Positions 1 to 64,000 of a stretch of DNA of 64,000 bases are shown here, piece by piece. The first letter of the stretch is position 1; each line of letters starts with the position of its first letter. Made by a program: the position numbers and the translations under genes. The notes beneath the pieces are model-generated. The model saw only the letters and a program-made list of their open reading frames with translations. It did no database searches and was not told the origin of the DNA. The DNA comes from Rhodoferax bucti (GTDB taxonomy: Bacteria; Pseudomonadota; Gammaproteobacteria; Burkholderiales; Burkholderiaceae_C). Location: NCBI RefSeq assembly GCF_005876985.1, contig NZ_VAHD01000002.1, positions 744,001 through 808,000 on the forward strand, given 5' to 3'.

Positions 1-1157
1 AGGCCTTGTACCTTGGGGCTGGACAAACGGGGGAACGGTGGCTCGCCCGTGGTGTAGCTGGGTCGGTGGCAGGCGCTGCACTGTGCTTGGGTGAACAGCG
101 CTTGCCCCTGGGCGACGGTCGCCGACTCGGCATGGCGGCGCGCGGCCGGCGCCAGGGTGGCTTGGTAAAAGACCACATCCGACAAGGTGCGGTCGTCGAT
201 CTCGGGGGCCTTTCCTTGCGCGCCTCGGGGGGCGGCGAGGCAGTCTTTTTGCGCGGGGGTGCAGGCTTCTTGTGGGTGCTGGGTCGAGGTGATGCCGATG
301 TCCCCCAAAAACGCCCCCGCCGTCTGGCTGGCAATGCTAGCCTGGTTGGCCTTCCAGCCGAAACGGCCTACGCGCATGGCCTGGGCGAAGTCGTCCCACA
401 CATGATTGACCTGGCCTTTGATGGGGCCGGGGCTTGCCGCTTGCGCAGCCGCATTGGCCACAATGTCGGCCTCAGGAATAGCCTCTAGCAAACCTACGCC
501 CGCCATGTGCGGTGCAATGCGGGGGCTCAACATGGCACCCGGTGCCAGCGGGCCATAGGCCAAGTTGACAAGTTCGTAGTGGGGTTGACGCAAGGTGTAA
601 GGGGTGCCGTCTGCAAAGCGGCCCCGCAGTGTTTGGTAGCGAATGCGAACCTGCCCCTCGGGCTGCACGCCTTGGATGGCGGCGTTGTTGAACTGGTCGC
701 CATACACCGGGTCGGGCACCACGCCACCGTGGGCGCCCACACCCGGCACCGAGAGGCGCATCAGCAGCGCCACGGGCTGCTCGCTCAGCCCTTTGCGGAA
801 GTCGGGCGGAGCGCCACGCCCGTCTTGCACATGGCAGCCGCCGCACGACCGGGCGATGAAGTGAGGGCCTAATCCGTCACGCGCGGTGGTGGATGCCGGT
901 GCTTCCACCCAATTGCGCCTGAAAAAAGAGTTGCCCACGGCAAAGCGGGCGCGCTCTTCATCATCCAGCGTGGGCAAGGGCATGGAAAACGCATTGCGTC
1001 CGGTGGCAAAAGCGGTGGCTGCACCCGCTGTCAGCTCGCCTTGCGCGTTGCCGCTGGTTTGGGGGCTGGTATTGCCCCACAGGGGCCAACACAAAGCGGC
1101 GAAGGCACCTGCGGCAGAAATAGCCAGGCCGAACTTTTGGCGAGGCCGCAGCTTCAT
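1..1157 (-). CDS. Di-haem DUF1111 protein (putative thiol oxidoreductase), 3' end cut by window edge
   Basis: About 385 N-terminal residues are visible; the reading frame stays open through position 1. The N-terminus has a basic stretch and a hydrophobic segment (LAISAAGAFAALCWPLW) fitting export to the periplasm. A first c-type haem motif, CGGCH, lies near residue 106 after a GLGPHFIARSCGGCH-like region, and a second, CSACH, lies near residue 365, the pattern of the DUF1111 di-haem family often annotated as thiol oxidoreductase. Its ATG overlaps the imelysin stop (ATGA, 1154-1157), so the two are translationally coupled. Imelysin plus DUF1111 is a recurrent iron-related pair. The substrate is unknown. 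The frame has no in-window stop, so the end is missing rather than mutated. Confidence 0.85.
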   Translation of the reverse strand, partial: MKLRPRQKFGLAISAAGAFAALCWPLWGNTSPQTSGNAQGELTAGAATAFATGRNAFSMPLPTLDDEERARFAVGNSFFRRNWVEAPASTTARDGLGPHFIARSCGGCHVQDGRGAPPDFRKGLSEQPVALLMRLSVPGVGAHGGVVPDPVYGDQFNNAAIQGVQPEGQVRIRYQTLRGRFADGTPYTLRQPHYELVNLAYGPLAPGAMLSPRIAPHMAGVGLLEAIPEADIVANAAAQAASPGPIKGQVNHVWDDFAQAMRVGRFGWKANQASIASQTAGAFLGDIGITSTQHPQEACTPAQKDCLAAPRGAQGKAPEIDDRTLSDVVFYQATLAPAARRHAESATVAQGQALFTQAQCSACHRPSYTTGEPPFPRLSSPKVQG

Positions 1158-2311
1158 TTGGTTTGGGCGAGCTTGGTGATGCCGATGGCAGCGGCCGCTT
1201 CGGTGATGTCCTTGGACTGCTGCACCAGGCTGTCGATGGTTTTTTGCACCCGCTGGCGACCGGGGGCGTTTTTGTCGCCCACGATCTCGCGGTCAAACGG
1301 AGCCTGGATGGCACTGGCGTTGGCTACGCTGGTCGCGATCTGCTGGCTGGTACGCTCCGCCACCAGGGCGTTTTTTGCTGCAACTAGGTCTTTGAGAGAA
1401 GGGCCTTGCAAGAGACTGCCGTCCAGGCGCTTATAGCTGCCCAGCCACACGTTTTCGATGCCCTGTGCGTTGGCCACGATGTCGCGGTGGGTGTTATCGG
1501 AGAAGCACGAGTGCTCGTCTTCCTTGTCCTGGGTGTTCATGGCGACTTCCATGCGCTCGCCCGCCAACTCGCCGCGCGAGAGGGAACCCAAGCCCACAAT
1601 CATTTTGCGCACCGACTGCATGCCGCCTTGCTCGAACCGGGCGCGGTAATTTTTGGCACCGGGCGCCCATGCGTTGACGAGAAAGCTCAAGTCATCTACC
1701 AGCAGCTCGGTAGCGGTGTTCAGGAAAGCCCTGCGTCGATCTGCGTTGGGTACTTTGCCATCCACAAAGTCTTCAAAGGAGCGGTTGCCGGGGCCGGTGT
1801 CGCTTTGGTCTTGGCCCCACAACATGAATTCGATGGCATGCCAACCCGCAGCAATGTTTTCTTCACCGCCGCGCTCATTGAGCTTGGCCAGATTGGCTTT
1901 GGTTATTTTGATTTTGGGGTTGTTGACGATGCCGGCTTTAGGCTTGCCCGCCACGCTGTCGATATACGACTCGTCCAGCGGCCAGGCGTTCAGGCGGCCT
2001 TCGGGGCCTTTGTCGTCGTCAATCGGGCCGCTGTAAAAGCGAAAGGCCTCGGTTTGTCCGTAAAACTCCCGCGCTGCCAGCCAGGCTTGTTGGGCATCTG
2101 CAAGCCCTTGGGCCGAGGGCGCGGCTGTGAAGGCTGCCACTGCCTTTTGCAGCTTTTGGGCGCTGCTGAGCACATCGCTGTAGTTGGCGTGCACGAGGTT
2201 GGCGTAATGCTGAACGACGGTCTTGGGCTCGGTGGTCTGGGCATGTGCGGCCACACCGCTCCACAAAACGGCGCTGAGCAGGGCGGCGGCAACGAGGGTG
2301 CGCTGATGCAT
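1154..2311 (-). CDS. Imelysin-family periplasmic iron-regulated protein
   Basis: 385 residues with a signal peptide (cleavage probably near AHA-QTTEP). The GWHAIEF segment near residue 158 matches the GxHxxE motif of the imelysin/ICMP family, a putative metal-binding site in iron-regulated periplasmic or outer-membrane proteins. No M75 peptidase activity should be assumed, since the family has been reinterpreted as iron-uptake related. It overlaps the downstream DUF1111 gene by 4 bp. A Fur-like sequence lies 45-60 bp upstream of the start, so iron repression is likely. The start is the ATG directly before the hydrophobic signal sequence. Confidence 0.88.
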   Translation of the reverse strand: MHQRTLVAAALLSAVLWSGVAAHAQTTEPKTVVQHYANLVHANYSDVLSSAQKLQKAVAAFTAAPSAQGLADAQQAWLAAREFYGQTEAFRFYSGPIDDDKGPEGRLNAWPLDESYIDSVAGKPKAGIVNNPKIKITKANLAKLNERGGEENIAAGWHAIEFMLWGQDQSDTGPGNRSFEDFVDGKVPNADRRRAFLNTATELLVDDLSFLVNAWAPGAKNYRARFEQGGMQSVRKMIVGLGSLSRGELAGERMEVAMNTQDKEDEHSCFSDNTHRDIVANAQGIENVWLGSYKRLDGSLLQGPSLKDLVAAKNALVAERTSQQIATSVANASAIQAPFDREIVGDKNAPGRQRVQKTIDSLVQQSKDITEAAAAIGITKLAQTK

Positions 2312-2356
2312 GAGAGTCTTCCTGAAATGGCTAAAGATGAATGTTGCGCATCTTAA

Positions 2357-2371
2357 TGCAAATCGTTCTCA
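2357..2371 (-). promoter_or_regulatory. Candidate Fur box upstream of imelysin gene
   Basis: Read on the minus strand the site is TGAGAACGATTTGCA, a 7-1-7 arrangement matching about 10 of 14 half-site positions of the Fur consensus TGATAATNATTATCA. It sits 46-60 bp upstream of the imelysin start, in the promoter position. Function is inferred from similarity and the iron-related genes beside it. Confidence 0.6.
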
Positions 2372-2441
2372 TTGCTTTTGAAAAAAATGCGCCGGTTTTG
2401 ACGCGGCGCAATCTGCAGAGAGAGGGGGGATGAGCGCGTAA

Positions 2442-2918
2442 TTAGCTCAGCTCGCCCATTTGGCTTTGCAGGTAGTTGGGCAGGCCGACCTTGGCAATCA
2501 GGTCGATCTGGGTTTCCAGAAAATCGATGTGCTCTTCGGTGTCGTCCAGAATTTTTTGCAGCAGGTCGCGCGACACGTAGTCGCGTACGGATTCGCAATG
2601 TGCGATGCCGGCTTTGATGGTGGCCTGCGCGCCCACTTCGGCTTTCAAGTCGCATTCCAGCGCCTCGGGCACGCTCTCGCCGACCATGATTTTGGCCATG
2701 TCTTGCAGGTTGGGCAGGCCGTCGAGCATGAAGATGCGGTCCATCAGCATGTCTGCGTGTTTCATCTCGCCAATCGACTCGGCGTATTCCTTTTTGGCCA
2801 GCTTGTCGAAGCCCCAGTGCTTGTACATGCGGTAGTGCAAAAAGTACTGGTTGATGGCGGTCAGCTCGTTCTTGAGTTGCGCTTGCAAATGGCCAATGAC
2901 TTGTGCGTCGCCTTTCAT
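2442..2918 (-). CDS. bfr: Bacterioferritin
   Basis: 158 residues, the usual bacterioferritin length. It is a four-helix ferritin-like protein that oxidises and stores iron as 24-mers in the cytoplasm. The family pattern is clear: LKNELTAINQYFLHYRMYKHWG with the ferroxidase Glu, the EIGEMKHA-like segment (here SIGEMKHADMLMDRI) with the ExxH metal ligands, and DTEEHIDFLETQ near the C-terminus. The internal ATG at 2918 was chosen over longer in-frame starts because it follows an AAGGAGCCCC ribosome-binding site. A Fur-like site lies about 95-120 bp upstream, shared with the divergent gene at 3094. Confidence 0.95.
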   Translation of the reverse strand: MKGDAQVIGHLQAQLKNELTAINQYFLHYRMYKHWGFDKLAKKEYAESIGEMKHADMLMDRIFMLDGLPNLQDMAKIMVGESVPEALECDLKAEVGAQATIKAGIAHCESVRDYVSRDLLQKILDDTEEHIDFLETQIDLIAKVGLPNYLQSQMGELS

Positions 2919-3012
2919 GGGGGCTCCTTGTGTTGAAAGCGCCATTATCCCCAGCGCGCTTGTTCGTGGCATTGCAAAGTTTGGTAAATCGACACCTCGC
3001 TTGCACTTCAAA

Positions 3013-3039
3013 ATTCTCATCAAATGAGAATGATTCGCA
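3013..3039. promoter_or_regulatory. Overlapping Fur-like operators between bfr and the DUF2325 unit
   Basis: Two overlapping elements are visible. ATTCTCATCAAATGAGAAT (3013-3031) is an inverted repeat with perfect 8-bp arms, and TGAGAATGATTCGCA (3025-3039) fits the Fur 7-1-7 consensus with 11 of 14 half-site matches. They lie in the divergent intergenic region of bfr and the gene starting at 3094, so one Fur dimer array could control both. Binding itself is inferred. Confidence 0.65.
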
Positions 3040-3093
3040 TATACTTTGTTTTGAGCGATATGCATTTCATGTCGAAATTGCAGAGGAGGAGCG

Positions 3094-3360
3094 ATGGACG
3101 ATCACTCAAACGACGATGCAGGCGGAGGCGGCTCCGCCGTGCAAGCGCTGATGCGGGCTCAGCACCCGCATGCGCAAAGTGGCAGCCGCTATCAGGCGTG
3201 GTGCCTGTGTTGCGAGCCTGCGGCTGAGACTCGCGCGGGCAAGCCTCAGCGGCGCGAGGTGGTACGCCCCGTGATGGCGTGGCGTAAGCGCTTGGCTGCG
3301 CAAGGGCACCAGCAGCCTTCGGGCGATTTTTCTGAAATTAGGAGTCAAATATGCCTCTAG
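3094..3360 (+). CDS. Small hypothetical protein upstream of DUF2325 gene
   Basis: 88 residues, not recognised. Evidence for translation is the strong ribosome-binding site GGAGGAG about 5 nt before the ATG and the Fur-like operator 55-80 bp upstream. The protein is hydrophilic and arginine-rich with one CLCC cysteine cluster near residue 40; no signal peptide or membrane segment is seen. Its stop codon (TAG, 3358-3360) lies inside a dispersed repeat copy, and the last ten bases overlap the putative start of the next gene. It may be a real iron-regulated small protein or a remnant 5' part of the DUF2325 gene shifted out of frame. Confidence 0.4.
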   Translation: MDDHSNDDAGGGGSAVQALMRAQHPHAQSGSRYQAWCLCCEPAAETRAGKPQRREVVRPVMAWRKRLAAQGHQQPSGDFSEIRSQICL

Positions 3361-3406
3361 CGCACGCAGTATCTGCGCAAGCAGCTATTAAAATTATAGC
3401 AAATGA
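3345..3406 (+). repeat. Dispersed repeat copy A, overlapping the DUF2325 start
   Basis: TCAAATATGCCTCTAGCGCA, then TGCGCAAGCAGCTATTAAAA and TTATAGCAAATGA: the fullest match to the family pattern. It contains the stop of the 88-residue frame and the ATG of the DUF2325 frame. Confidence 0.75.
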
Positions 3407-4655
3407 ACCCTCCTTGGCGTACCCCAACTCCGCTCCTGCGCAGGGCTGTCAGTCTCCGCACCCCGGTCCGTCGGAGCTCACCGGTTCGCGTCGCCGGCGC
3501 TTGTGGGATTTGGATGCCCATTGCCATTGCCCTCTGATCGGAGTGAGTTTGCCGATCGACGTTTTGCGGCGCTTGGTGAACAAAGCTTTGGGCGGTAGCG
3601 CGGTCGCCAATGACTATGAGGTGCATGCAGGCGCGGTGTCTGAAGCGGCGCGGCGCTGCAAGCTGTCGGAGCTTATGCAGGCGGAGTTGGAGGTGCGCTA
3701 CGCGCGCGAAATCCAGGCATTCAGGCCCGCCAAGAACACGCTGGCAGTGGCGGAACTCTGGGTGCGCTATTTGAAAGCGGGGGACGTAGCAGGCGCCTTT
3801 TGGGCAGCATTGACCCATCCGCGGTGTGATGCTGCATTGCGCGATGCCATGTGCAAAGATTTGCACATGTTCCAGCACCAGGCGGGGGCGGGTGTACGTC
3901 TGGAAATGACCCGCTTCCATGCGGTCGCCGATGAAAATGCGGTGCTGATCCGCGAGCTGGGCAAGGTCCAGGAGCGCATGACGCGCGTGATGGTGGAGAA
4001 GAAAGCAGAGCTGGATCGACTGCAGACGGCATTGCTCCAAGTGCGGGCCGAGGTCGTTGCTAAAGACAGCCGTATTGCCTTCATGGCGCAGGATTTGGAG
4101 CAGCTACGCGGCAGTGTGTCCCAATGGGACGAGAAGGTGCATCTCCAGAAGAAGCTGGAACGCATGACCGTGCGCCAACGAGAGCTGGAGCAGCACAACA
4201 CCGAGTTGCGGCGGCGCTTGCAGTCTGCAGAGCGCAGCTTGGCGGAGAGACATGCGTTGCCGGAGCGCGCCGTTTTGCCTCGGGTAGCGGCTGTGCAAGA
4301 GCACCCGGTGCATCTGGCCTTGGGCCAGAAAACGGTGCTGTGTGTAGGCGGGCGCAGCGGCAATATCGCCAACTACCGCGATGTGGTGGAGCGGGTGGGT
4401 GGGCGCTTCGCCCACCACGATGGCGGTCTGGAAGACAACGCCTCGGTGCTGGATGCCAGTCTCGCCGCTGCAGATCTGGTGATTTGCCAGACCGGCTGCA
4501 TCAGCCACAACGCCTATTGGCGCGTCAAAGACTTTTGCAAGCGCACCGGCAAACAGTGCGTGTATGTGGAAAGTGCCAGCGTTTCATCGCTGGAGCGCAA
4601 ACTGCAAGCGCTCAGTACACCAGCCGCTCCGGGTGTATTTCCTGAAGAATCGTAG
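3351..4655 (+). CDS. DUF2325 domain protein with central coiled coil
   Basis: 434 residues. The C-terminal domain (about 328-425) has the DUF2325 hallmarks: [19 protein letters not shown], then [24 protein letters not shown] and [10 protein letters not shown]. Residues about 190-310 are rich in charged heptads (coiled coil). Near residue 50 there is an [19 protein letters not shown] segment with a CHC cluster. The ATG at 3351 follows an AGGAG site with 6 nt spacing, but it lies inside a dispersed repeat, so residues 1 to about 20 are repeat-encoded and the native start may differ. The biochemical role of the family is unknown; its neighbours and the Fur-like site suggest iron control. The 3' end overlaps ppsR by 44 bp. 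Confidence 0.8.
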
Positions 4656-5433
4656 TCGCGATTTCTTCGATTGACTTGGTGGTAGTGGAGAGCCAACGGA
4701 TGCCGGTGCGGCGCATCATGGCCTCGGCCTCACTCACCTCCATGCGGCAGTTTTCCAGCGACGCGTAGCGTGAGTTGGGGCGGCGTTCATTGCGGATTTC
4801 GCTCAAACGCTCGGGCTGGATGGTGAGGCCAAAAATCTTGCCCCGGTGCGGCACCAGGGCCGGCGGAAGCTGGCGGCGCTCAAAGTCTTCCGGGATCAGC
4901 GGGTAGTTGGACGCTTTGAGGCCGTATTGCATGGCCAGATACAGCGAGGTGGGGGTTTTACCACTGCGGCTCACGCCCACCAGAATCACATCGCTCTGTT
5001 CCAGGTCGCGGTTGCTTTGGCCGTCGTCGTGCGCCAGGGAGAAATTGATGGCTTCAATCCGGTCGTGGTATTCCTTGCTTTTGCTCGCGTCGCTGAAGCG
5101 GCCGATGCGGTGGTTGGACTTGAGCCCCAGCTCCTGCTCCAAGGGATGCACAAACATGCCGAACATGTCCAGCAACATACCCTGACAGCCTTCCTGGATG
5201 ACTTTGAGCACTTCCATATTCACCAAGGTGGTGAATACGATGGGCTTGTTGCCGTCCACCACGCCGGTGTGGTTGATTTGCCGCACCGCCTGGTGGGCTT
5301 TGTCGACCGTGTCCACGAAGGGCAGGCGCACATGCCGTGCTTTGGTTTCGAACTGGGCGAGGATGGCGTTACCGAAGGTTTCAGCGGTGATGCCGGTGCC
5401 GTCGGAAATGAAAAATACGGTGCGTTGGGGCAT
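4612..5433 (-). CDS. ppsR: PEP synthase regulatory protein (bifunctional kinase/pyrophosphorylase, DUF299)
   Basis: 273 residues. PpsR inactivates PEP synthase by ADP-dependent phosphorylation of a Thr beside the catalytic His and reactivates it by Pi-dependent pyrophosphorolysis. Family features are the N-terminal [18 protein letters not shown] and a P-loop GVSRSGKT in the middle. The ATG at 5433 starts directly at MPQRTVFF; an upstream in-frame extension has no family similarity. It diverges from its target ppsA across a 216-bp gap, the common arrangement. Its 3' end runs 44 bp into the convergent DUF2325 gene. Confidence 0.95.
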
Positions 5434-5649
5434 GTTGGTCGGGTGTGTGAGCGTCAGTCTGATGCAAGGGCGCGGTGGTTTTCGTAATCGGGTTACACGA
5501 TGTGCACACCTACAATCACCGCAATTTAGCGCATTTAGGTACCCGTTACGTTTCCCACAACAGCAACAACAGGAAAGTGACAGGCGGCGCGACCCGCGCC
5601 CGGCATGGTCCGGCGGGTCATGGAAAGGTTTTAACTTCTGGAGCATCCT

Positions 5650-8040
5650 ATGTCTGAACTTTTCAATGCGACCGACCTGGTCGTGCCTTTCGAGCGTTTG
5701 CGCATGACGGACGTTGAGTCCGTCGGTGGCAAAAACGCCAGCTTGGGGGAGATGATTTCCCAGCTGCCGCAAGGCGTGCGGGTCCCCACGGGCTTTGCCA
5801 CGACGGCCCACGCATTCCGCCAGTTCTTGGCCCACGACGGCTTGGCCGACAAAATCAGCGCCAAGCTGAAAACGCTGGATACCGAAGATGTCCGTGCCTT
5901 GGCGGTCGTAGGTGCAGAAATCCGTGCCATGGTGGAGGCCCAGCCTTTCCCCGCAGATTTGGAAAAATCCATTCGTGAGGCTTTTGCCACCTTGTCTGCC
6001 GGCAACGACCAGGCCAGCTTCGCCGTACGTTCGTCTGCTACGGCAGAAGATCTGCCGGATGCCTCATTTGCCGGTCAGCAGGAAACCTTTTTGAATGTGG
6101 TGGGCATCGAAGACGTGCTCCACAAGATGAAAGAGGTGTTCGCCTCGCTCTATAACGACCGCGCTATTAGCTATCGCGTGCACAAGGGCTTTGCCCATGA
6201 TGTGGTGGCTTTGAGTGCTGGCGTTCAGCGCATGGTGCGTTCGGACTTGGGCGCTGCTGGCGTGATGTTCACCATCGACACCGAATCCGGCTTCGATCAA
6301 GTCGTCTTCATCACCTCCAGCTACGGCTTGGGTGAAACTGTGGTGCAGGGCGCAGTGAACCCGGACGAGTTTTATGTGCACAAGCCCATGCTCAAGGCCG
6401 GCAATCGTGCGGTGATTCGCCGCAATTTGGGTTCCAAACTTTTGCAAATGGTGTTCACCAGCGCAGAAGAAAAGGCCGCTGGCGGTAAGTTGGTCAAAAC
6501 AACGGATGTGCCTGCCGAATTGCGCAACCGCTATTCCTTGACCGACGCCGATGTGGAGCAACTGGCGAAGTACGCGCTGGTGATCGAGGAGCACTATGGC
6601 CGCCCCATGGACATTGAATGGGGCAAGGACGGTATCGACGGGCAACTTTATATCCTGCAGGCCCGACCTGAGACGGTGAAAAGCCAAGCCGGTGCCAGCG
6701 CAGAGTACCGCTACAAGCTCAAGGGCAAAGGCAATGTTGTGGCTGAAGGGCGTGCCATCGGCCAGAAGATCGGCACCGGCCCGGTCCGCATCGTGCACAA
6801 CATCAGCGAGATGGACAAAGTCCAAGCCGGTGATGTGTTGGTGACGGACATGACCGACCCCAACTGGGAACCGGTCATGAAGCGTGCAAGTGCCATCGTG
6901 ACCAACCGCGGCGGGCGTACCTGCCATGCGGCCATCATTGCGCGTGAGTTGGGTATCCCGGCGGTCGTGGGTTGCGGCAATGCAACCGACCTGCTCAAAG
7001 ACGGCATGTTGGTAACGGTGAGCTGCGCTGAAGGCGACACCGGTTTCATCTACGACGGTTTGCTAGAAACGGAAGTCTCCGAAGTTCAGCGTGGCTTGAT
7101 GCCTGAGATTCCCGTCAAGATCATGATGAACGTGGGCAACCCGCAGCTGGCATTTGATTTCTGCCAACTGCCGAACCAAGGCGTGGGTCTGGCTCGTCTC
7201 GAGTTCATCATCAACAACAACATCGGCGTGCACCCCAAGGCCATTCTCGACTACCCGAACGTGGACGCCGATTTGAAGAAAGCCGTGGAATCTGTGGCAC
7301 GTGGCCATGCTTCCCCCCGCGCTTTCTATGTGGACCGTGTTGCTGAAGGTGTGGCCACGATTGCGGCTGCTTTCTGGCCCAAGCCGGTGATTGTTCGCCT
7401 GTCTGACTTCAAGAGCAACGAGTACCGCAAGCTGATTGGTGGCAGCCGTTACGAGCCGGAAGAAGAAAACCCCATGTTGGGCTTCCGCGGTGCGGCACGC
7501 TATATCAGCAACGAGTTCGGTGAGGCCTTTGCCATGGAGTGCGAGGCCCTCAAGCGCGTGCGCAACGAAATGGGGCTGACCAATGTGCAGGTGATGGTGC
7601 CGTTTGTGCGTACTTTGGGCCAAGCCAAGCGCGTGACAGAACTGTTGGGTCGCCATGGTTTGCGCCGCGGCGAGGCAGACCTCAAGCTCATCATGATGTG
7701 CGAGATTCCGAGCAATGCCATTTTGGCAGACCAGTTCCTGGAGTACTTCGACGGTTTCTCCATCGGCTCCAACGACCTGACCCAGCTCTCCTTGGGGCTG
7801 GACCGTGACTCCGGCTTGGAACTGTTGGCAGCAGACTTCGACGAGCGTGACCCTGCCGTGAAAGCTTTGATCACCATGGCCATCAGCGCTTGCAAGCGCC
7901 AAGGCAAGTATGTGGGTATCTGTGGCCAGGGCCCCAGCGACCACCCCGACTTTGCCAAGTGGTTGGACGAGCAGGGCATTTCCTCCATCTCGCTCAACCC
8001 TGATTCGGTGATTGCCACCTGGCAGCAACTCGCTGCTTGA
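5650..8040 (+). CDS. ppsA: Phosphoenolpyruvate synthase
   Basis: 796 residues, the normal length. It converts pyruvate and ATP to PEP, AMP and Pi in gluconeogenesis. The N-terminal ATP-grasp domain carries [11 protein letters not shown] and [20 protein letters not shown]. The central swivelling domain has [15 protein letters not shown] with catalytic His426 and, two residues earlier, Thr424, the position targeted by PpsR. The C-terminal PEP/pyruvate domain includes [11 protein letters not shown] and the GICGQGPSD segment. It is divergent from ppsR. The next gene starts on the A of its stop codon, so a symporter is probably co-translated. Confidence 0.97.
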
Positions 8041-10346
8041 TGCCTGAGATGACAACCCGGCGCAACTGGCGCCTGCATGCAGTTCTGCTTGCGCTGTGGT
8101 TTGTCTTCTCATTCGGGATTACTTTTTTTGCACGCGATCTGTCCGGGAGTTTTTTCTCTTGGCCGATCGCGTACTGGTTTGCGGCGCAGGGGTCTGTGCT
8201 GGTGTTCATTGGCATCGTGGTGACGTTTGCTTTTTTCGCGAACCGACGATCGCAAGAAACTTCTCTTTTTCATCCTGCTGAATACCGGCAGTACACCCGC
8301 AGTATTCATCGCCGGTTTTTTGTTTTCGTGGCAGTGCTGCTCTGCTTTTTGATGGCGCTGGGGCTGGCAGAGCATTGGGGCTTGCCCCGGGCGTGGGTGG
8401 CGGGTATTTTTCTGTCGGTGACTTTGGTGCTGTACGCGGTGATCGGAGTGTTTGCACGCACCGCGGATGCCAATGAGTACTACGTTGCAGGGCGGCGTAT
8501 CCCCAGTGTGTACAACGGTATGGCGACCGCCGCCGATTGGATGAGTGCGGCCTCCTTCATCAGCTTGGCCGGAGGGCTTTACTCCCAGGGGTTCAGTGGC
8601 TCCGGTGCGCAGCCGGGAGGTTTGGCCTATGTGTTGGGCTGGACCGGCGGGTTTTGTCTCGTCGCCCTGTTGGTGGCGCCCTACCTGCGCAGCATGAATT
8701 TGTACACCGTACCGGATTTCTTCTTGGTGCGCTTTGGTGGACATTGGCCCCGGCGTATTGCGGCCTGGTCGGCGGTGCTGTGCTCATTCACCTATGTAGT
8801 GGCTCAGCTCTACGGGGTAGGCTTGATCACTTCACGCCTGACCGGCGTGCATTTTGAAATCGGTATTTTGCTGGCGCTGGGAGGCGTGCTGGTGTGCTCG
8901 TTCTTGGGTGGAATGCGGGCGGTCACCTGGACGCAAGTTACTCAGTATGTGGTGATCATCCTGGCCTTTTTGATCCCGGTGTCCTGGTTGTCTTACCAGC
9001 AAACAGGCAATCCATTCGCGCCACTGGCGTATGGACAGCAGCTGGGCAAGATTACGGACATGGAGCGGGCGTTTGCCGTGTCAGCGCAGGAGCAAGAGGT
9101 TGTGGTGATTTATGCCCGCCGTGCAGAGGAGTTTCAGCGCAAGTTGCAGGATGTCGATGCCTCGCTCGCGCAAGAGCGTGCCGAGTTACGGCGCCAACTG
9201 CGCGTGTTGGGTGACAGCAAGGCGCCTGACACCTTGGTGCAATCCACGCGTAAAGCCTTGGCCGCCCTGCCCAAAGATGCGGTTGCCGCCCGCGAGATGT
9301 GGAGTCGTGGCTTCCAGGAGAACGCCGACCGCGCCAAGGCCTTAGGGGGCATGGCCTCGCAGACCCGCGCATTTGCGGGGGACCCGGATGGTTCGCCTGC
9401 AGAGCAGTCGGCGTTCACGGCGTCCCGTTCCAACTTCTTAGCGCTGATGTTTTGCTTGATGGTGGGCACTGCAGGTCTGCCACATTTGTTAACCCGCTAC
9501 TACACCACGCCGGGTGTGGCCCAGGCGCGCAGGTCGGTGGCATGGTCTTTGGTGTTCATTGCACTGCTGTATTTGTCAGCGCCCGCGCTGGCCGTACTGG
9601 TTAAGTATGAGGTGATGGCCCATCTCGTAGGCCAACCGTTTGATGCCTTGCCCTCGTGGATGTTGCAATGGTCCCGCGATCCGAATTTGCTTGCCTTCAG
9701 CGATGTGAACAGCGATGGCATCCTGCAGTTTGCAGAGCTGCGGGTCGGTGCTGATCTGGTCATGCTGGCCTCGCCCGATATAGGTGGGTTGCCGTATGTG
9801 GTGTCCGTGTTAGTCGCAGCGGGGGGGTTGGCCGCCGCGCTGTCTACCGCAGACGGGCTGCTGCTCACGATTGGCAATGCGCTAGCACATGATATGTACT
9901 TTGAGGGCAAGAGCAATAAGGCAGAGGCGATGCGCCGCGTCATGTTGTCCAAGTTCGCGCTTTTGGTTGTGGCGCTGATGGCGGCCTATGCGGCGGCGCA
10001 GCGGCCTGCAGGCATTTTGTATTTGGTGTCTGCATCGTTTTCCTTGGCGGGGGCTGCTTTTGTGCCGGCCATGGTGATGGGCATTTTTTGGAAGCGCACA
10101 ACACGAACCGGTGCAGTTGCCGGCATGCTCGCGGGCTTGGGCACTACGGTGTATTACATGGTGGTCAATTTCCCTTTGCTGCGGCAGTGGTTTGGATTTT
10201 CCGGCGAGCATCTGTGGTTCGGCATTCAGCCGGTATCGGCGGGCGTTTTCGGTGTGCCGGTGGGGCTGATAGTTGCTTTCCTGGTCAGCCTGGCGACCTC
10301 GCCGGAGTCTAGTGAAGATGGTAATTGGGCACCTCCTCTGGGTTAG
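8040..10346 (+). CDS. Sodium/solute symporter fused to a DUF4212 small subunit
   Basis: 768 residues. Residues about 5-75 (NWRLHAVLLALWFVFSFG, then FSWPIAYWFAAQGSVLVFI) resemble the DUF4212 small-subunit proteins that normally precede the VC_2705-type symporter as a separate gene. From about residue 85 the SSS permease follows (NEYYVAGRRIPSVYNGMATAADWMSAASFIS). A soluble charged insert of roughly 130 residues (about 330-460) and an EF-hand-like DVNSDGILQFAEL near residue 560 are also present. The ATG at 8040 overlaps the ppsA stop; a second ATG at 8049 is possible and neither has a strong ribosome-binding site, fitting coupling. The substrate may be a monocarboxylate such as acetate, by analogy only. 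Confidence 0.85.
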   Translation: MPEMTTRRNWRLHAVLLALWFVFSFGITFFARDLSGSFFSWPIAYWFAAQGSVLVFIGIVVTFAFFANRRSQETSLFHPAEYRQYTRSIHRRFFVFVAVLLCFLMALGLAEHWGLPRAWVAGIFLSVTLVLYAVIGVFARTADANEYYVAGRRIPSVYNGMATAADWMSAASFISLAGGLYSQGFSGSGAQPGGLAYVLGWTGGFCLVALLVAPYLRSMNLYTVPDFFLVRFGGHWPRRIAAWSAVLCSFTYVVAQLYGVGLITSRLTGVHFEIGILLALGGVLVCSFLGGMRAVTWTQVTQYVVIILAFLIPVSWLSYQQTGNPFAPLAYGQQLGKITDMERAFAVSAQEQEVVVIYARRAEEFQRKLQDVDASLAQERAELRRQLRVLGDSKAPDTLVQSTRKALAALPKDAVAAREMWSRGFQENADRAKALGGMASQTRAFAGDPDGSPAEQSAFTASRSNFLALMFCLMVGTAGLPHLLTRYYTTPGVAQARRSVAWSLVFIALLYLSAPALAVLVKYEVMAHLVGQPFDALPSWMLQWSRDPNLLAFSDVNSDGILQFAELRVGADLVMLASPDIGGLPYVVSVLVAAGGLAAALSTADGLLLTIGNALAHDMYFEGKSNKAEAMRRVMLSKFALLVVALMAAYAAAQRPAGILYLVSASFSLAGAAFVPAMVMGIFWKRTTRTGAVAGMLAGLGTTVYYMVVNFPLLRQWFGFSGEHLWFGIQPVSAGVFGVPVGLIVAFLVSLATSPESSEDGNWAPPLG

Positions 10347-10354
10347 GCTATAAT
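10325..10354 (+). promoter_or_regulatory. Candidate sigma-70 promoter of the rpsF operon
   Basis: A perfect TATAAT (10349-10354) is preceded at 18 bp by TTGGGC (10325-10330). It overlaps the end of the symporter gene and lies 108 bp before rpsF, the expected place for a ribosomal-protein operon promoter. Confidence 0.55.
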
Positions 10355-10370
10355 CATGGGCTTCGCCTTG

Positions 10371-10442
10371 CTGCACCCCGTCTAGACGCCGGGGGCAGCT
10401 TTTATTGACCGGCACGCAAGTGCCGGGAACCCAGATGCTGGG
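10371..10442 (+). promoter_or_regulatory. Structured rpsF leader with three hairpins
   Basis: Three consecutive hairpins lie between the promoter and rpsF: CTGC/GCAG plus CCCC/GGGG (10371-10398), CCGGCAC-GCAA-GTGCCGG (10409-10426, perfect 7-bp stem with a tetraloop) and CCCAG-ATG-CTGGG (10430-10442). Leaders of rpsF operons in many bacteria bind the S6:S18 complex for autogenous control. Whether this one matches that motif needs a covariance-model search. Confidence 0.35.
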
Positions 10443-10461
10443 AAATCCTCAAGGAGTATCA

Positions 10462-10827
10462 ATGCGTCATTACGAAATCATCCTCATGATCCACCCGGAT
10501 CAGAGCGAGCAAGTTCCTGCCATGCTGGAGCGTTACAAGGGCATGATCACCGCTGGCGGTGGCAAGGTGCACCGCGTTGAAGATTGGGGCCGTCGTCAGA
10601 TGGTGTACATGATCAACAAGCTGGCCAAGGCCCACTACCTGTGCGTCAACATCGAAGCCGACCAGGCTGTGATGTCTGAACTCGAACACGCGTTCAAGTT
10701 TAACGACGCTGTGTTGCGTCACCTGACTGTGTCCAAGAAGAAAGCTGAAACCGGTCCTTCTTCCATGATGAAGACAGTCGAGCGCGAAGACGCACGCAAG
10801 GCCCAACAGGCCGAGTACCAAGCCTAA
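10462..10827 (+). CDS. rpsF: 30S ribosomal protein S6
   Basis: 121 residues. S6 binds with S18 on the platform of the 30S subunit. The start [25 protein letters not shown] and the middle [21 protein letters not shown] are typical. The ATG at 10462 follows AAGGAG with proper spacing; an upstream in-frame start would only add leader sequence. It is the first gene of rpsF-priB-rpsR-rplI, the standard proteobacterial order. Confidence 0.98.
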
Positions 10828-10860
10828 TTGGATCGGTTAACGAATCTTTCCTGGTAAGGA

Positions 10861-11154
10861 GTGCAAGCGAATTCACTGGTTTTAGGTGCTTGTATCGCAG
10901 AGGTAGAAACCATGCGCTACACGCCCGCAGGCTTACCGGCCTTGAATCTGCGGCTCGAGCACGAGTCTGTGGTTCAGGAAGCCGGCAGCAGCAGAACCGT
11001 GAAAGTCGTAGTCAAGGCGGTGGCCTTCGGAACACTGGCAGAACGGCTTGCCAAGCAAGCCATAGGCAGTGTCTGGAACTTCACCGGTTTTTTGGCAAAT
11101 GCACGACAGGGAAAGTCAGTCGTTTTCCATATTCAAGAATTTTTGCAAGATTAA
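10861..11154 (+). CDS. priB: Primosomal replication protein N (PriB)
   Basis: 97 residues, a single OB fold related to SSB that helps PriA restart stalled forks. Recognised by IAEVETMRYTPAGLPALNLRLEHES and the C-terminal GKSVVFHIQEF, plus its place between rpsF and rpsR. The start is uncertain: the frame has a stop at 10855-10857, and the only early conventional start is GTG at 10861, which shares its G with the AAGGAG motif (10856-10861). A CTG at 10876 would be better spaced from nothing obvious and is less likely. Confidence 0.88.
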   Translation: MQANSLVLGACIAEVETMRYTPAGLPALNLRLEHESVVQEAGSSRTVKVVVKAVAFGTLAERLAKQAIGSVWNFTGFLANARQGKSVVFHIQEFLQD

Positions 11155-11171
11155 TTTTTTAGGAGTCCATC

Positions 11172-11453
11172 ATGCCCGGACCAAAACGTTTCAACAAAGA
11201 CAAGCGTCCCAAGCGCAACACCCAATCGCTGCTGTTCAAGCGCAAGCGTTTCTGCCGCTTCACCGTGACCGGTGTGGAAGAAATCGACTACAAAGACATC
11301 GACACTTTGCGTGACTTCATTGCTGAAAACGGCAAGATCATCCCCGCACGCCTCACCGGCACCCGCGCTATTTTCCAGCGTCAACTGAACACCGCTATCA
11401 AGCGCGCTCGCTTCCTGGCGATGCTGCCTTACAGCGACCAGCACAAGATCTAA
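11172..11453 (+). CDS. rpsR: 30S ribosomal protein S18
   Basis: 93 residues, slightly longer than the usual 75 because of an N-terminal basic extension ([19 protein letters not shown]). The core is conserved: [21 protein letters not shown], then [21 protein letters not shown] and [17 protein letters not shown]. It partners with S6 in the 30S platform. A TAGGAG site precedes the ATG, and rplI follows after 12 bp. Confidence 0.97.
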
Positions 11454-11465
11454 GGAGTCCCGACC

Positions 11466-11918
11466 ATGCAAATCATTCTGCTCGACAAGGTCGTGAACCT
11501 CGGCAACCTCGGCGAAATCGTCAAGGTCAAAGACGGCTACGCTCGCAATTTCCTGATCCCCTCCGGCCGTGCACGTCGCGCTACTGAATCTGCCAAGGCA
11601 GAATTCGAAGCCAAGCGCGCTGAACTGGAAAAAGCTGCAGCCGCCAAGTTGGCTGAGTGCAAGGCTTTGGGCGAAAAGCTCGGCGGTACCACCATCAAGC
11701 TGACTCAAAAGGCGGGTGTGGATGGCCGTTTGTTCGGTTCCGTCACCAACTACGACATCGCTGAAGAATTGGCTAAGACTGGTTACAAAGTCGCCAAGTC
11801 GCAAGTGCGTATGCCCAACGGCCCTATCAAGGTCGTGAGCGACAGCACTGTGAGCGTGGCTCTGCACACTGACGTGGTGGTGGACATCACCGTGTCCGTG
11901 TACGGCGAAACTGCGTAA
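11466..11918 (+). CDS. rplI: 50S ribosomal protein L9
   Basis: 150 residues, full length. The N-terminal domain ([32 protein letters not shown]) binds 23S rRNA. A long connecting helix of Ala/Lys/Glu-rich sequence (about 40-75) and a C-terminal domain with [19 protein letters not shown] follow. AAGGAG precedes the start. It is the last gene of the rpsF operon, followed by an intrinsic terminator. Confidence 0.98.
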
Positions 11919-11960
11919 GCAATCCTCTGCATGCAGTCTGGTAACAGACTGCAGCAACTC

Positions 11961-11993
11961 AAAAGCCGCAAGGGCCTGCCTCTTGCGGCTTTT
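11961..11993 (+). terminator. Intrinsic terminator after rplI
   Basis: AAAAGCCGCAAG (11961-11972) pairs perfectly with CTTGCGGCTTTT (11982-11993) around a 9-nt loop, followed by a T-rich tail. Confidence 0.9.
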
Positions 11994-12110
11994 GTATTTT
12001 GTGCGGTGACTTATCCCGCTCTTTGCACAGTTTTCCCACAACTTGCCCCCAGCCTTTTCCTCGACGTACGCACGGGCACGCTTTAGGATCACAGGCTCTA
12101 AGGAAATCTC

Positions 12111-13514
12111 ATGTCTGCAGTCCCCTCTCTTACTGATGGCTTCGAATCTGATCGCCAGATCGCCCAGCTACGGGTGCCTCCGCACTCCATTGAAGGGGAG
12201 TCCAGTGTGATTGGGGGGCTGTTGTTGGACAACGAGGCGTGGGACCGAGTGAGCGACATCCTGATGGATGCCGATTTTTACCGGCACGAGCATCGCTTGA
12301 TTTATGCGTCGATTGGCGTCTTGATCAACGGCAACAAGCCAGCAGACGTGATCACGGTGTTTGAGCACCTCCAGAACCAGGGCAAAGCAGAAGAGGTGGG
12401 CGGGCTCGCCTATTTGAACTCCCTGGCCCAGTACGTGCCGAGTGCGAGCAATATCCGCCGCTACGCCGAGATCGTGCGGGACCGTTCGATTCTGCGTAAA
12501 CTGGTCAGCGCCAGTGACGAAATCGCCACCAATGCGTTCAATCCCAAGGGACGTCCCGTTTCGGAGATCGTGGACGAATCCGAGCAGAAGATTTTCAACA
12601 TCGGCGAGGCGGGCAAGCGCAATAAGCAGGGCTTCCAGTCGATGGACAACCTCGTGGTCAACTTGCTGGACCGCGTGCAGGAGATGGCGGACAACCCGAA
12701 CGACGTCACCGGCGTACCCACGGGTTTCATCGATTTCGACCGCATGACGGCAGGTCTGCAGGCTGGCGACCTGATTGTGTTGGCGGCACGTCCTTCCATG
12801 GGCAAGACGGCCCTGGCCATCAACATTGCGGAGCACGTGGCTCTGAACGAAGGTTTGCCGGTTGCCATCTTCTCGATGGAAATGGGTGCCGCCCAATTGG
12901 CGGTGCGTATCGTGGGCTCCATCGGCCGCGTGGACCAGGGCCACTTGCGCACCGGCAAGCTGACGGATGAAGAGTGGCCGCGCTTGTCGGAGGCGATTGA
13001 GAAGCTGCGCACCATCTCACTGCACATCGATGAAAGCGCCGGTCTCAATTCGAGCGAAGTGCGTGCCAATGCCCGCCGTCTGGCACGCCAGTGCGGGCAG
13101 CTCGGCCTGATTGTGGTGGACTATTTGCAGCTGATGAGTGGCAGCGGTGGCGACGGTGAAAACCGCGCGACCGAGCTGGGTGAAATCTCCCGGGGCTTGA
13201 AGATGCTGGCCCGTGAGCTCAAATGCCCGGTGATTGCGCTCTCCCAGCTGAACCGTTCAGTGGAGCAGCGGCCCGACAAGCGTCCCATGATGAGTGACTT
13301 GCGTGAATCCGGCGCTATTGAGCAGGATGCGGACATCATCATGTTCATTTACCGCGATGAGTACTACACGAAGGACCAATGTAAAGAGCCGGGCGTGGCT
13401 GAAGTCATCATCGCCAAGCAGCGTAACGGCCCGACAGGTACCGTCAAGCTCGCCTTCATGAACCGGTTCACCAAGTTCGAAAACCTGGCCCACAGCGGTG
13501 GGGATGATTACTGA
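12111..13514 (+). CDS. dnaB: Replicative DNA helicase
   Basis: 467 residues. DnaB is the hexameric 5'-3' helicase of the replication fork. The N-terminal domain starts at LRVPPHSIEGESSVIGGLLLDNEAWD. The RecA-like motor has Walker A ARPSMGKTALAINIAEH near residue 230, FSMEMGAAQLAVR, and Walker B LIVVDYLQLMSG, followed by LKMLARELKCPVIALSQLNRSVE. It follows rplI, as in many betaproteobacteria, but has its own upstream region after the rplI terminator. Confidence 0.98.
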   Translation: MSAVPSLTDGFESDRQIAQLRVPPHSIEGESSVIGGLLLDNEAWDRVSDILMDADFYRHEHRLIYASIGVLINGNKPADVITVFEHLQNQGKAEEVGGLAYLNSLAQYVPSASNIRRYAEIVRDRSILRKLVSASDEIATNAFNPKGRPVSEIVDESEQKIFNIGEAGKRNKQGFQSMDNLVVNLLDRVQEMADNPNDVTGVPTGFIDFDRMTAGLQAGDLIVLAARPSMGKTALAINIAEHVALNEGLPVAIFSMEMGAAQLAVRIVGSIGRVDQGHLRTGKLTDEEWPRLSEAIEKLRTISLHIDESAGLNSSEVRANARRLARQCGQLGLIVVDYLQLMSGSGGDGENRATELGEISRGLKMLARELKCPVIALSQLNRSVEQRPDKRPMMSDLRESGAIEQDADIIMFIYRDEYYTKDQCKEPGVAEVIIAKQRNGPTGTVKLAFMNRFTKFENLAHSGGDDY

Positions 13515-13533
13515 TCTTCGGTCAAGTAAATAG

Positions 13534-13572
13534 AAAAAGGGCTGGAAGCCAAATCGGCTTCCAGCCCTTTTT
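13534..13572. terminator. Bidirectional terminator between dnaB and phoH
   Basis: AAAAAGGGCTGGAAGCC (13534-13550) is the exact inverse complement of GGCTTCCAGCCCTTTTT (13556-13572), with a 5-nt loop. A/T runs on both sides let it serve both convergent genes. Confidence 0.93.
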
Positions 13573-13578
13573 ACATAT

Positions 13579-13604
13579 GCGCAAGTAGCTACTATTTTTA
13601 TAGC
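13579..13604 (+). repeat. Dispersed repeat copy B (short), at the phoH 3' end
   Basis: TGCGCAAGTAGCTACTATTT then TTATAGC; only the right part of the element. It supplies the phoH stop codon. Confidence 0.7.
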
Positions 13605-15301
13605 ACTTCGCTGGCAAAGTCCGCCAGACGCGAACGCTCGCCACGGGCCAGGGTGATGTGCCCGCCATGGGGCCATCCCTTGAACTTGTCGACGGCAAAG
13701 GTCAGGCCCGACGATCCCTCGGTCAGGTAGGGCGTATCGATCTGCGCCAGGTTGCCCATGCAGATGATTTTGGTGCCGGGGCCTGCGCGGGTGATCAGCG
13801 TTTTCATCTGCTTAGGTGTCAAGTTTTGAGCCTCGTCGATGATGACGTACTTGTTCAGGAAGGTGCGTCCCCGCATGAAGTTCATGCTCTTGATTTTGAC
13901 GCGGCTGCGGATCAACTCGTTGGTCGCTGCGCGGCCCCATTCGCCGGCGTTGGTGTCCGTTTTACCCAGCACTTCCAGGTTGTCGTCCAAGGCGCCCATC
14001 CAAGGGCCCATTTTTTCTTCTTCGGTACCTGGCAGGAAACCGATGTCTTCGCCCACGCTCACGGTAGCACGGGTTACGATGATTTCTGTGTAGCGGCGAT
14101 CGTCCAGCACCTGGGTCAAACCGGCCGCCAAAGCCATCAGCGTTTTACCGGTGCCGGCGGTGCCGGTCAGGGTCACGAAATCGACTTCCGGGTCGGTGAG
14201 CAGGTTCATCGCGAAGTTCTGCTCACGATTGCGGGTGGTCACGCCCCACACGGCGTTCTTGAGGTGGTTGAAGTCTTTGAGGGTTTTCAAAACCGCCGTG
14301 GTTCCGCGGATTTCGGTCACCCGGGCGTACAGACTGGGCTCACCAGGCGACTCAAAGTACACAAACTGGTTGATCATCATTTGCGGCACTACAGGGCCGT
14401 CCACCTTGTAGAAGGTGTGCGGACCCTGCTGCCAGCTCTCCACGCCCTGGCCATGGGTAGCCCAGAAATCAGAGGGTAATGCCAGCGAGCCGGAATACAG
14501 CAGGTCGCCGTCTTCCAGGGTTTTGTCGTTTTGGTAATCGTCGGTGGCCAAGCCCAAGGCGCGGGCTTTGACACGCATGTTGATGTCCTTGGAGACCAGC
14601 ACCACCTCGCGGGGGGCGTAATGCTGACGCAGGGCTTCTACCACGCCCAGGATCTGGTTATCCGCCTTGCCCTGGGGCAGGCTGGTGGGCAAGGTGTAGT
14701 TCAGCGGCTGGGTCTGGAACATCAGCTTGCCGCGCGCATCCTTGTGGCCGGTGCTGTCCAGCAAGAAGCCTGCTGTGATATCGGCGCCCGGAGCGCCTGC
14801 CAGCGTATCCAGGGTGCGGCTGGTTTGGCGGGCGTTGCGCGCGACTTCGGTCATGCCTTTTTTGTGGCCGTCCAGCTCTTCCAGCACGATCATGGGCAGA
14901 TAAATGTCATGTTCCTCGAAGCGGAACAGGCACATCGGATCGTGCAGCAACACGTTGGTGTCCAGCACAAAGAGCTTCTTGGGGCCGGTGGATTTCGCGC
15001 GCTTGCTGCGCTTGGTCTCAGGCGCAAGGGCAGCGGCTTGGGAGACGGATTTTGTCGGCAAACTCACCTGAGTTGGGGCCGGGGCTGCAACGGCCACGGG
15101 TGCACGGGTCAAGGCCGGAGTTTGTGTGGATTTCCGGGTTTCCCGCGCAACCTGGCGTTCTTGCATGGGCTGGGCTGCTTGGGCAGGCGCAACTTCTGGG
15201 CTGGCTTTGCGGGCCGGGCGGGCGGATGCACGCGCGGGAGCCTCAAAGTCTTTGGCGGTCAATCGGTCAGCACGCTTGGACGGGGCAGGGGGCAGTGGCA
15301 T
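13598..15301 (-). CDS. PIN-PhoH family ATPase
   Basis: 567 residues in three parts. Residues 1 to about 105 are a low-complexity Ala/Pro/basic linker. Residues about 108-250 form a PIN nuclease-like domain (KKLFVLDTNVLLHDP with Asp114, then VLEELDGHKKG). Residues about 330-567 are the PhoH ATPase with Walker A GTAGTGKT and Walker B KYVIIDEAQNLTPKQMK. PIN-PhoH proteins act on RNA, as ATP-dependent RNA unwinding with sequence-specific RNase activity in characterised members. The stop codon and last residue come from a dispersed repeat (GCTATAA at 13598-13604 read in reverse). The start is uncertain within the low-complexity region. Confidence 0.92.
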   Translation of the reverse strand: MPLPPAPSKRADRLTAKDFEAPARASARPARKASPEVAPAQAAQPMQERQVARETRKSTQTPALTRAPVAVAAPAPTQVSLPTKSVSQAAALAPETKRSKRAKSTGPKKLFVLDTNVLLHDPMCLFRFEEHDIYLPMIVLEELDGHKKGMTEVARNARQTSRTLDTLAGAPGADITAGFLLDSTGHKDARGKLMFQTQPLNYTLPTSLPQGKADNQILGVVEALRQHYAPREVVLVSKDINMRVKARALGLATDDYQNDKTLEDGDLLYSGSLALPSDFWATHGQGVESWQQGPHTFYKVDGPVVPQMMINQFVYFESPGEPSLYARVTEIRGTTAVLKTLKDFNHLKNAVWGVTTRNREQNFAMNLLTDPEVDFVTLTGTAGTGKTLMALAAGLTQVLDDRRYTEIIVTRATVSVGEDIGFLPGTEEEKMGPWMGALDDNLEVLGKTDTNAGEWGRAATNELIRSRVKIKSMNFMRGRTFLNKYVIIDEAQNLTPKQMKTLITRAGPGTKIICMGNLAQIDTPYLTEGSSGLTFAVDKFKGWPHGGHITLARGERSRLADFASEVL

Positions 15302-15350
15302 GGAGTGGATTCGCAGAAGTTGGAAAGTGGAAAAGCGATGCCGAAAAAAC

Positions 15351-15383
15351 GAAAAAGCCGCCTTGAGCCAAGGCGGCTTTTTT
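15351..15383 (-). terminator. Intrinsic terminator downstream of bcp
   Basis: AAAAAGCCGCCTTG pairs with CAAGGCGGCTTTTT across a short loop (15352-15382). It lies 3' of bcp and upstream of phoH on the minus strand, insulating phoH from bcp transcription. Confidence 0.85.
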
Positions 15384-15478
15384 GGGGAGCGCGGTTGCGA
15401 GCTTCAACGGCATGCGAACCATTATGCATGAGCACCATGACGGTCTAAACCGCCGGGTGCATCAAAACAACAAGGCAA

Positions 15479-15955
15479 TCAGGCGGCTTTTTTCAGGGCT
15501 TTCACAGCCTTGAGAACGTCGTCCACATGGCCGGGAACCTTCAGGCCGCGCCACTCTTCTTTGACCAAGCCATCGGCGCCGATCAGGAAGGTGCTGCGCT
15601 CAATGCCCTTCACCTTTTTGCCGTACATGATCTTGTTTTTGACCACACCGAACATATGGCACATCTTTTCTTCGGTGTCGGCAATCAGCTCAAAGGGGAG
15701 TTCGAGCTTGGTTTTGAACTCGTCGTGGGACTTCATGTTGTCGCGGGAGACGCCGAACACTTCGGCACCGGCTTTCACGAAGTCCTTGTACTTGTCCCTG
15801 AATTGCATGGCTTCGGTGGTGCAGCCGGGGGTATTGTCTTTGGGGTAGAAGTACAAAACCATGGTTTTCCCGACGTGGGTGGTGTTGGTCACCTTGATGC
15901 CGCCGGTAGCGTTGGCCTCAAATTCGGGAAGGGGTTTGTTGACAACAATCGCCAT
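15479..15955 (-). CDS. bcp: Thioredoxin-dependent peroxiredoxin, BCP type
   Basis: 158 residues. It reduces H2O2 and organic hydroperoxides in the cytoplasm. The active-site segment YFYPKDNTPGCTTEAMQFRD carries the peroxidatic Cys in the PGCT motif, about residue 45. The position five residues on, where many BCPs have a resolving Cys, is Met here, so it is probably of the 1-Cys or distant-Cys kind. The ATG at 15955 (MAIVVNKPLPEF) is preferred to a TTG four codons upstream because homologues usually begin MAI-. Confidence 0.93.
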   Translation of the reverse strand: MAIVVNKPLPEFEANATGGIKVTNTTHVGKTMVLYFYPKDNTPGCTTEAMQFRDKYKDFVKAGAEVFGVSRDNMKSHDEFKTKLELPFELIADTEEKMCHMFGVVKNKIMYGKKVKGIERSTFLIGADGLVKEEWRGLKVPGHVDDVLKAVKALKKAA

Positions 15956-16109
15956 ATGGAATTTCAATCTCGGTGTTTCAGTCCGGCGTGCCGGACTGGT
16001 CAGTCATAGGGGACAGCGTCGAACGTGACAGCAATTCTTCGCTCTGGACCGCAACCCATGATTTTACTCTGAAAAGGTGTCCACCGACCACCTTTCCCGA
16101 GGCGGCTAC

Positions 16110-16475
16110 CTAGATGAGGAGTGCCGCCACTACTTTGCGGCCTTCGCCTGCCAAAAAGTTGTAGGTGCGGCATGCGGCCTGGGTGTCCATGGTTTCCAGT
16201 CCGATACGGCGGCTGTACAAGGGCGCCAGCCATCGGGGGTGCGGGAAGCGGATGGCGGCGCCACTGCCAAACAGCACCAATTCCGACGCAAAGCCCGTCA
16301 GTTCTTCAAAATGTTGTTCCGTGAGGTCTTCAAAGCGGGCGCAAGACCAGGGCTGGCAGATGCCTTGGCTGCTCACGATGATGCTGGAGTGGTACTTCTC
16401 ACCGTTCACCTCGACCCAGCCGGAGCCATAACCGGTCACAGATGGGCCTTGCAAAGCGTCGGGAATGAATTTCAT
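16110..16475 (-). CDS. Mth938-like domain protein (DUF498/NDUFAF3 family)
   Basis: 121 residues. The sequence GYGSGWVEVNGEKYHSSIIV, SQGICQPW and the central LVLFGSGAAIRFPHP, plus ETMDTQAACRTYNFLAGEGRKVVAALLI, match the Mth938-like family. This family includes the mitochondrial complex I assembly factor NDUFAF3; the bacterial role is unclear. It is divergent from the aminotransferase at 16575 with a 99-bp gap. No signal peptide or membrane segment is seen. Confidence 0.85.
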   Translation of the reverse strand: MKFIPDALQGPSVTGYGSGWVEVNGEKYHSSIIVSSQGICQPWSCARFEDLTEQHFEELTGFASELVLFGSGAAIRFPHPRWLAPLYSRRIGLETMDTQAACRTYNFLAGEGRKVVAALLI

Positions 16476-16574
16476 GGGAAGGTGAAGCCTGGGAGATGGC
16501 GGCGGGGCGGGGTGCCTGCCGAACTGTGGTCAAATTATAGGTTTCACCCTGTGCTGACACCTCCCGGAGGGACT

Positions 16575-17801
16575 TTGAAAACCATTCAGAAATCTGCCAA
16601 GCTGGCCAATGTGCTCTATGACATCCGCGGTCCCATCATGGACGCGGCGCGTCAGATGGAGGATGAGGGTCAGAAAATCATCAAGCTCAATCTGGGCAAC
16701 TTGGCGGTGTTCGGTTTTGATGCGCCCGAGGAAATCCAGCAGGACATGATCCGCAACTTGCCCAACTCGGCTGGCTACTCCGACAGCAAAGGCATTTTTG
16801 CGGCCCGCAAAGCGGTCATGCACGAAACCCAGAAGCAGGGCATTGCCGGCGTTACGTTGGATGACATTTATTTGGGCAATGGCGCCAGTGAATTGATCAC
16901 CATGGCCACCAATGCCTTGTTGGACAACGGCGACGAGTTGCTGCTGCCCATGCCGGACTACCCCTTGTGGACCGCAGCTACCAGCCTGTCCGGCGGTACA
17001 CCGGTGCATTACCTGTGCGATGAGAACAATGGCTGGATGCCCGACTTGGACGACATCCGCGCCAAGATTACGCCTCGAACCAAAGGCATTGTTGTCATCA
17101 ACCCCAACAACCCGACCGGCGTGCTGTACTCCACCGAGTTGCTGCAAGGCATCATCGAGATCGCGCGCGAGCACGGCTTGGTGATTCTGGCCGACGAGGT
17201 GTACGACAAGGTGCTGTACGACGGCATCCAGCACACCGCGTTGGCGAGCTTGTCGACCGATGTGCTGACGCTCACCTTCAATTCGCTCTCCAAGAGCTAC
17301 CGTTCCTGCGGTTACCGCGCAGGATGGTTGGTGGTGTCGGGCAACAAGAAAGCGGCGGCTGACTACATCGAGGGGCTGAACATGCTCTCGAACATGAAGC
17401 TGTGCTCCAACGTGCCCGGCCAGTGGGCCATCCAGACCGCTTTGGGTGGCTACCAGAGCATCAACGATCTGGTGTGCGAAGGCGGGCGCCTGCGCCGCCA
17501 GCGCGATTTGGCTTACGAGCTGATTACCGCCATTCCTGGCGTGACCTGTGTGAAGCCGCAGGCCGCGCTCTATATGTTCCCCAAGCTGGATCCCAAGGTG
17601 TACCCCATCTTGGACGACCGGCAATTTTTCCTGGAGCTGCTGCGTGAGACCCGCGTCATGCTGGTGCAGGGAACCGGCTTTAACTGGCATGCGCCCGACC
17701 ACTTCCGCATCGTGTTCCTCCCGCATGAGGACGATTTGCGCGAAGCCATCGGCCGCATTGCCAAGTTCCTTGAGAGCTATCGCAAGCGCAACGGGAACTG
17801 A
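16575..17801 (+). CDS. PLP-dependent aminotransferase (alanine/AlaC-like)
   Basis: 408 residues, fold-type I class I/II. Residues NLAVFGFDAPEEIQQDM, NPNNPTGVLYS, ILADEVYDKVLYDG and the PLP-lysine segment FNSLSKSYRSCGYRAGW are diagnostic. The family includes AlaA/AlaC glutamate-pyruvate transaminases. The start is a TTG at 16575, four nt after GGAGG; the encoded KTIQKSAKLANVLYDIRGPI is the conserved family N-terminus, and the in-frame sequence upstream reads through the divergent gene. It is followed by hom and thrC, suggesting a link to amino-acid synthesis. Confidence 0.9.
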   Translation: MKTIQKSAKLANVLYDIRGPIMDAARQMEDEGQKIIKLNLGNLAVFGFDAPEEIQQDMIRNLPNSAGYSDSKGIFAARKAVMHETQKQGIAGVTLDDIYLGNGASELITMATNALLDNGDELLLPMPDYPLWTAATSLSGGTPVHYLCDENNGWMPDLDDIRAKITPRTKGIVVINPNNPTGVLYSTELLQGIIEIAREHGLVILADEVYDKVLYDGIQHTALASLSTDVLTLTFNSLSKSYRSCGYRAGWLVVSGNKKAAADYIEGLNMLSNMKLCSNVPGQWAIQTALGGYQSINDLVCEGGRLRRQRDLAYELITAIPGVTCVKPQAALYMFPKLDPKVYPILDDRQFFLELLRETRVMLVQGTGFNWHAPDHFRIVFLPHEDDLREAIGRIAKFLESYRKRNGN

Positions 17802-17810
17802 CTCACTCTG

Positions 17811-17855
17811 ATTTTGATAGCTGCCCGCGCACTGTTCGCAAGGGCTAGACGCACT
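17811..17855 (-). repeat. Dispersed repeat copy C, between the aminotransferase gene and hom
   Basis: TTTTGATAGCTGCCCGCGCA, then CAAGGGCTAGACGC; reverse orientation. Confidence 0.6.
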
Positions 17856-17872
17856 TTTTACGTAAGAATGAT

Positions 17873-19195
17873 ATGAAACCGATACAAGTAGGCCTGCTCG
17901 GCATTGGCACCGTGGGAAGCGGCACATTCAATGTGCTCAAGCGCAACCAGCAAGACATCCAGGGCCGTGCCGGCCGCGGTATCGAAATCACCATGGTGGC
18001 TGATCTGGATGTGGCGCGTGCCCAAAGCATTGTCGGCCCTGATGTGAAGGTGGTGAACGACGCGCGTGCGGTCATCGCTAACCCCGACATCGATATCGTT
18101 ATCGAGCTGATTGGTGGCTACGGCATTGCCAAGGCGCTGGTGCTGGAAGCCATCGCCGCCGGCAAGCATGTGGTCACAGCCAATAAGGCCTTGCTCGCCG
18201 TGCACGGCACCGAAATTTTTGCGGCGGCTTCCGCCAAGGGTGTGATGGTGGCGTTTGAAGCGGCCGTGGCCGGTGGCATCCCCATCATCAAAGCACTGCG
18301 CGAAGGCCTGACTGCCAACCGCATCCAGTGGATCGCCGGCATCATCAACGGCACCACCAACTTCATCTTGTCCGAGATGCGCGACAAGGGCCTGGACTTT
18401 GACGTGGTGCTCAAAGAAGCCCAGCGTCTGGGCTACGCCGAAGCCGACCCGACCTTCGACATTGAAGGCGTGGACGCCGCGCACAAAGTCACCCTGATGA
18501 GCGCGATTGCATTCGGCATTCCTGTGCAGTTCGACAAGGCCTATGTGGAAGGCATCACCAAGCTCGGCGCGGCCGACATCAAATACGCCGAGCAACTGGG
18601 CTACCGCATCAAGCTGTTGGGCATTACCAAGCGCACGGCCGCCGGCATTGAACTGCGCGTGCACCCCACCCTGGTGCCGGCCAAGCGCCTGATCGCCAAT
18701 GTGGAAGGCGCGATGAATGCCGTCATGGCCCATGGCGACGCTGTGGGCACCACGTTGTACTACGGCAAGGGTGCGGGCTCTGAGCCTACAGCCAGTGCCG
18801 TGATTGCGGACTTGGTGGACATCACCCGCCTGCACACCGCAGACGCCGCCCAGCGCGTACCCCACCTGGCCTTCCAGCCGGATGCCATTAGCAATACCCC
18901 GGTCTTGCCCATGAGCGAGGTTGTGACTAGCTACTACCTGCGCCTGCGCGTGGCTGACGAGGCCGGTGTGTTGGCCAAGGTCACCGGTTTGCTGGCCGAA
19001 GCTGGCATCAGCATCGATGCAGTGTTGCAGCGCGAAGCGGACGAAATCAGCGGTGAAGCGGCGACTCAGACCGACGTCATCATCCTCACGCACGACTGCG
19101 CGGAAGCCAAGATGAACGCGGCGTTGGCACAGATGCAGGCGCTGCCCACCGTGCTGCAGCCCATCACCCGCATCCGCAAAGAAGAGCTGGCGTAA
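17873..19195 (+). CDS. hom: Homoserine dehydrogenase
   Basis: 440 residues. It reduces aspartate semialdehyde to homoserine. The N-terminal Rossmann motif is GLLGIGTVGSGTFNVL. The catalytic domain has the signature AGIINGTTNFILSEM and GYAEADPTFDIEGVDAAHKV. A C-terminal ACT domain (about 355-440, starting SYYLRLRVADEAGVLAKVTGLLAEAGIS) implies threonine feedback. thrC follows after 15 bp. A dispersed repeat lies just upstream. Confidence 0.97.
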   Translation: MKPIQVGLLGIGTVGSGTFNVLKRNQQDIQGRAGRGIEITMVADLDVARAQSIVGPDVKVVNDARAVIANPDIDIVIELIGGYGIAKALVLEAIAAGKHVVTANKALLAVHGTEIFAAASAKGVMVAFEAAVAGGIPIIKALREGLTANRIQWIAGIINGTTNFILSEMRDKGLDFDVVLKEAQRLGYAEADPTFDIEGVDAAHKVTLMSAIAFGIPVQFDKAYVEGITKLGAADIKYAEQLGYRIKLLGITKRTAAGIELRVHPTLVPAKRLIANVEGAMNAVMAHGDAVGTTLYYGKGAGSEPTASAVIADLVDITRLHTADAAQRVPHLAFQPDAISNTPVLPMSEVVTSYYLRLRVADEAGVLAKVTGLLAEAGISIDAVLQREADEISGEAATQTDVIILTHDCAEAKMNAALAQMQALPTVLQPITRIRKEELA

Positions 19196-19210
19196 TCAGG
19201 AGTCTGCCGA

Positions 19211-20650
19211 ATGCACTACATCTCCACCCGCGCTGCATCAAGCAGTACGCAAGACCGCAAACGCTTCTGCGAGATCCTGCTCGAAGGCCTGGCGCCGGAC
19301 GGCGGCCTCTACATGCCGGTGGCCTACCCGCAAGTAGACGACGCCACGCTGACCCGCTGGCGCAAGGTCTACCACGAGCAGGGCTACGCCACGCTGGCGT
19401 TTGAAATCCTGTCGCTGTACATCGACGACATTCCGGCCGACGATTTGCGCGCCCTGTGCGCCAAGACCTACACCGCCGAAGTGTTTGGCACCGGCGAGAT
19501 CGTGCCCTTGCGCCACCTGCAAGACGGCGTCTGGATCGAAGCCCTGTCCAACGGCCCGACCCTGGCGTTCAAGGACATGGCCATGCAGCTGCTGGGCAAC
19601 CTGTTCGAATACGAACTGGCCCGCCGCGGTGAAGAACTCAACATTCTGGGCGCCACCAGTGGCGACACCGGTAGCGCCGCAGAGCACGCCATGCGGGGCA
19701 AGAAGGGCGTGCGCGTTTTCATGACCAGCCCGCACGGCCGCATGAGCCCTTTCCAGCAGGCGCAAATGTTCAGCCTGCAGGACGCCAACATCTACAACAT
19801 CGCCATCAAGGGCGTGTTTGATGATTGCCAGGACATCGTCAAGGCGGTGTCCAACGACCTCGAGTTCAAGCGCAAATACAAGATCGGCACTGTCAACTCC
19901 ATCAACTGGGCGCGTTTGCTGGCGCAGGTGGTGTACTACTTTGCCGGCTACATCCAGGCGACAGAGCAGAATTCGCAAAAGGTGTCGTTCAGCGTGCCGA
20001 GCGGCAACTTCGGCAACGTGTGTGCCGGTCATGTGGCCCGCCAGATGGGCTTGCCGGTCGATAAGCTGGTGGTCGCCACCAATGAGAATGATGTGCTCGA
20101 CGAGTTCTTCCGCACCGGCGTGTACCGCGTGCGCGGCACGGCCGACACGCATGAGACATCCAGCCCGTCCATGGACATTTCCAAGGCCAGCAACTTCGAA
20201 CGCTTTGTGTTCGACCTGCTGGGCCGCGATGGTGCGCGGGTGAAGGCTTTGTTCGGCGAAGGCCTGTCCAAGAGTGGCCAGTTCGACCTGAGTGCCGACC
20301 CGGTGTTCGTGCAAGCGGCCACGAAGTACGGGTTTGTGAGCGGCAAGAGCACCCACGCCAACCGCCTGGAAACCATCCGCGCCACTTACGAGCAGCACGG
20401 CATGGTGATCGATACCCACACCGCCGACGGCCTGAAAGTGGCGCTGGAGCACCTGAGCGCTGACGTGCCCATGGTGGTGCTGGAAACTGCCTTGCCGATC
20501 AAGTTTGCGGCCACCGTGGTCGAGGCCTTGGGCCGTGAGCCCGAGCGGCCTGCACAGTTTGAAGGCATCGAAGCCCTGCCCAAGCGTGTGCAGGTGATGG
20601 ATGCCGATGTGGCTGCCGTGAAGGCCTTGATCGAGCGCGAGTGCGCCTGA
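19211..20650 (+). CDS. thrC: Threonine synthase
   Basis: 479 residues, the long proteobacterial type. It converts O-phosphohomoserine to threonine with PLP. The PLP-lysine lies in EALSNGPTLAFKDMAMQLLGN, and the glycine-rich phosphate loop appears as FSVPSGNFGNVCAG. It is translated directly after hom (15-bp gap with AGGAG), completing the homoserine-to-threonine branch except for thrB, which is not in the window. Confidence 0.97.
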   Translation: MHYISTRAASSSTQDRKRFCEILLEGLAPDGGLYMPVAYPQVDDATLTRWRKVYHEQGYATLAFEILSLYIDDIPADDLRALCAKTYTAEVFGTGEIVPLRHLQDGVWIEALSNGPTLAFKDMAMQLLGNLFEYELARRGEELNILGATSGDTGSAAEHAMRGKKGVRVFMTSPHGRMSPFQQAQMFSLQDANIYNIAIKGVFDDCQDIVKAVSNDLEFKRKYKIGTVNSINWARLLAQVVYYFAGYIQATEQNSQKVSFSVPSGNFGNVCAGHVARQMGLPVDKLVVATNENDVLDEFFRTGVYRVRGTADTHETSSPSMDISKASNFERFVFDLLGRDGARVKALFGEGLSKSGQFDLSADPVFVQAATKYGFVSGKSTHANRLETIRATYEQHGMVIDTHTADGLKVALEHLSADVPMVVLETALPIKFAATVVEALGREPERPAQFEGIEALPKRVQVMDADVAAVKALIERECA

Positions 20651-20689
20651 CTTCACATCGCTGTTTTGAGTGAAATTGCTGCCTTGCGC

Positions 20690-20731
20690 CCGCCCGCTGT
20701 GCGCAGGCAGCTCCTGAATGTATAGCAAATG
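20690..20731 (+). repeat. Dispersed repeat copy D, at the moeA start
   Basis: CGCCCGCTGTGCGCAGGCAG, then CTCCTGAATGTATAGCAAATG; the final ATG is the moeA start codon. Confidence 0.6.
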
Positions 20732-21988
20732 ACCTCTGCGCCCAGCGCCCCTCGCAAGCCCTTGATGCCCCTGGATGATGCGCTGGCGCAATTGCTGGCG
20801 GCTGTTGCGCCGCTTTCAGCGCAGGAGGCGGTGTCCACCTTTGACGCTGATGGCCGGGTGCTGGCCGTGGCTGTGGTGTCCGGCTTGCAAGTGCCCGGGT
20901 TCGACAACAGCGCCATGGACGGGTACGCGGTGCGCGCCGAAGATTTGCTCAACGGTTTGCACGAACTCCATGTCACGCAACGCATTGCTGCTGGCAGCAC
21001 CGGACAGCGGGTGGAGCCGGGCACGGCGGCGCGCATTTTCACCGGGGCACCGGTGCCTCCGGGGGCCGATGCCGTGGTCATGCAGGAAGACTGCGAACTG
21101 CTGAGCGATGGGAGTGATCCGGCGCCAGCCCGCATCCGGGTGAAGGGTGTGCCTTTGCCGGGCCAGCATATCCGCCATGCGGGTGAAGACGTGCAACAAG
21201 GCCAGTGCGTATTGCCTGCCGGCACGCGCCTGGGGCCGGCAGAGCTGGGCTTGGCGGCCAGCATCGGCATGGCTCAGCTGCCGGTGGTGCGCAAGCCGCG
21301 TGTGGCCTTGCTCTCGACCGGGGATGAGCTGGTCATGCCCGGCGCCGTAGCGCCGCAGGATATGCCGCCGGGCGCCATTTACAACTCCAACCGCTTTTTC
21401 CTGCTCAATCTGCTGCGCCGCATGGGTTGCGAGGTGGCTGATCTGGGCATCGTGCCTGACGACCGCGCCGCCACCATCGGGGCACTGCAGCGTGCGGCGG
21501 CGGACAACGATGTCATCCTCACCAGCGGCGGCGTGTCGGTGGGGGAGGAAGACCACATCAAGCCCGCCGTGCAAAGCCTGGGCACCTTGGACCTGTGGCA
21601 AATCGGCATCAAGCCCGGCAAACCGTTTGCGCACGGGCGCATCGGTGCGGCGCACTTCATCGGCTTGCCCGGCAACCCGGTGTCCAGCTACGTCACCTTT
21701 TTGCTGCTGGTGCGGCCCTTCTTGCTGCGGCTTCAGGGCGTGCAGGATGTCGCTATGAAAAGCATAGCTGCTCGCGCCGATTTTGATTGGCCCAAAGCCG
21801 ACAAACGCCGTGAATTTTTGCGCGTACGGCGCAACGCCAATGGCGGTCTTGACTTGTTTGGCAACCAGAGCTCCGGGGTGTTGACCTCTGCGGTCTGGGG
21901 CGATGGTGTGGTCGATGTGCCGCCCGGCCAACCTGTGTTATATGGCCAGACGGTGCGCTACATCCCGTTCAGCGAGTTGTTGGCATGA
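20729..21988 (+). CDS. moeA: Molybdopterin molybdenumtransferase
   Basis: 419 residues. MoeA inserts molybdate into adenylylated molybdopterin. Diagnostic segments are PGFDNSAMDGYAVRAED near residue 58, RIFTGAPVPPGADAVVMQED, LLSTGDELV and ILTSGGVSVGEEDHIK, then GLPGNPVSSYVTF. The first ATG lies in the right end of a dispersed repeat (ATAGCAAATGA), and an alternative ATG is at 20765. A second, short repeat-like stretch is inside the gene at about residues 341-352 (GCTATGAAAAGCATAGC). It overlaps moaD by 4 bp (ATGA). Confidence 0.95.
   Translation: MTSAPSAPRKPLMPLDDALAQLLAAVAPLSAQEAVSTFDADGRVLAVAVVSGLQVPGFDNSAMDGYAVRAEDLLNGLHELHVTQRIAAGSTGQRVEPGTAARIFTGAPVPPGADAVVMQEDCELLSDGSDPAPARIRVKGVPLPGQHIRHAGEDVQQGQCVLPAGTRLGPAELGLAASIGMAQLPVVRKPRVALLSTGDELVMPGAVAPQDMPPGAIYNSNRFFLLNLLRRMGCEVADLGIVPDDRAATIGALQRAAADNDVILTSGGVSVGEEDHIKPAVQSLGTLDLWQIGIKPGKPFAHGRIGAAHFIGLPGNPVSSYVTFLLLVRPFLLRLQGVQDVAMKSIAARADFDWPKADKRREFLRVRRNANGGLDLFGNQSSGVLTSAVWGDGVVDVPPGQPVLYGQTVRYIPFSELLA
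21751..21780 (-). repeat. Short repeat-like stretch E inside moeA
   Basis: GCTATGAAAAGCATAGCTGC then TCGCGCC: the A/T-centred palindrome and G/C block of the family, in frame in moeA (about residues 341-352). Confidence 0.45.
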
Positions 21989-22236
21989 AGGTCACCGTTC
22001 GCTATTTCGCCTCCATGCGCGAGGCCATGGGCACCTCTAGCGAGGTTTTGGACACGCAGGCCACCACGCTGGGTGATTTGCGCAGCGCCCTGATTGCACG
22101 TGGCGGTGCCGGCGCTGAGGCGCTGGGCACCAATCGATCGGTGCGCATGGCGCTCAACCAGGTGATGAGCGATGCCTCGACCGCACTCACAGAAGGTTGT
22201 GAAGTGGCCTTTTTCCCACCGGTGACCGGTGGCTGA
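21985..22236 (+). CDS. moaD: Molybdopterin synthase sulfur-carrier subunit
   Basis: 83 residues, ubiquitin-like fold. It ends in the required C-terminal Gly-Gly (FFPPVTGG), which is thiocarboxylated to deliver sulfur to precursor Z. The N-terminus MKVTVRYFASMREAMG is typical. Its ATG overlaps the moeA stop and moaE follows after 16 bp, so moeA-moaD-moaE is one operon. Confidence 0.96.
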   Translation: MKVTVRYFASMREAMGTSSEVLDTQATTLGDLRSALIARGGAGAEALGTNRSVRMALNQVMSDASTALTEGCEVAFFPPVTGG

Positions 22237-22252
22237 GCTGGGGAGCCCTCGC

Positions 22253-22747
22253 ATGGAAAACCCTGCCGTACCTCGCGTTTGCGTGCAAACGCAGCCCTTT
22301 GATGTGGCCGCAGAACTCGCGGCCTTGCAGGCTGGTGACCCCCGGGTGGGGGCCATGTGCAGCTTTGTCGGTACGGTGCGCGATCGCAATGCACCGGGTG
22401 CCGCAGGCTCGGTGCAGGCGATGGAGCTGGAGCACTACCCCGGCATGACGGAGAAATCCATCGAAGCGATGGTGGAGGAGGCCCTGCGGCGTTTTGATAT
22501 TTTTGGCGCCCGCGTGGTGCACCGGGTTGGCGTACTGCAGCCTACCGAAGGTGTGGTGCTGGTGGCGGTGAGCTCCGCACACCGGGGCCAGAGCTTTCAG
22601 GCCTGCGAATTCTTGATGGACTACCTCAAAACCCAGGCCCCGTTCTGGAAGAAAGAAACCACTCCCGAAGGTGCGCACTGGGTCGATGCCCGGGTGAGCG
22701 ACGACGAGGCCCTGGCGCGCTGGGGCATCGCGGCACGCAACGCCTGA
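22253..22747 (+). CDS. moaE: Molybdopterin synthase catalytic subunit
   Basis: 164 residues. It forms the heterotetrameric synthase with MoaD that makes molybdopterin from cyclic pyranopterin monophosphate. Family segments are GAMCSFVGTVRD, MELEHYPGMTEKSI, HRVGVLQPTEGVVLVAVSSAHR and FLMDYLKTQAPFWKKE with the catalytic Lys. The ATG at 22253 follows GGGGAG with 7-nt spacing and was preferred to a GTG at 22229 that overlaps moaD. Confidence 0.95.
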   Translation: MENPAVPRVCVQTQPFDVAAELAALQAGDPRVGAMCSFVGTVRDRNAPGAAGSVQAMELEHYPGMTEKSIEAMVEEALRRFDIFGARVVHRVGVLQPTEGVVLVAVSSAHRGQSFQACEFLMDYLKTQAPFWKKETTPEGAHWVDARVSDDEALARWGIAARNA

Positions 22748-22755
22748 GGGCGCCT

Positions 22756-22778
22756 GCCGCAGACCCGTGCGGCTTTGT
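22756..22778. terminator. Weak hairpin terminator between moaE and the convergent hypothetical gene
   Basis: GCCGCA (22756-22761) pairs with TGCGGC (22768-22773) followed by TTTGT. The U-tract is short, so efficiency is doubtful. Confidence 0.4.
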
Positions 22779-22783
22779 CTGGC

Positions 22784-23383
22784 TCAGTTCAGGTATTTGG
22801 GCGGCTCGGCTGCCGCAAAGGCGTCCCACTCGGAGTCTTGAGCGTCGGTTTCTATCACGATGGTTTGGGGTGGCGTAGGCGGGCGAGCGGCGGCGGTGTG
22901 CAGGCCCCAATCGCTGTTTTGCAGCGCCAAGCTGATCACGTGCAGCAGGGCAACCAGGGTGTCGCTGCCGAGGTTGATTTCCAATTGCCGCGACTCCGGC
23001 ATGCCCGGCAAGGTTTCCTCAAAGCGCACCGACAGCATGCTGGCACCTTGCTGCTGGATGTGGGCCGCCGTGACCAGCAGCGGCTGATCGGCATCGGTGA
23101 ACAGCGGCTGCGGGGATTGGAAGGGCGTGTCAAAGTCGGTGCGGTCCAGCGTCTCCTGGCGCTGGAAGGCCTGCACCGCATCACCCGCCGCCCCATCGTG
23201 GCCCACGGGGGATGCGTCGGCAATCGTCAGTTGGGCCGAGGTTTGCTCCAGGTGCGGGTACAGGCCCAGCAGCATGCGGCGGGTGAGCCAGAGCCGTTGC
23301 TCCTGGCCGTTGGTGGAGTTCATGCGTACCAAAATGCGGTCCTGCTCGGCAAGGTAGCTGACTTGAAACTGGTGGATCTGCAT
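22784..23383 (-). CDS. Conserved-looking hypothetical protein
   Basis: 199 residues, function not recognised. It starts MQIHQFQVSYLAEQDRILVRMNSTNGQEQRLWLTRRM, soluble and mixed alpha/beta in character; no signal peptide, membrane segment or cysteine motif is seen. The C-terminus is Pro/Asp/Glu-rich. The ATG at 23383 is chosen because the in-frame stretch upstream runs through the clpB promoter region. It is convergent with moaE and divergent from clpB. Confidence 0.65.
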   Translation of the reverse strand: MQIHQFQVSYLAEQDRILVRMNSTNGQEQRLWLTRRMLLGLYPHLEQTSAQLTIADASPVGHDGAAGDAVQAFQRQETLDRTDFDTPFQSPQPLFTDADQPLLVTAAHIQQQGASMLSVRFEETLPGMPESRQLEINLGSDTLVALLHVISLALQNSDWGLHTAAARPPTPPQTIVIETDAQDSEWDAFAAAEPPKYLN

Positions 23384-23482
23384 GGGGGCGTTGCGGTAAA
23401 AAGCGGGTACCCCCCAATTATCGGGCGGCGGGCACTTTGTGCACCAGACTTGTCCTGGATCAAAGGCCCGATGGGTCACCGA

Positions 23483-23511
23483 CTTGAAAACCACCCACTC
23501 GGGCCCAAGCT
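23483..23511 (+). promoter_or_regulatory. Possible heat-shock (RpoH-type) promoter of clpB
   Basis: CTTGAA (23483-23488) matches the sigma-32 -35 element; 15 bp later CCCAAGCT is only a partial match to the CCCCATNT -10. The position, 36-64 bp before clpB, is right, but the -10 is weak. Confidence 0.25.
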
Positions 23512-23546
23512 GGTGGGTAATTACCAATTTCCACGGGGGTTACACC

Positions 23547-26138
<2,592 letters not shown>

Positions 26139-26160
26139 ACGGCCATCTGCTTCCAAAAGT

Positions 26161-26189
26161 CACAAAGCGCACTCAGGGTGCGCTTTGTG
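26161..26189 (+). terminator. Intrinsic terminator after clpB
   Basis: CACAAAGCGCAC (26161-26172) pairs with GTGCGCTTTGTG (26178-26189) across a 5-nt loop, followed by TTTTGG. Confidence 0.8.
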
Positions 26190-26216
26190 TTTTGGGGCGG
26201 GCTCAAATGCCCGTGT

Positions 26217-26345
26217 TCAGCCGTTTTCGTTCATCTTGCGGCGGAAGAAGGCGGTGAACCACACCGCCATCACCAGAATGAACGCCAATACCGCCACGCT
26301 CATGAGGCCATAGTCGGTAGAAAACAAGTCACTCCACAGTTTCAT
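26217..26345 (-). CDS. Small membrane protein, DUF3149 type
   Basis: 42 residues: it begins MKLWSDLFSTDYGLMSVAVL and ends FFRRKMNENG, with one membrane helix in between (about residues 14-34). The LFSTDYGLMS start and FFRRKMNE end fit the DUF3149 small membrane proteins of betaproteobacteria; function is unknown. An AGGAG site lies 7 nt before the ATG, a strong sign of translation. It is convergent with clpB across that gene's terminator. Confidence 0.75.
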   Translation of the reverse strand: MKLWSDLFSTDYGLMSVAVLAFILVMAVWFTAFFRRKMNENG

Positions 26346-26458
26346 GGTCTTTCTCCTTCAATAACAAGGGCCATTCTTGGGCCTGCTGCGGGCCGGCGCA
26401 CTGATGTGCATCAAGCTTGTGTTGCAATCGAGCGCTTCATACCCACTCAGGAGACCCC

Positions 26459-26740
26459 ATGCAAGCCATTTGGAACGGCACCGTGATTGCCGAAAGCACC
26501 GACACCGTGCTCGTAGAAGGCAACCACTACTTTCCCGCCAGCAGCCTGAACCGCGACTATGTGCAGTTCAGCAACCACAAAACCAGCTGCGCCTGGAAAG
26601 GCCAAGCCAGCTACTACTCGCTGCTGGTGAATGGCGAGATGAATATCGATGCCGTCTGGTACTACGCCGACCCCAAACCCGAAGCGGAGATGGTCCGCGA
26701 CCGCGTGGCGTTCTGGAAGGGTGTGCAGGTGACGGCCTGA
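26459..26740 (+). CDS. DUF427 domain protein
   Basis: 93 residues. The sequence MQAIWNGTVIAESTDTVLVEGNHYFP, then TSCAWKGQASYYSL and NIDAVWYYADPKPEA, is the DUF427 pattern. The cysteine and tryptophans are conserved in this family of unknown function. CAGGAG precedes the ATG by a good distance; an in-frame ATG at 26417 lacks such support. It is divergent from the DUF3149 gene. Confidence 0.88.
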   Translation: MQAIWNGTVIAESTDTVLVEGNHYFPASSLNRDYVQFSNHKTSCAWKGQASYYSLLVNGEMNIDAVWYYADPKPEAEMVRDRVAFWKGVQVTA

Positions 26741-26767
26741 GGCCTCGATTAGTAGGTGCGTGAGTTG

Positions 26768-27112
26768 TCAGGTCTGGTCAGTCGCGAGTAGCGCTTGCAG
26801 CGCGTGGAGCAGAGCTGGAATTTCATCTTGAAGCGTCTTCCAGACCATTTCAGTGTCCACGTCAAAGTAGGCATGCACCAAGCGGTTGCGCATCCCGACA
26901 ATAGCGCGCCAAGGGATAGAGGGGCTGGTGGACTGCAGATCCTCTGAGATCTTGTTGGCGGCCTCGCCCAAGATTTCGATGGCGCGAATTACGGCAAACA
27001 GCAGCATCTGGTCTGATTGCAGGTCAGCGAGTTGTTTACCGTTGACAAACTTCAAGGCAGCTTGGGCGGCCTCCACCATGTGGAGCAAACGAATACGGTC
27101 TTCAGCGCGCAT
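26768..27112 (-). CDS. hepT: HepT-type HEPN toxin (DUF86 ribonuclease)
   Basis: 114 residues, all-helical HEPN. The catalytic R-X4-H-X-Y motif is present as RNRLVHAY (Arg75, His80, Tyr82). In studied HepT/MntA pairs the toxin cleaves RNA and the antitoxin blocks it by adding AMP to the Tyr of this motif. The ATG at 27112 lies 11 bp inside the end of mntA, giving tight coupling. A longer in-frame start would overlap mntA by 65 bp and is less likely. Confidence 0.85.
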   Translation of the reverse strand: MRAEDRIRLLHMVEAAQAALKFVNGKQLADLQSDQMLLFAVIRAIEILGEAANKISEDLQSTSPSIPWRAIVGMRNRLVHAYFDVDTEMVWKTLQDEIPALLHALQALLATDQT

Positions 27113-27404
27113 ATTGCACTTGGGCGGTACGCAGCACATCGTCTCTGAAATAGCGCGATAAATCATGTGGCGTGCGCAAGTCCACTTTGCGCCCGCCCAT
27201 CAGGACTGACAGCTCATCTTCCAGCGCTGCCATACCTATCAAGCCAGGTACTCCGTCGGGCTCAAAGTCCACCAGTAAATCGACATCGCTGTCGGTCCGA
27301 GCCGTGCCTTTGGCTTGCGAGCCAAACAAGGCCAAGCTGCGAATCCGGTGGGATTCGCAGAATTGCTTGAGGGCTTGCTGATCAAGATGAAGGGTTGTAG
27401 GCAT
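27102..27404 (-). CDS. mntA: MntA-type nucleotidyltransferase antitoxin
   Basis: 100 residues, minimal nucleotidyltransferase. The active site GSX10DXD is intact: LFGSQAKGTARTDSDVDLLV with Gly28-Ser29 and Asp40/Asp42. The family antitoxin AMPylates HepT. Here the antitoxin gene precedes and overlaps the toxin gene by 11 bp. The pair is a free-standing two-gene unit between a DUF427 gene and a cupin gene, as expected for horizontally moving toxin-antitoxin modules. Confidence 0.88.
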   Translation of the reverse strand: MPTTLHLDQQALKQFCESHRIRSLALFGSQAKGTARTDSDVDLLVDFEPDGVPGLIGMAALEDELSVLMGGRKVDLRTPHDLSRYFRDDVLRTAQVQYAR

Positions 27405-27488
27405 GGGCGTTGTGTCTCAACGACGAGTGGGCATTGTGCCTTGCGTAGCGTGTTTTTCCAATCGATCGTTCTGGGTTGGTCGGCTACT

Positions 27489-27959
27489 TCAGTAGCTGCT
27501 CCCATCCTTGTGCATAAACACCCAGACCCCATCGCGCATGACGGCTTGCAGGTCGTCGTCGGGGTAGTGGCCTTCATCGCCGGGGGTGCGGTCGCCCACT
27601 TCCAGGTAGACCACGGGCTCCTGCGTCTGGTTGAGTAGCTGGTGGCCGTTGCCGCTGCCGGCGGTAAAGCCGGCGCACATGCCGGGGGCCAGCGGCGTGG
27701 CGCCTTCATCGGTGAGCAGAGTGGGGTGGCCTTGCAGGATGTAGATGAACTCATCCTGCTTGGTGTGGTGGTGGCGCAGGGCCGAGATGGCGCCGGGCGC
27801 CAGTGTGGTGTGGTTGACGCCGAAGTTGCGCAGCCCGAACACATCGCCCAGTGCTCTTTTCACACGCCCTGCTGTGCGCGAGGCAAACGGCTCGGGGTAG
27901 TTGGAGGGCTTGGTGCGTGGCGCCGCATCGGCAGCGTGCAAGGCAATGGGTGGTGGCAT
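27489..27959 (-). CDS. Cupin domain protein
   Basis: 156 residues, single cupin. Motif 1 is visible as LRHHHTKQDEFIYILQGHP with His-X-His...Glu metal ligands, and motif 2 includes GNGHQLLNQT with a His. It may bind a metal and act as an enzyme or sensor; the substrate is unknown. It is divergent from the PACE transporter gene with a dispersed repeat between them. Confidence 0.8.
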   Translation of the reverse strand: MPPPIALHAADAAPRTKPSNYPEPFASRTAGRVKRALGDVFGLRNFGVNHTTLAPGAISALRHHHTKQDEFIYILQGHPTLLTDEGATPLAPGMCAGFTAGSGNGHQLLNQTQEPVVYLEVGDRTPGDEGHYPDDDLQAVMRDGVWVFMHKDGSSY

Positions 27960-27989
27960 GGTGTACTCGCTTTATGAATGAAAAGCGGC

Positions 27990-28040
27990 TCTGGCGCCCG
28001 TAGAGTGTGCGCTAGCAGCTATGGAATTGATAGTAAATCA
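27990..28040 (+). repeat. Dispersed repeat copy F, between the cupin and PACE genes
   Basis: CTGGCGCCCGTAGAGTGTGC, then GCTAGCAGCTATGGAATTGA and TAGTAAATCA. Confidence 0.6.
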
Positions 28041-28085
28041 CCCGTGCTCTGCTGTCACGCCTTGCACAGCCTTTACGATGGCGGC

Positions 28086-28505
28086 ATGTCTCCACTCCAA
28101 CGTCGCATTCTTCAAGCCTGCCTGTACGAGGGCATTGCCATCGCCGTGGTCACGCCCACATTGGCCTTGGCGTTTTCTCACCCGCCGGGCTCGGCCTTGG
28201 TGCTGTCGGCGGTCATGTCCAGCATCGCGCTGGCCTGGAACTATGTGTACAACAGCCTGTTCGAGCGCTGGGAGGCGCGTCAGAGTGTCAAGGGCCGCTC
28301 GCCTCGGCGGCGCTTGGTGCATGGGCTGGGGTTTGAGGGCGGCCTGGCCATCATCCTGATGCCGGTGATGGCCTACTGGCTTGACATTTCTTTGTGGGCC
28401 GCCTTCGTGGCGGACCTGGGCCTGTTGGTCTTCTTTTTTGCCTACACCGTGGGCTTTACCTGGGCGTTTGACCGCCTGTTTGGCCTGCCCCAATCGGCCC
28501 GGTGA
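28086..28505 (+). CDS. PACE family efflux transporter
   Basis: 139 residues with four membrane helices in two tandem bacterial transmembrane pair units, as in AceI. The Glu at residue 15 (LYEGIAI) aligns with the essential Glu15 of AceI, which exports chlorhexidine and short diamines with protons. The repeat signature FERWEARQ ends the first pair; the second pair starts LVHGLGFEGGLAII. The ATG at 28086 begins the first pair; earlier in-frame codons run through the repeat element. Confidence 0.87.
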   Translation: MSPLQRRILQACLYEGIAIAVVTPTLALAFSHPPGSALVLSAVMSSIALAWNYVYNSLFERWEARQSVKGRSPRRRLVHGLGFEGGLAIILMPVMAYWLDISLWAAFVADLGLLVFFFAYTVGFTWAFDRLFGLPQSAR

Positions 28506-28536
28506 GGGGCGGTTGGGCCGCTTGGAGGCGTTGGTG

Positions 28537-29004
28537 TCAGCCTTCGTGGGGTGGCAGGGCCTGCAAGCTGCGCAGGGTTTGCAGGCAGGCTTGCGCGACC
28601 TCGGTGCCTTTTTTCACAAAGTGTTCGCGGAAGAAGCGCAGGTGCTCCTCGTGCTCATGGAAATCGCGCGGCGTGAGCACGGCGCTGAAGACGGGCACAT
28701 CGGTGTCGAGCTGCACGCGCATCAACCCGTCGATGACGGCGGTGGTCACAAACTCGTGGCGGTAAATGCCGCCGTTGACGATGAGGCCGCAGGCAATGAT
28801 GGCGTCAAACCGGCCGCTGCGGGCCAGCCGCTGGGCGTGCAGCGGAATCTCGAAGGCGCCGGGCACTTCGATATGGCTCACCTGCTCGGGGGCTACGCCC
28901 TGTCGCTGTAGCTCGGCCAAGGCGGCTTGGGTGCTGTTGTGGACGATGTCGCGATGCCAAGACGAACTGATGATGGCAATGCGCGGCGAAGAAGTCTGAT
29001 TCAT
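28537..29004 (-). CDS. ribH: 6,7-dimethyl-8-ribityllumazine synthase (RibH2-like)
   Basis: 155 residues. It makes lumazine, the riboflavin precursor. Segments: IAIISSSWHRDIV for substrate binding, VPGAFEIPLHAQRLA, ACGLIVNGGIYRHEFV with the catalytic His, and FFREHFVKKGTEVAQACL. The replacement of the common GxVIRGxTxH by GLIVNGGIYRH resembles RibH2-type proteins (Brucella RibH2 is also FMN-riboswitch regulated). It stands alone behind an FMN riboswitch, so it may be an extra copy in addition to a main rib operon elsewhere. Confidence 0.9.
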   Translation of the reverse strand: MNQTSSPRIAIISSSWHRDIVHNSTQAALAELQRQGVAPEQVSHIEVPGAFEIPLHAQRLARSGRFDAIIACGLIVNGGIYRHEFVTTAVIDGLMRVQLDTDVPVFSAVLTPRDFHEHEEHLRFFREHFVKKGTEVAQACLQTLRSLQALPPHEG

Positions 29005-29098
29005 GGTGCTCTCACAATGAGGATTAACAAGAATCAGGGCGCACGCAAACGCAGAACCGGCGCGCGCAAACGCGCGAGCCGGCACCTAGTGTGCGCGA

Positions 29099-29244
29099 TC
29101 TCTTTCATCCGGACTGTGACCGTCGGCTCTGGCATCTCACCAGATCTGCTGACCCCCACCTGCAAAGGCCGGTGGGGGCGCTCGCGGGCTGCTGAGGTCA
29201 AGCCACAGATACCGCCGGTGGGGAATTCCGCCCCGCCCTGAGAA
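29099..29244 (-). promoter_or_regulatory. FMN riboswitch (RFN element)
   Basis: Read on the minus strand the 5' end is TTCTCAGGGCGGGGC, then the conserved GAATTCCCCACCGGCGGTAT, and the 3' end is GACGGTCACAGTCCGGATGA followed by AAGAGA. This is the RFN consensus with its conserved helices, placed 95 nt upstream of ribH. FMN binding would lower ribH expression. Confidence 0.96.
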
Positions 29245-29304
29245 CGCGGCAGCCCTCGCGGACTGCGGGCGGGATTGTAGCCACCTTGCGAAAACCATGA
29301 GCCC

Positions 29305-29366
29305 CATAGGCCTCTAGCGCCCGTACCTTGTGCGCAAGCAGCTCCTATTTTGATAGCGATTTGCTC
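29305..29366 (+). repeat. Dispersed repeat copy G, at the araC-family gene 3' end
   Basis: CATAGGCCTCTAGCGCCCGT, then TGCGCAAGCAGCTCCTATTT and TGATAGC. It supplies the stop codon of the AraC regulator. Confidence 0.75.
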
Positions 29367-30175
29367 TGGAAGTGGCGCGGCGCTTTGCCCATGGCCTGCT
29401 TGAACATGGCGGAAAACGCGCTGTCGCTGGCGTAGCCGCTGGCCGCCGCCACCTGGGCAATCGGCACACCGCGCGCCAGCTGGGGCAGGGCGTGGGCCAG
29501 CACCGCCTGGGTGCGCCACTGCTGGTAGCTGGTGCCCAGCTCTTCACGGAACAGGCGAGCCACCGTGCGCTCGCTGGCACCCACCTCGGCCACCCATTCG
29601 CGCAGCTGGTTTTTCTCGGCCGGGTCGCGCAGCACGGCCTCGCACAGGGCGCGCAGGCGCTTGTCGCCATGCACCGGGTGGGGCATGGGCACGCCGAGAG
29701 CCTGGGTGTCGGCGTGCTGGATTTCGTCCAACGCCAGCGCCATGACGGCGTTTTCCCGTGCGCTGGCCTGGCTGCCCTGCAGCGCCCCGATCAGCTCGCG
29801 CAGCAAGGTGCTCACCACCAGCACACGGCACTCGGTCCAGTCCGGGGGCAGGGCGGTGGGGGCGATGTCCACGGTGCGCAGCTCAGCGTTCTCCAGCACC
29901 ACCACGTTGTGCTGCACCTGTGGCGGTATCCAGACGGCGCGGCTGGGCGGCACGATGAAGGTGGTTTCGCGCTCGCCCTGCGTGACCGTGACTTGCATCA
30001 AGCCGCTGGCGCAGTACGAGAATTGGGACCACGCGTGCTGGTGCGGCTCGATGTGGGCGTTCATGGCCAGCGCCCGGCCACGGCTGCGCACGGGGCGCTC
30101 CCGCGTGGGCGGGCGGTCGGGCGAGAGGTCGCTCTGCACCGGGTGCAGGCGGGTGGGTTTGGTGGTGCGGGTCAT
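29345..30175 (-). CDS. AraC-family transcriptional regulator
   Basis: 276 residues. The N-terminal half is a cupin-like ligand domain (IEPHQHAWSQFSYCASGLMQVTV, VWIPPQVQHNV). The C-terminal double helix-turn-helix includes LREWVAEVGASERTVARLFREELGTSYQQWR and IAQVAAASGYASDSAFSAMFKQAMGKAPRHF. It diverges from an MFS exporter gene, its probable target. The last five codons and the TAG stop (SLSK-stop) are encoded by a dispersed repeat copy. The ATG at 30175 was chosen over an extension through the intergenic region. Confidence 0.9.
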   Translation of the reverse strand: MTRTTKPTRLHPVQSDLSPDRPPTRERPVRSRGRALAMNAHIEPHQHAWSQFSYCASGLMQVTVTQGERETTFIVPPSRAVWIPPQVQHNVVVLENAELRTVDIAPTALPPDWTECRVLVVSTLLRELIGALQGSQASARENAVMALALDEIQHADTQALGVPMPHPVHGDKRLRALCEAVLRDPAEKNQLREWVAEVGASERTVARLFREELGTSYQQWRTQAVLAHALPQLARGVPIAQVAAASGYASDSAFSAMFKQAMGKAPRHFQSKSLSK

Positions 30176-30280
30176 GGCAACAGCGCAGAGGGGCAGGGTT
30201 GGCGGGGGATTGGCTGGTTTGCGATGATTATTGTCTTTTTGTCGCATTCCAGAAAATCCGCACGACCGTACGATGCAGGC

Positions 30281-31525
30281 ATGACTACTGCCACCTTACC
30301 CGCTTCCACCCCTCCCGCAGCCCCTTTCCGGCAAGACGCCGCGGTGATCGGCCTGGTCGGTCTGGCGCACGCCAGCTCGCACTTCGGGCACCTGTTGTTG
30401 CCGCTGCTGTTTCCGGTGTTCATGCAGGAGTTCGGCCTGAGCTACTCGCAGCTGGGCTTGCTGATGACGGTGTTTTTTGTGGTGTCCGGCGTGGGCCAGG
30501 CTTGTGCCGGCTTTGTGGTGGACCGGTTGGGGGCCCGCCCCTTGATGTTTGTGGCGCTGAGCCTGTTTGCGGCGGCCTGTGTGGCGGGCTCGCTGGTGAC
30601 GGGTTACCCCGCACTATTCGCCGTGGCTGTGTTGGCGGGCCTGGGTAATGCCACCTTCCACCCGGTGGACTTCACCATCCTGAACCAGCGGGTGTCGGCT
30701 CCTCGGCTGGGCTACGCCTTCAGTGCGCATGGCCTGACGGGCAACCTCGGCTGGGCGCTGGCACCGGTGTTTTTTGCGGGGCTGGGGGCCCTCATCGGCT
30801 GGCGGCAGGCCTACCTGGCTGCGGCGCTGATGTACCTCGGCGTGATCGCTTTGTTGTTCGTGCAGCGCGCGCATTTGCACACCACGGTGGTGCGCAAGCC
30901 AGAGCCGGTGGCGGGCGCCGCGCAAGCCGAGCACGACATGGCTTTCATGAAGCTGCCGGTGGTGTGGTGGTGCTTCGGTTTCTTTTTGCTCTCCACCATG
31001 ACGCTGGCGGTGGTGCAGAGCTATGCCGTGTCCATCTTGAAGGCCATGCACGGCGTGAGCTTTGAGGCGGCTACGCTCACCATTTCGTCCTACATGCTGT
31101 TCGGGGCGGTGGGCATGTTCATTGGCGGTTTTGTGGCGGCCAAGTCCCAGCACTCCGACCGCGTGGTGGCTCTGGCCATGGCCGCAGGCGCCGCATTGCT
31201 GGCCTTGTGTGGCACGGGCTTGCTCGGAGCCACCGGCACCATGGTGGTGTTGGCCATTACCGGCTTTGCGGTGGGCATTGGTGGTCCGTCGCGCGACATG
31301 ATGATCAAAAAGGCCACCCCCAAGGGTGCGACTGGCCGGGTGTATGGCCTGGTGTATTCCGGGTTGGACACGGGTTTTGCGATCTCGCCGCTGGTATTCG
31401 GGGTGTTTATGGACCGGGGCTGGTACGGCGCCACCCTGTTGGGCGCCGCCTTGGTGTTGCTGCTCAGTGTGGGTGCCGCGCTGGGCGTGGGCAAGCGCAC
31501 GGCCAAGCCTTTGCAGGCCGCTTGA
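30281..31525 (+). CDS. MFS transporter, fosmidomycin-resistance-like
   Basis: 414 residues with about 12 membrane helices. The N-terminal AVIGLVGLAHASSHFGHLLLPLLFPVFMQEFGLSYSQLGLL and GLGNATFHPVDFTIL are like Fsr-type drug exporters. The motif-A-like loop GFVVDRLGARPLMF follows helix 2. It is divergent from the AraC regulator with a 105-bp shared control region. The substrate is not determinable from sequence. Confidence 0.88.
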   Translation: MTTATLPASTPPAAPFRQDAAVIGLVGLAHASSHFGHLLLPLLFPVFMQEFGLSYSQLGLLMTVFFVVSGVGQACAGFVVDRLGARPLMFVALSLFAAACVAGSLVTGYPALFAVAVLAGLGNATFHPVDFTILNQRVSAPRLGYAFSAHGLTGNLGWALAPVFFAGLGALIGWRQAYLAAALMYLGVIALLFVQRAHLHTTVVRKPEPVAGAAQAEHDMAFMKLPVVWWCFGFFLLSTMTLAVVQSYAVSILKAMHGVSFEAATLTISSYMLFGAVGMFIGGFVAAKSQHSDRVVALAMAAGAALLALCGTGLLGATGTMVVLAITGFAVGIGGPSRDMMIKKATPKGATGRVYGLVYSGLDTGFAISPLVFGVFMDRGWYGATLLGAALVLLLSVGAALGVGKRTAKPLQAA

Positions 31526-31586
31526 GGCGGGGCGCTGAAATGTTGGCATGATGGAGGGCTTTGTTGCCCGTCCACTTACCTTATTC

Positions 31587-32270
31587 ATGACCGATTCCGT
31601 GACCCCCGCCGCCCCTCTGGCGGAAGACTCCACTGCTGCTGCGCCTGCCCCCCAAAAAACCAAAAAGGCCGGCCCCGCCAAGCCCGATGTGTTTCCGGTG
31701 CTGGAGAAGCTCGCGGCTTTGTATCCCAAGCATTTCGGTGCGGAGTTTTTGCCGCTCAAGCGCGGCATTTTTCAAGATTTGCAAACGCTGCACCCTGATG
31801 CGTTTGAGCAAGAGCTCTTGCGAGCCGCGCTGGCTTTTCACACCCGCTCCACCCGTTACCTGACGGCCGTGGCCTCCGGCTTGCCGCGCTACGATTTGCA
31901 AGGGGAGGTGGCTGAACCCATGGCGCCGGAGCATGTGCACCATGCGCTGGTCGAGGTGTTCCGCCGCCGGCAGGTGCGCACCCAAGAAGATTTGCGCCCC
32001 AAGCTGGTGGCCCGCATGGTGCGGGCGATGGAGGTCTCAGGCCTGGCCCCCGGTGCCTATGCCGACCTGGTGCGCAGCAAAGACGAGGCAGCCAACGCCG
32101 CGCTCGAAGTCGCCCGCGCCGAGGTGGAGGCCCGTGCCGCCAAAAACGAGGCCTTGCAGCGCGCCTTCCAGGCGAGTGGCAAAACGGCAGCCGAATTTGC
32201 CGACATGTATGGCCTGGACGCTGCGGCCATGCGCCGCTTGCAGGCCAGCCAGGCAGCGGTCAACGCGTAA
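31587..32270 (+). CDS. ProQ/FinO-domain RNA chaperone
   Basis: 227 residues. The FinO/ProQ domain spans about residues 35-140 (FPVLEKLAALYPKHFGAEFLPLKRGIFQDL, LRAALAFHTRSTRYLTAVASGLPRYDLQG). Such proteins bind structured small RNAs and mRNA 3' ends. The N-terminus is Ala/Pro/Lys-rich and the C-terminus helical and Ala-rich. The ATG at 31587 (MTDSVTPAAP) is preferred; no strong ribosome-binding site is seen for it or for the ATG at 31548. Confidence 0.88.
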   Translation: MTDSVTPAAPLAEDSTAAAPAPQKTKKAGPAKPDVFPVLEKLAALYPKHFGAEFLPLKRGIFQDLQTLHPDAFEQELLRAALAFHTRSTRYLTAVASGLPRYDLQGEVAEPMAPEHVHHALVEVFRRRQVRTQEDLRPKLVARMVRAMEVSGLAPGAYADLVRSKDEAANAALEVARAEVEARAAKNEALQRAFQASGKTAAEFADMYGLDAAAMRRLQASQAAVNA

Positions 32271-32300
32271 TCGGGAGCGGGCCGGGCGCCGTAGCCCTGC

Positions 32301-32804
32301 TCACACGTGGCGCTTTAAATGCGCCAGTGGTAGCTCGGTGCTGCTTTTGATGCGGCCCAGCACGATGTTGGACCGGATGTGGCCCACCCCTGGAATACGG
32401 GTGAGGCGACGCAGCACCTGCTCAGACAGCACGCTCAAGTCCGCTGCCACGATTTGCAGGATGTAGTCGGACTCACCGGCCACCGAGTAACACTCCAACA
32501 CTTCGGGAAAGCTGGCCATCTCGCGCTCGAAGGCCAGGCCCTCGTCGCCGCTGTGGCGCGTGAGCGTGACATAGGTGATGGCGCGCACGCTCAAGCCCAC
32601 GGAGGCAGGTTCCAACAGTGCCACATAGCGCCGGATGATGCCGGCCGCCTGCAGGCGCTGCACCCGCCGGCTGACCTGCGAGGCCGACAGATGCACCTGC
32701 TCCCCGATCTGCTGGTGCGTGGCCTGTGCATCCCGCTGCAGTGCAGCAAGAAGGCTGATATCAAAGCTATCAAGCAATGAATCTTCATCTTTATTGGTTT
32801 TCAT
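32301..32804 (-). CDS. Lrp/AsnC family regulator next to hppD
   Basis: 167 residues. The N-terminal wHTH is DSFDISLLAALQRDAQATHQQIGEQVHLSASQVSRRVQRLQAAGII; the C-terminal RAM ligand domain runs from about residue 75 (LSVRAITYVTLTRHS) to SSTELPL. It diverges from hppD, sharing a 108-bp control region with a 17-bp perfect palindrome that overlaps its own start codon. It is likely the local activator or repressor of aromatic amino-acid catabolism and autoregulated, by analogy with Lrp-like regulators beside hppD genes. Confidence 0.9.
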   Translation of the reverse strand: MKTNKDEDSLLDSFDISLLAALQRDAQATHQQIGEQVHLSASQVSRRVQRLQAAGIIRRYVALLEPASVGLSVRAITYVTLTRHSGDEGLAFEREMASFPEVLECYSVAGESDYILQIVAADLSVLSEQVLRRLTRIPGVGHIRSNIVLGRIKSSTELPLAHLKRHV

Positions 32805-32819
32805 GCATAAATTATGCAT
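32803..32819. promoter_or_regulatory. Palindromic operator between lrp-like gene and hppD
   Basis: ATGCATAAATTATGCAT is a perfect 17-bp palindrome with an A/T core, similar in style to Lrp sites. It overlaps the start codon of the minus-strand regulator and lies about 95 bp before hppD. Confidence 0.5.
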
Positions 32820-32912
32820 AGATGACCCGCGGCACCCCTTAAATTGCACGCCCCTTGCATGGCAGATTGACCACAATCAAGGCTTCAAAAATAACGTTTG
32901 AGGAGTCTCTCC

Positions 32913-34001
32913 ATGACAGCCAGCACCACCGATTTGTTTGAGAACCCCATGGGCCTGATGGGTTTTGAGTTCGTGGAGTTCGCCTCGCCCATCGCGGGCG
33001 TGATCGAGCCGGTGTTTGAGCGCATGGGTTTCACGCTGGTGGCCAAGCACCGCTCCAAAAACGTGGTGCTCTACCGCCAGGGTGACATCAACTTCATCGT
33101 CAACCGCGAGCCCAAAAGCGTGGCCGGCTACTTTGCCGCCGAGCATGGCCCCAGCGCCTGCGGCATGGCTTTTCGCGTCAAAGATTCGCACCACGCCTAC
33201 AACCGCGCGCTGGAGTTGGGTGCCCAACCCGTGGAGCTGCGCCCCGGCCCCATGGAACTGAACCTGCCGGCCATCAAAGGCATTGGTGGCGCGCCCTTGT
33301 ACCTGATTGACCGCTATGAGGACGGCAAGTCGATTTACGACATCGATTTTGAATTCATCGAGGGCGTGGACCGCCACCCGGTCGGCCATGGCTTGAAGCT
33401 CATCGACCACCTGACGCACAACGTGTACCGCGGCCGCATGGCCTTTTGGGCCGACTTTTATGAGCGCCTGTTCAACTTCCGCGAAATCCGCTATTTCGAC
33501 ATCAAGGGCGAGTACACCGGCCTGACCTCCAAGGCCATGACTGCGCCGGACGGAAAAATCCGCATCCCGCTGAACGAAGAGTCCCGCCAGGGCGGAGGCC
33601 AGATTGAGGAGTACCTCATGCAATTCAACGGCGAAGGCATCCAGCACATCGCGCTGATCTGTGACGACCTGGTGAGCACCGTGGACAAGCTGGCCATGGC
33701 CGGTGTGCCGCTGATGACCGCGCCCAACGATGTGTACTACGAGATGCTGGAAGGCCGCCTGCCCGGCCATGGCCAGCCGGTGGCTGAGTTGCAAAGTCGC
33801 GGCATTTTGCTGGATGGCTCTACAGAAGGCGGTCAACCGCGCCTGCTGCTGCAAATCTTCTCGCAAACCCAGTTGGGCCCGGTATTCTTCGAGTTCATCC
33901 AGCGCCAGGGCGACGAAGGCTTTGGCGAGGGCAACTTCAAGGCCCTGTTTGAATCGCTGGAGCGTGACCAGGTACGCCGCGGCGCCTTGGAAACCGCGTA
34001 A
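32913..34001 (+). CDS. hppD: 4-hydroxyphenylpyruvate dioxygenase
   Basis: 362 residues. It converts 4-hydroxyphenylpyruvate to homogentisate in tyrosine catabolism. The Fe(II) ligands are visible as His166 (LIDHLTHN), His245 (IQHIAL) and Glu327 (FFEFIQR), and the C-terminal [18 protein letters not shown] is diagnostic. It starts at an ATG 6-7 nt after GAGGAG. It heads the cluster hppD-VOC-fahA-phhA, with 9 bp to the next gene. Confidence 0.97.
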
Positions 34002-34010
34002 GGAGGCTTC

Positions 34011-34556
34011 ATGAAAATCGATAGCATCCACCACGTGGCCTACCGCTGCAAAGACGCCAAAGAGACCGTGCTCTGGTACCAGAAGATGCTGCACATGGAC
34101 TTTGTGCTGGCCATCGCTGAAGACCTGGTGCCCAGCACCAAAGCCCCAGACCCCTACATGCACGTTTTTCTGGACGCAGGGCAGGGCAATGTGCTGGCAT
34201 TTTTTGAGCTGCCTACCCAACCCCCCATGGGGTGTGACCCCAATACGCCCACCTGGGTGCAACACATCGCCTTCAAGGTGAAAGACCGCGCGGAGCTGTT
34301 GGAGTTCAAGGCCCACCTGGAGGCGCAGGGCGTGGATGTGCTGGGCGTGACCGACCATGGCATGTTCCACAGCATTTACTTCTTTGACCCCAACGGCCAC
34401 CGGCTGGAGCTGTCGTGCCCCGACCCGGACGAGCAAGCCAAGCTGGCGCAGATGGACGCCGTGAAGTGGCAGATGCTGGAGGAGTGGAGCGTGACCAAGC
34501 GCGCGCCCAAGCACGCCGCCTTTTTGCACGCCAATGAGTTTGGAGCCAAGGCATGA
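34011..34556 (+). CDS. VOC-superfamily metalloprotein within the tyrosine cluster
   Basis: 181 residues: a two-module VOC fold plus a C-terminal helical tail. Potential metal ligands are His8 (HHVAYR), Glu66 (FFELP), His85 (VQHIAF) and Glu133 (RLELSC), a spacing very close to E. coli glyoxalase I (His5, Glu56, His74, Glu122). The family also includes extradiol dioxygenases and isomerases. It lies between hppD and fahA, exactly where homogentisate dioxygenase or maleylacetoacetate isomerase would be expected. AGGAGG precedes the ATG and the stop overlaps the fahA start (ATGA). Confidence 0.85.
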   Translation: MKIDSIHHVAYRCKDAKETVLWYQKMLHMDFVLAIAEDLVPSTKAPDPYMHVFLDAGQGNVLAFFELPTQPPMGCDPNTPTWVQHIAFKVKDRAELLEFKAHLEAQGVDVLGVTDHGMFHSIYFFDPNGHRLELSCPDPDEQAKLAQMDAVKWQMLEEWSVTKRAPKHAAFLHANEFGAKA

Positions 34557-35833
34557 GCGCGGCGGTGCTGACCCTGGACGCCACCCACGCGCCGGACACC
34601 CGTAGCTGGGTGGAGTCGGCCAATGCGCCGGATACCGACTTTCCTATCCAGAACCTGCCGTTTGGCCGCTTTCGCCACAACCCGCTGGAGCCTTGGCAAA
34701 TCGGGGTGGCCATTGGCGACCGCGTGCTCAATCTGCACGCCACCGGCTTGATCGACCACCACGATATGCACCGCCTGATGGCGCAACCCATGGCTCAGCG
34801 CCGCGCCTTGCGCTTGGCTATTTGGGAGGGGCTACGCGAAGGCTCTGCACTGCAAAAAGTGTGGACCGATGCCCTGCTGCGCCAGACCGAGGTGGAGCTG
34901 GGCCTGCCCTGCGAGGTGGGCGACTACACCGACTTCTACACCGGCATCCACCACGCCACCACCGTGGGCAAACTGTTTCGCCCGGACAATCCGCTCTTAC
35001 CCAACTACCAGTGGGTGCCCATTGGCTACCACGGCCGGGCCAGCAGCATTGGCGCCAGTGGCCAGCAATTTCACCGGCCCCGTGGGCAGACCTTGAAGCC
35101 CGGTGCCAGCGTGCCCGATTTCGGGCCCAGCGCGCGGCTGGACTATGAGCTGGAACTGGGCGCCTGGATGGGGCAGGGCAATGCGCTCGGTGCTCCTGTT
35201 TCCATAGCAGATGCCGAAGAGCACATCTTCGGTCTCACGCTGTTGAACGATTGGAGCGCGCGCGACGTACAGGCGTGGGAATACCAGCCGCTCGGCCCGT
35301 TTTTGGCCAAAAACTTTGCCACCACCGTGTCACCCTGGCTGGTGACCATGGAGGCGCTGGCCCCGTTTCGCGCCCCCTTTGTGCGCGATGCTGCACACCC
35401 CCAGCCGTTGCCGTATCTGGACAGCGAGGCCAACCGCGCCCAAGGCGCACTGGACGTGCAACTCGAAGTCTGGCTGCAAACCCCCGCCATGCGGGCGGCG
35501 GGCAACGCCGGTGTGCGCCTGTCGCAATCCAATATGCGCGATGCCTACTGGACGCTGGCGCAGCTCGTGGCCCACCACACGGTCAACGGGTGCAACCTGC
35601 GCGCGGGCGATATGTTGGGCACCGGCACCTTGTCCGGCCCAGCGCCGGAGCAGGGGGGCTCGCTGCTGGAGCTGACCCTGGGCGGCAAGCAGCCCATCAC
35701 TTTGCCCAACGGCGAGACACGCACCTTCTTGCAGGATGGCGACACCATCATCCTGCGCGGGGCCTGCGAGGCTGCGGGGGCACGGCGCATCGGCTTCGGC
35801 GATTGCCGGGGCACGGTGCTGCCCGCACGTTGA
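34553..35833 (+). CDS. fahA: Fumarylacetoacetase
   Basis: 426 residues. It hydrolyses fumarylacetoacetate to fumarate and acetoacetate, the last step of tyrosine breakdown. Diagnostic segments are DYTDFYTGIHHATTVGKLFRPD with the metal Asp and catalytic His, YHGRASSI, RLDYELELGAWMG and FGLTLLNDWSARDVQAWEYQPLGPF. It overlaps the VOC gene by 4 bp and precedes phhA by 6 bp. Confidence 0.97.
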   Translation: MSAAVLTLDATHAPDTRSWVESANAPDTDFPIQNLPFGRFRHNPLEPWQIGVAIGDRVLNLHATGLIDHHDMHRLMAQPMAQRRALRLAIWEGLREGSALQKVWTDALLRQTEVELGLPCEVGDYTDFYTGIHHATTVGKLFRPDNPLLPNYQWVPIGYHGRASSIGASGQQFHRPRGQTLKPGASVPDFGPSARLDYELELGAWMGQGNALGAPVSIADAEEHIFGLTLLNDWSARDVQAWEYQPLGPFLAKNFATTVSPWLVTMEALAPFRAPFVRDAAHPQPLPYLDSEANRAQGALDVQLEVWLQTPAMRAAGNAGVRLSQSNMRDAYWTLAQLVAHHTVNGCNLRAGDMLGTGTLSGPAPEQGGSLLELTLGGKQPITLPNGETRTFLQDGDTIILRGACEAAGARRIGFGDCRGTVLPAR

Positions 35834-35839
35834 GCGGGG

Positions 35840-36700
35840 GTGGCGGTGAACGACTACACCATTCCCCAGCACTGGGCGCACTACAGCGCTACCGACCACG
35901 CCGTGTGGAAAACGCTGTTTGAGCGTCAGACGGCGCTGCTGCCCCAGCTGGCCTGCCGCGAGTTTGTGGAGGGCATGCGTGCCTTGCCCCTGAGCGCGGA
36001 GGCGATTCCCGACTTTGCCGCCCTCAACGAGGTGCTGATGCCCCGCACCGGCTGGCAAGTGGTGGCGGTGCCGGGGCTGGTGCCGGACGAGGTGTTTTTC
36101 AACCACCTCGCCAACCGGCGCTTTCCGAGTGGCAACTTCATCCGCCGCGCGGACCAGCTGGACTACCTGCAAGAGCCCGACGTGTTTCACGACGTGTTTG
36201 GCCACGTGCCCATGCTCATGCACCCGGTGATGGCGGACTTTATCCAGCTGTATGGCGAGGCAGGCCTGCGGGCCCAGCGCATCGGCAAGCTCACCGAGCT
36301 GGCGCGGGTCTACTGGTACACGGTGGAGTTCGGGCTGGTGACGGAGCTGGTGCCGGGCGAGGCCGGCATCCAAGAAGCTTTGCGCATTTACGGTGCGGGC
36401 ATTGCCTCGTCATTCACCGAGAGCGGCTTTGCGGTGCAAAGCCCATCGCCCCACCGCATCGGGTTTGACTTGGAGCGGGTCATGCGCACCCGCTACCGGA
36501 TCGACGATTTTCAGGAGTGCTACTTTGTGCTCGACAGCCTGGACGACCTGCTGGCCCTGGCCCGCATCGACTTTGACCCGGTCTACGAGCGGCTGAATAG
36601 TGGCCCGACGTACACGCCTGCTGATGTGTTGGCCACGGACCGGGTGTTTCAGCAGGGCGATGGCAGTTACGCGCGCAGCCGCTTGCCGGTGGCGGCGTGA
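35840..36700 (+). CDS. phhA: Phenylalanine 4-monooxygenase
   Basis: 286 residues, bacterial length without a regulatory domain. It hydroxylates phenylalanine to tyrosine using a pterin cofactor. The iron triad is His117 and His122 (EPDVFHDVFGHVP) and Glu163 (YTVEFGL). The start is GTG at 35840 or possibly a second GTG two codons later; GAGCGGGGG is a loose ribosome-binding site. It completes a Phe to Tyr to homogentisate to fumarate route with hppD and fahA, though tyrosine aminotransferase and hmgA are not in the window. Confidence 0.96.
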   Translation: MAVNDYTIPQHWAHYSATDHAVWKTLFERQTALLPQLACREFVEGMRALPLSAEAIPDFAALNEVLMPRTGWQVVAVPGLVPDEVFFNHLANRRFPSGNFIRRADQLDYLQEPDVFHDVFGHVPMLMHPVMADFIQLYGEAGLRAQRIGKLTELARVYWYTVEFGLVTELVPGEAGIQEALRIYGAGIASSFTESGFAVQSPSPHRIGFDLERVMRTRYRIDDFQECYFVLDSLDDLLALARIDFDPVYERLNSGPTYTPADVLATDRVFQQGDGSYARSRLPVAA

Positions 36701-36721
36701 CAGGTTGGCGGGCTATTTGAA

Positions 36722-36778
36722 TAAAATACGCCCCTAGCGCCCGTGGAATATCCGCAAGCTGCTATCACAATGGTAGCG
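36722..36778 (+). repeat. Dispersed repeat copy H, at the second lrp-like gene 3' end
   Basis: AAAATACGCCCCTAGCGCCC, then CCGCAAGCTGCTATCACAAT and GGTAGC. It supplies the last codons and stop of the Lrp regulator. Confidence 0.75.
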
Positions 36779-37232
36779 CCGTGGTGCTTTTGATTTGCTC
36801 CATGGAAAACGCCGACGACACGCCGGAGAGCTCGGCGAGCTGGATCAGGCGCTTGTAAAAGCGGTCGTAGCCGGCAATGTCGGCGGCCACCACCTTGAGC
36901 AGGTAGTCCACATCGCCGCTCATGCGGTGAAACTCCTGCACCTCCGGCATGGCGGAGACGGCGGCGGCAAACTCGCGCAGCCAGGCCTCGTCGTGCCGGT
37001 TGGTGCGCAGGCTCACGAACACGGTCACCGGCAGCCCGGCCTGCGCGCGGTTGACGATGGCCACTCGCTTCTCAATCAGCCCCGACTCCTCCATGGCCTT
37101 CACCCGTTTCCAGCACGGGGTGGTCGAGAGGCCCACCTTCTCGCTGAGTTGGGCCACCGACAGGGTGCCGTCTTCCTGCAGTGCGCTCAGAATCGCGCGG
37201 TCTGTGCGGTCCAGTATTTTGGTGGTTTCCAT
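36765..37232 (-). CDS. Lrp/AsnC family regulator next to the desulfurase fusion
   Basis: 155 residues, typical Lrp size. The wHTH is LDRTDRAILSALQEDGTLSVAQLSEKVGLSTTPCWKRVKAMEESGLI and the RAM domain is LPVTVFVSLRTNRHDEAW onward. The C-terminal codons TTALPL and the TGA stop lie in a dispersed repeat copy, as for the araC gene. It is divergent from the cysteine desulfurase-rhodanese fusion with an A/T-rich gap containing an AGAATG-AA-CATTCT palindrome, which suggests that the fusion gene is its target. Confidence 0.92.
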   Translation of the reverse strand: METTKILDRTDRAILSALQEDGTLSVAQLSEKVGLSTTPCWKRVKAMEESGLIEKRVAIVNRAQAGLPVTVFVSLRTNRHDEAWLREFAAAVSAMPEVQEFHRMSGDVDYLLKVVAADIAGYDRFYKRLIQLAELSGVSSAFSMEQIKSTTALPL

Positions 37233-37253
37233 GGCTGTAATTTTTTAATAAAG

Positions 37254-37267
37254 AGAATGAACATTCT
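37254..37267. promoter_or_regulatory. Palindrome upstream of lrp-like gene and the desulfurase fusion
   Basis: AGAATGAACATTCT is a perfect 14-bp palindrome in an A/T-rich stretch (TTTTTTAATAAAG before it, ATTTAATTGAAATAAAG after it), a composition favoured by Lrp-type regulators. Binding is inferred. Confidence 0.4.
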
Positions 37268-37360
37268 ATTTAATTGAAATAAAGGAGGATTTTCAGAACG
37301 TTTGTTCGTGGCTGCCTGCCTACCATCAAAGGCTTCATTGATGTTGCCCACGAGCCCGCC

Positions 37361-38968
37361 ATGCACGCACCTGCCCACGAGATTTACCTGGACTGCAATG
37401 CCACCACCCCCGTGCTGCCCGCCGCTGCGGACGCCGCCCTGCGCACCCTCAAGGGCCAGTTCGGCAACCCCAGCAGCAGCCACAGCACCGGCCTGCGGGC
37501 CAAGGCGCTGCTGGACGGCGTGCGCGCCCGGGCCGCGCGGGTGCTGGGCACGGGCGCGGGGCAGTTGCTGTTTGTGAGCGGCGCCACCGAGGGCATCCAA
37601 ACCGCGGTGTTGTCCGCCCTGTGCGCAGTGCAGGCGCGGCGCGCGGCGGGTGAGCGGGTGGACGGGCCGATTCTGCTGGGTGCCACCGAGCACAAAGCCG
37701 TGCCCCAGGCGATCGCGCACTGGAACCGCCTGCTGGGCCTGAACCTGCCGGTGCTCACGGTGCCCGTCAACGCGCAGGGCCTGCATGACCTCGCTTTTTT
37801 GCAGCAGCACCTGCCGGGCGCGACCCTGCTCTGCACCATGGCTGCCAACAACGAGACGGGCGTGGTGTCTGATCTTGCCGGCATCGAGGCCGTGTTGCAG
37901 GGCAGCGGTTCGCGGGCCTTGTGGCTGGTGGACTGTGTGCAGGCGCTGGGCAAGCTGGCTTTGAACCTCGCGGCTACCCGCATCGACTACGCGCCGTTCT
38001 CCGGCCACAAGTTGTATGCCCCCAAAGGCATAGGCATGCTGTATGTGCGCGCCGGCAGCCCCTATACCGCGCTCATGGCCGGTGGCGGCCAAGAAGGGGG
38101 CAGCCGCGCCGGCACCGAAAACATGCCCGGCATTGCCGCGCTGGGCGCGGTGCTGGAGGTGTTGGAAGCAGGGGGCGAGGGCGTTTTCCGCTCCCACGCG
38201 CAACTGGCCCGCGACCGCGCCCGCCTGGCCGACGCACTGCGCGCCGCTTTTCCTGCGGTGGTGTTCAACATGCCGTTCGATGGCAGCCTGCCCACCACGC
38301 TCAATTTTTCGGTGCCTGGTCTGGAGAGCAAGACCTTGCTCAACGTGTTTGATGCCGCAGGCATGCGCATCAGCGCGGGCAGTGCCTGCAGTGCCGCCAA
38401 GGCCGAGCCCAGCTATGTGCTGCAGGCCATGGGCCTGCCGGAGTGGCAAACCGTGGGCGCGGTGCGCCTGTCCATAGGCGCCACGGTGGACGACGCGTTC
38501 ATCGATGAGGCCTGCACCCGCATTGCCCGTTGCGGTGAGGTGTTGCAGGCATTGGCAGGTGAAAGGCCAACCGAAGCGGCGGCGGTGCAGTTGCAGGTGC
38601 AGGTGGAGGCGGGCGATGCTCCCGATGCCCACGGCGTCTGCGCCCCCGCCTTGGCGGCTTTTTTCGAGCGCCACCCGCATGCCCGTCTGGTGGATGTGCG
38701 CGATGTGGCCGAGCACCAGGCCGGTGCCCATCTTCTGCCCTGGAGAGATGCACTGCCGGCGGCGCCAACGCTCAACCTGCCGCTGGACACCCTGCGGCAT
38801 ACCATGCCCGCAGACACATCTGCAGAGGTGCTGCAGTCCTTCGGGCCGGTGCTGATGTTTTGCCGCAGCGGTGCGCGCAGCCGGCAGGCGGCGGCTTGGC
38901 TGCGCGAGCGCGGGCACACCCAGGTGTGGCATCTGGAGGGCGGCTTGGCGCTGGCCGAAATGGCATGA
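37361..38968 (+). CDS. Cysteine desulfurase-like aminotransferase fused to rhodanese
   Basis: 535 residues. Residues 1 to about 385 are a NifS/IscS-like class V aminotransferase: IYLDCNATTPVLP, ATEHKAV, MAANNETGVVSDL, the PLP-lysine segment DYAPFSGHKLYAPKGIG, and the catalytic Cys loop SAGSACSAAKAEPSYVLQAMG. After a linker rich in Ala/Gln/Val, residues about 415-535 are a rhodanese domain with LVDVRDVAEHQAGAHLLP and the Cys loop MFCRSGARSRQAAAWL. Such a protein could pass persulfide sulfur from desulfurase to rhodanese within one chain. It stands alone, without iscU or sufE neighbours, divergent from an Lrp regulator. Confidence 0.9.
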   Translation: MHAPAHEIYLDCNATTPVLPAAADAALRTLKGQFGNPSSSHSTGLRAKALLDGVRARAARVLGTGAGQLLFVSGATEGIQTAVLSALCAVQARRAAGERVDGPILLGATEHKAVPQAIAHWNRLLGLNLPVLTVPVNAQGLHDLAFLQQHLPGATLLCTMAANNETGVVSDLAGIEAVLQGSGSRALWLVDCVQALGKLALNLAATRIDYAPFSGHKLYAPKGIGMLYVRAGSPYTALMAGGGQEGGSRAGTENMPGIAALGAVLEVLEAGGEGVFRSHAQLARDRARLADALRAAFPAVVFNMPFDGSLPTTLNFSVPGLESKTLLNVFDAAGMRISAGSACSAAKAEPSYVLQAMGLPEWQTVGAVRLSIGATVDDAFIDEACTRIARCGEVLQALAGERPTEAAAVQLQVQVEAGDAPDAHGVCAPALAAFFERHPHARLVDVRDVAEHQAGAHLLPWRDALPAAPTLNLPLDTLRHTMPADTSAEVLQSFGPVLMFCRSGARSRQAAAWLRERGHTQVWHLEGGLALAEMA

Positions 38969-39025
38969 GAAATGTGGCGTGTGGCATGAGGGAAGCGCAT
39001 GCCTCCCGGCGGCACAATGGCGGGC

Positions 39026-40816
39026 ATGCAGACACACCAATCCACCCCTGACATGACCCCTCCTGCACTGGCCGGCCACCTGCTGGTGCAATGCCTTGTA
39101 GCGCAAGGCGTGACCCACGCGTTCGGCGTGCCCGGCGAGAGCTATCTCGCGGTGCTGGACGGGTTTCACCGCTACCGCGAACACATCCAATTCATTGTGA
39201 ACCGGCAGGAGGGCGGCGCGGCCTTTATGGCCGAGGCGCACGGCAAGCTCACCGGCCGCCCGGGCATCTGCTTTGTGACACGCGGGCCGGGCGCCACGAA
39301 CGCCAGCATCGGCGTGCACACCGCGTTTCAAGACTCCACGCCCATGGTGCTGTTTGTGGGCGATGTGGCCAGCGACCAGCGCGACCGCGAAGCCTTTCAG
39401 GAAATGGACTATCGCGTCATGTTCGGCCCCAGCGCTCTGGGCATGGCCAAGCGGGTGGAGCGCATTGACGATGCGGCCCGCATTCCCGAATACGTGGCCC
39501 GCGCGTTTGCCACGGCCATGAATGGCCGCCCCGGCCCCGTGGTGCTGGTGCTGCCCGAAGACATGCTGACCCAGGCACTGGTTCCGGCAGCGAATGGCAA
39601 ACTGCCCCAGCCGCTGGCCCGCGTGGAGCCGGTGGAGGCCTGGAGTGACCCCGGCGCCTTGCGGGATCTGCGCCAGCTGCTCCTGAAAGCAGAGCGCCCC
39701 TTCGTCATCGCCGGTGGCGGCGGGTGGACACCGCAGGCCGCCCAGGCGCTGCAACGTTTTGCCGAAAACTGGCGTCTGCCGGTGGGCAATGCCTTCCGCT
39801 TTCAGGACACCTTTGACAACCACCACCCGCAGTACGCGGGTGACGTGGGCATAGGCATCAACCCGGCGCTGGCCAAGCGCGTGCGTGAGAGCGACCTGAT
39901 CATCGCCATCGGCCCCCGGCTGGGCGAGATGACGACTGGCGGCTACACGCTATTGCAAGCCCCCAAAACGGCGCAAACGCTGGTGCACATTCACGCCAGT
40001 GCCGAAGAGCTGAACCGCGTCTACCAGGCAGACCTGGCCATCCACGCCAGCATGCGCGCTGCGGCCCGCTCGCTGGAGGTGCTGACCGCGCCGGTACACC
40101 TGCCATGGGAGGCCTGGACCGCAGGCTGCAACGCTGACTACCAGGCCAACCTGGTGCCCAGCGTCATCCAGGATTTGCCTGCTGACAACGAGCGCGGGCT
40201 GGTCGATATGCCCTCGGTCATCGCCACGCTGCAAAAGCACTTGCCGGCCGATGCGGTGCTCACCAACGGCGCGGGCAACTTTGCCAGCTGGCTGCACCGC
40301 TTTTACCGCTACACCGGCTTGGCGGCTGGCTTTAAGACGCAGCTGGCCCCCACCAACGGCGCCATGGGTTATGGCGTGCCGGCCGGCATTGCGGCCGCCA
40401 TCGTGAGCCAAGGCGTGGCTGGCCAAGCCGGCACCGGGCGGGTGGCCTTTACCATCGCCGGGGATGGCGACTTTTTGATGAACGGCCAGGAGCTGGCCAC
40501 CGCGGTGCAGTACGGCGCCAAGAGCATCATCCTGCTGCTCAACAACGGCATGTACGGCACCATCCGCATGCACCAGGAGCGCGAGTACCCGCAGCACGTG
40601 GCAGGCACAGCACTCGCCAACCCCGACTTTGCGGCGCTCGCCCGCGCCTATGGCTACGCGGGTGTCACCATCCGCAAGAGCGCCGACTTTGAGGCGGAGC
40701 TGCTGGCGGCGCTGGAGCGGCCCAACGGCACGGTGATCGAGGTGGTGCTGGAGCCCGAGCTCATCAGCACACGTGGCACCCTGAACGCCATGACCCAAGC
40801 GGCCCTGAAGCGATGA
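39026..40816 (+). CDS. Thiamine-pyrophosphate enzyme, acetolactate-synthase-like
   Basis: 596 residues with the three domains of the POX/AHAS family. The N-terminal domain has FGVPGESYLAVLDG, the activating Glu region NRQEGGAAFMAEAHGKLTGRPGICFVTRGPGATNA and a central domain; the C-terminal TPP domain has GDGDFLMNGQELATAVQYGAKSIILLLNN (GDG...NN motif). No small ilvN-like subunit is adjacent, so a catabolic decarboxylase or ligase role is as likely as branched-chain synthesis. Alternative ATGs at 38999 and 39053 exist. It overlaps the next VOC gene by 4 bp. Confidence 0.88.
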   Translation: MQTHQSTPDMTPPALAGHLLVQCLVAQGVTHAFGVPGESYLAVLDGFHRYREHIQFIVNRQEGGAAFMAEAHGKLTGRPGICFVTRGPGATNASIGVHTAFQDSTPMVLFVGDVASDQRDREAFQEMDYRVMFGPSALGMAKRVERIDDAARIPEYVARAFATAMNGRPGPVVLVLPEDMLTQALVPAANGKLPQPLARVEPVEAWSDPGALRDLRQLLLKAERPFVIAGGGGWTPQAAQALQRFAENWRLPVGNAFRFQDTFDNHHPQYAGDVGIGINPALAKRVRESDLIIAIGPRLGEMTTGGYTLLQAPKTAQTLVHIHASAEELNRVYQADLAIHASMRAAARSLEVLTAPVHLPWEAWTAGCNADYQANLVPSVIQDLPADNERGLVDMPSVIATLQKHLPADAVLTNGAGNFASWLHRFYRYTGLAAGFKTQLAPTNGAMGYGVPAGIAAAIVSQGVAGQAGTGRVAFTIAGDGDFLMNGQELATAVQYGAKSIILLLNNGMYGTIRMHQEREYPQHVAGTALANPDFAALARAYGYAGVTIRKSADFEAELLAALERPNGTVIEVVLEPELISTRGTLNAMTQAALKR

Positions 40817-41214
40817 GCACGCCTGCCTTGCAGCTGCAGGCGGTGCACCACGTCGCTCTCATTGCGTCGGACTACGCACGCTCCAAGCATTTCTATGTGG
40901 AGGTGTTGGGCCTGAAGGTGGTGGCCGAGCACTACCGCGCCGCGCGCGATTCCTGGAAGCTCGATCTGGCGCTGCCAGACGGCACGCAGCTGGAGCTGTT
41001 TTCGTTTCCTGCGCCGCCGGCACGCCCATCGCGCCCGGAGGCCTGTGGGCTGCGGCACCTGTGTTTTGCGGTGGTGGATGTGGCTGCTGCCAAGCAGGCG
41101 CTGGAGGCGCAAGGCGTGGTGGTGGAAGACATCCGGGTGGATGAGTACACCGGCAAGCGCTTTACCTTTTTTGCCGACCCCGATGGCTTGCCGCTGGAGT
41201 TGTACGAAGCGTAG
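40813..41214 (+). CDS. VOC-family protein, YaeR/glyoxalase I-like
   Basis: 133 residues. It has two VOC halves with likely ligands His13 (VHHVALI), Glu61 (LELFSF), His82 (LRHLCF) and Glu129 (PLELYEA). The pattern fits the YaeR-like glyoxalase-related subfamily of uncertain substrate. Its ATG overlaps the stop of the TPP enzyme, so the two are probably one transcript and functionally linked. Confidence 0.85.
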   Translation: MSTPALQLQAVHHVALIASDYARSKHFYVEVLGLKVVAEHYRAARDSWKLDLALPDGTQLELFSFPAPPARPSRPEACGLRHLCFAVVDVAAAKQALEAQGVVVEDIRVDEYTGKRFTFFADPDGLPLELYEA

Positions 41215-41233
41215 CAGGCCGCGGTGTGGCGGA

Positions 41234-41292
41234 TTGCTATCAATTAAATAGCTGCTTGCGCATATTCCAAAAGCGCTAGATGCTCTTTTAGC
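41234..41292 (-). repeat. Dispersed repeat copy I, between the VOC gene and the hypothetical gene
   Basis: TGCTATCAATTAAATAGCTG, then CTTGCGCA, then GCGCTAGATGCTCTTTTA. Its edge provides the TAA stop of the minus-strand gene at 41288. Confidence 0.75.
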
Positions 41293-41947
41293 TCAAAGCG
41301 ATGCGGCGGAAGAAGCCTGTGCCTGTGGGAGCGACAGCAGGAGACGCTGCAGGCTTGGGGGCGCCCAGAGGCGGCACCAGAATGAAAGGGCCGGGGCCTT
41401 GGTCCGTCCATTGCGAGCAGGCCATGACATAGCTGGGGCCATGCTCCGGCGTGTCGGTATCCACAATCAGGGCAATGCGCAGGCCGCTGAAATCGGTTTG
41501 GGTGTAGAGCCTGCGCACGCCCACGGCTCCTGCGATCTCCGGAAGCGGCACCGCACGTGCGGGCGTCCAGCGCTGGTGCAGATAGCTGCTGCCGGAGCTG
41601 GCAATTTCGCTGCGGTATTGCAGAGTCAGGCCTTGGGCGGCCATGACAACCAGGGTGTCGTCGCTGTGGCGGCCCACAGTCACAAAGTCGGCCTGCAAGC
41701 CCAAATTCTCCAGGCGCTGGCCGGCAGAGTCCGGGCCGCTGCCGGCAATAAAGCTCCACACCATGCCGTCCGGGCCGATGCTGATGGCTTCATCCTGCCC
41801 CCGGCTGTTGCGCAACAGGGTGGTTTGGCGCCACAGGCCTTGCGGGTTGGTGCTGCGGTGGTGGTCAGAGTGGGGCATGGCAAAGTGTTTGTTATGGGCA
41901 ACGACGTGAGACAGAGTGTGGAGCGCAGGGGCCCCAAAAGTCTTCAA
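41288..41947 (-). CDS. Hypothetical protein divergent from the TPR regulator
   Basis: 219 residues, not recognised. Beta-rich pattern with QDEAISIGPDGMVWSFIAG, VGRHSDDTLVVMAAQGLTLQYRSE and VRRLYTQTDFSGLRIALIVDT may be a propeller-like or WD-like repeat fold, but this is a guess from alternating hydrophobics. The longest start is a TTG at 41947 after AAGGAG with very short spacing; ATG at 41878 is the alternative. The TAA stop comes from the edge of a dispersed repeat. Confidence 0.6.
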   Translation of the reverse strand: MKTFGAPALHTLSHVVAHNKHFAMPHSDHHRSTNPQGLWRQTTLLRNSRGQDEAISIGPDGMVWSFIAGSGPDSAGQRLENLGLQADFVTVGRHSDDTLVVMAAQGLTLQYRSEIASSGSSYLHQRWTPARAVPLPEIAGAVGVRRLYTQTDFSGLRIALIVDTDTPEHGPSYVMACSQWTDQGPGPFILVPPLGAPKPAASPAVAPTGTGFFRRIALS

Positions 41948-42024
41948 GGACTCCTTAAAATTCCTGAATTCGTTGGCGCTTCATCGTTGGAGCGGTCTCC
42001 CCTTACAAAGAAAGCACAGCTCCC

Positions 42025-43581
42025 GTGAACTCTTTATCCACCGGCACAGATGCCGGCGTCAGTGTTTTTGGTGCTTTCACCTTGCAGCGGCATGAGCGTC
42101 GCCTCCTGCGCGACGGGCAGCCGCTCTTGGTCGGGGCCCGGGCCTTCGACGTGCTGTGTGTGCTGGTCGACCACGCGGGCGAGCTGGTCACCAAAAAACA
42201 GTTGTTTGACATGGTGTGGCCCGGTCTGGTGGTGGAGGAAAACAACCTGCAGGTGCACGTGTCCAGCTTGCGCCGCATGCTGGGGGCCGATGCGATTGCG
42301 ACGGTGCCGGGCCGGGGCTACCGGTTTGCCTTGCGCTTGGCGCCTGCGTCCTCCGGCGGCGCTTCGGCTTCAGACGCCGGCGATCAACAAGCCTATCGCC
42401 GCACCATTGCGGTCCTGCCGTTTGTGAACCTGGATGCCGACCCAACGCAGGAGTATTTTTCGGACGGGCTGGCAGAAGACATCATCAGCCACCTCACCCG
42501 CTCGCCGTGGCTGCTGGTGGTGTCGCGCAATTCGTCTTTTGCCTACCGCAATACCCGCGAGAGCAATCAGGCCGTGGGTGCGGCCTTGCGGGCGCGCTAT
42601 CTGGTGCTGGGCAGTGTGCGCCGCGCCGCGCAGACGCTGCGCATGACGGCCGAGCTGGTGGACACCACCACGGGCAAAACGCTGTGGGCTGACAGGTTTG
42701 ACCGCCCCTTGGCCGACTTGTTTGCGGTGCAGGCCCGTATTTCTGCCCATATCGTGAGCGCGATTGAGCCGGTGTACCTGCACAGCGAGGAGCGGGTGGC
42801 CGGCGAGGTGCCGCAGCACAGTATGGAGCACTGGGATTTGCTGATGCGCGCCCGCTGGCACTTCTGGCGCACCACGCCCGACCATGTGCTGCAAGCCCAA
42901 GCCTTGCTGGATCGCGCGCTGGAGATTAAGCCCGGCGACCCGGCCAGCCTGTGTTTGCTGTCGTTCACCTACATGGCCAAGGTCTGGGGCGCCTGGGCGG
43001 AAGACCCGCGGGCGGCGGTGGCCGAGGCGCACCGGCTGGCTTTGCTGGCCGTGCGCAATGACGAGCGCGATGCCTTTGCCCACTTCACGCTGGGCACGGC
43101 CTTGTCGTGTGCCGGGCAGATGCAGGCAGCCATTGCGGAGCTGGAGTGCGCGCTGGCCTTGTACCCGCAGGCGGCTGCGGCCGCCGGGGAATTGGGGCGC
43201 TTGCTGGTGTTTTCCGGCCGTACCGAAGAGGCGGAGGAGTTCATTCTGCAAGCGGTGGATGCCAGCCCGCACGACCCGCACCTGAGCTTGTGGATTCGCA
43301 GCCGTGCCATCGGCTGCTTTATCGAGGGCCGTTATGCCGATGCCGTGCGCTATGCGCGCGAGGCTACGGCCAAACGCGCCGACTGGTATTTCAACCACCT
43401 GTTGTTGGCGGCCTGCCTGTCAGCGGCGGGAGACCTGCCGGCCGCCCAAGCCAGTTTGAGCCAGGCGCTGGGTGGCCGGGGTTACAACCTTCAGGCCATC
43501 ACGATTGGCCACCCGTTTGTGCATGAAGAACACCGGGCCCGCTTTTTGGCCGCGCTCGCCGCTGCCGGGTGGCAAGCATAA
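42025..43581 (+). CDS. Winged-helix (OmpR/CadC-type) regulator with TolB-like and TPR regions, soluble
   Basis: 518 residues. Residues about 12-110 form an OmpR-type winged helix (VFGAFTLQRHERRLLRDGQPLLVGARAFDVLCVLVDHAGELVTKKQLFDMVWPG, VEENNLQVHVSSLRRMLG, TVPGRGYRF). Residues about 128-255 resemble the FlgO/TolB-like segment found in adenylate-cyclase-type regulators (IAVLPFVNLDADPTQEYFSDGLAEDIISHLTR). The rest is a helical TPR-like domain. No membrane helix is visible, unlike CadC. The start is a GTG at 42025. It is divergent from the unknown gene at 41288-41947. Confidence 0.85.
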   Translation: MNSLSTGTDAGVSVFGAFTLQRHERRLLRDGQPLLVGARAFDVLCVLVDHAGELVTKKQLFDMVWPGLVVEENNLQVHVSSLRRMLGADAIATVPGRGYRFALRLAPASSGGASASDAGDQQAYRRTIAVLPFVNLDADPTQEYFSDGLAEDIISHLTRSPWLLVVSRNSSFAYRNTRESNQAVGAALRARYLVLGSVRRAAQTLRMTAELVDTTTGKTLWADRFDRPLADLFAVQARISAHIVSAIEPVYLHSEERVAGEVPQHSMEHWDLLMRARWHFWRTTPDHVLQAQALLDRALEIKPGDPASLCLLSFTYMAKVWGAWAEDPRAAVAEAHRLALLAVRNDERDAFAHFTLGTALSCAGQMQAAIAELECALALYPQAAAAAGELGRLLVFSGRTEEAEEFILQAVDASPHDPHLSLWIRSRAIGCFIEGRYADAVRYAREATAKRADWYFNHLLLAACLSAAGDLPAAQASLSQALGGRGYNLQAITIGHPFVHEEHRARFLAALAAAGWQA

Positions 43582-43582
43582 A

Positions 43583-43608
43583 AAAGGGCCGGTAAACACC
43601 GGCCCTTT
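43583..43608. terminator. Bidirectional terminator between the TPR regulator and dppA
   Basis: AAAGGGCCGG (43583-43592) pairs exactly with CCGGCCCTTT (43599-43608), 6-nt loop, A-run before and T-run after. Confidence 0.88.
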
Positions 43609-43628
43609 GTGCATCCTGCAAGGCAGGA

Positions 43629-45257
43629 TTACTTGATGTCCACGCCGTAGAAGGTGTGGCGGCCAAACGGGCTCAGTTTGAAGTCGACCACTTCCTTACG
43701 CACGGGCTTCAGTTGCACCGCGTGGGCAATGGTGAACCAGGGTGCTTGCTCCTTGAAGATCACCTGGGCTTTTTCGTACAGCTTGGTGCGCTCGGCAGGG
43801 TTGGACACCACCTTGGCTTTTTGCACCAAGTCTTCAAACGGCTGGTAGCAGAACTTGGCCACGTTGGAGCCGTTTTGCTTGGCCGAGCTGCAACCCAGCA
43901 AGGTGTTCAAGAAGTTGTCCGGGTCTCCGTTGTCACCGGTCCAGCCCAACATGCCCATCTGGTGCTCGCCCGCTTGCATGCGCTTGCGGTACTCGCCCCA
44001 CTCAAAGCTCTTGATTTCAGCCGTCACGCCCACCTTGGCCAGGTCGGCTTGCATCAACTCCGCAATGCGCTTGGCGTTGGGGTTGTAGGGGCGCTGCACG
44101 GGCATGGCCCACAGGTCGGTGGTGAAACCGTTAGGGTAACCAGCTGCCGCCAGCAGCTTTTTGGCCTGCTCGGGGTTGTAGAGGTCGTCCTTCAGGTTCT
44201 TGTTGTAAGACCACTGGCCCGGAGGAATCGGGTTGACCGCAGCCACACCGGTGCTCAGGTACACGGCGGAGACGATGGCCTTTTTGTCGATGGCCATGTT
44301 GATCGCCTTGCGCACGCGCACGTCGTCAAACGGCTTCTTGGTGGTGTTGTACGCCAGGTAGCCGATGTTCAAGCCGGGCTGTTCCATCACAGTGACGTTG
44401 GCGTCCTTGCGGATGGCGTCCAGGTCTGCGGGGTTGGGGTAGGGCATGACATGGCACTCACCCTTTTGCAGCTTGGCCCAGCGCACGGAGGCATCCGGGG
44501 TGATGGAGAAGATCAGGTCATCGATCTTGGCCTTGCCAGCCCAGTACTGGGCGTTGGCCTTGAAGCGGATGATGGAGTCTTTTTGGTACTGCACCACTTG
44601 GAAGGCGCCGGTGCCCAGGGGGTCCTGGTCGATCTTCTCGGGCGTGCCGGCCTTGAGCATGGCAATCGCGTATTCCTTGGACTGGATACCGGCGAACTGC
44701 ATAGCCAAGTTGGCCAGGAAAGGCGCCTCAGGCTGGTTCAGCGTGATCTTGACGGTGTACTCATCCACCTTGTCCACGGACTTGAGCAGCTTGGGCATAC
44801 CCATGTCGCCAAAGTAGGCGTGGTTGGGGCTGGTGACGCGGAAGTAGGGGTCGTTCTCTTTCCACTGACGCTCGAACATGAACAGCACGTCATCCGCATT
44901 GAAATCGCGGGTGGGCTTGAAGTTCTTGTTGGACTGGAACTTCACGCCCTTACGCAGCTTGAAGGTGTATTCCAGACCGTCTTTGGAAATGGTCCAGCTC
45001 TCAGCCAGAGAAGGCTCTACCTTGGTGCCGCCACGCTCGAAGTGCACCAGGTTGTCGTAAATCTGCTCGGTCACGTCGAAGGACGTGCCGGTGGTGTTCA
45101 CGCCGGGGTAGAAGTTCTCGGGGCTGCCTTCGGAGCAGTACACCAGGGTCTTGGCAGCTACCGGCGACAGTGCCAGAGCAGCGGGCAGGGCCAGGGCACA
45201 CAGCAATGCACTTTTGGTGCGTCGTGCAGCCGTAGCTTTCTTCAGGGTCAGGGTCAT
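43629..45257 (-). CDS. dppA: Dipeptide ABC transporter substrate-binding protein
   Basis: 542 residues with a signal peptide (KSALLCALALPAALALSPVAA). SBP family 5 features are KTLVYCSEGSPENFYPGVNTTGT, YDNLVHFERGG, YTFKLRKGVKFQ and the C-terminal WFTIAHAVQLKPVRKEVVDFKLSPFGRH. It captures di- or oligopeptides in the periplasm for DppBCDF. It is encoded last in dppBCDF-dppA, after a 29-bp gap from dppF. Confidence 0.94.
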   Translation of the reverse strand: MTLTLKKATAARRTKSALLCALALPAALALSPVAAKTLVYCSEGSPENFYPGVNTTGTSFDVTEQIYDNLVHFERGGTKVEPSLAESWTISKDGLEYTFKLRKGVKFQSNKNFKPTRDFNADDVLFMFERQWKENDPYFRVTSPNHAYFGDMGMPKLLKSVDKVDEYTVKITLNQPEAPFLANLAMQFAGIQSKEYAIAMLKAGTPEKIDQDPLGTGAFQVVQYQKDSIIRFKANAQYWAGKAKIDDLIFSITPDASVRWAKLQKGECHVMPYPNPADLDAIRKDANVTVMEQPGLNIGYLAYNTTKKPFDDVRVRKAINMAIDKKAIVSAVYLSTGVAAVNPIPPGQWSYNKNLKDDLYNPEQAKKLLAAAGYPNGFTTDLWAMPVQRPYNPNAKRIAELMQADLAKVGVTAEIKSFEWGEYRKRMQAGEHQMGMLGWTGDNGDPDNFLNTLLGCSSAKQNGSNVAKFCYQPFEDLVQKAKVVSNPAERTKLYEKAQVIFKEQAPWFTIAHAVQLKPVRKEVVDFKLSPFGRHTFYGVDIK

Positions 45258-45286
45258 TGGAGATACTCCTCTGGGGTTGATGCTGC

Positions 45287-46282
45287 CTATGCAGCGGGTT
45301 GGCTAAATGCGGAAGCTTCATGACAAGCAACTTGCCTGCCAGCCAAGGGCTGCAGGACAGGCCGCTCGGCATGGCAGCGATCGGTAGCGTGCGGGCAGCG
45401 GGTAGAAAACACACAGCCGGCCGGCGGGTTCAGCGGGGAGGGCAGCTCGCCCTTGAGCACGATGCGCTGGCTTTTGCCGCCGGGCGCGTGCATGCCGGGC
45501 GTGGAAGCCATGAGTGCCTGGGTGTAGGGGTGCAGCGGCTGCTCGAACAGCGTGGTCTTGTCGCCTTGTTCCACCACCTGGCCCAGGTACATCACCATCA
45601 CGTCGTGCGCGATGTGGCGCACCACACCAAGATCGTGCGAGATGAACAGGTAGGCCAGGCCCAGCTCCTGCTGCAGATCGGCCAGCAGGTTCAGCACCTG
45701 GGCCTGGATGGACACGTCCAGTGCCGAGACGGGTTCGTCGGCCACGACCAGCGCGGGGTCCAGCATGAGCGCGCGGGCAATCGCGATGCGCTGACGCTGG
45801 CCGCCCGAGAACATGTGCGGATAGCGCTCGTAGTGCTCAGGGCGCAGGCCCACCTTGGCCAGCATGGCGCGGGCTTTCTCCTGGCGCTGGGCGGCCGACA
45901 GCTCGGTGTTGATTTCGAGCGGCGCCTCCAGGATCTGGCCGATGCGCTTGCGCGGGTTCAGCGAGCCATAGGGGTTCTGGAACACCAGCTGCACCTTCTG
46001 GCGCAGCGTGGCCTTGTGCTTGGGGTCTGTGGCGTCCACACCGGCGAGCTGCAGGCTACCGGCGGTGGGCGATTCGATGAGGGAGACCATGCGCGCCAGC
46101 GTGGACTTGCCGCAGCCGGATTCGCCCACCACAGCCAGCGTTTTGCCGGCCTGCACAGAGAACGACACGCCGGAGACCGCTTGCAGCTGGTCGGGCTTTT
46201 GCAGGAAGCCGCGGCGGATGGTGTAGACCTGACGCAGGTCTTTGGCCTCTACCACAGTAGCGTTGGTGTGAGGGGTGCTCAT
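45287..46282 (-). CDS. dppF: Dipeptide ABC transporter ATPase DppF
   Basis: 331 residues. Walker [10 protein letters not shown] near residue 55, signature [14 protein letters not shown] and Walker [12 protein letters not shown] are intact; the C-terminal oligopeptide-type extension has [19 protein letters not shown] with its Cys cluster. The ATG overlaps the dppD stop (ATGA). Upstream in-frame codons are the tail of dppD in another frame, so the start [16 protein letters not shown] is secure. Confidence 0.95.
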
Positions 46283-47256
46283 GCCGCCACCTCCTGTGCG
46301 CCCAGGGCAAAGTGGCAACGCACGCTGCCGCCATTCCATGGGGTGAGGGCGGGGCGTTGGTCGCATGCGCCTTGGCGGGCGTGGCTGCAACGGGGGGCGA
46401 AGAGGCACCCGTCCGGCCGGTCGTACAGGCCCGGCACCATGCCGGGGATGGTGTTGAGGCGGCTCTGGTGCATGCTGCGTTCGGGCATGGCGGATAGCAA
46501 TGCCTCTGTGTAGGGGTGTGCGGGGGCCGCAAACAAGGCGTCTGCCTCACGTTGCTCCATGACCTGGCCGGCGTACATCACGGCGACGCGCTGGGCCATG
46601 TCGGAGACCACGCCCATGTTGTGGGTGATCAGCACCAGGGCCATGCCACGGTCTTTTTGCAGGCTCTTGAGCAAATCCAGAATCTGCGCCTGAATGGTCA
46701 CGTCCAACGCCGTGGTGGGTTCGTCGGCAATCAACAGCTTGGGGTTGCAGGCAATGGCCATGGCAATCATCACACGCTGGCTCATGCCGCCGGAGAGCTG
46801 GTGGGGGTAGACCTTGAGGCGGCTCTCCGGCGCGGGAATGCCCACTTGCTCCAGCAGTTCGATGGAGCGTTTGTGGGCGGCTTTTTTGTCCAGGCCCAGA
46901 TGCAGTTTCAGTGTTTCCGCCAGCTGGAAGCCCACGGTAAAACATGGGTTCAGGCTGGTGGTGGGGTCCTGAAAAATCATGGACATGTCTTTGCCGGTGA
47001 AGCGCCGGCGTTCGCGGTCGCTCAGGCCCAGCAGGTCGTGCCCATCAAAGCGCAGCTTTTTGGCTTGCACGCGACCGGGAAAGGCCACCAGACCCATCAG
47101 CGCCATCATGGTGACGCTTTTGCCCGAGCCGGATTCACCGACCACGCCCAATACTTCTCCAGCCTCCAGTGAGAGGCTGACATCCTGCACCGCATGCATC
47201 ACGCCGTTGTGCGACGGGAACTCTACGGACAGGTTTTCAATTTCTAGCAATGCCAT
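46279..47256 (-). CDS. dppD: Dipeptide ABC transporter ATPase DppD
   Basis: 325 residues. Walker [11 protein letters not shown], signature [15 protein letters not shown] and Walker [15 protein letters not shown] are present; the C-terminus has the family [18 protein letters not shown] cysteine motif. It pairs with DppF as the two-ATPase engine of the peptide importer. The start at 47256 begins [13 protein letters not shown]. Confidence 0.95.
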
Positions 47257-47275
47257 GGTTATGTGTCTCGTTGCC

Positions 47276-48175
47276 TTAGCGTTTGAGTTTGGGGTCGAGT
47301 GCGTCGCGCAGACCATCGCCCAACAGGTTGAACGCCAATACCGTGATCAGGATGGCCAGGCCGGGGAAGGTCACGACCCACCAGGCGCGCAGCACAAATT
47401 CGCGGGCATCGGCCAGCATGGTGCCCCACTCTGGTGAGGGCGGCTGTGCGCCCAAGCCCAAGAAGCCGAGTGCGGCGGCATCCAGAATGGCGGTGGAGAT
47501 GCCCAGCGAGGCCTGCACGATCAGCGGGGCGGTGCAGTTGGGCAACACCTCGCTGAACATCAGACGCAAATGGCTGGCGCCTGTCATGCGGGCCGCCGTC
47601 ACGTAGTCACGCGAGGTTTCAGCGATCACGGCAGCACGCGTAATGCGCACATAGTGCGGCAGCACCACGATGGCTACAGCCAGCATGGCGTTCACCAAGC
47701 CGGGTCCGAGGATGGCCACAATCACAATAGCCAGCAGCAGGCTGGGGAGGGTGAGGATGATGTCCATCATGCGCATGATGGTGATTTCCAGAATGCCTTT
47801 GAAGTAGCCCGCAACCAGGCCCAGCACCGTGCCGACCACCACCGACAGGGACACCACGGCAATGCCGATCACTAGAGACAGGCGCGCGCCGTGCATGAGG
47901 CGCGAGAGAATGTCGCGGCCGATGGCGTCGGTACCCAGCAGGTAAGCGCGCGAGCCACCCTCTTGCCAGGCAGGAGGCTTCAAAAAGGCAGCGTTGTTGG
48001 TCAGGTCAGGCGGGTAGGGTGCAATCCAGGGCGCCAGCAGTGCCATCAACAGCACGAGGACCACAATGGCCAAGCCGGCCAAAGCCCCTTTGTTGCCTTT
48101 GAAGTAGCGCCAGAATTCCTGCAAAGGATGGGACGGTTGTGACGCCACCGCAGCGTTCAGCGTAGTAGTGCTCAT
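47276..48175 (-). CDS. dppC: Dipeptide ABC transporter permease DppC
   Basis: 299 residues with about six membrane helices. The N-terminal OppC-type domain ([36 protein letters not shown]) and the permease coupling loop around [21 protein letters not shown] (EAA-like motif) are clear. Its ATG overlaps the dppB stop by one base (TAATG). Confidence 0.95.
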
Positions 48176-49185
48176 TATTTTTGGTGGCGGATGCGCGGGT
48201 TGATGATGCCGTAGGTGATATCCACCAGCAGATTGACAGTCATGACCATCAGGCCAAGAAGCAGCATGCCGCCTTGCAGCACTGGGTAGTCGCGGCGGCT
48301 GATGGCTTCAATCAGCCACTTGCCCACGCCGGGCCAGGAGAAGATGGTTTCGGTCAGGATGGCTCCAGTAAACAGCACGCCCACTTGCAGACCGATCACG
48401 GTGATCACCGGAATCATGGCGTTGCGCAGGGCGTGCACTGCGACCACCCGCAGCCCCGTCAGGCCTTTGGCGCGCGCGGTGCGGATGTAGTCTTCGCCCA
48501 TCACTTCCAGCATGGCGGAGCGCGTCATGCGGGCAATGACGGCCAGCGGGTTGGTGCCCAACACAATCATGGGAAGAATCAGGTGAGACGCGGCCGACCA
48601 GAAGGCGGCGGTCTCCCCGGCCAGCAAGGTGTCTATCAGCAAAAAGCCGGTGACCGGCTCAATGAAGTACTCCACCGCAATACGGCCGGACACCGGTGTC
48701 AGGTCCAGCTGCACCGAGAACAACAAGATCAGCAGCAAACCCCACCAGAAGATAGGCATGGAGTAGCCGGTCAGCGACACCCCCATCACACCGTGGTCCA
48801 GGATGGAGTTGCGTTTGACAGCGGCAATGATGCCCGCCGGAATGCCGATCAACAGCGCAAAAATGATGGCACACACCGCCAACTCGATCGTGGCCGGGAA
48901 GAGGGTGGCGAACTCGCGCAACACCGGCTCCTGGGTGATGATGGACTTGCCCAAATCTCCCTTGAGCACTTTGCCGATGTAGATGCCGTACTGCACCATG
49001 ACGGGTTGGTCCAGCCCGTACTCTTTGAGCAATACCGCGTGCCGGGCCGCATCAATGCCGCGTTCGCCGGCTAGGGTTTCAATCGGGTCGCCCGGTACCA
49101 GGCGAATGAGGAAGAAGGCGAGCAGCGTCATGCCGAAGAAGGTCGGGATGATGAGGCTCAGTCGTGTAAAGATGAATCGAAGCAT
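48175..49185 (-). CDS. dppB: Dipeptide ABC transporter permease DppB
   Basis: 336 residues with about six membrane helices. The start MLRFIFTRLSLIIPTFFGMTLLAFFLIRLVPGDPI is typical for DppB/OppB. The EAA-like loop is MLEVMGEDYIRTARAKGLTGLRVVAVHALRNAMIP. It is the first gene of dppBCDF-dppA. Earlier in-frame codons fall in the control region, so the ATG at 49185 is used. Confidence 0.95.
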   Translation of the reverse strand: MLRFIFTRLSLIIPTFFGMTLLAFFLIRLVPGDPIETLAGERGIDAARHAVLLKEYGLDQPVMVQYGIYIGKVLKGDLGKSIITQEPVLREFATLFPATIELAVCAIIFALLIGIPAGIIAAVKRNSILDHGVMGVSLTGYSMPIFWWGLLLILLFSVQLDLTPVSGRIAVEYFIEPVTGFLLIDTLLAGETAAFWSAASHLILPMIVLGTNPLAVIARMTRSAMLEVMGEDYIRTARAKGLTGLRVVAVHALRNAMIPVITVIGLQVGVLFTGAILTETIFSWPGVGKWLIEAISRRDYPVLQGGMLLLGLMVMTVNLLVDITYGIINPRIRHQK

Positions 49186-49306
49186 GAGGGGGTGGATTCT
49201 AGGCACGTAGTGCAGAGCAGAGGCATGATCTGGCGCAATAACGACTAGCGACTTTCCCTTATGGGGAAAGGCGCCAGTCACCCAAGTGACAGGAGGCTTG
49301 AAAACG

Positions 49307-49334
49307 ACAAAGGCCGCGTGGGTGCGGCCTTTGT
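49307..49334 (-). terminator. Intrinsic terminator after the SWIB gene
   Basis: ACAAAGGCCGC (49307-49317) pairs with GCGGCCTTTGT (49324-49334) around a 6-nt loop; on the minus strand it follows the SWIB-domain gene and lies ahead of dppB. Confidence 0.82.
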
Positions 49335-49356
49335 ATCAGTCATCAGCAGGGGCTGA

Positions 49357-49782
49357 TTACTTCAGGTGCTTGCCGATCAGGCCAGCCAGTTCGAACATGG
49401 TGACTTGGGCTTTACCGAAGATTTCTTTCAGCTTGGCATCTGCATTGATGTTGCGCTTGTTTGTAGCGTCTTGCAGGCCGTTTTTCTTGATGTAAGTCCA
49501 CAGCTTGCTCACCACTTCGGTGCGGGGCAGTGCGGCTGCGCCGACCACGGCAGCCAATGCAGCGCTAGGTGTCAGTGCCTTCATGAACGCGGCGTTCACT
49601 GTGCGCTTCTTGGCGGGAGCCTTGGTAGCAGCAGCTTTTTTGGCAGGAGCGGCGGCCTTCTTGGCGGGGGCTGCTGCTTTGGCAGCTACTTTCTTTGCGG
49701 GAGCTGCAGCTTTGGTAGCGGGTGCAGCCTTCTTTGCTGGAGCAGCGGCTTTCTTTGCCGGTGCTTTTTTCGCAGTTGCCAT
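49357..49782 (-). CDS. SWIB domain protein with histone H1-like basic tail
   Basis: 141 residues. Residues 1-60 are Ala/Lys/Pro repeats of the form PAKKAAA, like histone H1 tails and chlamydial Hc proteins. Residues about 62-141 are a SWIB/MDM2 domain: FMKALTPSAALAAVVGAAALPRTEVVSKLWTYIKKNGLQD, KRNINADAKLKEIFGK, and VTMFELAGLIGKHLK. It probably binds DNA as a nucleoid-associated protein. Start at ATG 49782, MATAKKAPAKK. It has its own terminator and is divergent from rraA. Confidence 0.9.
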   Translation of the reverse strand: MATAKKAPAKKAAAPAKKAAPATKAAAPAKKVAAKAAAPAKKAAAPAKKAAATKAPAKKRTVNAAFMKALTPSAALAAVVGAAALPRTEVVSKLWTYIKKNGLQDATNKRNINADAKLKEIFGKAQVTMFELAGLIGKHLK

Positions 49783-49873
49783 GATCGATTGTCCTTTTGT
49801 AGAAGTTGGTTTACCGCCAGTAAAAAACAGCTTCTTCACTGGTAACGCACATGCTAATGGCAAAAAAGCACCT

Positions 49874-49926
49874 TTCCAAGGGAGCACATCCATTTTTCCG
49901 AGGGAAATGTTGTTTTTTCCATTGGA
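49874..49926. promoter_or_regulatory. Three phased TTTCC-N-GGA elements between SWIB gene and rraA
   Basis: TTCCAAGGGA (49874-49883), TTTCCGAGGGAAA (49895-49907) and TTTCCATTGGAGAA (starting 49916) are similar inverted motifs with centres 21-22 bp apart, about two helical turns. They may be operator sites or chance in an A/T-rich region. Confidence 0.3.
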
Positions 49927-49961
49927 GAATTACACAAACAAACCCTTTGAGGAGCCTGGAG

Positions 49962-50483
49962 ATGACTGCACCCTTTGCGACCTGTGATTTTTGCGATGCC
50001 TTCAAGGCTGATACCAGTGGCGATTTCCGCGTATTGCCGCCCGTGTTTCGCGACTTTGGTGGGCGTCAGGTTTTTTGCGGACCTGTGCAAACGGTGCAGT
50101 GCCTGGATGACAACAGCCGCGTCAAAGAAGCCGTGGAGTCGCCGGGTTGGATAGACACCCCGGCGGGTCGCGTCGGCAAGGTGCTGGTGGTCGATGGCGG
50201 TGCGTCTTTGCGCAAGGCTCTGTTGGGTGGCAACCTCGCGGCGGCCGCAGCTCGCAATGGCTGGGCTGGTGTGCTCGTGGATGGCTGTGTGCGCGACGTG
50301 GCAGAGCTCGAACAGCAGGCTATTGGTATCCGGGCATTGGCTTCCATGCCACTGCCCACCGACCGCCGTCAGCAGGGTGTTGCCGATGTGCCCGTGCGGG
50401 TGCAAGGGGTGTGGGTGCGGCCTGGTGACTGGCTGTACGCCGACCGCGACGGCATCGTGGTCAGCCCGCGTCCCTTGCTGTAA
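49962..50483 (+). CDS. rraA: RraA family protein (RNase E inhibitor or HMG/CHA aldolase type)
   Basis: 173 residues. RraA-like segments are CDFCDAFKADTSGDFRVLPPVFRDFGGRQVFCGPVQTVQC, VLVVDGGASLRKALLGGNLAAAAARNGWAGVLVDGCVRDV and WLYADRDGIVVS. The G-X20-R-D-type site (GGNL...GCVRD) is shared with class II HMG/CHA aldolases, so the real activity may be metabolic or RNase E regulation. Start ATG 49962 follows GAGGAG after a 5-11 nt spacing. Confidence 0.88.
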   Translation: MTAPFATCDFCDAFKADTSGDFRVLPPVFRDFGGRQVFCGPVQTVQCLDDNSRVKEAVESPGWIDTPAGRVGKVLVVDGGASLRKALLGGNLAAAAARNGWAGVLVDGCVRDVAELEQQAIGIRALASMPLPTDRRQQGVADVPVRVQGVWVRPGDWLYADRDGIVVSPRPLL

Positions 50484-50490
50484 GGCCTGC

Positions 50491-51444
50491 TCAGGCGTGG
50501 TGTGAGTGTGCCGTGTCTTTGCCCGGCAAGGTGGCCAATACCACGCTCAGCAGGGCAATGCCGAAGGCCAGCAGTTGCAAGCCGCCCAGGGGCTCACCCA
50601 GCACCAGCACCCCGACCAATGCAGCGGAGATAGGCAGCATCACGGTGAATACACCGGCCCGGGAGGCAGGCACATGTTTGAGCCCTGTCATCCAGAGCCA
50701 CACGGTCCACACGCTGGCCGCCAGCGCGTAAAACACCAGCAAGAGCCAGGAAGGGGCGGGTACTGCCGCGAAGGAAAAGCTCCACGCGGTGTAGAGGCCG
50801 AAGGGGGTCATCAATGCAAAACCCCACAGATTGATGAGCGAGGTAATGCGGCGGGGGGTAAGCGCGCCGGTGAGCTTTTTGGCAATGACGGCGTAGGCGG
50901 CTTCACAGAGCACCGCCGCGAAAACCAGGGTGTTACCCAACCACGCACTGTTGGGCATCAAATCGCCCTCTGGCGCAGGTGCACCATGCGCAGGCAGCTC
51001 ATTTTTTGATAGCGCCAGCAGACTGATGCCCAGCACGCTGCAGGCTACGGCAGCCCAGGTGCGTGGGGTGACGCGCTCTTTCAGAAACACCCAGCTCATG
51101 ACTGCCACCACGGCCGGGATCGACGCCATGATGACCCCGGCAGAGACGGCGGTGGTCATGCTCACCCCAAAGAGCATGCAGATGGAAAACAGGAAGTTGC
51201 CGAAGAACGACTCCAGGAACAGGTATTTGCGGGTGGCTGGAGTCATGGCAGGCTCATCGGCCGGGCGCTTGAGCCAATGCAGCGTGGCGAGCCCGCCAAT
51301 GCCAAACCGCAGCCAAGCCAATAAAAACACCGGCAGCACCAGCACCAGAGGCTTGGAGAGCGCCACATAACTGCCTACCAGCGCCATGCTGAGAGCGAGG
51401 AGTCCGTACGACAACAGGTGGGAGGCGGGGCGTGTTTGCGGCAT
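50491..51444 (-). CDS. EamA/DMT-superfamily exporter
   Basis: 317 residues, ten membrane helices in two EamA repeats. The first repeat includes LAWLRFGIGGL and SAGVIMASIPAVVAVMSWVFLKERVT, the second SRAGVFTVMLPISAALVGVLVLGEPL. Residues about 144-163 (ALSKNELPAHGAPAPEGDLM) are encoded by a full-length copy of the window's dispersed repeat (50958-51013) and form a loop between helices. The substrate is unknown. It is convergent with rraA. Confidence 0.9.
   Translation of the reverse strand: MPQTRPASHLLSYGLLALSMALVGSYVALSKPLVLVLPVFLLAWLRFGIGGLATLHWLKRPADEPAMTPATRKYLFLESFFGNFLFSICMLFGVSMTTAVSAGVIMASIPAVVAVMSWVFLKERVTPRTWAAVACSVLGISLLALSKNELPAHGAPAPEGDLMPNSAWLGNTLVFAAVLCEAAYAVIAKKLTGALTPRRITSLINLWGFALMTPFGLYTAWSFSFAAVPAPSWLLLVFYALAASVWTVWLWMTGLKHVPASRAGVFTVMLPISAALVGVLVLGEPLGGLQLLAFGIALLSVVLATLPGKDTAHSHHA
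50958..51013 (+). repeat. Full-length dispersed repeat copy J inside the EamA gene
   Basis: TCAAATCGCCCTCTGGCGCA, then ATGCGCAGGCAGCTCATTTT and TTGATAGC: both conserved ends are present, translated in frame on the minus strand as an inter-helix loop. Confidence 0.65.
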
Positions 51445-51576
51445 CAGGCGATTAACAAAGAAGCGAAGCGCGCAAGCCTACACCAAGCCCGGGGCATTGC
51501 CACGCAGCTGCGCTGCAGAAGCATGTGGTCGGGTTACAGTGGCATCACGAAGCGTGGCTTTTCAAGGAGATGAGAA

Positions 51577-52944
51577 ATGACAGAAAACAAAACTATGAAT
51601 TTCAACGACCTGGAGCAGTGGCTGAACGAGCGGCGGGTGACCGAGGTGGAGTGCCTGGTACCCGACTTGACGGGGGTGGCGCGTGGAAAAATTCTGCCGC
51701 GCGGCAAGTTCACCGAAGACCGTGGCATGCGCTTGCCGCAGGGCATTGTGGCCATGGGGGTCACAGGAGAGTTCCCCGAGAGCGGCCCGTATTACGACGT
51801 GGTGGACCCCACCGACAAGGATATGCAGTTGCGGCCGGACCCGTCATCGGTACGCATCGTGCCGTGGGCCACCGACCCCACGGCCCAGGTGATCCACGAC
51901 TGTTTTGACCATGAAGGCAAGTTGGTGCCTTTTGCGCCACGCAGCGTGTTGCGCCGCGTGTGCGATTTGTTTGCCGCGGAAGGGTTGCAGCCCATCGTGG
52001 CTCCGGAGCTGGAGTTTTACCTCACGGCCCGCAACACCGATCCCAACACCCTGCTGCGCGCGCCCATTGGCCGCAGCGGACGGGCCGAAACCTCACGGCA
52101 GGCGTACAGCATCGATGCGGTGAACGAGTTTGACCCCTTGTTTGAGGAGATTTACGACTACTCCGACAAGATGGAGCTGAACGTGGACACCTTGATCCAC
52201 GAGGTGGGCGCCGGGCAGATGGAAATCAACTTCTTCCACAACAAGCCCCTAGGCTTGGCGGATGAGGTGTTTTTCTTCAAGCGTACCGTGCGCGAGGCTG
52301 CCTTGCGCCACGACATGTACGCCACCTTCATGGCCAAGCCGATTGCCGGTGAGCCGGGGAGTGCCATGCATGTGCACCAGAGCCTGGTGGACATCGCCAG
52401 CGGGCAAAACGTGTTCAGCAACCCGGATGGCACGCCGTCGGAAGCCTTCATGCACTACATCGGCGGACTGCAGCGCTACATCCCCGCCGCCATGGTGCTG
52501 GTGGCCCCGTATGTGAACAGCTACCGCCGCCTCTCTCGCAATACGGCGGCACCTATCAACATCGAGTGGGGGTATGACAACCGCACGGTGGGCATCCGTT
52601 CGCCCATTTCATCCCCTGCTGCCCGCCGGGTGGAAAACCGTGTGATCGGTGCGGACGCCAACCCCTATGTCGCCATGGCCATGACCTTGGCTTGCGGCTA
52701 CTTGGGGCTGAAAAACAAGATCAAGCCCAAACCCGAAATGCGGGGGGATGCGTACCTGTCACCCTATGCCTTGCCCCGCAGTTTGGGTGAGGCGCTGGAT
52801 TGGCTGCGCAAGGAGTCTGATTTGCATGAGGTGCTGGGCAAGGAATTCATCACCGTGTACTCCGAGATCAAGGAGTTGGAGTTTGATGAGTTCATGAAAG
52901 TGATTTCGCCGTGGGAGCGTGAACATTTGTTGCTCCATGTGTAA
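51577..52944 (+). CDS. Glutamine synthetase family protein, PuuA-like
   Basis: 455 residues. GS-type segments are VECLVPDLTGVARGKILPRGKF, APELEFYLT, EVGAGQMEINF (metal Glu), GSAMHVHQSL and the ATP-loop APVN-like APINIEWGYDNRTVGIR. The family includes gamma-glutamylputrescine synthetase. The immediately following potFGHI transporter genes support a polyamine role rather than ammonia assimilation. The ATG at 51577 follows AAGGAG by 10 nt; an ATG at 51595 is possible. Confidence 0.88.
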   Translation: MTENKTMNFNDLEQWLNERRVTEVECLVPDLTGVARGKILPRGKFTEDRGMRLPQGIVAMGVTGEFPESGPYYDVVDPTDKDMQLRPDPSSVRIVPWATDPTAQVIHDCFDHEGKLVPFAPRSVLRRVCDLFAAEGLQPIVAPELEFYLTARNTDPNTLLRAPIGRSGRAETSRQAYSIDAVNEFDPLFEEIYDYSDKMELNVDTLIHEVGAGQMEINFFHNKPLGLADEVFFFKRTVREAALRHDMYATFMAKPIAGEPGSAMHVHQSLVDIASGQNVFSNPDGTPSEAFMHYIGGLQRYIPAAMVLVAPYVNSYRRLSRNTAAPINIEWGYDNRTVGIRSPISSPAARRVENRVIGADANPYVAMAMTLACGYLGLKNKIKPKPEMRGDAYLSPYALPRSLGEALDWLRKESDLHEVLGKEFITVYSEIKELEFDEFMKVISPWEREHLLLHV

Positions 52945-53072
52945 ACCCTTGTGGCCGGCCGTATTTGGGTGCCGCGCCACTTCTATAATATTTTTTGGTC
53001 TGAATATTGCTTGAATCAGGCCCTTGGCCTTGTGTATCTGTTCGAACCCTTTTCACCGGAGATGAACCCCCC

Positions 53073-54233
53073 ATGAATAAGTACCTTTGCTCGTTTGCGC
53101 TGTCGGCGCTGGTTTTGGCCGCTTGCGGCAAAAAAGAAGAAGCGCCCGCTGCTGTTGCCGCACCCGCGCCGGTAGCCAGCGCCCCCGCGGCGCCTGCCAA
53201 CACCGAAGAAAAGGTGCTCAACATCTACAACTGGCCGGACTACATTCCCGAAGGCATGGTGGCCGCGTTTGAGAAGGAAACCGGCATCAAGGTGAACTAC
53301 GACACCTTTGAAACCAACGAAGCCTTGCACGCCAAGTTGGTGGCTGGCAACACGGGTTACGACTTGGTGGTGCCCGGCACGGTGTTTGCCAAGCCCCAGA
53401 TCGAAGGCGGCCTGTTGCAACCTTTGGATAAATCCAAACTCAAGAACCTCGGCAACCTGGATCCGGCTTTGCTGGCCACCATGACCAAGGCGGACCCGGA
53501 CAACAAGCACCTCGTGCCTTGGGCCTGGAGCTTCACCACCGTGGGTGTCAACAAGACCAAAGTAGAAAAAGCTTTGGGTGGCATGCCCATGCCTGAAAAC
53601 GCCTGGGACTTGGTGTTCAACCCCAAGTACACCGCCAAGCTGAAGTCCTGCGGTATTGCCTACCTCGACTCGCCGACTGAAATTTTGCCTGCTGCGTTGC
53701 ATTACATCGGCAAGGATGCTTACTCCAATAGCAACGACGATTACAAGGAAGCCGCTGGAATGCTGGCCAAGGTGCGCAAGGACGTGCGTTTGTTCAGCTC
53801 CACCATGATCGACGATATCGCGGGCGGCAAGGCGTGCGCCGTGGTGGGCTGGGCTGGCGATATCAACATTGCCGCCAATCGCGCCAAAGAGAACGGTTCC
53901 AAAGACGTGATCGAGGCGCTGTTGCCCAGCACTGGCGCTCTGATCTTTATCGATTCGATTGCGATGCCTAAGGATGCCAAGCACCCCAACAACGCCCATG
54001 CGTTCATCGACTTCTACCTGCGCCCCGAAAACGCAGCGCAGATCGCCAACGAGATGAACTACAACACCGGCAACAAAGCGGCTGTGGACAAGATCAAACC
54101 TGAGATCGCTGGCAACAAGAGCATCTTTGTAGAAACCGAGTATTTCGGCAAGATGATCCCGCCCAGCAGCTTCTCCAATGAAGCGCGTGAAGCGATGGCC
54201 AACGCCTACAACGCGTTCAAGAAGGGCAAGTAA
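53073..54233 (+). CDS. potF: Putrescine/spermidine-type ABC substrate-binding protein
   Basis: 386 residues. The N-terminus is a lipoprotein signal (MNKYLCSFALSALVLAACGK) with Cys in the LAAC box, so it may be a lipid-anchored SBP; a 28-residue Ala/Pro linker follows. PotF/PotD-like segments are LNIYNWPDYIPEGMVAAFEKETGIKVNYDTFETNE, GYDLVVPG, and WAWSFTTVGVNKTK. The ATG at 53073 begins at the signal peptide. A terminator follows before potG, suggesting higher expression of the binding protein. Confidence 0.92.
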   Translation: MNKYLCSFALSALVLAACGKKEEAPAAVAAPAPVASAPAAPANTEEKVLNIYNWPDYIPEGMVAAFEKETGIKVNYDTFETNEALHAKLVAGNTGYDLVVPGTVFAKPQIEGGLLQPLDKSKLKNLGNLDPALLATMTKADPDNKHLVPWAWSFTTVGVNKTKVEKALGGMPMPENAWDLVFNPKYTAKLKSCGIAYLDSPTEILPAALHYIGKDAYSNSNDDYKEAAGMLAKVRKDVRLFSSTMIDDIAGGKACAVVGWAGDINIAANRAKENGSKDVIEALLPSTGALIFIDSIAMPKDAKHPNNAHAFIDFYLRPENAAQIANEMNYNTGNKAAVDKIKPEIAGNKSIFVETEYFGKMIPPSSFSNEAREAMANAYNAFKKGK

Positions 54234-54253
54234 TTCTCTGCGCTGAGCGCCCG

Positions 54254-54288
54254 GGGCTGTTTGTACCAAGGTATAAACAGCCCTTTTT
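54254..54288 (+). terminator. Terminator/attenuator between potF and potG
   Basis: GGGCTGTTT (54254-54262) pairs with AAACAGCCC (54275-54283), then TTTTTG. It lies within the operon and would favour more potF than potGHI transcripts. Confidence 0.8.
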
Positions 54289-54319
54289 GTATTTTTGAGA
54301 CATCGTCAAAGGTCACTAC

Positions 54320-55420
54320 ATGGCAGTACAACCCGACAAAGTGGGCTACTTGGTTACTGAAAAGCTGGTTAAGCGTTTCGATGATGCGCTGGCGGTGGAT
54401 GAGGTGTCTTTGTCTATCGCGCAGGGCGAAATTTTTGCACTGCTGGGCAGCTCCGGTTGTGGCAAGTCCACCTTGCTGCGCATGCTGGCGGGGTTTGAGT
54501 CGCCCACCTCCGGGCGTATTTTGTTGGGCGGGCAGGATGTGGCCAAACTCGCGCCCTATAACCGGCCCATCAACATGATGTTCCAGAGCTACGCCTTGTT
54601 TCCCCATCTGAATATTTGGGAGAACGTTGCTTTCGGTCTCAAGCGGGAAGGGCTGCCCAAAGACGAAATCAAGCAGCGCACCGGCGAGATGCTGGACTTG
54701 GTGCAACTCGGCGCCTATGCCCAGCGCAAGCCTCACCAGTTGTCGGGGGGGCAGCAGCAACGCGTGGCGTTGGCGCGAAGCTTGGCCAAGCGCCCCAAGC
54801 TCTTGTTGCTGGATGAGCCCTTGGGAGCCTTGGACAAGAAGCTGCGGGAGCAAACGCAGTTTGAGCTGGTCAACATCATTGAAAAAGTAGGCGTGACCTG
54901 CGTGATGGTGACTCACGACCAGGAGGAGGCCATGACCATGGCCAGCCGTATCGCTGTGATGAGCAAAGGCAGTGTGTTGCAGGTGGGCACCCCTGAAGAG
55001 GTGTACGAGCATCCCTCGAACCGGTTTGTGGCCGATTTCATTGGTAACGTGAATGTGTTTGAGGGGCGATTGAGTGTGGACGAGGTGGACCGCTGCGCGG
55101 CGGTCACCGGCATTGGTGAAATTCATATTGGCCACGGCGTGAGTGGCACGCTGAACATGCCGGTGGGTATTGCCGTGCGGCCGGAAAAAATTGAAATCAG
55201 CAAGACCCGGCCTGCGGTGGATGTGAACCTGTTCACCGGCAAGGTGAAGGAAATTGCTTACTTCGGCTCTTACAACACCTTCATCGTGCTGGCGAGCGAT
55301 GGCACCCGCGTCAAGATCACCGAGGCGAACACATCCCGCCAGGAGTTGAGTGACATCACCTGGGAAGACGATGTGTACTTCTGGTGGGGCGACCGCGCAG
55401 GCGTGTTGCTGCGGGATTGA
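54320..55420 (+). CDS. potG: Polyamine ABC transporter ATPase PotG/PotA
   Basis: 366 residues. Walker [17 protein letters not shown] near residue 46, Q-loop NMMFQSYALFPHLNIWEN, signature LSGGQQQRVALARSLAKRPKLLLLDEPLGALD and H-loop MVTHDQEEAMTMA are intact. A C-terminal TOBE domain (PVGIAVRPEKIEIS) follows. It sits 8 bp before potH. Confidence 0.95.
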   Translation: MAVQPDKVGYLVTEKLVKRFDDALAVDEVSLSIAQGEIFALLGSSGCGKSTLLRMLAGFESPTSGRILLGGQDVAKLAPYNRPINMMFQSYALFPHLNIWENVAFGLKREGLPKDEIKQRTGEMLDLVQLGAYAQRKPHQLSGGQQQRVALARSLAKRPKLLLLDEPLGALDKKLREQTQFELVNIIEKVGVTCVMVTHDQEEAMTMASRIAVMSKGSVLQVGTPEEVYEHPSNRFVADFIGNVNVFEGRLSVDEVDRCAAVTGIGEIHIGHGVSGTLNMPVGIAVRPEKIEISKTRPAVDVNLFTGKVKEIAYFGSYNTFIVLASDGTRVKITEANTSRQELSDITWEDDVYFWWGDRAGVLLRD

Positions 55421-55428
55421 GGACCGCC

Positions 55429-56346
55429 ATGCCCCAAACCACCTTGTCCATGCCCGGCCGCCGCTTTGTGATTGGTGTGCCTTACGGCTGGTTGCTGCTG
55501 TTTTTTCTGCTGCCCTTTTTGATCCTGCTCTACATCAGCTTTGTGGACATGGGCAACGACATCAACCCCTTCAAGCCTATCTGGGATTCCGGAACCGGTT
55601 TGTTGAAGTTGAAGTACGAAAATTACTGGTCCATTTTTCGCAATCCCGAAGGCGGTGCGCTGTTCCAGACGCTGTACATCGAGGCCTACCTGCGCTCCAT
55701 TTGGTATGCGCTGTGTACCGCAGTGCTGTGCTTGTTGCTGGGTTACCCATTTGCCTATTTCATCGCCCGATCCAAGCCCAGTGTGCGGCCCGCCTTGCTC
55801 ATGATGGTGATGCTGCCGTTTTGGACCTCGTTCCTGTTGCGGGTCTATGCCTGGAAAGGCATTCTGGCGGACCAAGGGGTGATCAATCAGTTATTGATGG
55901 CACTGGGGCTGACCACCGAGCCCGTGCAAATGCTGTACACCAACGTGTCCATGCTGGTTGGCATGACCTATGTGTACTTGCCCTTTATGGTGTTGCCCTT
56001 GTATGCCAATCTGGTGAAGATGGATTTCCGTCTGCTGGAGGCGGCCTACGACTTGGGCACCTCGCCATGGAAGGCCTTTTGGTTGATCACGGTGCCCCTA
56101 TCCCGCGCGGGCATTGTGGCGGGCTTCATGTTGGTGTTTATTCCTTCGGTGGGCGAATTCGTCATCCCCTCGCTGCTCGGGGGGCCGGAGAACATCATGA
56201 TTGGTCGCGTCGTGTGGGATGAAATGTTCACCAGCAACAACTGGCCCCGCGCAAGCGCACTGGCGGTGGTGATGATTGGTTTGATCGTGATTCCCTTGGC
56301 GCTGTATTACCGCTATACCGGTGAATCTGCCGAGTCGCGGCATTGA
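55429..56346 (+). CDS. potH: Polyamine ABC transporter permease PotH
   Basis: 305 residues, six membrane helices. The permease EAA loop is visible in YLPFMVLPLYANLVKMDFRLLEAAYDLGTSPWKAFWLITVPLSRAG. The N-terminus MPQTTLSMPGRRFVIGVPYGWLLLFFLLPFLILLYISF is typical of PotB/PotH. The ATG is at 55429; the ORF is open upstream but overlaps potG. potI follows after a 5-bp gap. Confidence 0.94.
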   Translation: MPQTTLSMPGRRFVIGVPYGWLLLFFLLPFLILLYISFVDMGNDINPFKPIWDSGTGLLKLKYENYWSIFRNPEGGALFQTLYIEAYLRSIWYALCTAVLCLLLGYPFAYFIARSKPSVRPALLMMVMLPFWTSFLLRVYAWKGILADQGVINQLLMALGLTTEPVQMLYTNVSMLVGMTYVYLPFMVLPLYANLVKMDFRLLEAAYDLGTSPWKAFWLITVPLSRAGIVAGFMLVFIPSVGEFVIPSLLGGPENIMIGRVVWDEMFTSNNWPRASALAVVMIGLIVIPLALYYRYTGESAESRH

Positions 56347-56351
56347 GGTGA

Positions 56352-57209
56352 ATGATGCAAGCCTGGTTTGAAAAACATTTCGGCAAAGTATGGATGGGCG
56401 TGGTCTACGCTTTCCTCTACATGCCACTGGTCTTCATGGTGGTGTTTTCCTTTAACAGCACCCGACAAGACGCCAACTTCACTGGTTTCTCGCTGCGCTG
56501 GTATGAGGCACTGACCAAAGACACCAAAATTGTGGAGGGCTTCTGGTTGTCGGTGCAGGTGGCATTGGTGACCGGGGTGCTCTCCGCCGTGCTGGGGACG
56601 TTTGCGGCCTTTGTGCTGGTTCGCTATCGCCGCTTTCTGGGGCGGACAGCGTTCTCCGGCATGGTCAACGCGCCGCTGGTCATGCCGGAGGTGGTGATTG
56701 GCCTGTCGCTGTTGCTGCTCATGGTGGGCGCTCAAAACCTCTTCGGCTGGCCGGAGCGGGGCGTGTTCACCATCATCCTCGGCCATACCTTGTTGGGGAT
56801 GGCCTATGGCATGGTGGTAGTGCAGTCACGCTTGCTGGAGGTCAACCGCTCGTTGGAAGAGGCAGCGATGGATTTGGGGGCCCGTCCGCACGAGGTGTTT
56901 TTCTTGGTGACTCTGCCCAATATCGCCCAAGGCATTCTGGCGGCTTTTTTATTGAGCTTCACCCTGTCATTTGATGATGTGGTGATTTCGGAGTTTTTGT
57001 CGGGGCCCGGGGTTAACACCTTGCCCCAGGTGATCTTCGGCTACGCGCGCCGCGGTATCAACCCCACCATTTATGCAGCTGCCACTTTGTTGATTACGAC
57101 CGTCACACTGGTGATTGTGGGCTACAGCATTTGGGTGGCTCGGCAGACGCGCAAACGCGAGCGGGAGATTGCAGCAGCGGCCCGCGCTGTGGTGCCCGCA
57201 GCCGCCTAA
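56352..57209 (+). CDS. potI: Polyamine ABC transporter permease PotI
   Basis: 285 residues, about six membrane helices. The EAA loop reads LLEVNRSLEEAAMDLGARPHEVFFLVTLPNIAQGILAAFLLSFTLSFDDVVISEF. The fixed FDDVVIS motif is shared by PotC/PotI. It is the last gene of puuA-like-potF-potG-potH-potI and is followed by a strong terminator. ATG 56352 is followed immediately by a second ATG. Confidence 0.94.
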   Translation: MMQAWFEKHFGKVWMGVVYAFLYMPLVFMVVFSFNSTRQDANFTGFSLRWYEALTKDTKIVEGFWLSVQVALVTGVLSAVLGTFAAFVLVRYRRFLGRTAFSGMVNAPLVMPEVVIGLSLLLLMVGAQNLFGWPERGVFTIILGHTLLGMAYGMVVVQSRLLEVNRSLEEAAMDLGARPHEVFFLVTLPNIAQGILAAFLLSFTLSFDDVVISEFLSGPGVNTLPQVIFGYARRGINPTIYAAATLLITTVTLVIVGYSIWVARQTRKREREIAAAARAVVPAAA

Positions 57210-57264
57210 GCGCACTTGTGCCGCTAGTCGTGACAACTCCTTAGCGCGCCTGTTGGCGCATTGC

Positions 57265-57298
57265 AAAGGCCCGGAAACCTTGGTTTCCGGGCCTTTTC
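57265..57298 (+). terminator. Intrinsic terminator after potI
   Basis: AAAGGCCCGGAAACC (57265-57279) pairs with GGTTTCCGGGCCTTT around a very short loop, then TTCTTTT. Confidence 0.93.
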
Positions 57299-57345
57299 TT
57301 TTGGCACCTGACGCAATTCGTTCACATCACGCATGCAAAGTGGAT

Positions 57346-57477
57346 ATGTACAGACGAATTTTTGTGATGCGTGATTTGATTTCTTTATGTGAAATTTTGG
57401 AAAGAGAATTTCGCATCAAACATTTCGCATCAGGTGAATGTGTTTTGTATTGTGGTGTTGTTTGCGTAAGCCATTGA
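57346..57477 (+). CDS. Doubtful small ORF in the aceA upstream region
   Basis: 43 residues starting MYRRIFVMRDLISLCEILER and ending CVLYCGVVCVSH. It is A/T-rich unlike surrounding genes, has no strong ribosome-binding site (AAAGTGGAT is loose) and overlaps the ATTTCGCATCA repeats. It could be a spurious frame in a regulatory region or a recently acquired gene. No function is recognised. Confidence 0.2.
   Translation: MYRRIFVMRDLISLCEILEREFRIKHFASGECVLYCGVVCVSH
57408..57432. repeat. Direct repeats ATTTCGCATCA
   Basis: Two identical 11-bp copies at 57408-57418 and 57422-57432, 14 bp apart; an inverted partial copy TGATGCG lies at 57364-57370. Such spaced repeats often mark activator sites. 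Confidence 0.5.
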
Positions 57478-57498
57478 TTTTTAACAAGAAAATTTATA

Positions 57499-57540
57499 TC
57501 TTATATAAGACACAAGATTAAACATGTGTCTTATATAAGA
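57499..57540. promoter_or_regulatory. Twin palindromic operator upstream of aceA
   Basis: TCTTATATAAGA, a perfect 12-bp palindrome, occurs at 57499-57510 and again at 57529-57540. The centres are exactly 30 bp apart, near three helical turns, so two bound dimers would face the same side. The sites are 65-106 bp before aceA. The regulator is not identified from sequence. Confidence 0.7.
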
Positions 57541-57604
57541 CTTAGAATTCATCCATGCGCAGTCCAAAACTGCTGAATTGATCCATCAACCTAGGAGTGT
57601 TCTC

Positions 57605-58936
57605 ATGCCGCAATCCATCAACGAGCAATTGAGCCGCGAACAACAAATCGCCGCACTGGAAAAAGACTGGGCTACCAATCCCCGCTGGAAGGGTGTGAAG
57701 CGCGGTTACTCTGCCGCCGACGTGGTCCGCTTGCGCGGTTCGCTGCCTATCGAGCACACGCTGGCCAAGCGCGGTGCTGAAAAACTGTGGGACAAGATCA
57801 ACGGCGGCGCCAAGAAGGGCTACGTGAATGCGTTTGGTGCCATTTCTGCTGGCCAAGCCATGCAACAGGCCAAGGCTGGCCTGGAAGCCGTGTACCTGTC
57901 GGGCTGGCAAGTCGCCGCAGACGGCAACACGTCTGAGACCATGTACCCCGACCAGTCGCTGTACGCCTACGACTCGGTGCCCACCATGGTGCGCCGCATC
58001 AACAACACCTTCAAGCGTGCTGACGAAATCCAGTGGGGCCGTGGCATCAACCCCGGCGACAAGGAATTCATTGACTACTTCCTGCCCATCGTGGCCGATG
58101 CAGAAGCCGGTTTCGGCGGCGTGCTGAACGCGTTCGAACTGATGAAGAACATGATTCAAAGCGGCGCTGCTGGCGTGCACTTTGAGGACCAGCTGGCTGC
58201 TGTGAAGAAGTGCGGCCACATGGGCGGTAAGGTGCTGGTTCCTACGCAAGAAGCCTGCGAAAAGCTGATCTCCGCACGTTTCGCTGCTGACGTGATGGGC
58301 GTGTCCACCATCGTTCTGGCCCGCACCGATGCGGAAGCCGCCAATCTGATCACGTCTGACCACGACGCCAACGACAAGCCTTTCCTGACCGGTGAGCGCA
58401 CGCAAGAAGGCTTCTATCGCGTGAAGAACGGCCTGGAACAAGCCATCAGCCGCGGCGTTGCCTACGCGCCCTATGCTGATCTGGTGTGGTGCGAAACCGG
58501 CGTGCCCGACATTGGTTTTGCCCGCGAGTTCGCTCAAGCCGTGCACGCTGCCTGCCCCGGCAAGCTGCTGTCCTACAACTGCTCACCTTCCTTCAACTGG
58601 AAGAAGAACCTCAACGACAAGCAGATCGCGTCGTTCCAGGAAGACCTGTCCGCGCTGGGCTACAAGTACCAGTTCATCACGCTGGCTGGTATTCACATCA
58701 ACTGGTTCAACACCTTCCAGTTCGCCCATGCATACGCACAGGGCGAAGGCATGAAGCACTACACCGAAATGGTGCAGGAACCTGAATTCGCAGCACGCGA
58801 AAAGGGTTACACCTTTGTGTCCCACCAGCAAGAAGTGGGCGCAGGCTATTTCGACGACGTGACCACCGTGATCCAGGGTGGTTCGTCTTCCGTGAAGGCC
58901 CTGACCGGATCCACCGAAGAAGAGCAATTCCACTAA
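57605..58936 (+). CDS. aceA: Isocitrate lyase
   Basis: 443 residues. It cleaves isocitrate to glyoxylate and succinate, the first step of the glyoxylate shunt for acetate and fatty-acid growth. The catalytic Cys motif [13 protein letters not shown] near residue 200 is intact, with [14 protein letters not shown] and [14 protein letters not shown]. The ATG at 57605 follows AGGAGTG and starts [22 protein letters not shown]. The double palindrome upstream indicates strong control. A terminator follows. Confidence 0.97.
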
Positions 58937-58955
58937 GCCAACCGCTGTGGAGTCC

Positions 58956-58990
58956 AGGCCGGGTTGCTCACAAGGCGCCCGGCCTTTTTT
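58956..58990 (+). terminator. Intrinsic terminator after aceA
   Basis: AGGCCGGG (58956-58963) pairs with CCCGGCCT (58978-58985), then TTTTT. The loop is longer (14 nt) but the U-run is good. Confidence 0.85.
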
Positions 58991-59008
58991 CATTCCAAGA
59001 GACTGCGG

Positions 59009-59036
59009 TTAAAATAATGAATCAACTTTGTATAAG
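59009..59036 (+). promoter_or_regulatory. Candidate promoter of the thrS operon
   Basis: TTAAAA (59009-59014) and TATAAG (59031-59036), 16-bp spacer, matching sigma-70 hexamers at 4/6 and 5/6. Transcription would start near 59043, just before the leader peptide. A second A/T-rich -10-like block exists at 59010, so the exact start is uncertain. Confidence 0.4.
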
Positions 59037-59057
59037 AGCGAGAAAGGCAGTTTGGTT

Positions 59058-59099
59058 ATGACACCGCGAACTACACCGGCGACATTCATCAGCGAATAG
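59058..59099 (+). CDS. Candidate thrS leader peptide (Thr-rich)
   Basis: 13 residues, MTPRTTPATFISE. Four codons are Thr: ACA, ACT, ACA and ACA at codons 2, 5, 6 and 9; three are ACA, whereas ACC appears to dominate in neighbouring genes. GAGAAAGG lies upstream with 10-nt spacing. The TAG stop falls in the left end of a dispersed repeat copy (AATAGGCCGCTAG). Downstream lie an antiterminator arm and an intrinsic terminator before thrS, as in ribosome-mediated attenuation of amino-acid genes. Leader function is inferred. Confidence 0.6.
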   Translation: MTPRTTPATFISE

Positions 59100-59150
59100 G
59101 CCGCTAGTCCGCGCGCCTTTTGCGCAGCCAGCTACCAAAATCATAGTAAA
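59093..59150 (+). repeat. Dispersed repeat copy K in the thrS leader
   Basis: AATAGGCCGCTAGTCCGCGC, then TTGCGCAGCCAGCTACCAAA and ATCATAGTAAA. It contains the leader stop codon and the candidate antiterminator arm. Confidence 0.7.
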
Positions 59151-59173
59151 GCGCGGACCCTTCCGCGCTTTTT
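59107..59173 (+). promoter_or_regulatory. Candidate transcription attenuator upstream of thrS
   Basis: Terminator: AAAGCGCGG (59148-59156) pairs with CCGCGCTTT (59163-59171) and is followed by TTGCTTTT. Antiterminator: GTCCGCGC (59107-59114) is a perfect complement of GCGCGGAC (59151-59158), which overlaps the 5' arm of the terminator, so the two structures exclude each other. A stalled ribosome on the Thr codons (59061-59084) could favour the antiterminator; a clear 1:2 pairing arm was not found. Confidence 0.55.
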
Positions 59174-59207
59174 GCTTTTCCAGACACTCTTTTTTCCTGC
59201 AATCACC

Positions 59208-61118
59208 ATGATCAACATCACACTCCCTGACGGTTCCAAACGTGAATTTCCCGGCCCGGTTACGGTGGCCGAAGTGGCGGCTTCTATTGGTGCCGGCTTG
59301 GCCAAGGCGGCACTGGCAGGCAAGGTAGATGGCAAGGTGGTGGATACCAGCTTCCAGATGGCGGTAGACAGTGCGCTGTCCATCATCACCGCCAAGGATG
59401 CCGATGGTCTTGAGGTGATCCGTCATTCCACGGCCCACTTGCTGGCGTATGCGGTGAAAGAGTTGTTTCCGGATGCGCAGGTCACCATTGGTCCTGTGAT
59501 TGAGCACGGCTTCTTTTACGACTTCTCGTACAAGCGCCCCTTCACTCCGGAAGATCTGGCGGCAATCGAAAAGAAAATGACGGAGCTAGCGAACAAAGAC
59601 GAGCCGGTAGTGCGCCGAGTCTTGCCGCGTGATGAAGCGGTGGCGTATTTCAAGAGCTTGGGTGAGCAGTACAAGGCGGAAATTATTGCCAGCATTCCGT
59701 CCAATGAAGACGTGTCGCTGTACCGCGAAGGCAAGTTTGAAGATCTGTGCCGTGGCCCGCACGTGCCCAGCACCGGCAAGCTCAAGCATTTCAAACTCAT
59801 GAAGGTGGCGGGTGCCTACTGGCGTGGAGACCACCGGAATGAAATGCTGCAGCGTATTTACGGCACTGCTTGGGCTACCAAGGACGAATTGCAGCAGCAC
59901 CTGACCATGCTGGAAGAGGCGGAGAAACGTGACCATCGCAAGCTGGGTCGCGAACTCGATCTGTTCCACATTGACGAGCATTCCCCCGGTACTGTCTTCT
60001 GGCACCCCAAGGGCTGGACACTTTGGCAAGGGGTGGAGCAGTACATGCGCAAGGTGTACCAGGACAACGGTTACCTTGAGGTCAAGGGCCCCCAAATTAT
60101 TGACAAGAGCCTGTGGGAGAAAACCGGCCACTGGGACAAGTACCGTGAAAACATGTTCATTACCGAGTCGGAAAAGCGCGACTACGCACTCAAGCCGATG
60201 AACTGCCCCGGCCACATCCTGATCTACAAACACGGCATCAAGAGCTACCGGGATTTGCCGTTGCGCTTCGGCGAGTTTGGAGCGTGCCACCGCAATGAGC
60301 CCTCGGGCGGTCTGCACGGCATCATGCGCGTGCGTGCGTTTACCCAAGACGATGGCCACATCTTCTGTACGGAAGATCAGATTCAGTCCGAAGTGGTGGC
60401 CTTCACCACGTTGCTGCAAAAGGTCTACAAAGATTTCGGCTTCACCAACATTATTTACAAGCTGTCTACCCGGCCAGAAAAGCGCATCGGCACTGAAGAA
60501 AGCTGGGACCGTGCAGAAAATGCGTTGGCTGAGGGCTTGCGGGCTTCGGGCTGCGATTTCGAATACTTGCCGGGCGAGGGCGCTTTCTACGGCCCCAAGA
60601 TCGAGTACACACTCAAGGACGCCTTGGGTCGTCCTTGGCAGTGCGGCACTATCCAGGTGGATCCCAACTTGCCCGAGCGCCTGGATGCAGAGTTCGTGGG
60701 TGAAGATGGTGCGCGCCACCGCCCGATCATGTTGCACCGGGCCATCGTCGGTAGCTTGGAGCGCTTCATCGGCATCTTGATCGAAGAAAGCGCTGGCGCC
60801 TTGCCTGCATGGCTCGCTCCAGTGCAAGTGGCGGTGCTCAACATCACTGATGCGCAAGCGGAATACGCCCGAAGCGTCGCTAAAACGCTGCAAAATCAAG
60901 GGCTTAGGGTGAATTTAGACCTGCGCAATGAAAAAATAACCTATAAAATACGTGAGCATTCGATGCAGAAGCTGCCGTATCTAGTTGTTATTGGTGACAA
61001 AGAGATGGCAGCAGGCGCTGTCGCAGTGCGTGCCCGGGGTGGTCAAGACCTCGGTGCAATGCCCCTGGAGTCGTTCATTGAGCGCATCACCACGGACATT
61101 GCCAACAAGTCTTCCTGA
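59208..61118 (+). CDS. thrS: Threonine-tRNA ligase
   Basis: 636 residues. It charges tRNA-Thr. The N-terminal TGS domain starts [16 protein letters not shown]. The editing domain has [35 protein letters not shown] (HxxxH motif) and GPHVPSTG. The class II core has the motif 2 [31 protein letters not shown] and motif 3 region [18 protein letters not shown]. The C-terminal anticodon domain follows. The ATG at 59208 is at the conserved start; longer in-frame starts run into the attenuator. It heads thrS-infC-rpmI-rplT-pheS-pheT. Confidence 0.97.
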
Positions 61119-61206
61119 GGTCTCCCCAAGGAAATACCGGTTTGACGGCGCGCGCTGTGCGGCAACCGCTACAGTTTGTGTAGCAGATATTGTGAAGGAT
61201 TGAGCC

Positions 61207-61794
61207 ATCGCTACTGAATTTCGTGACCGCCGCCAGCGCGAAGAACGTAAACACCGTTTGAACCGTGAAATCATGGCCCCTGAGGTGCGCCTCTCTGGTC
61301 CTGAGAACGAGCCTTTGGGTGTCGTCAGCCTTATGGAAGCTCTCCGCATGGCGGGTGAGCTGGATGTTGACTTGGTTGAAATCGCCGCTACTGCCAACCC
61401 GCCCGTGTGCAGGTTGATGGACTACGGCAAGTTCAAGTACCAAGAGCAAAAAAAGGCGGCGGAAGCGAAAGCCAAGCAGACGGTCATTGAGATCAAAGAA
61501 ATCAAGTTCCGTCCGGGTACGGATGACGGCGACTACAACATCAAGATGCGCAATATTCGCCGCTTCTTGGCGGAGGGCGACAAGTGCAAGATCACTTTGC
61601 GTTTTCGTGGTCGTGAAATCACCCACCAGGAAATTGGTTTGGCCATGCTCCAGCGCATGCGAGACGAGTTGGGTGACTCCATCATCGTGGAGCAGTTCCC
61701 CAAGCTGGAAGGCCGTCAGATGATCATGATGATCGCGCCGGGCCGTAAAAAGCCAGGTGGCTCTCCAAAGCCTGCAGCGGAAGCTGCAGCCTAA
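61207..61794 (+). CDS. infC: Translation initiation factor IF-3 with AUC start
   Basis: 195 residues. The conserved IF-3 N-terminus ([28 protein letters not shown]) is read in frame from an ATC codon at 61207, preceded by AAGGA at 7 nt and bounded by an in-frame TGA at 61201-61203. There is no ATG until after the conserved start. infC commonly uses a rare AUU/AUC start, the basis of its autogenous control. IF-3 signatures [16 protein letters not shown] and [11 protein letters not shown] are present. Confidence 0.93.
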
Positions 61795-61798
61795 GTAT

Positions 61799-61880
61799 TC
61801 TGGGCAGGTCTGGTCACCTGCCCAGAGTTCGCAAGTCGCTGAAAGGCGACTGGCAAAAAGCAAACCCGGCAACGGGTTTT
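61799..61880 (+). promoter_or_regulatory. Structured infC-rpmI spacer with three hairpins
   Basis: TCTGGGCAGGT/ACCTGCCCAGA (61799-61826, perfect 11 bp), AGTCGC/GCGACT (61834-61851) and AAACCCG-GCAA-CGGGTTT (61862-61880) lie in the 165-bp gap before rpmI. The last one resembles a terminator with a short U-run. L20-dependent control of rpmI-rplT is known in other bacteria; a role here is inferred. Confidence 0.4.
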
Positions 61881-61959
61881 GCACAAGTGGCTCGGGGCCA
61901 ACAAGGCTGGAAGTCGTTTTCCAGACGCCTCACGAGCACAAATGAAAAGGAGCATTTAC

Positions 61960-62163
61960 ATGCCCAAAATGAAGACCAAGAGCGCGGCGAAGAAACGCTT
62001 CCGCGTCCGTCCAGGTGGTACCGTTAAGCGCGGTCAAGCCTTCAAACGTCACATCTTGACCAAGAAGACCACTAAAAATAAACGCCACTTGCGCGGTTCC
62101 GCAGCTGTTCATGAGACCAACATGGGTCACATGGCACAGATGCTGCCCGGTCGTGGTATTTAA
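61960..62163 (+). CDS. rpmI: 50S ribosomal protein L35
   Basis: 67 residues: [20 protein letters not shown], then [24 protein letters not shown], typical L35. AAAGGAG lies upstream of the ATG at 61960. A longer frame upstream reads through the hairpin spacer and was rejected. rplT follows after 25 bp. Confidence 0.97.
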
Positions 62164-62188
62164 TTAACGACGTACAAGGAGTAATCAC

Positions 62189-62548
62189 ATGCCTCGCGTC
62201 AAACGTGGTGTAACGGCTCGCGCCCGCCATAAAAAAGTTCTGGCCCTTGCTAAGGGTTTCCGTGGTCGCCGCGGTAATGTCTACCGTATCGCCAAAGAAG
62301 CGGTAATGAAGGCTGGGCAATATGCCTACCGTGACCGCCGTACCAAGAAACGTGTGTTCCGTCAGTTGTGGATTGCCCGTATCAACGCGGCAGCCCGTCA
62401 ATGCGGTCTGACATACAGCCAGTTTGCCAATGGTCTGAAGAAAGCCAATATCGAGATCGACCGTAAGGTTCTGTCCGATATCGCTATTCACGACATGGCT
62501 GCTTTTGCTGGCATTGTGGAACAAGTGAAAGCCAAACTGGCTGCTTGA
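62189..62548 (+). CDS. rplT: 50S ribosomal protein L20
   Basis: 119 residues: [51 protein letters not shown], the conserved basic N-terminus that contacts 23S rRNA and can bind its own leader. The C-terminal domain has [39 protein letters not shown] precedes the ATG. It is followed by a dispersed repeat and terminator before pheS. Confidence 0.98.
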
Positions 62549-62561
62549 GTCCGCAGCAGGG

Positions 62562-62617
62562 TGCTATTGATTCAGTAGCACTCCGCGCACCAGAAACAAG
62601 GGCTAGCGCTTGAAAAA
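62562..62617 (-). repeat. Dispersed repeat copy L between rplT and pheS
   Basis: GTGCTATTGATTCAGTAGCA, then CTCCGCGCACC, then CAAGGGCTAGCGCTTGAAAA; reverse orientation, merging into the terminator. Confidence 0.6.
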
Positions 62618-62634
62618 GCACTAGCCCTTTTTCA
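62599..62634 (+). terminator. Terminator between rplT and pheS, partly made by repeat sequence
   Basis: AAGGGCTAGCGCTT pairs with AAGCACTAGCCCTT (one mismatch) around a GAAA loop, followed by TTTC. The left arm is the CTAGCGC end of a dispersed repeat copy, so the repeat may have created the terminator. Confidence 0.75.
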
Positions 62635-62661
62635 TTGATTTGAATCGTCAAGTACCTATTT

Positions 62662-63732
62662 ATGACCGAGTTGAACGACATCGTTGACACAGCCAAGGCC
62701 GCTTTTTTGCAGGCCGCTACGCCCGCCGATCTGGAGAATGCCAAGGCCCTGTTTCTGGGCAAGTCCGGCAAGATCACCGAGCTGATGAAAGGCATGGCCG
62801 CTCTCAGCGTGGAGGAGAAAAAATCCCGCGGTGCCGCTATCAACTTGGCCAAGCAAGCTATCGAGTCTGCCTTGACCGATCGTCGTCAGGCCCTGGCCGA
62901 TGCCGAATTGCAAGTCCAACTCCAGGCGGAAGCCTTGGACGTGACGCTTCCCGGCCGCCAGCGCGGGCAGGGTGGTTTGCACCCCGTGTCCCTGACGCTT
63001 GAGCGCATCGAAGCGCTCTTCGGATCCATGGGCTTCGATGTGGCCCAAGGCCCTGAAATCGAGTCCGATTGGTTCAACTTCACTGCGCTGAATACACCTG
63101 AAGACCATCCCGCACGCTCCATGCATGACACCTTCTATGTGGAAGGTGGTTCAGAAGCTGCTCCTAACTTGCTGCGCACCCATACCAGCCCGATGCAGAT
63201 TCGCTATGCGGTGCAGCACGTCAAGGCCCACCGCGCTGCGGCTGGTGCCTCTTTGGAGGGGCTGTACGCGGGAGACATGCCTGAGATTCGCGTGATCGCC
63301 CCCGGCCGCACTTACCGTGTGGATAGTGACGCTACCCATTCGCCCATGTTCCACCAGTGTGAAGGCCTGTGGGTAGGCGAAAACGTCAGCTTCAAAGATT
63401 TGAAGTTTGTTTTCACGGATTTTTGCCGCACTTTCTTTGAATCGGACGATCTGGTGTTGCGATTCCGCCCCAGCTTCTTCCCGTTCACCGAGCCCAGCGC
63501 GGAGATCGACATCCAGTTCCAGACGGGTCCGTTGGCAGGTCGTTGGCTGGAAGTGGCTGGCTCCGGCCAGGTGCACCCCAATGTGATTCGCAACATGGGC
63601 TTGGATCCCGAGAAATTCATCGGCTTTGCCTTCGGCATGGGGCCGGACCGTTTGACCATGTTGCGCTATGGCGTGAATGACTTGCGCCTGTTCTTTGACG
63701 GCGATGTCCGCTTCCTGTCGCAATTCCAGTAA
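62662..63732 (+). CDS. pheS: Phenylalanine-tRNA ligase alpha subunit
   Basis: 356 residues. It forms the (alpha-beta)2 enzyme with PheT. The N-terminal coiled coil is followed by the class II core: [72 protein letters not shown] and the motif 3 region [25 protein letters not shown] at 62662. pheT follows after 33 bp. Confidence 0.97.
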
Positions 63733-63765
63733 TCCACAAGAACAACAACCACGCCGATCCCGAAC

Positions 63766-64000
63766 ATGCAATTCTCAGAATCCTGGTTGCGCACTTTCTG
63801 CAACCCCGCTATTTCTACCGCTCAACTTGCTGAAACCCTGACCATGGCAGGGCTGGAGGTTGAGGAGCTCAAGCCTGTTGCGCCTCCCTTTACCCACATC
63901 GTGGTGGGTGAGATCAAAGAAGCCGAGCAACATCCCAATGCAGATCGCTTGCGCGTCTGCAAGGTCGATGTGGGCCAAGCCGAGCTGTTGAACATCGTCT
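63766..64000 (+). CDS. pheT: Phenylalanine-tRNA ligase beta subunit, 5' part only
   Basis: 78 residues are visible before the window ends: it starts MQFSESWLRTFCNPAISTAQ and continues through the conserved AGLEVEELKPVAPPFTHIVVGEI and HPNADRLRVCKVDVG, the start of the OB-fold/EMAP-like tRNA-binding domain. The open frame runs off the right edge. Confidence 0.96.
   Translation, partial: MQFSESWLRTFCNPAISTAQLAETLTMAGLEVEELKPVAPPFTHIVVGEIKEAEQHPNADRLRVCKVDVGQAELLNIV

Follow-up and report, generated by a model that had tools for sequence, protein, structure and literature searches.

Genomic Context of thrS

The window, that is, the whole 64,000-nucleotide stretch of DNA that was analysed, carries aceA, a gap at 58937-59207, thrS, infC and, further on, pheS, in this order. 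The thrS gene (59208-61118, + strand) encodes a threonine--tRNA ligase, matching NCBIfam TIGR00418 thrS with 744.9 bits (cut-off 383.65), and the NCBIfam matches for isocitrate lyase, infC and pheS all lie above their cut-offs as well. Among the best 80 of 588 relatives, the closest thrS from a named organism belongs to Rhodoferax sp. TH121 (97% identity), a member of the Comamonadaceae, Burkholderiales, Betaproteobacteria. The apparent start codon of infC is ATC at 61207-61209, which shares its frame with the listed ORF 61258-61794; IF3 genes typically have a non-AUG start. A strong U-tailed hairpin at 62599-62632, 30 nt 5' of pheS and with no evident Phe-rich ORF by eye, may be an attenuator or mark where the preceding transcript ends. 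Elsewhere in the window, an FMN riboswitch lies at 29093-29249 on the minus strand (104.5 bits).

An Rfam scan of the thrS upstream region produced no family match, leader families included. Of the eight matches that Rfam gave in 58937-59300 up to E 10, none is a T-box riboswitch, and a T-box was dropped as a candidate. With gathering scores as the threshold, tRNAs were all that the leaders of nine relatives yielded. In four of these nine loci (L103, L147, L162 and L186) a tRNA gene lies shortly upstream of the thrS leader, so a tRNA promoter may drive transcription of some thrS leaders.

A Threonine-Rich Leader ORF and Its Predicted Promoter

The gap upstream of thrS contains, on the + strand, a set of features arranged as in an attenuator. 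Scanning located a -10-like hexamer, TAAAAT, at 59010-59015, 48 nt before the leader ATG, along with a weak -35-like TTTTCA at 58987-58992. Between -80 and -22 relative to the leader ATG, 53 of 99 leaders (L002, at a contig end, L026 and L181 being left out) have such a -10-like hexamer, compared with 10.45 in base shuffles, and 39 of these 53 hexamers start 48-51 nt 5' of the ATG. Since this position recurs among leaders, transcription probably starts near the predicted site at 59022. An alignment of 53 leaders, omitting L002 for the same reason, revealed a conserved 5' block, AAGAGCGAGAAAGGCA (59034-59049), within which lies the Shine-Dalgarno sequence of the leader ORF, AGAAAGG (59041-59047).

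This leader ORF, MTPRTTPATFISE*, extends over 13 codons and a stop at 59058-59099 (ATG ACA CCG CGA ACT ACA CCG GCG ACA TTC ATC AGC GAA TAG), with its ATG at 59058 and its TAG at 59097-59099. Four of the 13 codons specify threonine, namely ACA at 59061, ACT at 59070, ACA at 59073 and ACA at 59082, just as the preliminary description had it: four Thr codons, three of them ACA, in a segment that favours ACC. In 36 ORFs of the window selected by length, ACC accounts for 415 of 702 Thr codons, while ACA (58/702, 8%) and ACT (66/702, 9%) are the two rarest; CGA represents 72 of the 1087 Arg codons in the same set.

The threonine codons of related leaders are tied to one reading frame. Among 98 distinct MTPRT-type leaders (two duplicates, L026, which has ATA instead of ATG, and L181, which is not upstream of thrS, were left out), ACN occupies 109 of 569 in-frame positions at codons 7-12 (19.2%), compared with 9/471 and 10/471 off frame; 1000 base shuffles gave a mean of 38.3 and a maximum of 59. 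Codons 2-6 were excluded because codons 2-5 served to find the leaders and codon 6 lies inside segment 1, described below. The leader ORF has a median length of 13 codons (IQR 12-14) in these 98 leaders. Such frame-specific enrichment, combined with a narrow range of ORF lengths, is hard to explain unless the ORF is translated and senses threonine.

Predicted Terminator and Alternative Stems

Downstream of the leader ORF, a predicted intrinsic terminator (segments 3:4) occupies 59148-59173, comprising a 10-bp stem at 59148-59171 followed by a U-tract (-15.3 kcal/mol), and ends about 35 nt before the thrS ATG at 59208. The terminator announced in the preliminary description is thus in place, and so is the perfect 8-bp antiterminator that overlaps it, in which 59107-59114 pairs with segment 3, GCGCGGAC (59151-59158), which contributes to the terminator's 5' arm and loop. 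That description had found no clear 1:2 protector stem; such a stem exists. Segment 1, CGCGAACTAC (59065-59074), which covers Thr codon 5 and extends two bases into Thr codon 6, forms 8 of 10 pairs with segment 2, CTAGTCCGCG (59104-59113), which starts 4 nt past the stop codon and can have either segment 1 or segment 3 as its partner. The resulting hairpin (59065-59113) has an energy of -16.6 kcal/mol and contains an internal A.C mismatch. The mismatched C of segment 2 is the very base required for a perfect 2:3 helix; relatives with U at that site close the 1:2 stem there and have a wobble in 2:3.

Folding calculations agree with a structured leader, as 59022-59182 folds better than 200 of 200 dinucleotide shuffles (z -2.88), and the duplex energies of the window, compared with 100 spacer shuffles, gave p 0.05 for 1:2 and p 0.00 for 2:3. 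With the RNA before 59086 masked and the terminator 3' arm not yet made, 2:3 is in the minimum-energy fold (-19.6). At full length with segment 1 masked, the terminator reaches -32.0 kcal/mol versus -22.7 kcal/mol when 2:3 is forced; the terminator being favoured at equilibrium, antitermination must therefore be kinetic, that is, co-transcriptional.

Conservation in Close Relatives and Across the Order

Of the 588 relatives in the locus search, the top 80 were retained, and the thrS start is present in 78 of them, giving 79 regions together with the window. Across the whole analysis, L058 and L066 were left out for lack of a thrS start, L084 because it repeats the window, and L190 as a 51-base duplicate. 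Within five substitutions, GGTTATGACACCGCGAACTAC occurs in 54 of these 79 thrS upstream regions, and the frame closes after 10-22 codons in all 54 motif-bearing leaders. Thr codons, stop position and stems are kept in many relatives, so that the comparison by which the preliminary description could have been refuted did not go against it, though 25 of the 79 close regions have no leader motif. By eye, about 15 of these 25 retain a hairpin resembling a terminator shortly after a -10-like box, leaving little room for a leader ORF in the last 100 nt before thrS (L003, L005, L007, L008, L011, L012, L030 and L036, several of them Limnohabitans-like, are among these). Such regions look as if an attenuator had been deprived of its sensor while retaining the terminator. 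Some leaders, such as L107 (MTPRTCFFLR) and L108 (MTPRTFLLKR), have Thr only at codons 2 and 5.

To cover the order, a sequence-only model of the 5' block (E<=0.01, strict filters) was run on 300 genomes sampled evenly, the organism's own included. Judging from named loci and general taxonomy, this order would be Burkholderiales, spanning most of the former Betaproteobacteria. The model has one match in the organism's own genome and matches 40 of the 300 sampled genomes, a lower bound because of the strict filters. Thirty-seven of the 40 matches are upstream of thrS (the 30 best, directly upstream, and 7 of the other ten), and the remaining three, all weak, are in G265, G107 and G003. A further 80 stretches, one of them a duplicate, were mostly thrS upstream regions picked irrespective of the model; nine of them lie around model matches or come from their genomes.

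The third positions of codons 2-4 hardly vary among MTPRT-type leaders, although the leaders were found via this very stretch. The invariant stretch GTTATGACACCGCGAAC could accordingly be an RNA aptamer or a receptor akin to a T-box, acting on the terminator with no need of translation, the more so as ACCGCG resembles a T-box sequence. Three Ralstonia leaders, however, start two codons further upstream with the frame kept (MIQAPRTTTASERQ or MIRAPRTTTASERQ), other families keep Thr codons and stems without GTTATGACACCGCGAAC, and the Rfam matches up to E 10 include no T-box, all of which make a translation-independent receptor very improbable.

Stem Tests in MTPRT-Type Leaders

By script, 95 of 102 MTPRT-type leaders have a U-tailed terminator hairpin behind the ORF; among the other seven, a terminator is visible by eye in five and is weak in L013, and L181 does not precede thrS. 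When the spacers of the 95 leaders with a scripted terminator were shuffled 100 times each, p<=0.05 was reached by 1:2 in 18, by 2:3 in 40 and by the summed energies in 39, the last giving p>0.3 in 10. The two uses of segment 2 overlap by at least six bases in 83 of the 95, compared with 59.0 in shuffles. In addition, a swap test of 95 leaders (L026, L181 and the anchorless L013, L087, L088, L094 and L095 omitted) showed that 2:3 loses strength when terminator arms are exchanged between leaders: the own mean was -15.58 vs -14.87, with 5 of 2000 permutations as good. For 1:2, the effect was weak (-11.93 vs -11.58, equalled by 87 of 2000 permutations), and the near-constancy of segment 1 accounts for part of this.

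A register test addressed the 1:2 stem in 33 Comamonadaceae-type leaders picked for a CGCG-type segment 2. AACTAC is paired at 142 of 198 positions in one register only, and slid registers pair 12 to 90 of 198. In 22 of 30 leaders (the same 33 minus L014, L025 and L026), the stop codon lies 4-6 nt before segment 2, a spacing at which, given the size of a ribosome, a terminating one would cover the start of segment 2. RNAalifold, applied to a MAFFT alignment of 49 leaders, recovered the terminator alone because the middle of the leader is too variable to align; since this alignment was picked by the terminator pattern, its invariant terminator columns are uninformative.

Another pairing within the leader involves the Shine-Dalgarno sequence, whose AAAGGC (59043-59048) can pair with GCCUUU behind segment 2 (59115-59120). 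The pairing has p=0.01 in the window and p<=0.05 in 15 of 94 leaders (L026, L181, L013, L087, L088, L094, L095 and one with too little sequence omitted), which suggests a weak trend of Shine-Dalgarno pairing with CCUUU behind segment 2. From this pairing it might be argued that the ORF acts through sequestration of its own Shine-Dalgarno sequence, through coupling or through Rho, and not through the terminator. The U-tailed hairpin that competes for segment 2, scripted in 95 of the 102 MTPRT-type leaders and present also in 24 divergent loci, renders this scarcely probable.

Divergent Leaders and the CGA-AC Pair

Regions without an MTPRT-type core were searched for other leaders. Among 86 of them, which include L177, L181 and L182, not thrS upstream regions, 30 contain a short ORF with in-frame CGA-ACN (20 shuffles: mean 5.8, maximum 8) and 32 contain a short ORF with at least three Thr in seven codons (shuffles: mean 4.9, maximum 11), some of the Thr-rich ORFs lying within the end of aceA. 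Some of these short Thr-rich or CGA-ACN ORFs are due to chance, as shuffles also yield them. The divergent leader peptides include MNTNTTRTTTTRHT, MSFRTTTTGTLNLG, MFKRTTTTRISR, MPRTRTTTGFFSRRG and MFRTRTTTQSC.

Stems were evaluated in 26 divergent stretches from 24 loci with 200 shuffles each. The 1:2 stem reached p<=0.05 in 11 and lay above it in 15 of 26; the 2:3 stem did so in 7 (six loci) and lay above it in 19 of 26, about 1.3 being expected at p<=0.05. For instance, both L147 and L192 gave p=0.00 of 200 shuffles for 1:2. The stem of L147 pairs CGCAC..CTACCC with GGGTAG..GTGCG, and that of L167 pairs CGAACT.CCACC with GGTGGAGTTCG; in L128, L129, L152 and L176, the stems are no better than shuffles. 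Taken by their ORFs and stems, the divergent families appear to keep the attenuator layout with other sequences.

In MTPRT-type leaders of many families, ACA CCG CGA AC is invariant at silent positions, and this freezing exceeds what a run of Thr codons needs. Pairing of 1:2 alone cannot explain it, because some families that pair otherwise still keep CGA-AC. Furthermore, ORFs picked for at least four Thr in seven codons alone have an in-frame CGA-AC in 13 of 13 cases, which come from five family codes and are thus not independent. The sensor could conceivably be a fixed pair, Arg CGA plus Thr ACU/ACG, often after a Thr ACA at codon 2, instead of a Thr run. CGA is read by inosine wobble, which weakens decoding of the next codon, so that CGA in the P site would make the ribosome unusually sensitive to Thr-tRNA shortage at a single Thr codon. 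Such a two-codon sensor, if true, would explain the silent-site freezing of ACA-CCG-CGA-AC in many families, the persistence of leaders with just two Thr codons and the CGA-AC found in all 13 Thr-dense leaders. Against it stand 13 leaders with CTG, CCG or CCC instead of CGA (MTPLTT, MRPPTT, MVPPTT) and four with CGG (L050, L060, L067 and L098), and it is regarded as a speculative idea with a low chance of being correct.

Probable Control of thrS Outside the Order

Direct binding of the leader RNA by ThrRS, in an autoregulation like that of E. coli with the short ORF being incidental, would be a different way to control thrS. In E. coli, ThrRS binds a tRNA-like fold of the thrS mRNA, which constitutes a translational operator, according to PMC7373986 and PMC9976931, and the conservation of the 5' block at the RNA level would also fit a binding site. 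Anticodon-arm-like hairpins upstream of thrS were scanned for on both sides of the order boundary. In other orders of the class, 111 genomes matched thrS; 40 of them were taken, mostly the best matches, and 24 of the 40 have before thrS a hairpin whose NGU loop resembles the Thr anticodon, compared with 0.25 in shuffles. The hairpin is located 49-99 nt from where the stretch ends (L194-L233); in L198, the script picked another hairpin, and the usual NGU-loop one is visible by eye. By analogy, these hairpins are of the type of the E. coli thrS operator as presented in those two sources, and their presence in 24 of 40 genomes makes this type of operator seem widespread.

Within the order, the same scan retrieved a hairpin in only 2 of 100 leaders (L026 and L181 omitted), where both look incidental on inspection, and in 4 of the 87 regions that have no MTPRT-type leader; in the window, no anticodon-arm-like hairpin was found before thrS, and a mimic of the E. 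coli operator type was dropped as a candidate there. Conversely, no short ORF with in-frame CGA-ACN occurs in the 40 genomes of other orders, and two of them contain a short ORF in which three of seven codons specify Thr. As the hairpin is common outside the order and rare within, related lineages seem to control thrS differently. This distribution, together with the confinement of Thr enrichment to one reading frame, leaves a direct ThrRS site in the leader little likelihood.

Proposed Mechanism

The ORF, its Thr codons, the mutually exclusive stems, their spacing and their conservation are read directly from the sequence, and they support the layout of ribosome-mediated attenuation put forward in the preliminary description. 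From these elements we infer an active promoter, translation of the leader, ribosome stalling, termination and a response to threonine. The element is thus most probably a transcription attenuator of the ribosome-mediated kind, which adjusts thrS expression to the supply of Thr-tRNA, with a probability of roughly 85%.

In this attenuator, RNA polymerase would start near 59022, and a ribosome would follow on the 13-codon leader ORF. When Thr-tRNA is ample, the ribosome would proceed to the stop codon at 59097-59099, with its front edge reaching into segment 2; with segment 2 covered, segment 3 would be free for segment 4, and transcription would end at about 59173. When Thr-tRNA is scarce, the ribosome would wait at Thr codons 5-6 (59070-59075), occupying segment 1, so that 2:3 could form while the 3' arm of the terminator has yet to be transcribed, allowing read-through into thrS. 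If no ribosome translates the leader, 1:2 would form, and the terminator would form too.

Relation to Known Systems and Implications

Several known systems share parts of this layout. The pheST attenuator of E. coli relies on a leader peptide, PheM, rich in cognate codons, on alternative stems and on a terminator; it likewise places an aminoacyl-tRNA synthetase gene under a cognate-codon leader, for another amino acid and gene. The leader thrL of the E. coli thr operon also uses Thr codons as a sensor with a terminator ahead of the gene, but it controls threonine biosynthesis through a longer Thr/Ile leader, and no Rfam leader matches here. The T-box of Firmicutes thrS responds by antitermination as well; there, uncharged tRNA-Thr binds the RNA directly and no leader peptide is involved, whereas the T-box match is absent here. 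The translational operator of E. coli controls the same gene, but its tRNA-like hairpin was not found in the window.

No Thr leader before thrS in Betaproteobacteria was found in print; Lopatovskaya et al. 2010, reportedly a comparative work on attenuation of aminoacyl-tRNA operons, may predict the element. The main text of PMC2965389 does not mention thrS, and nothing on this gene was found in the available portions of PMC3110155, PMC4176332, PMC4833913 and PMC10272879. The preliminary description considered a Thr attenuator on thrS unusual, which holds in comparison with E. coli, but a Thr leader peptide has been reported for thrS of Streptomyces lividans (PMC8079986). According to that source, thrL precedes thrS in strain TK24 and was interpreted as an attenuator from RNA-seq, and, as here, it is a short ORF with Thr codons ahead of the gene. 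Unlike the leader described here, it reads MKRVRPFLETTPGFVPAR, has two Thr codons and is leaderless, and its single hairpin lacks a U-tract, termination being called unclear there. The two leaders have no apparent sequence relation and belong to different phyla.

If the attenuator is real, a large bacterial group would control thrS in a manner unlike that of the E. coli operator or of the T-box of Firmicutes, and one gene would be governed by a translational operator in some lineages and by a transcription attenuator in related ones. Furthermore, the many natural variants of this one attenuator, some with just two Thr codons, would offer material on how few sensor codons suffice.
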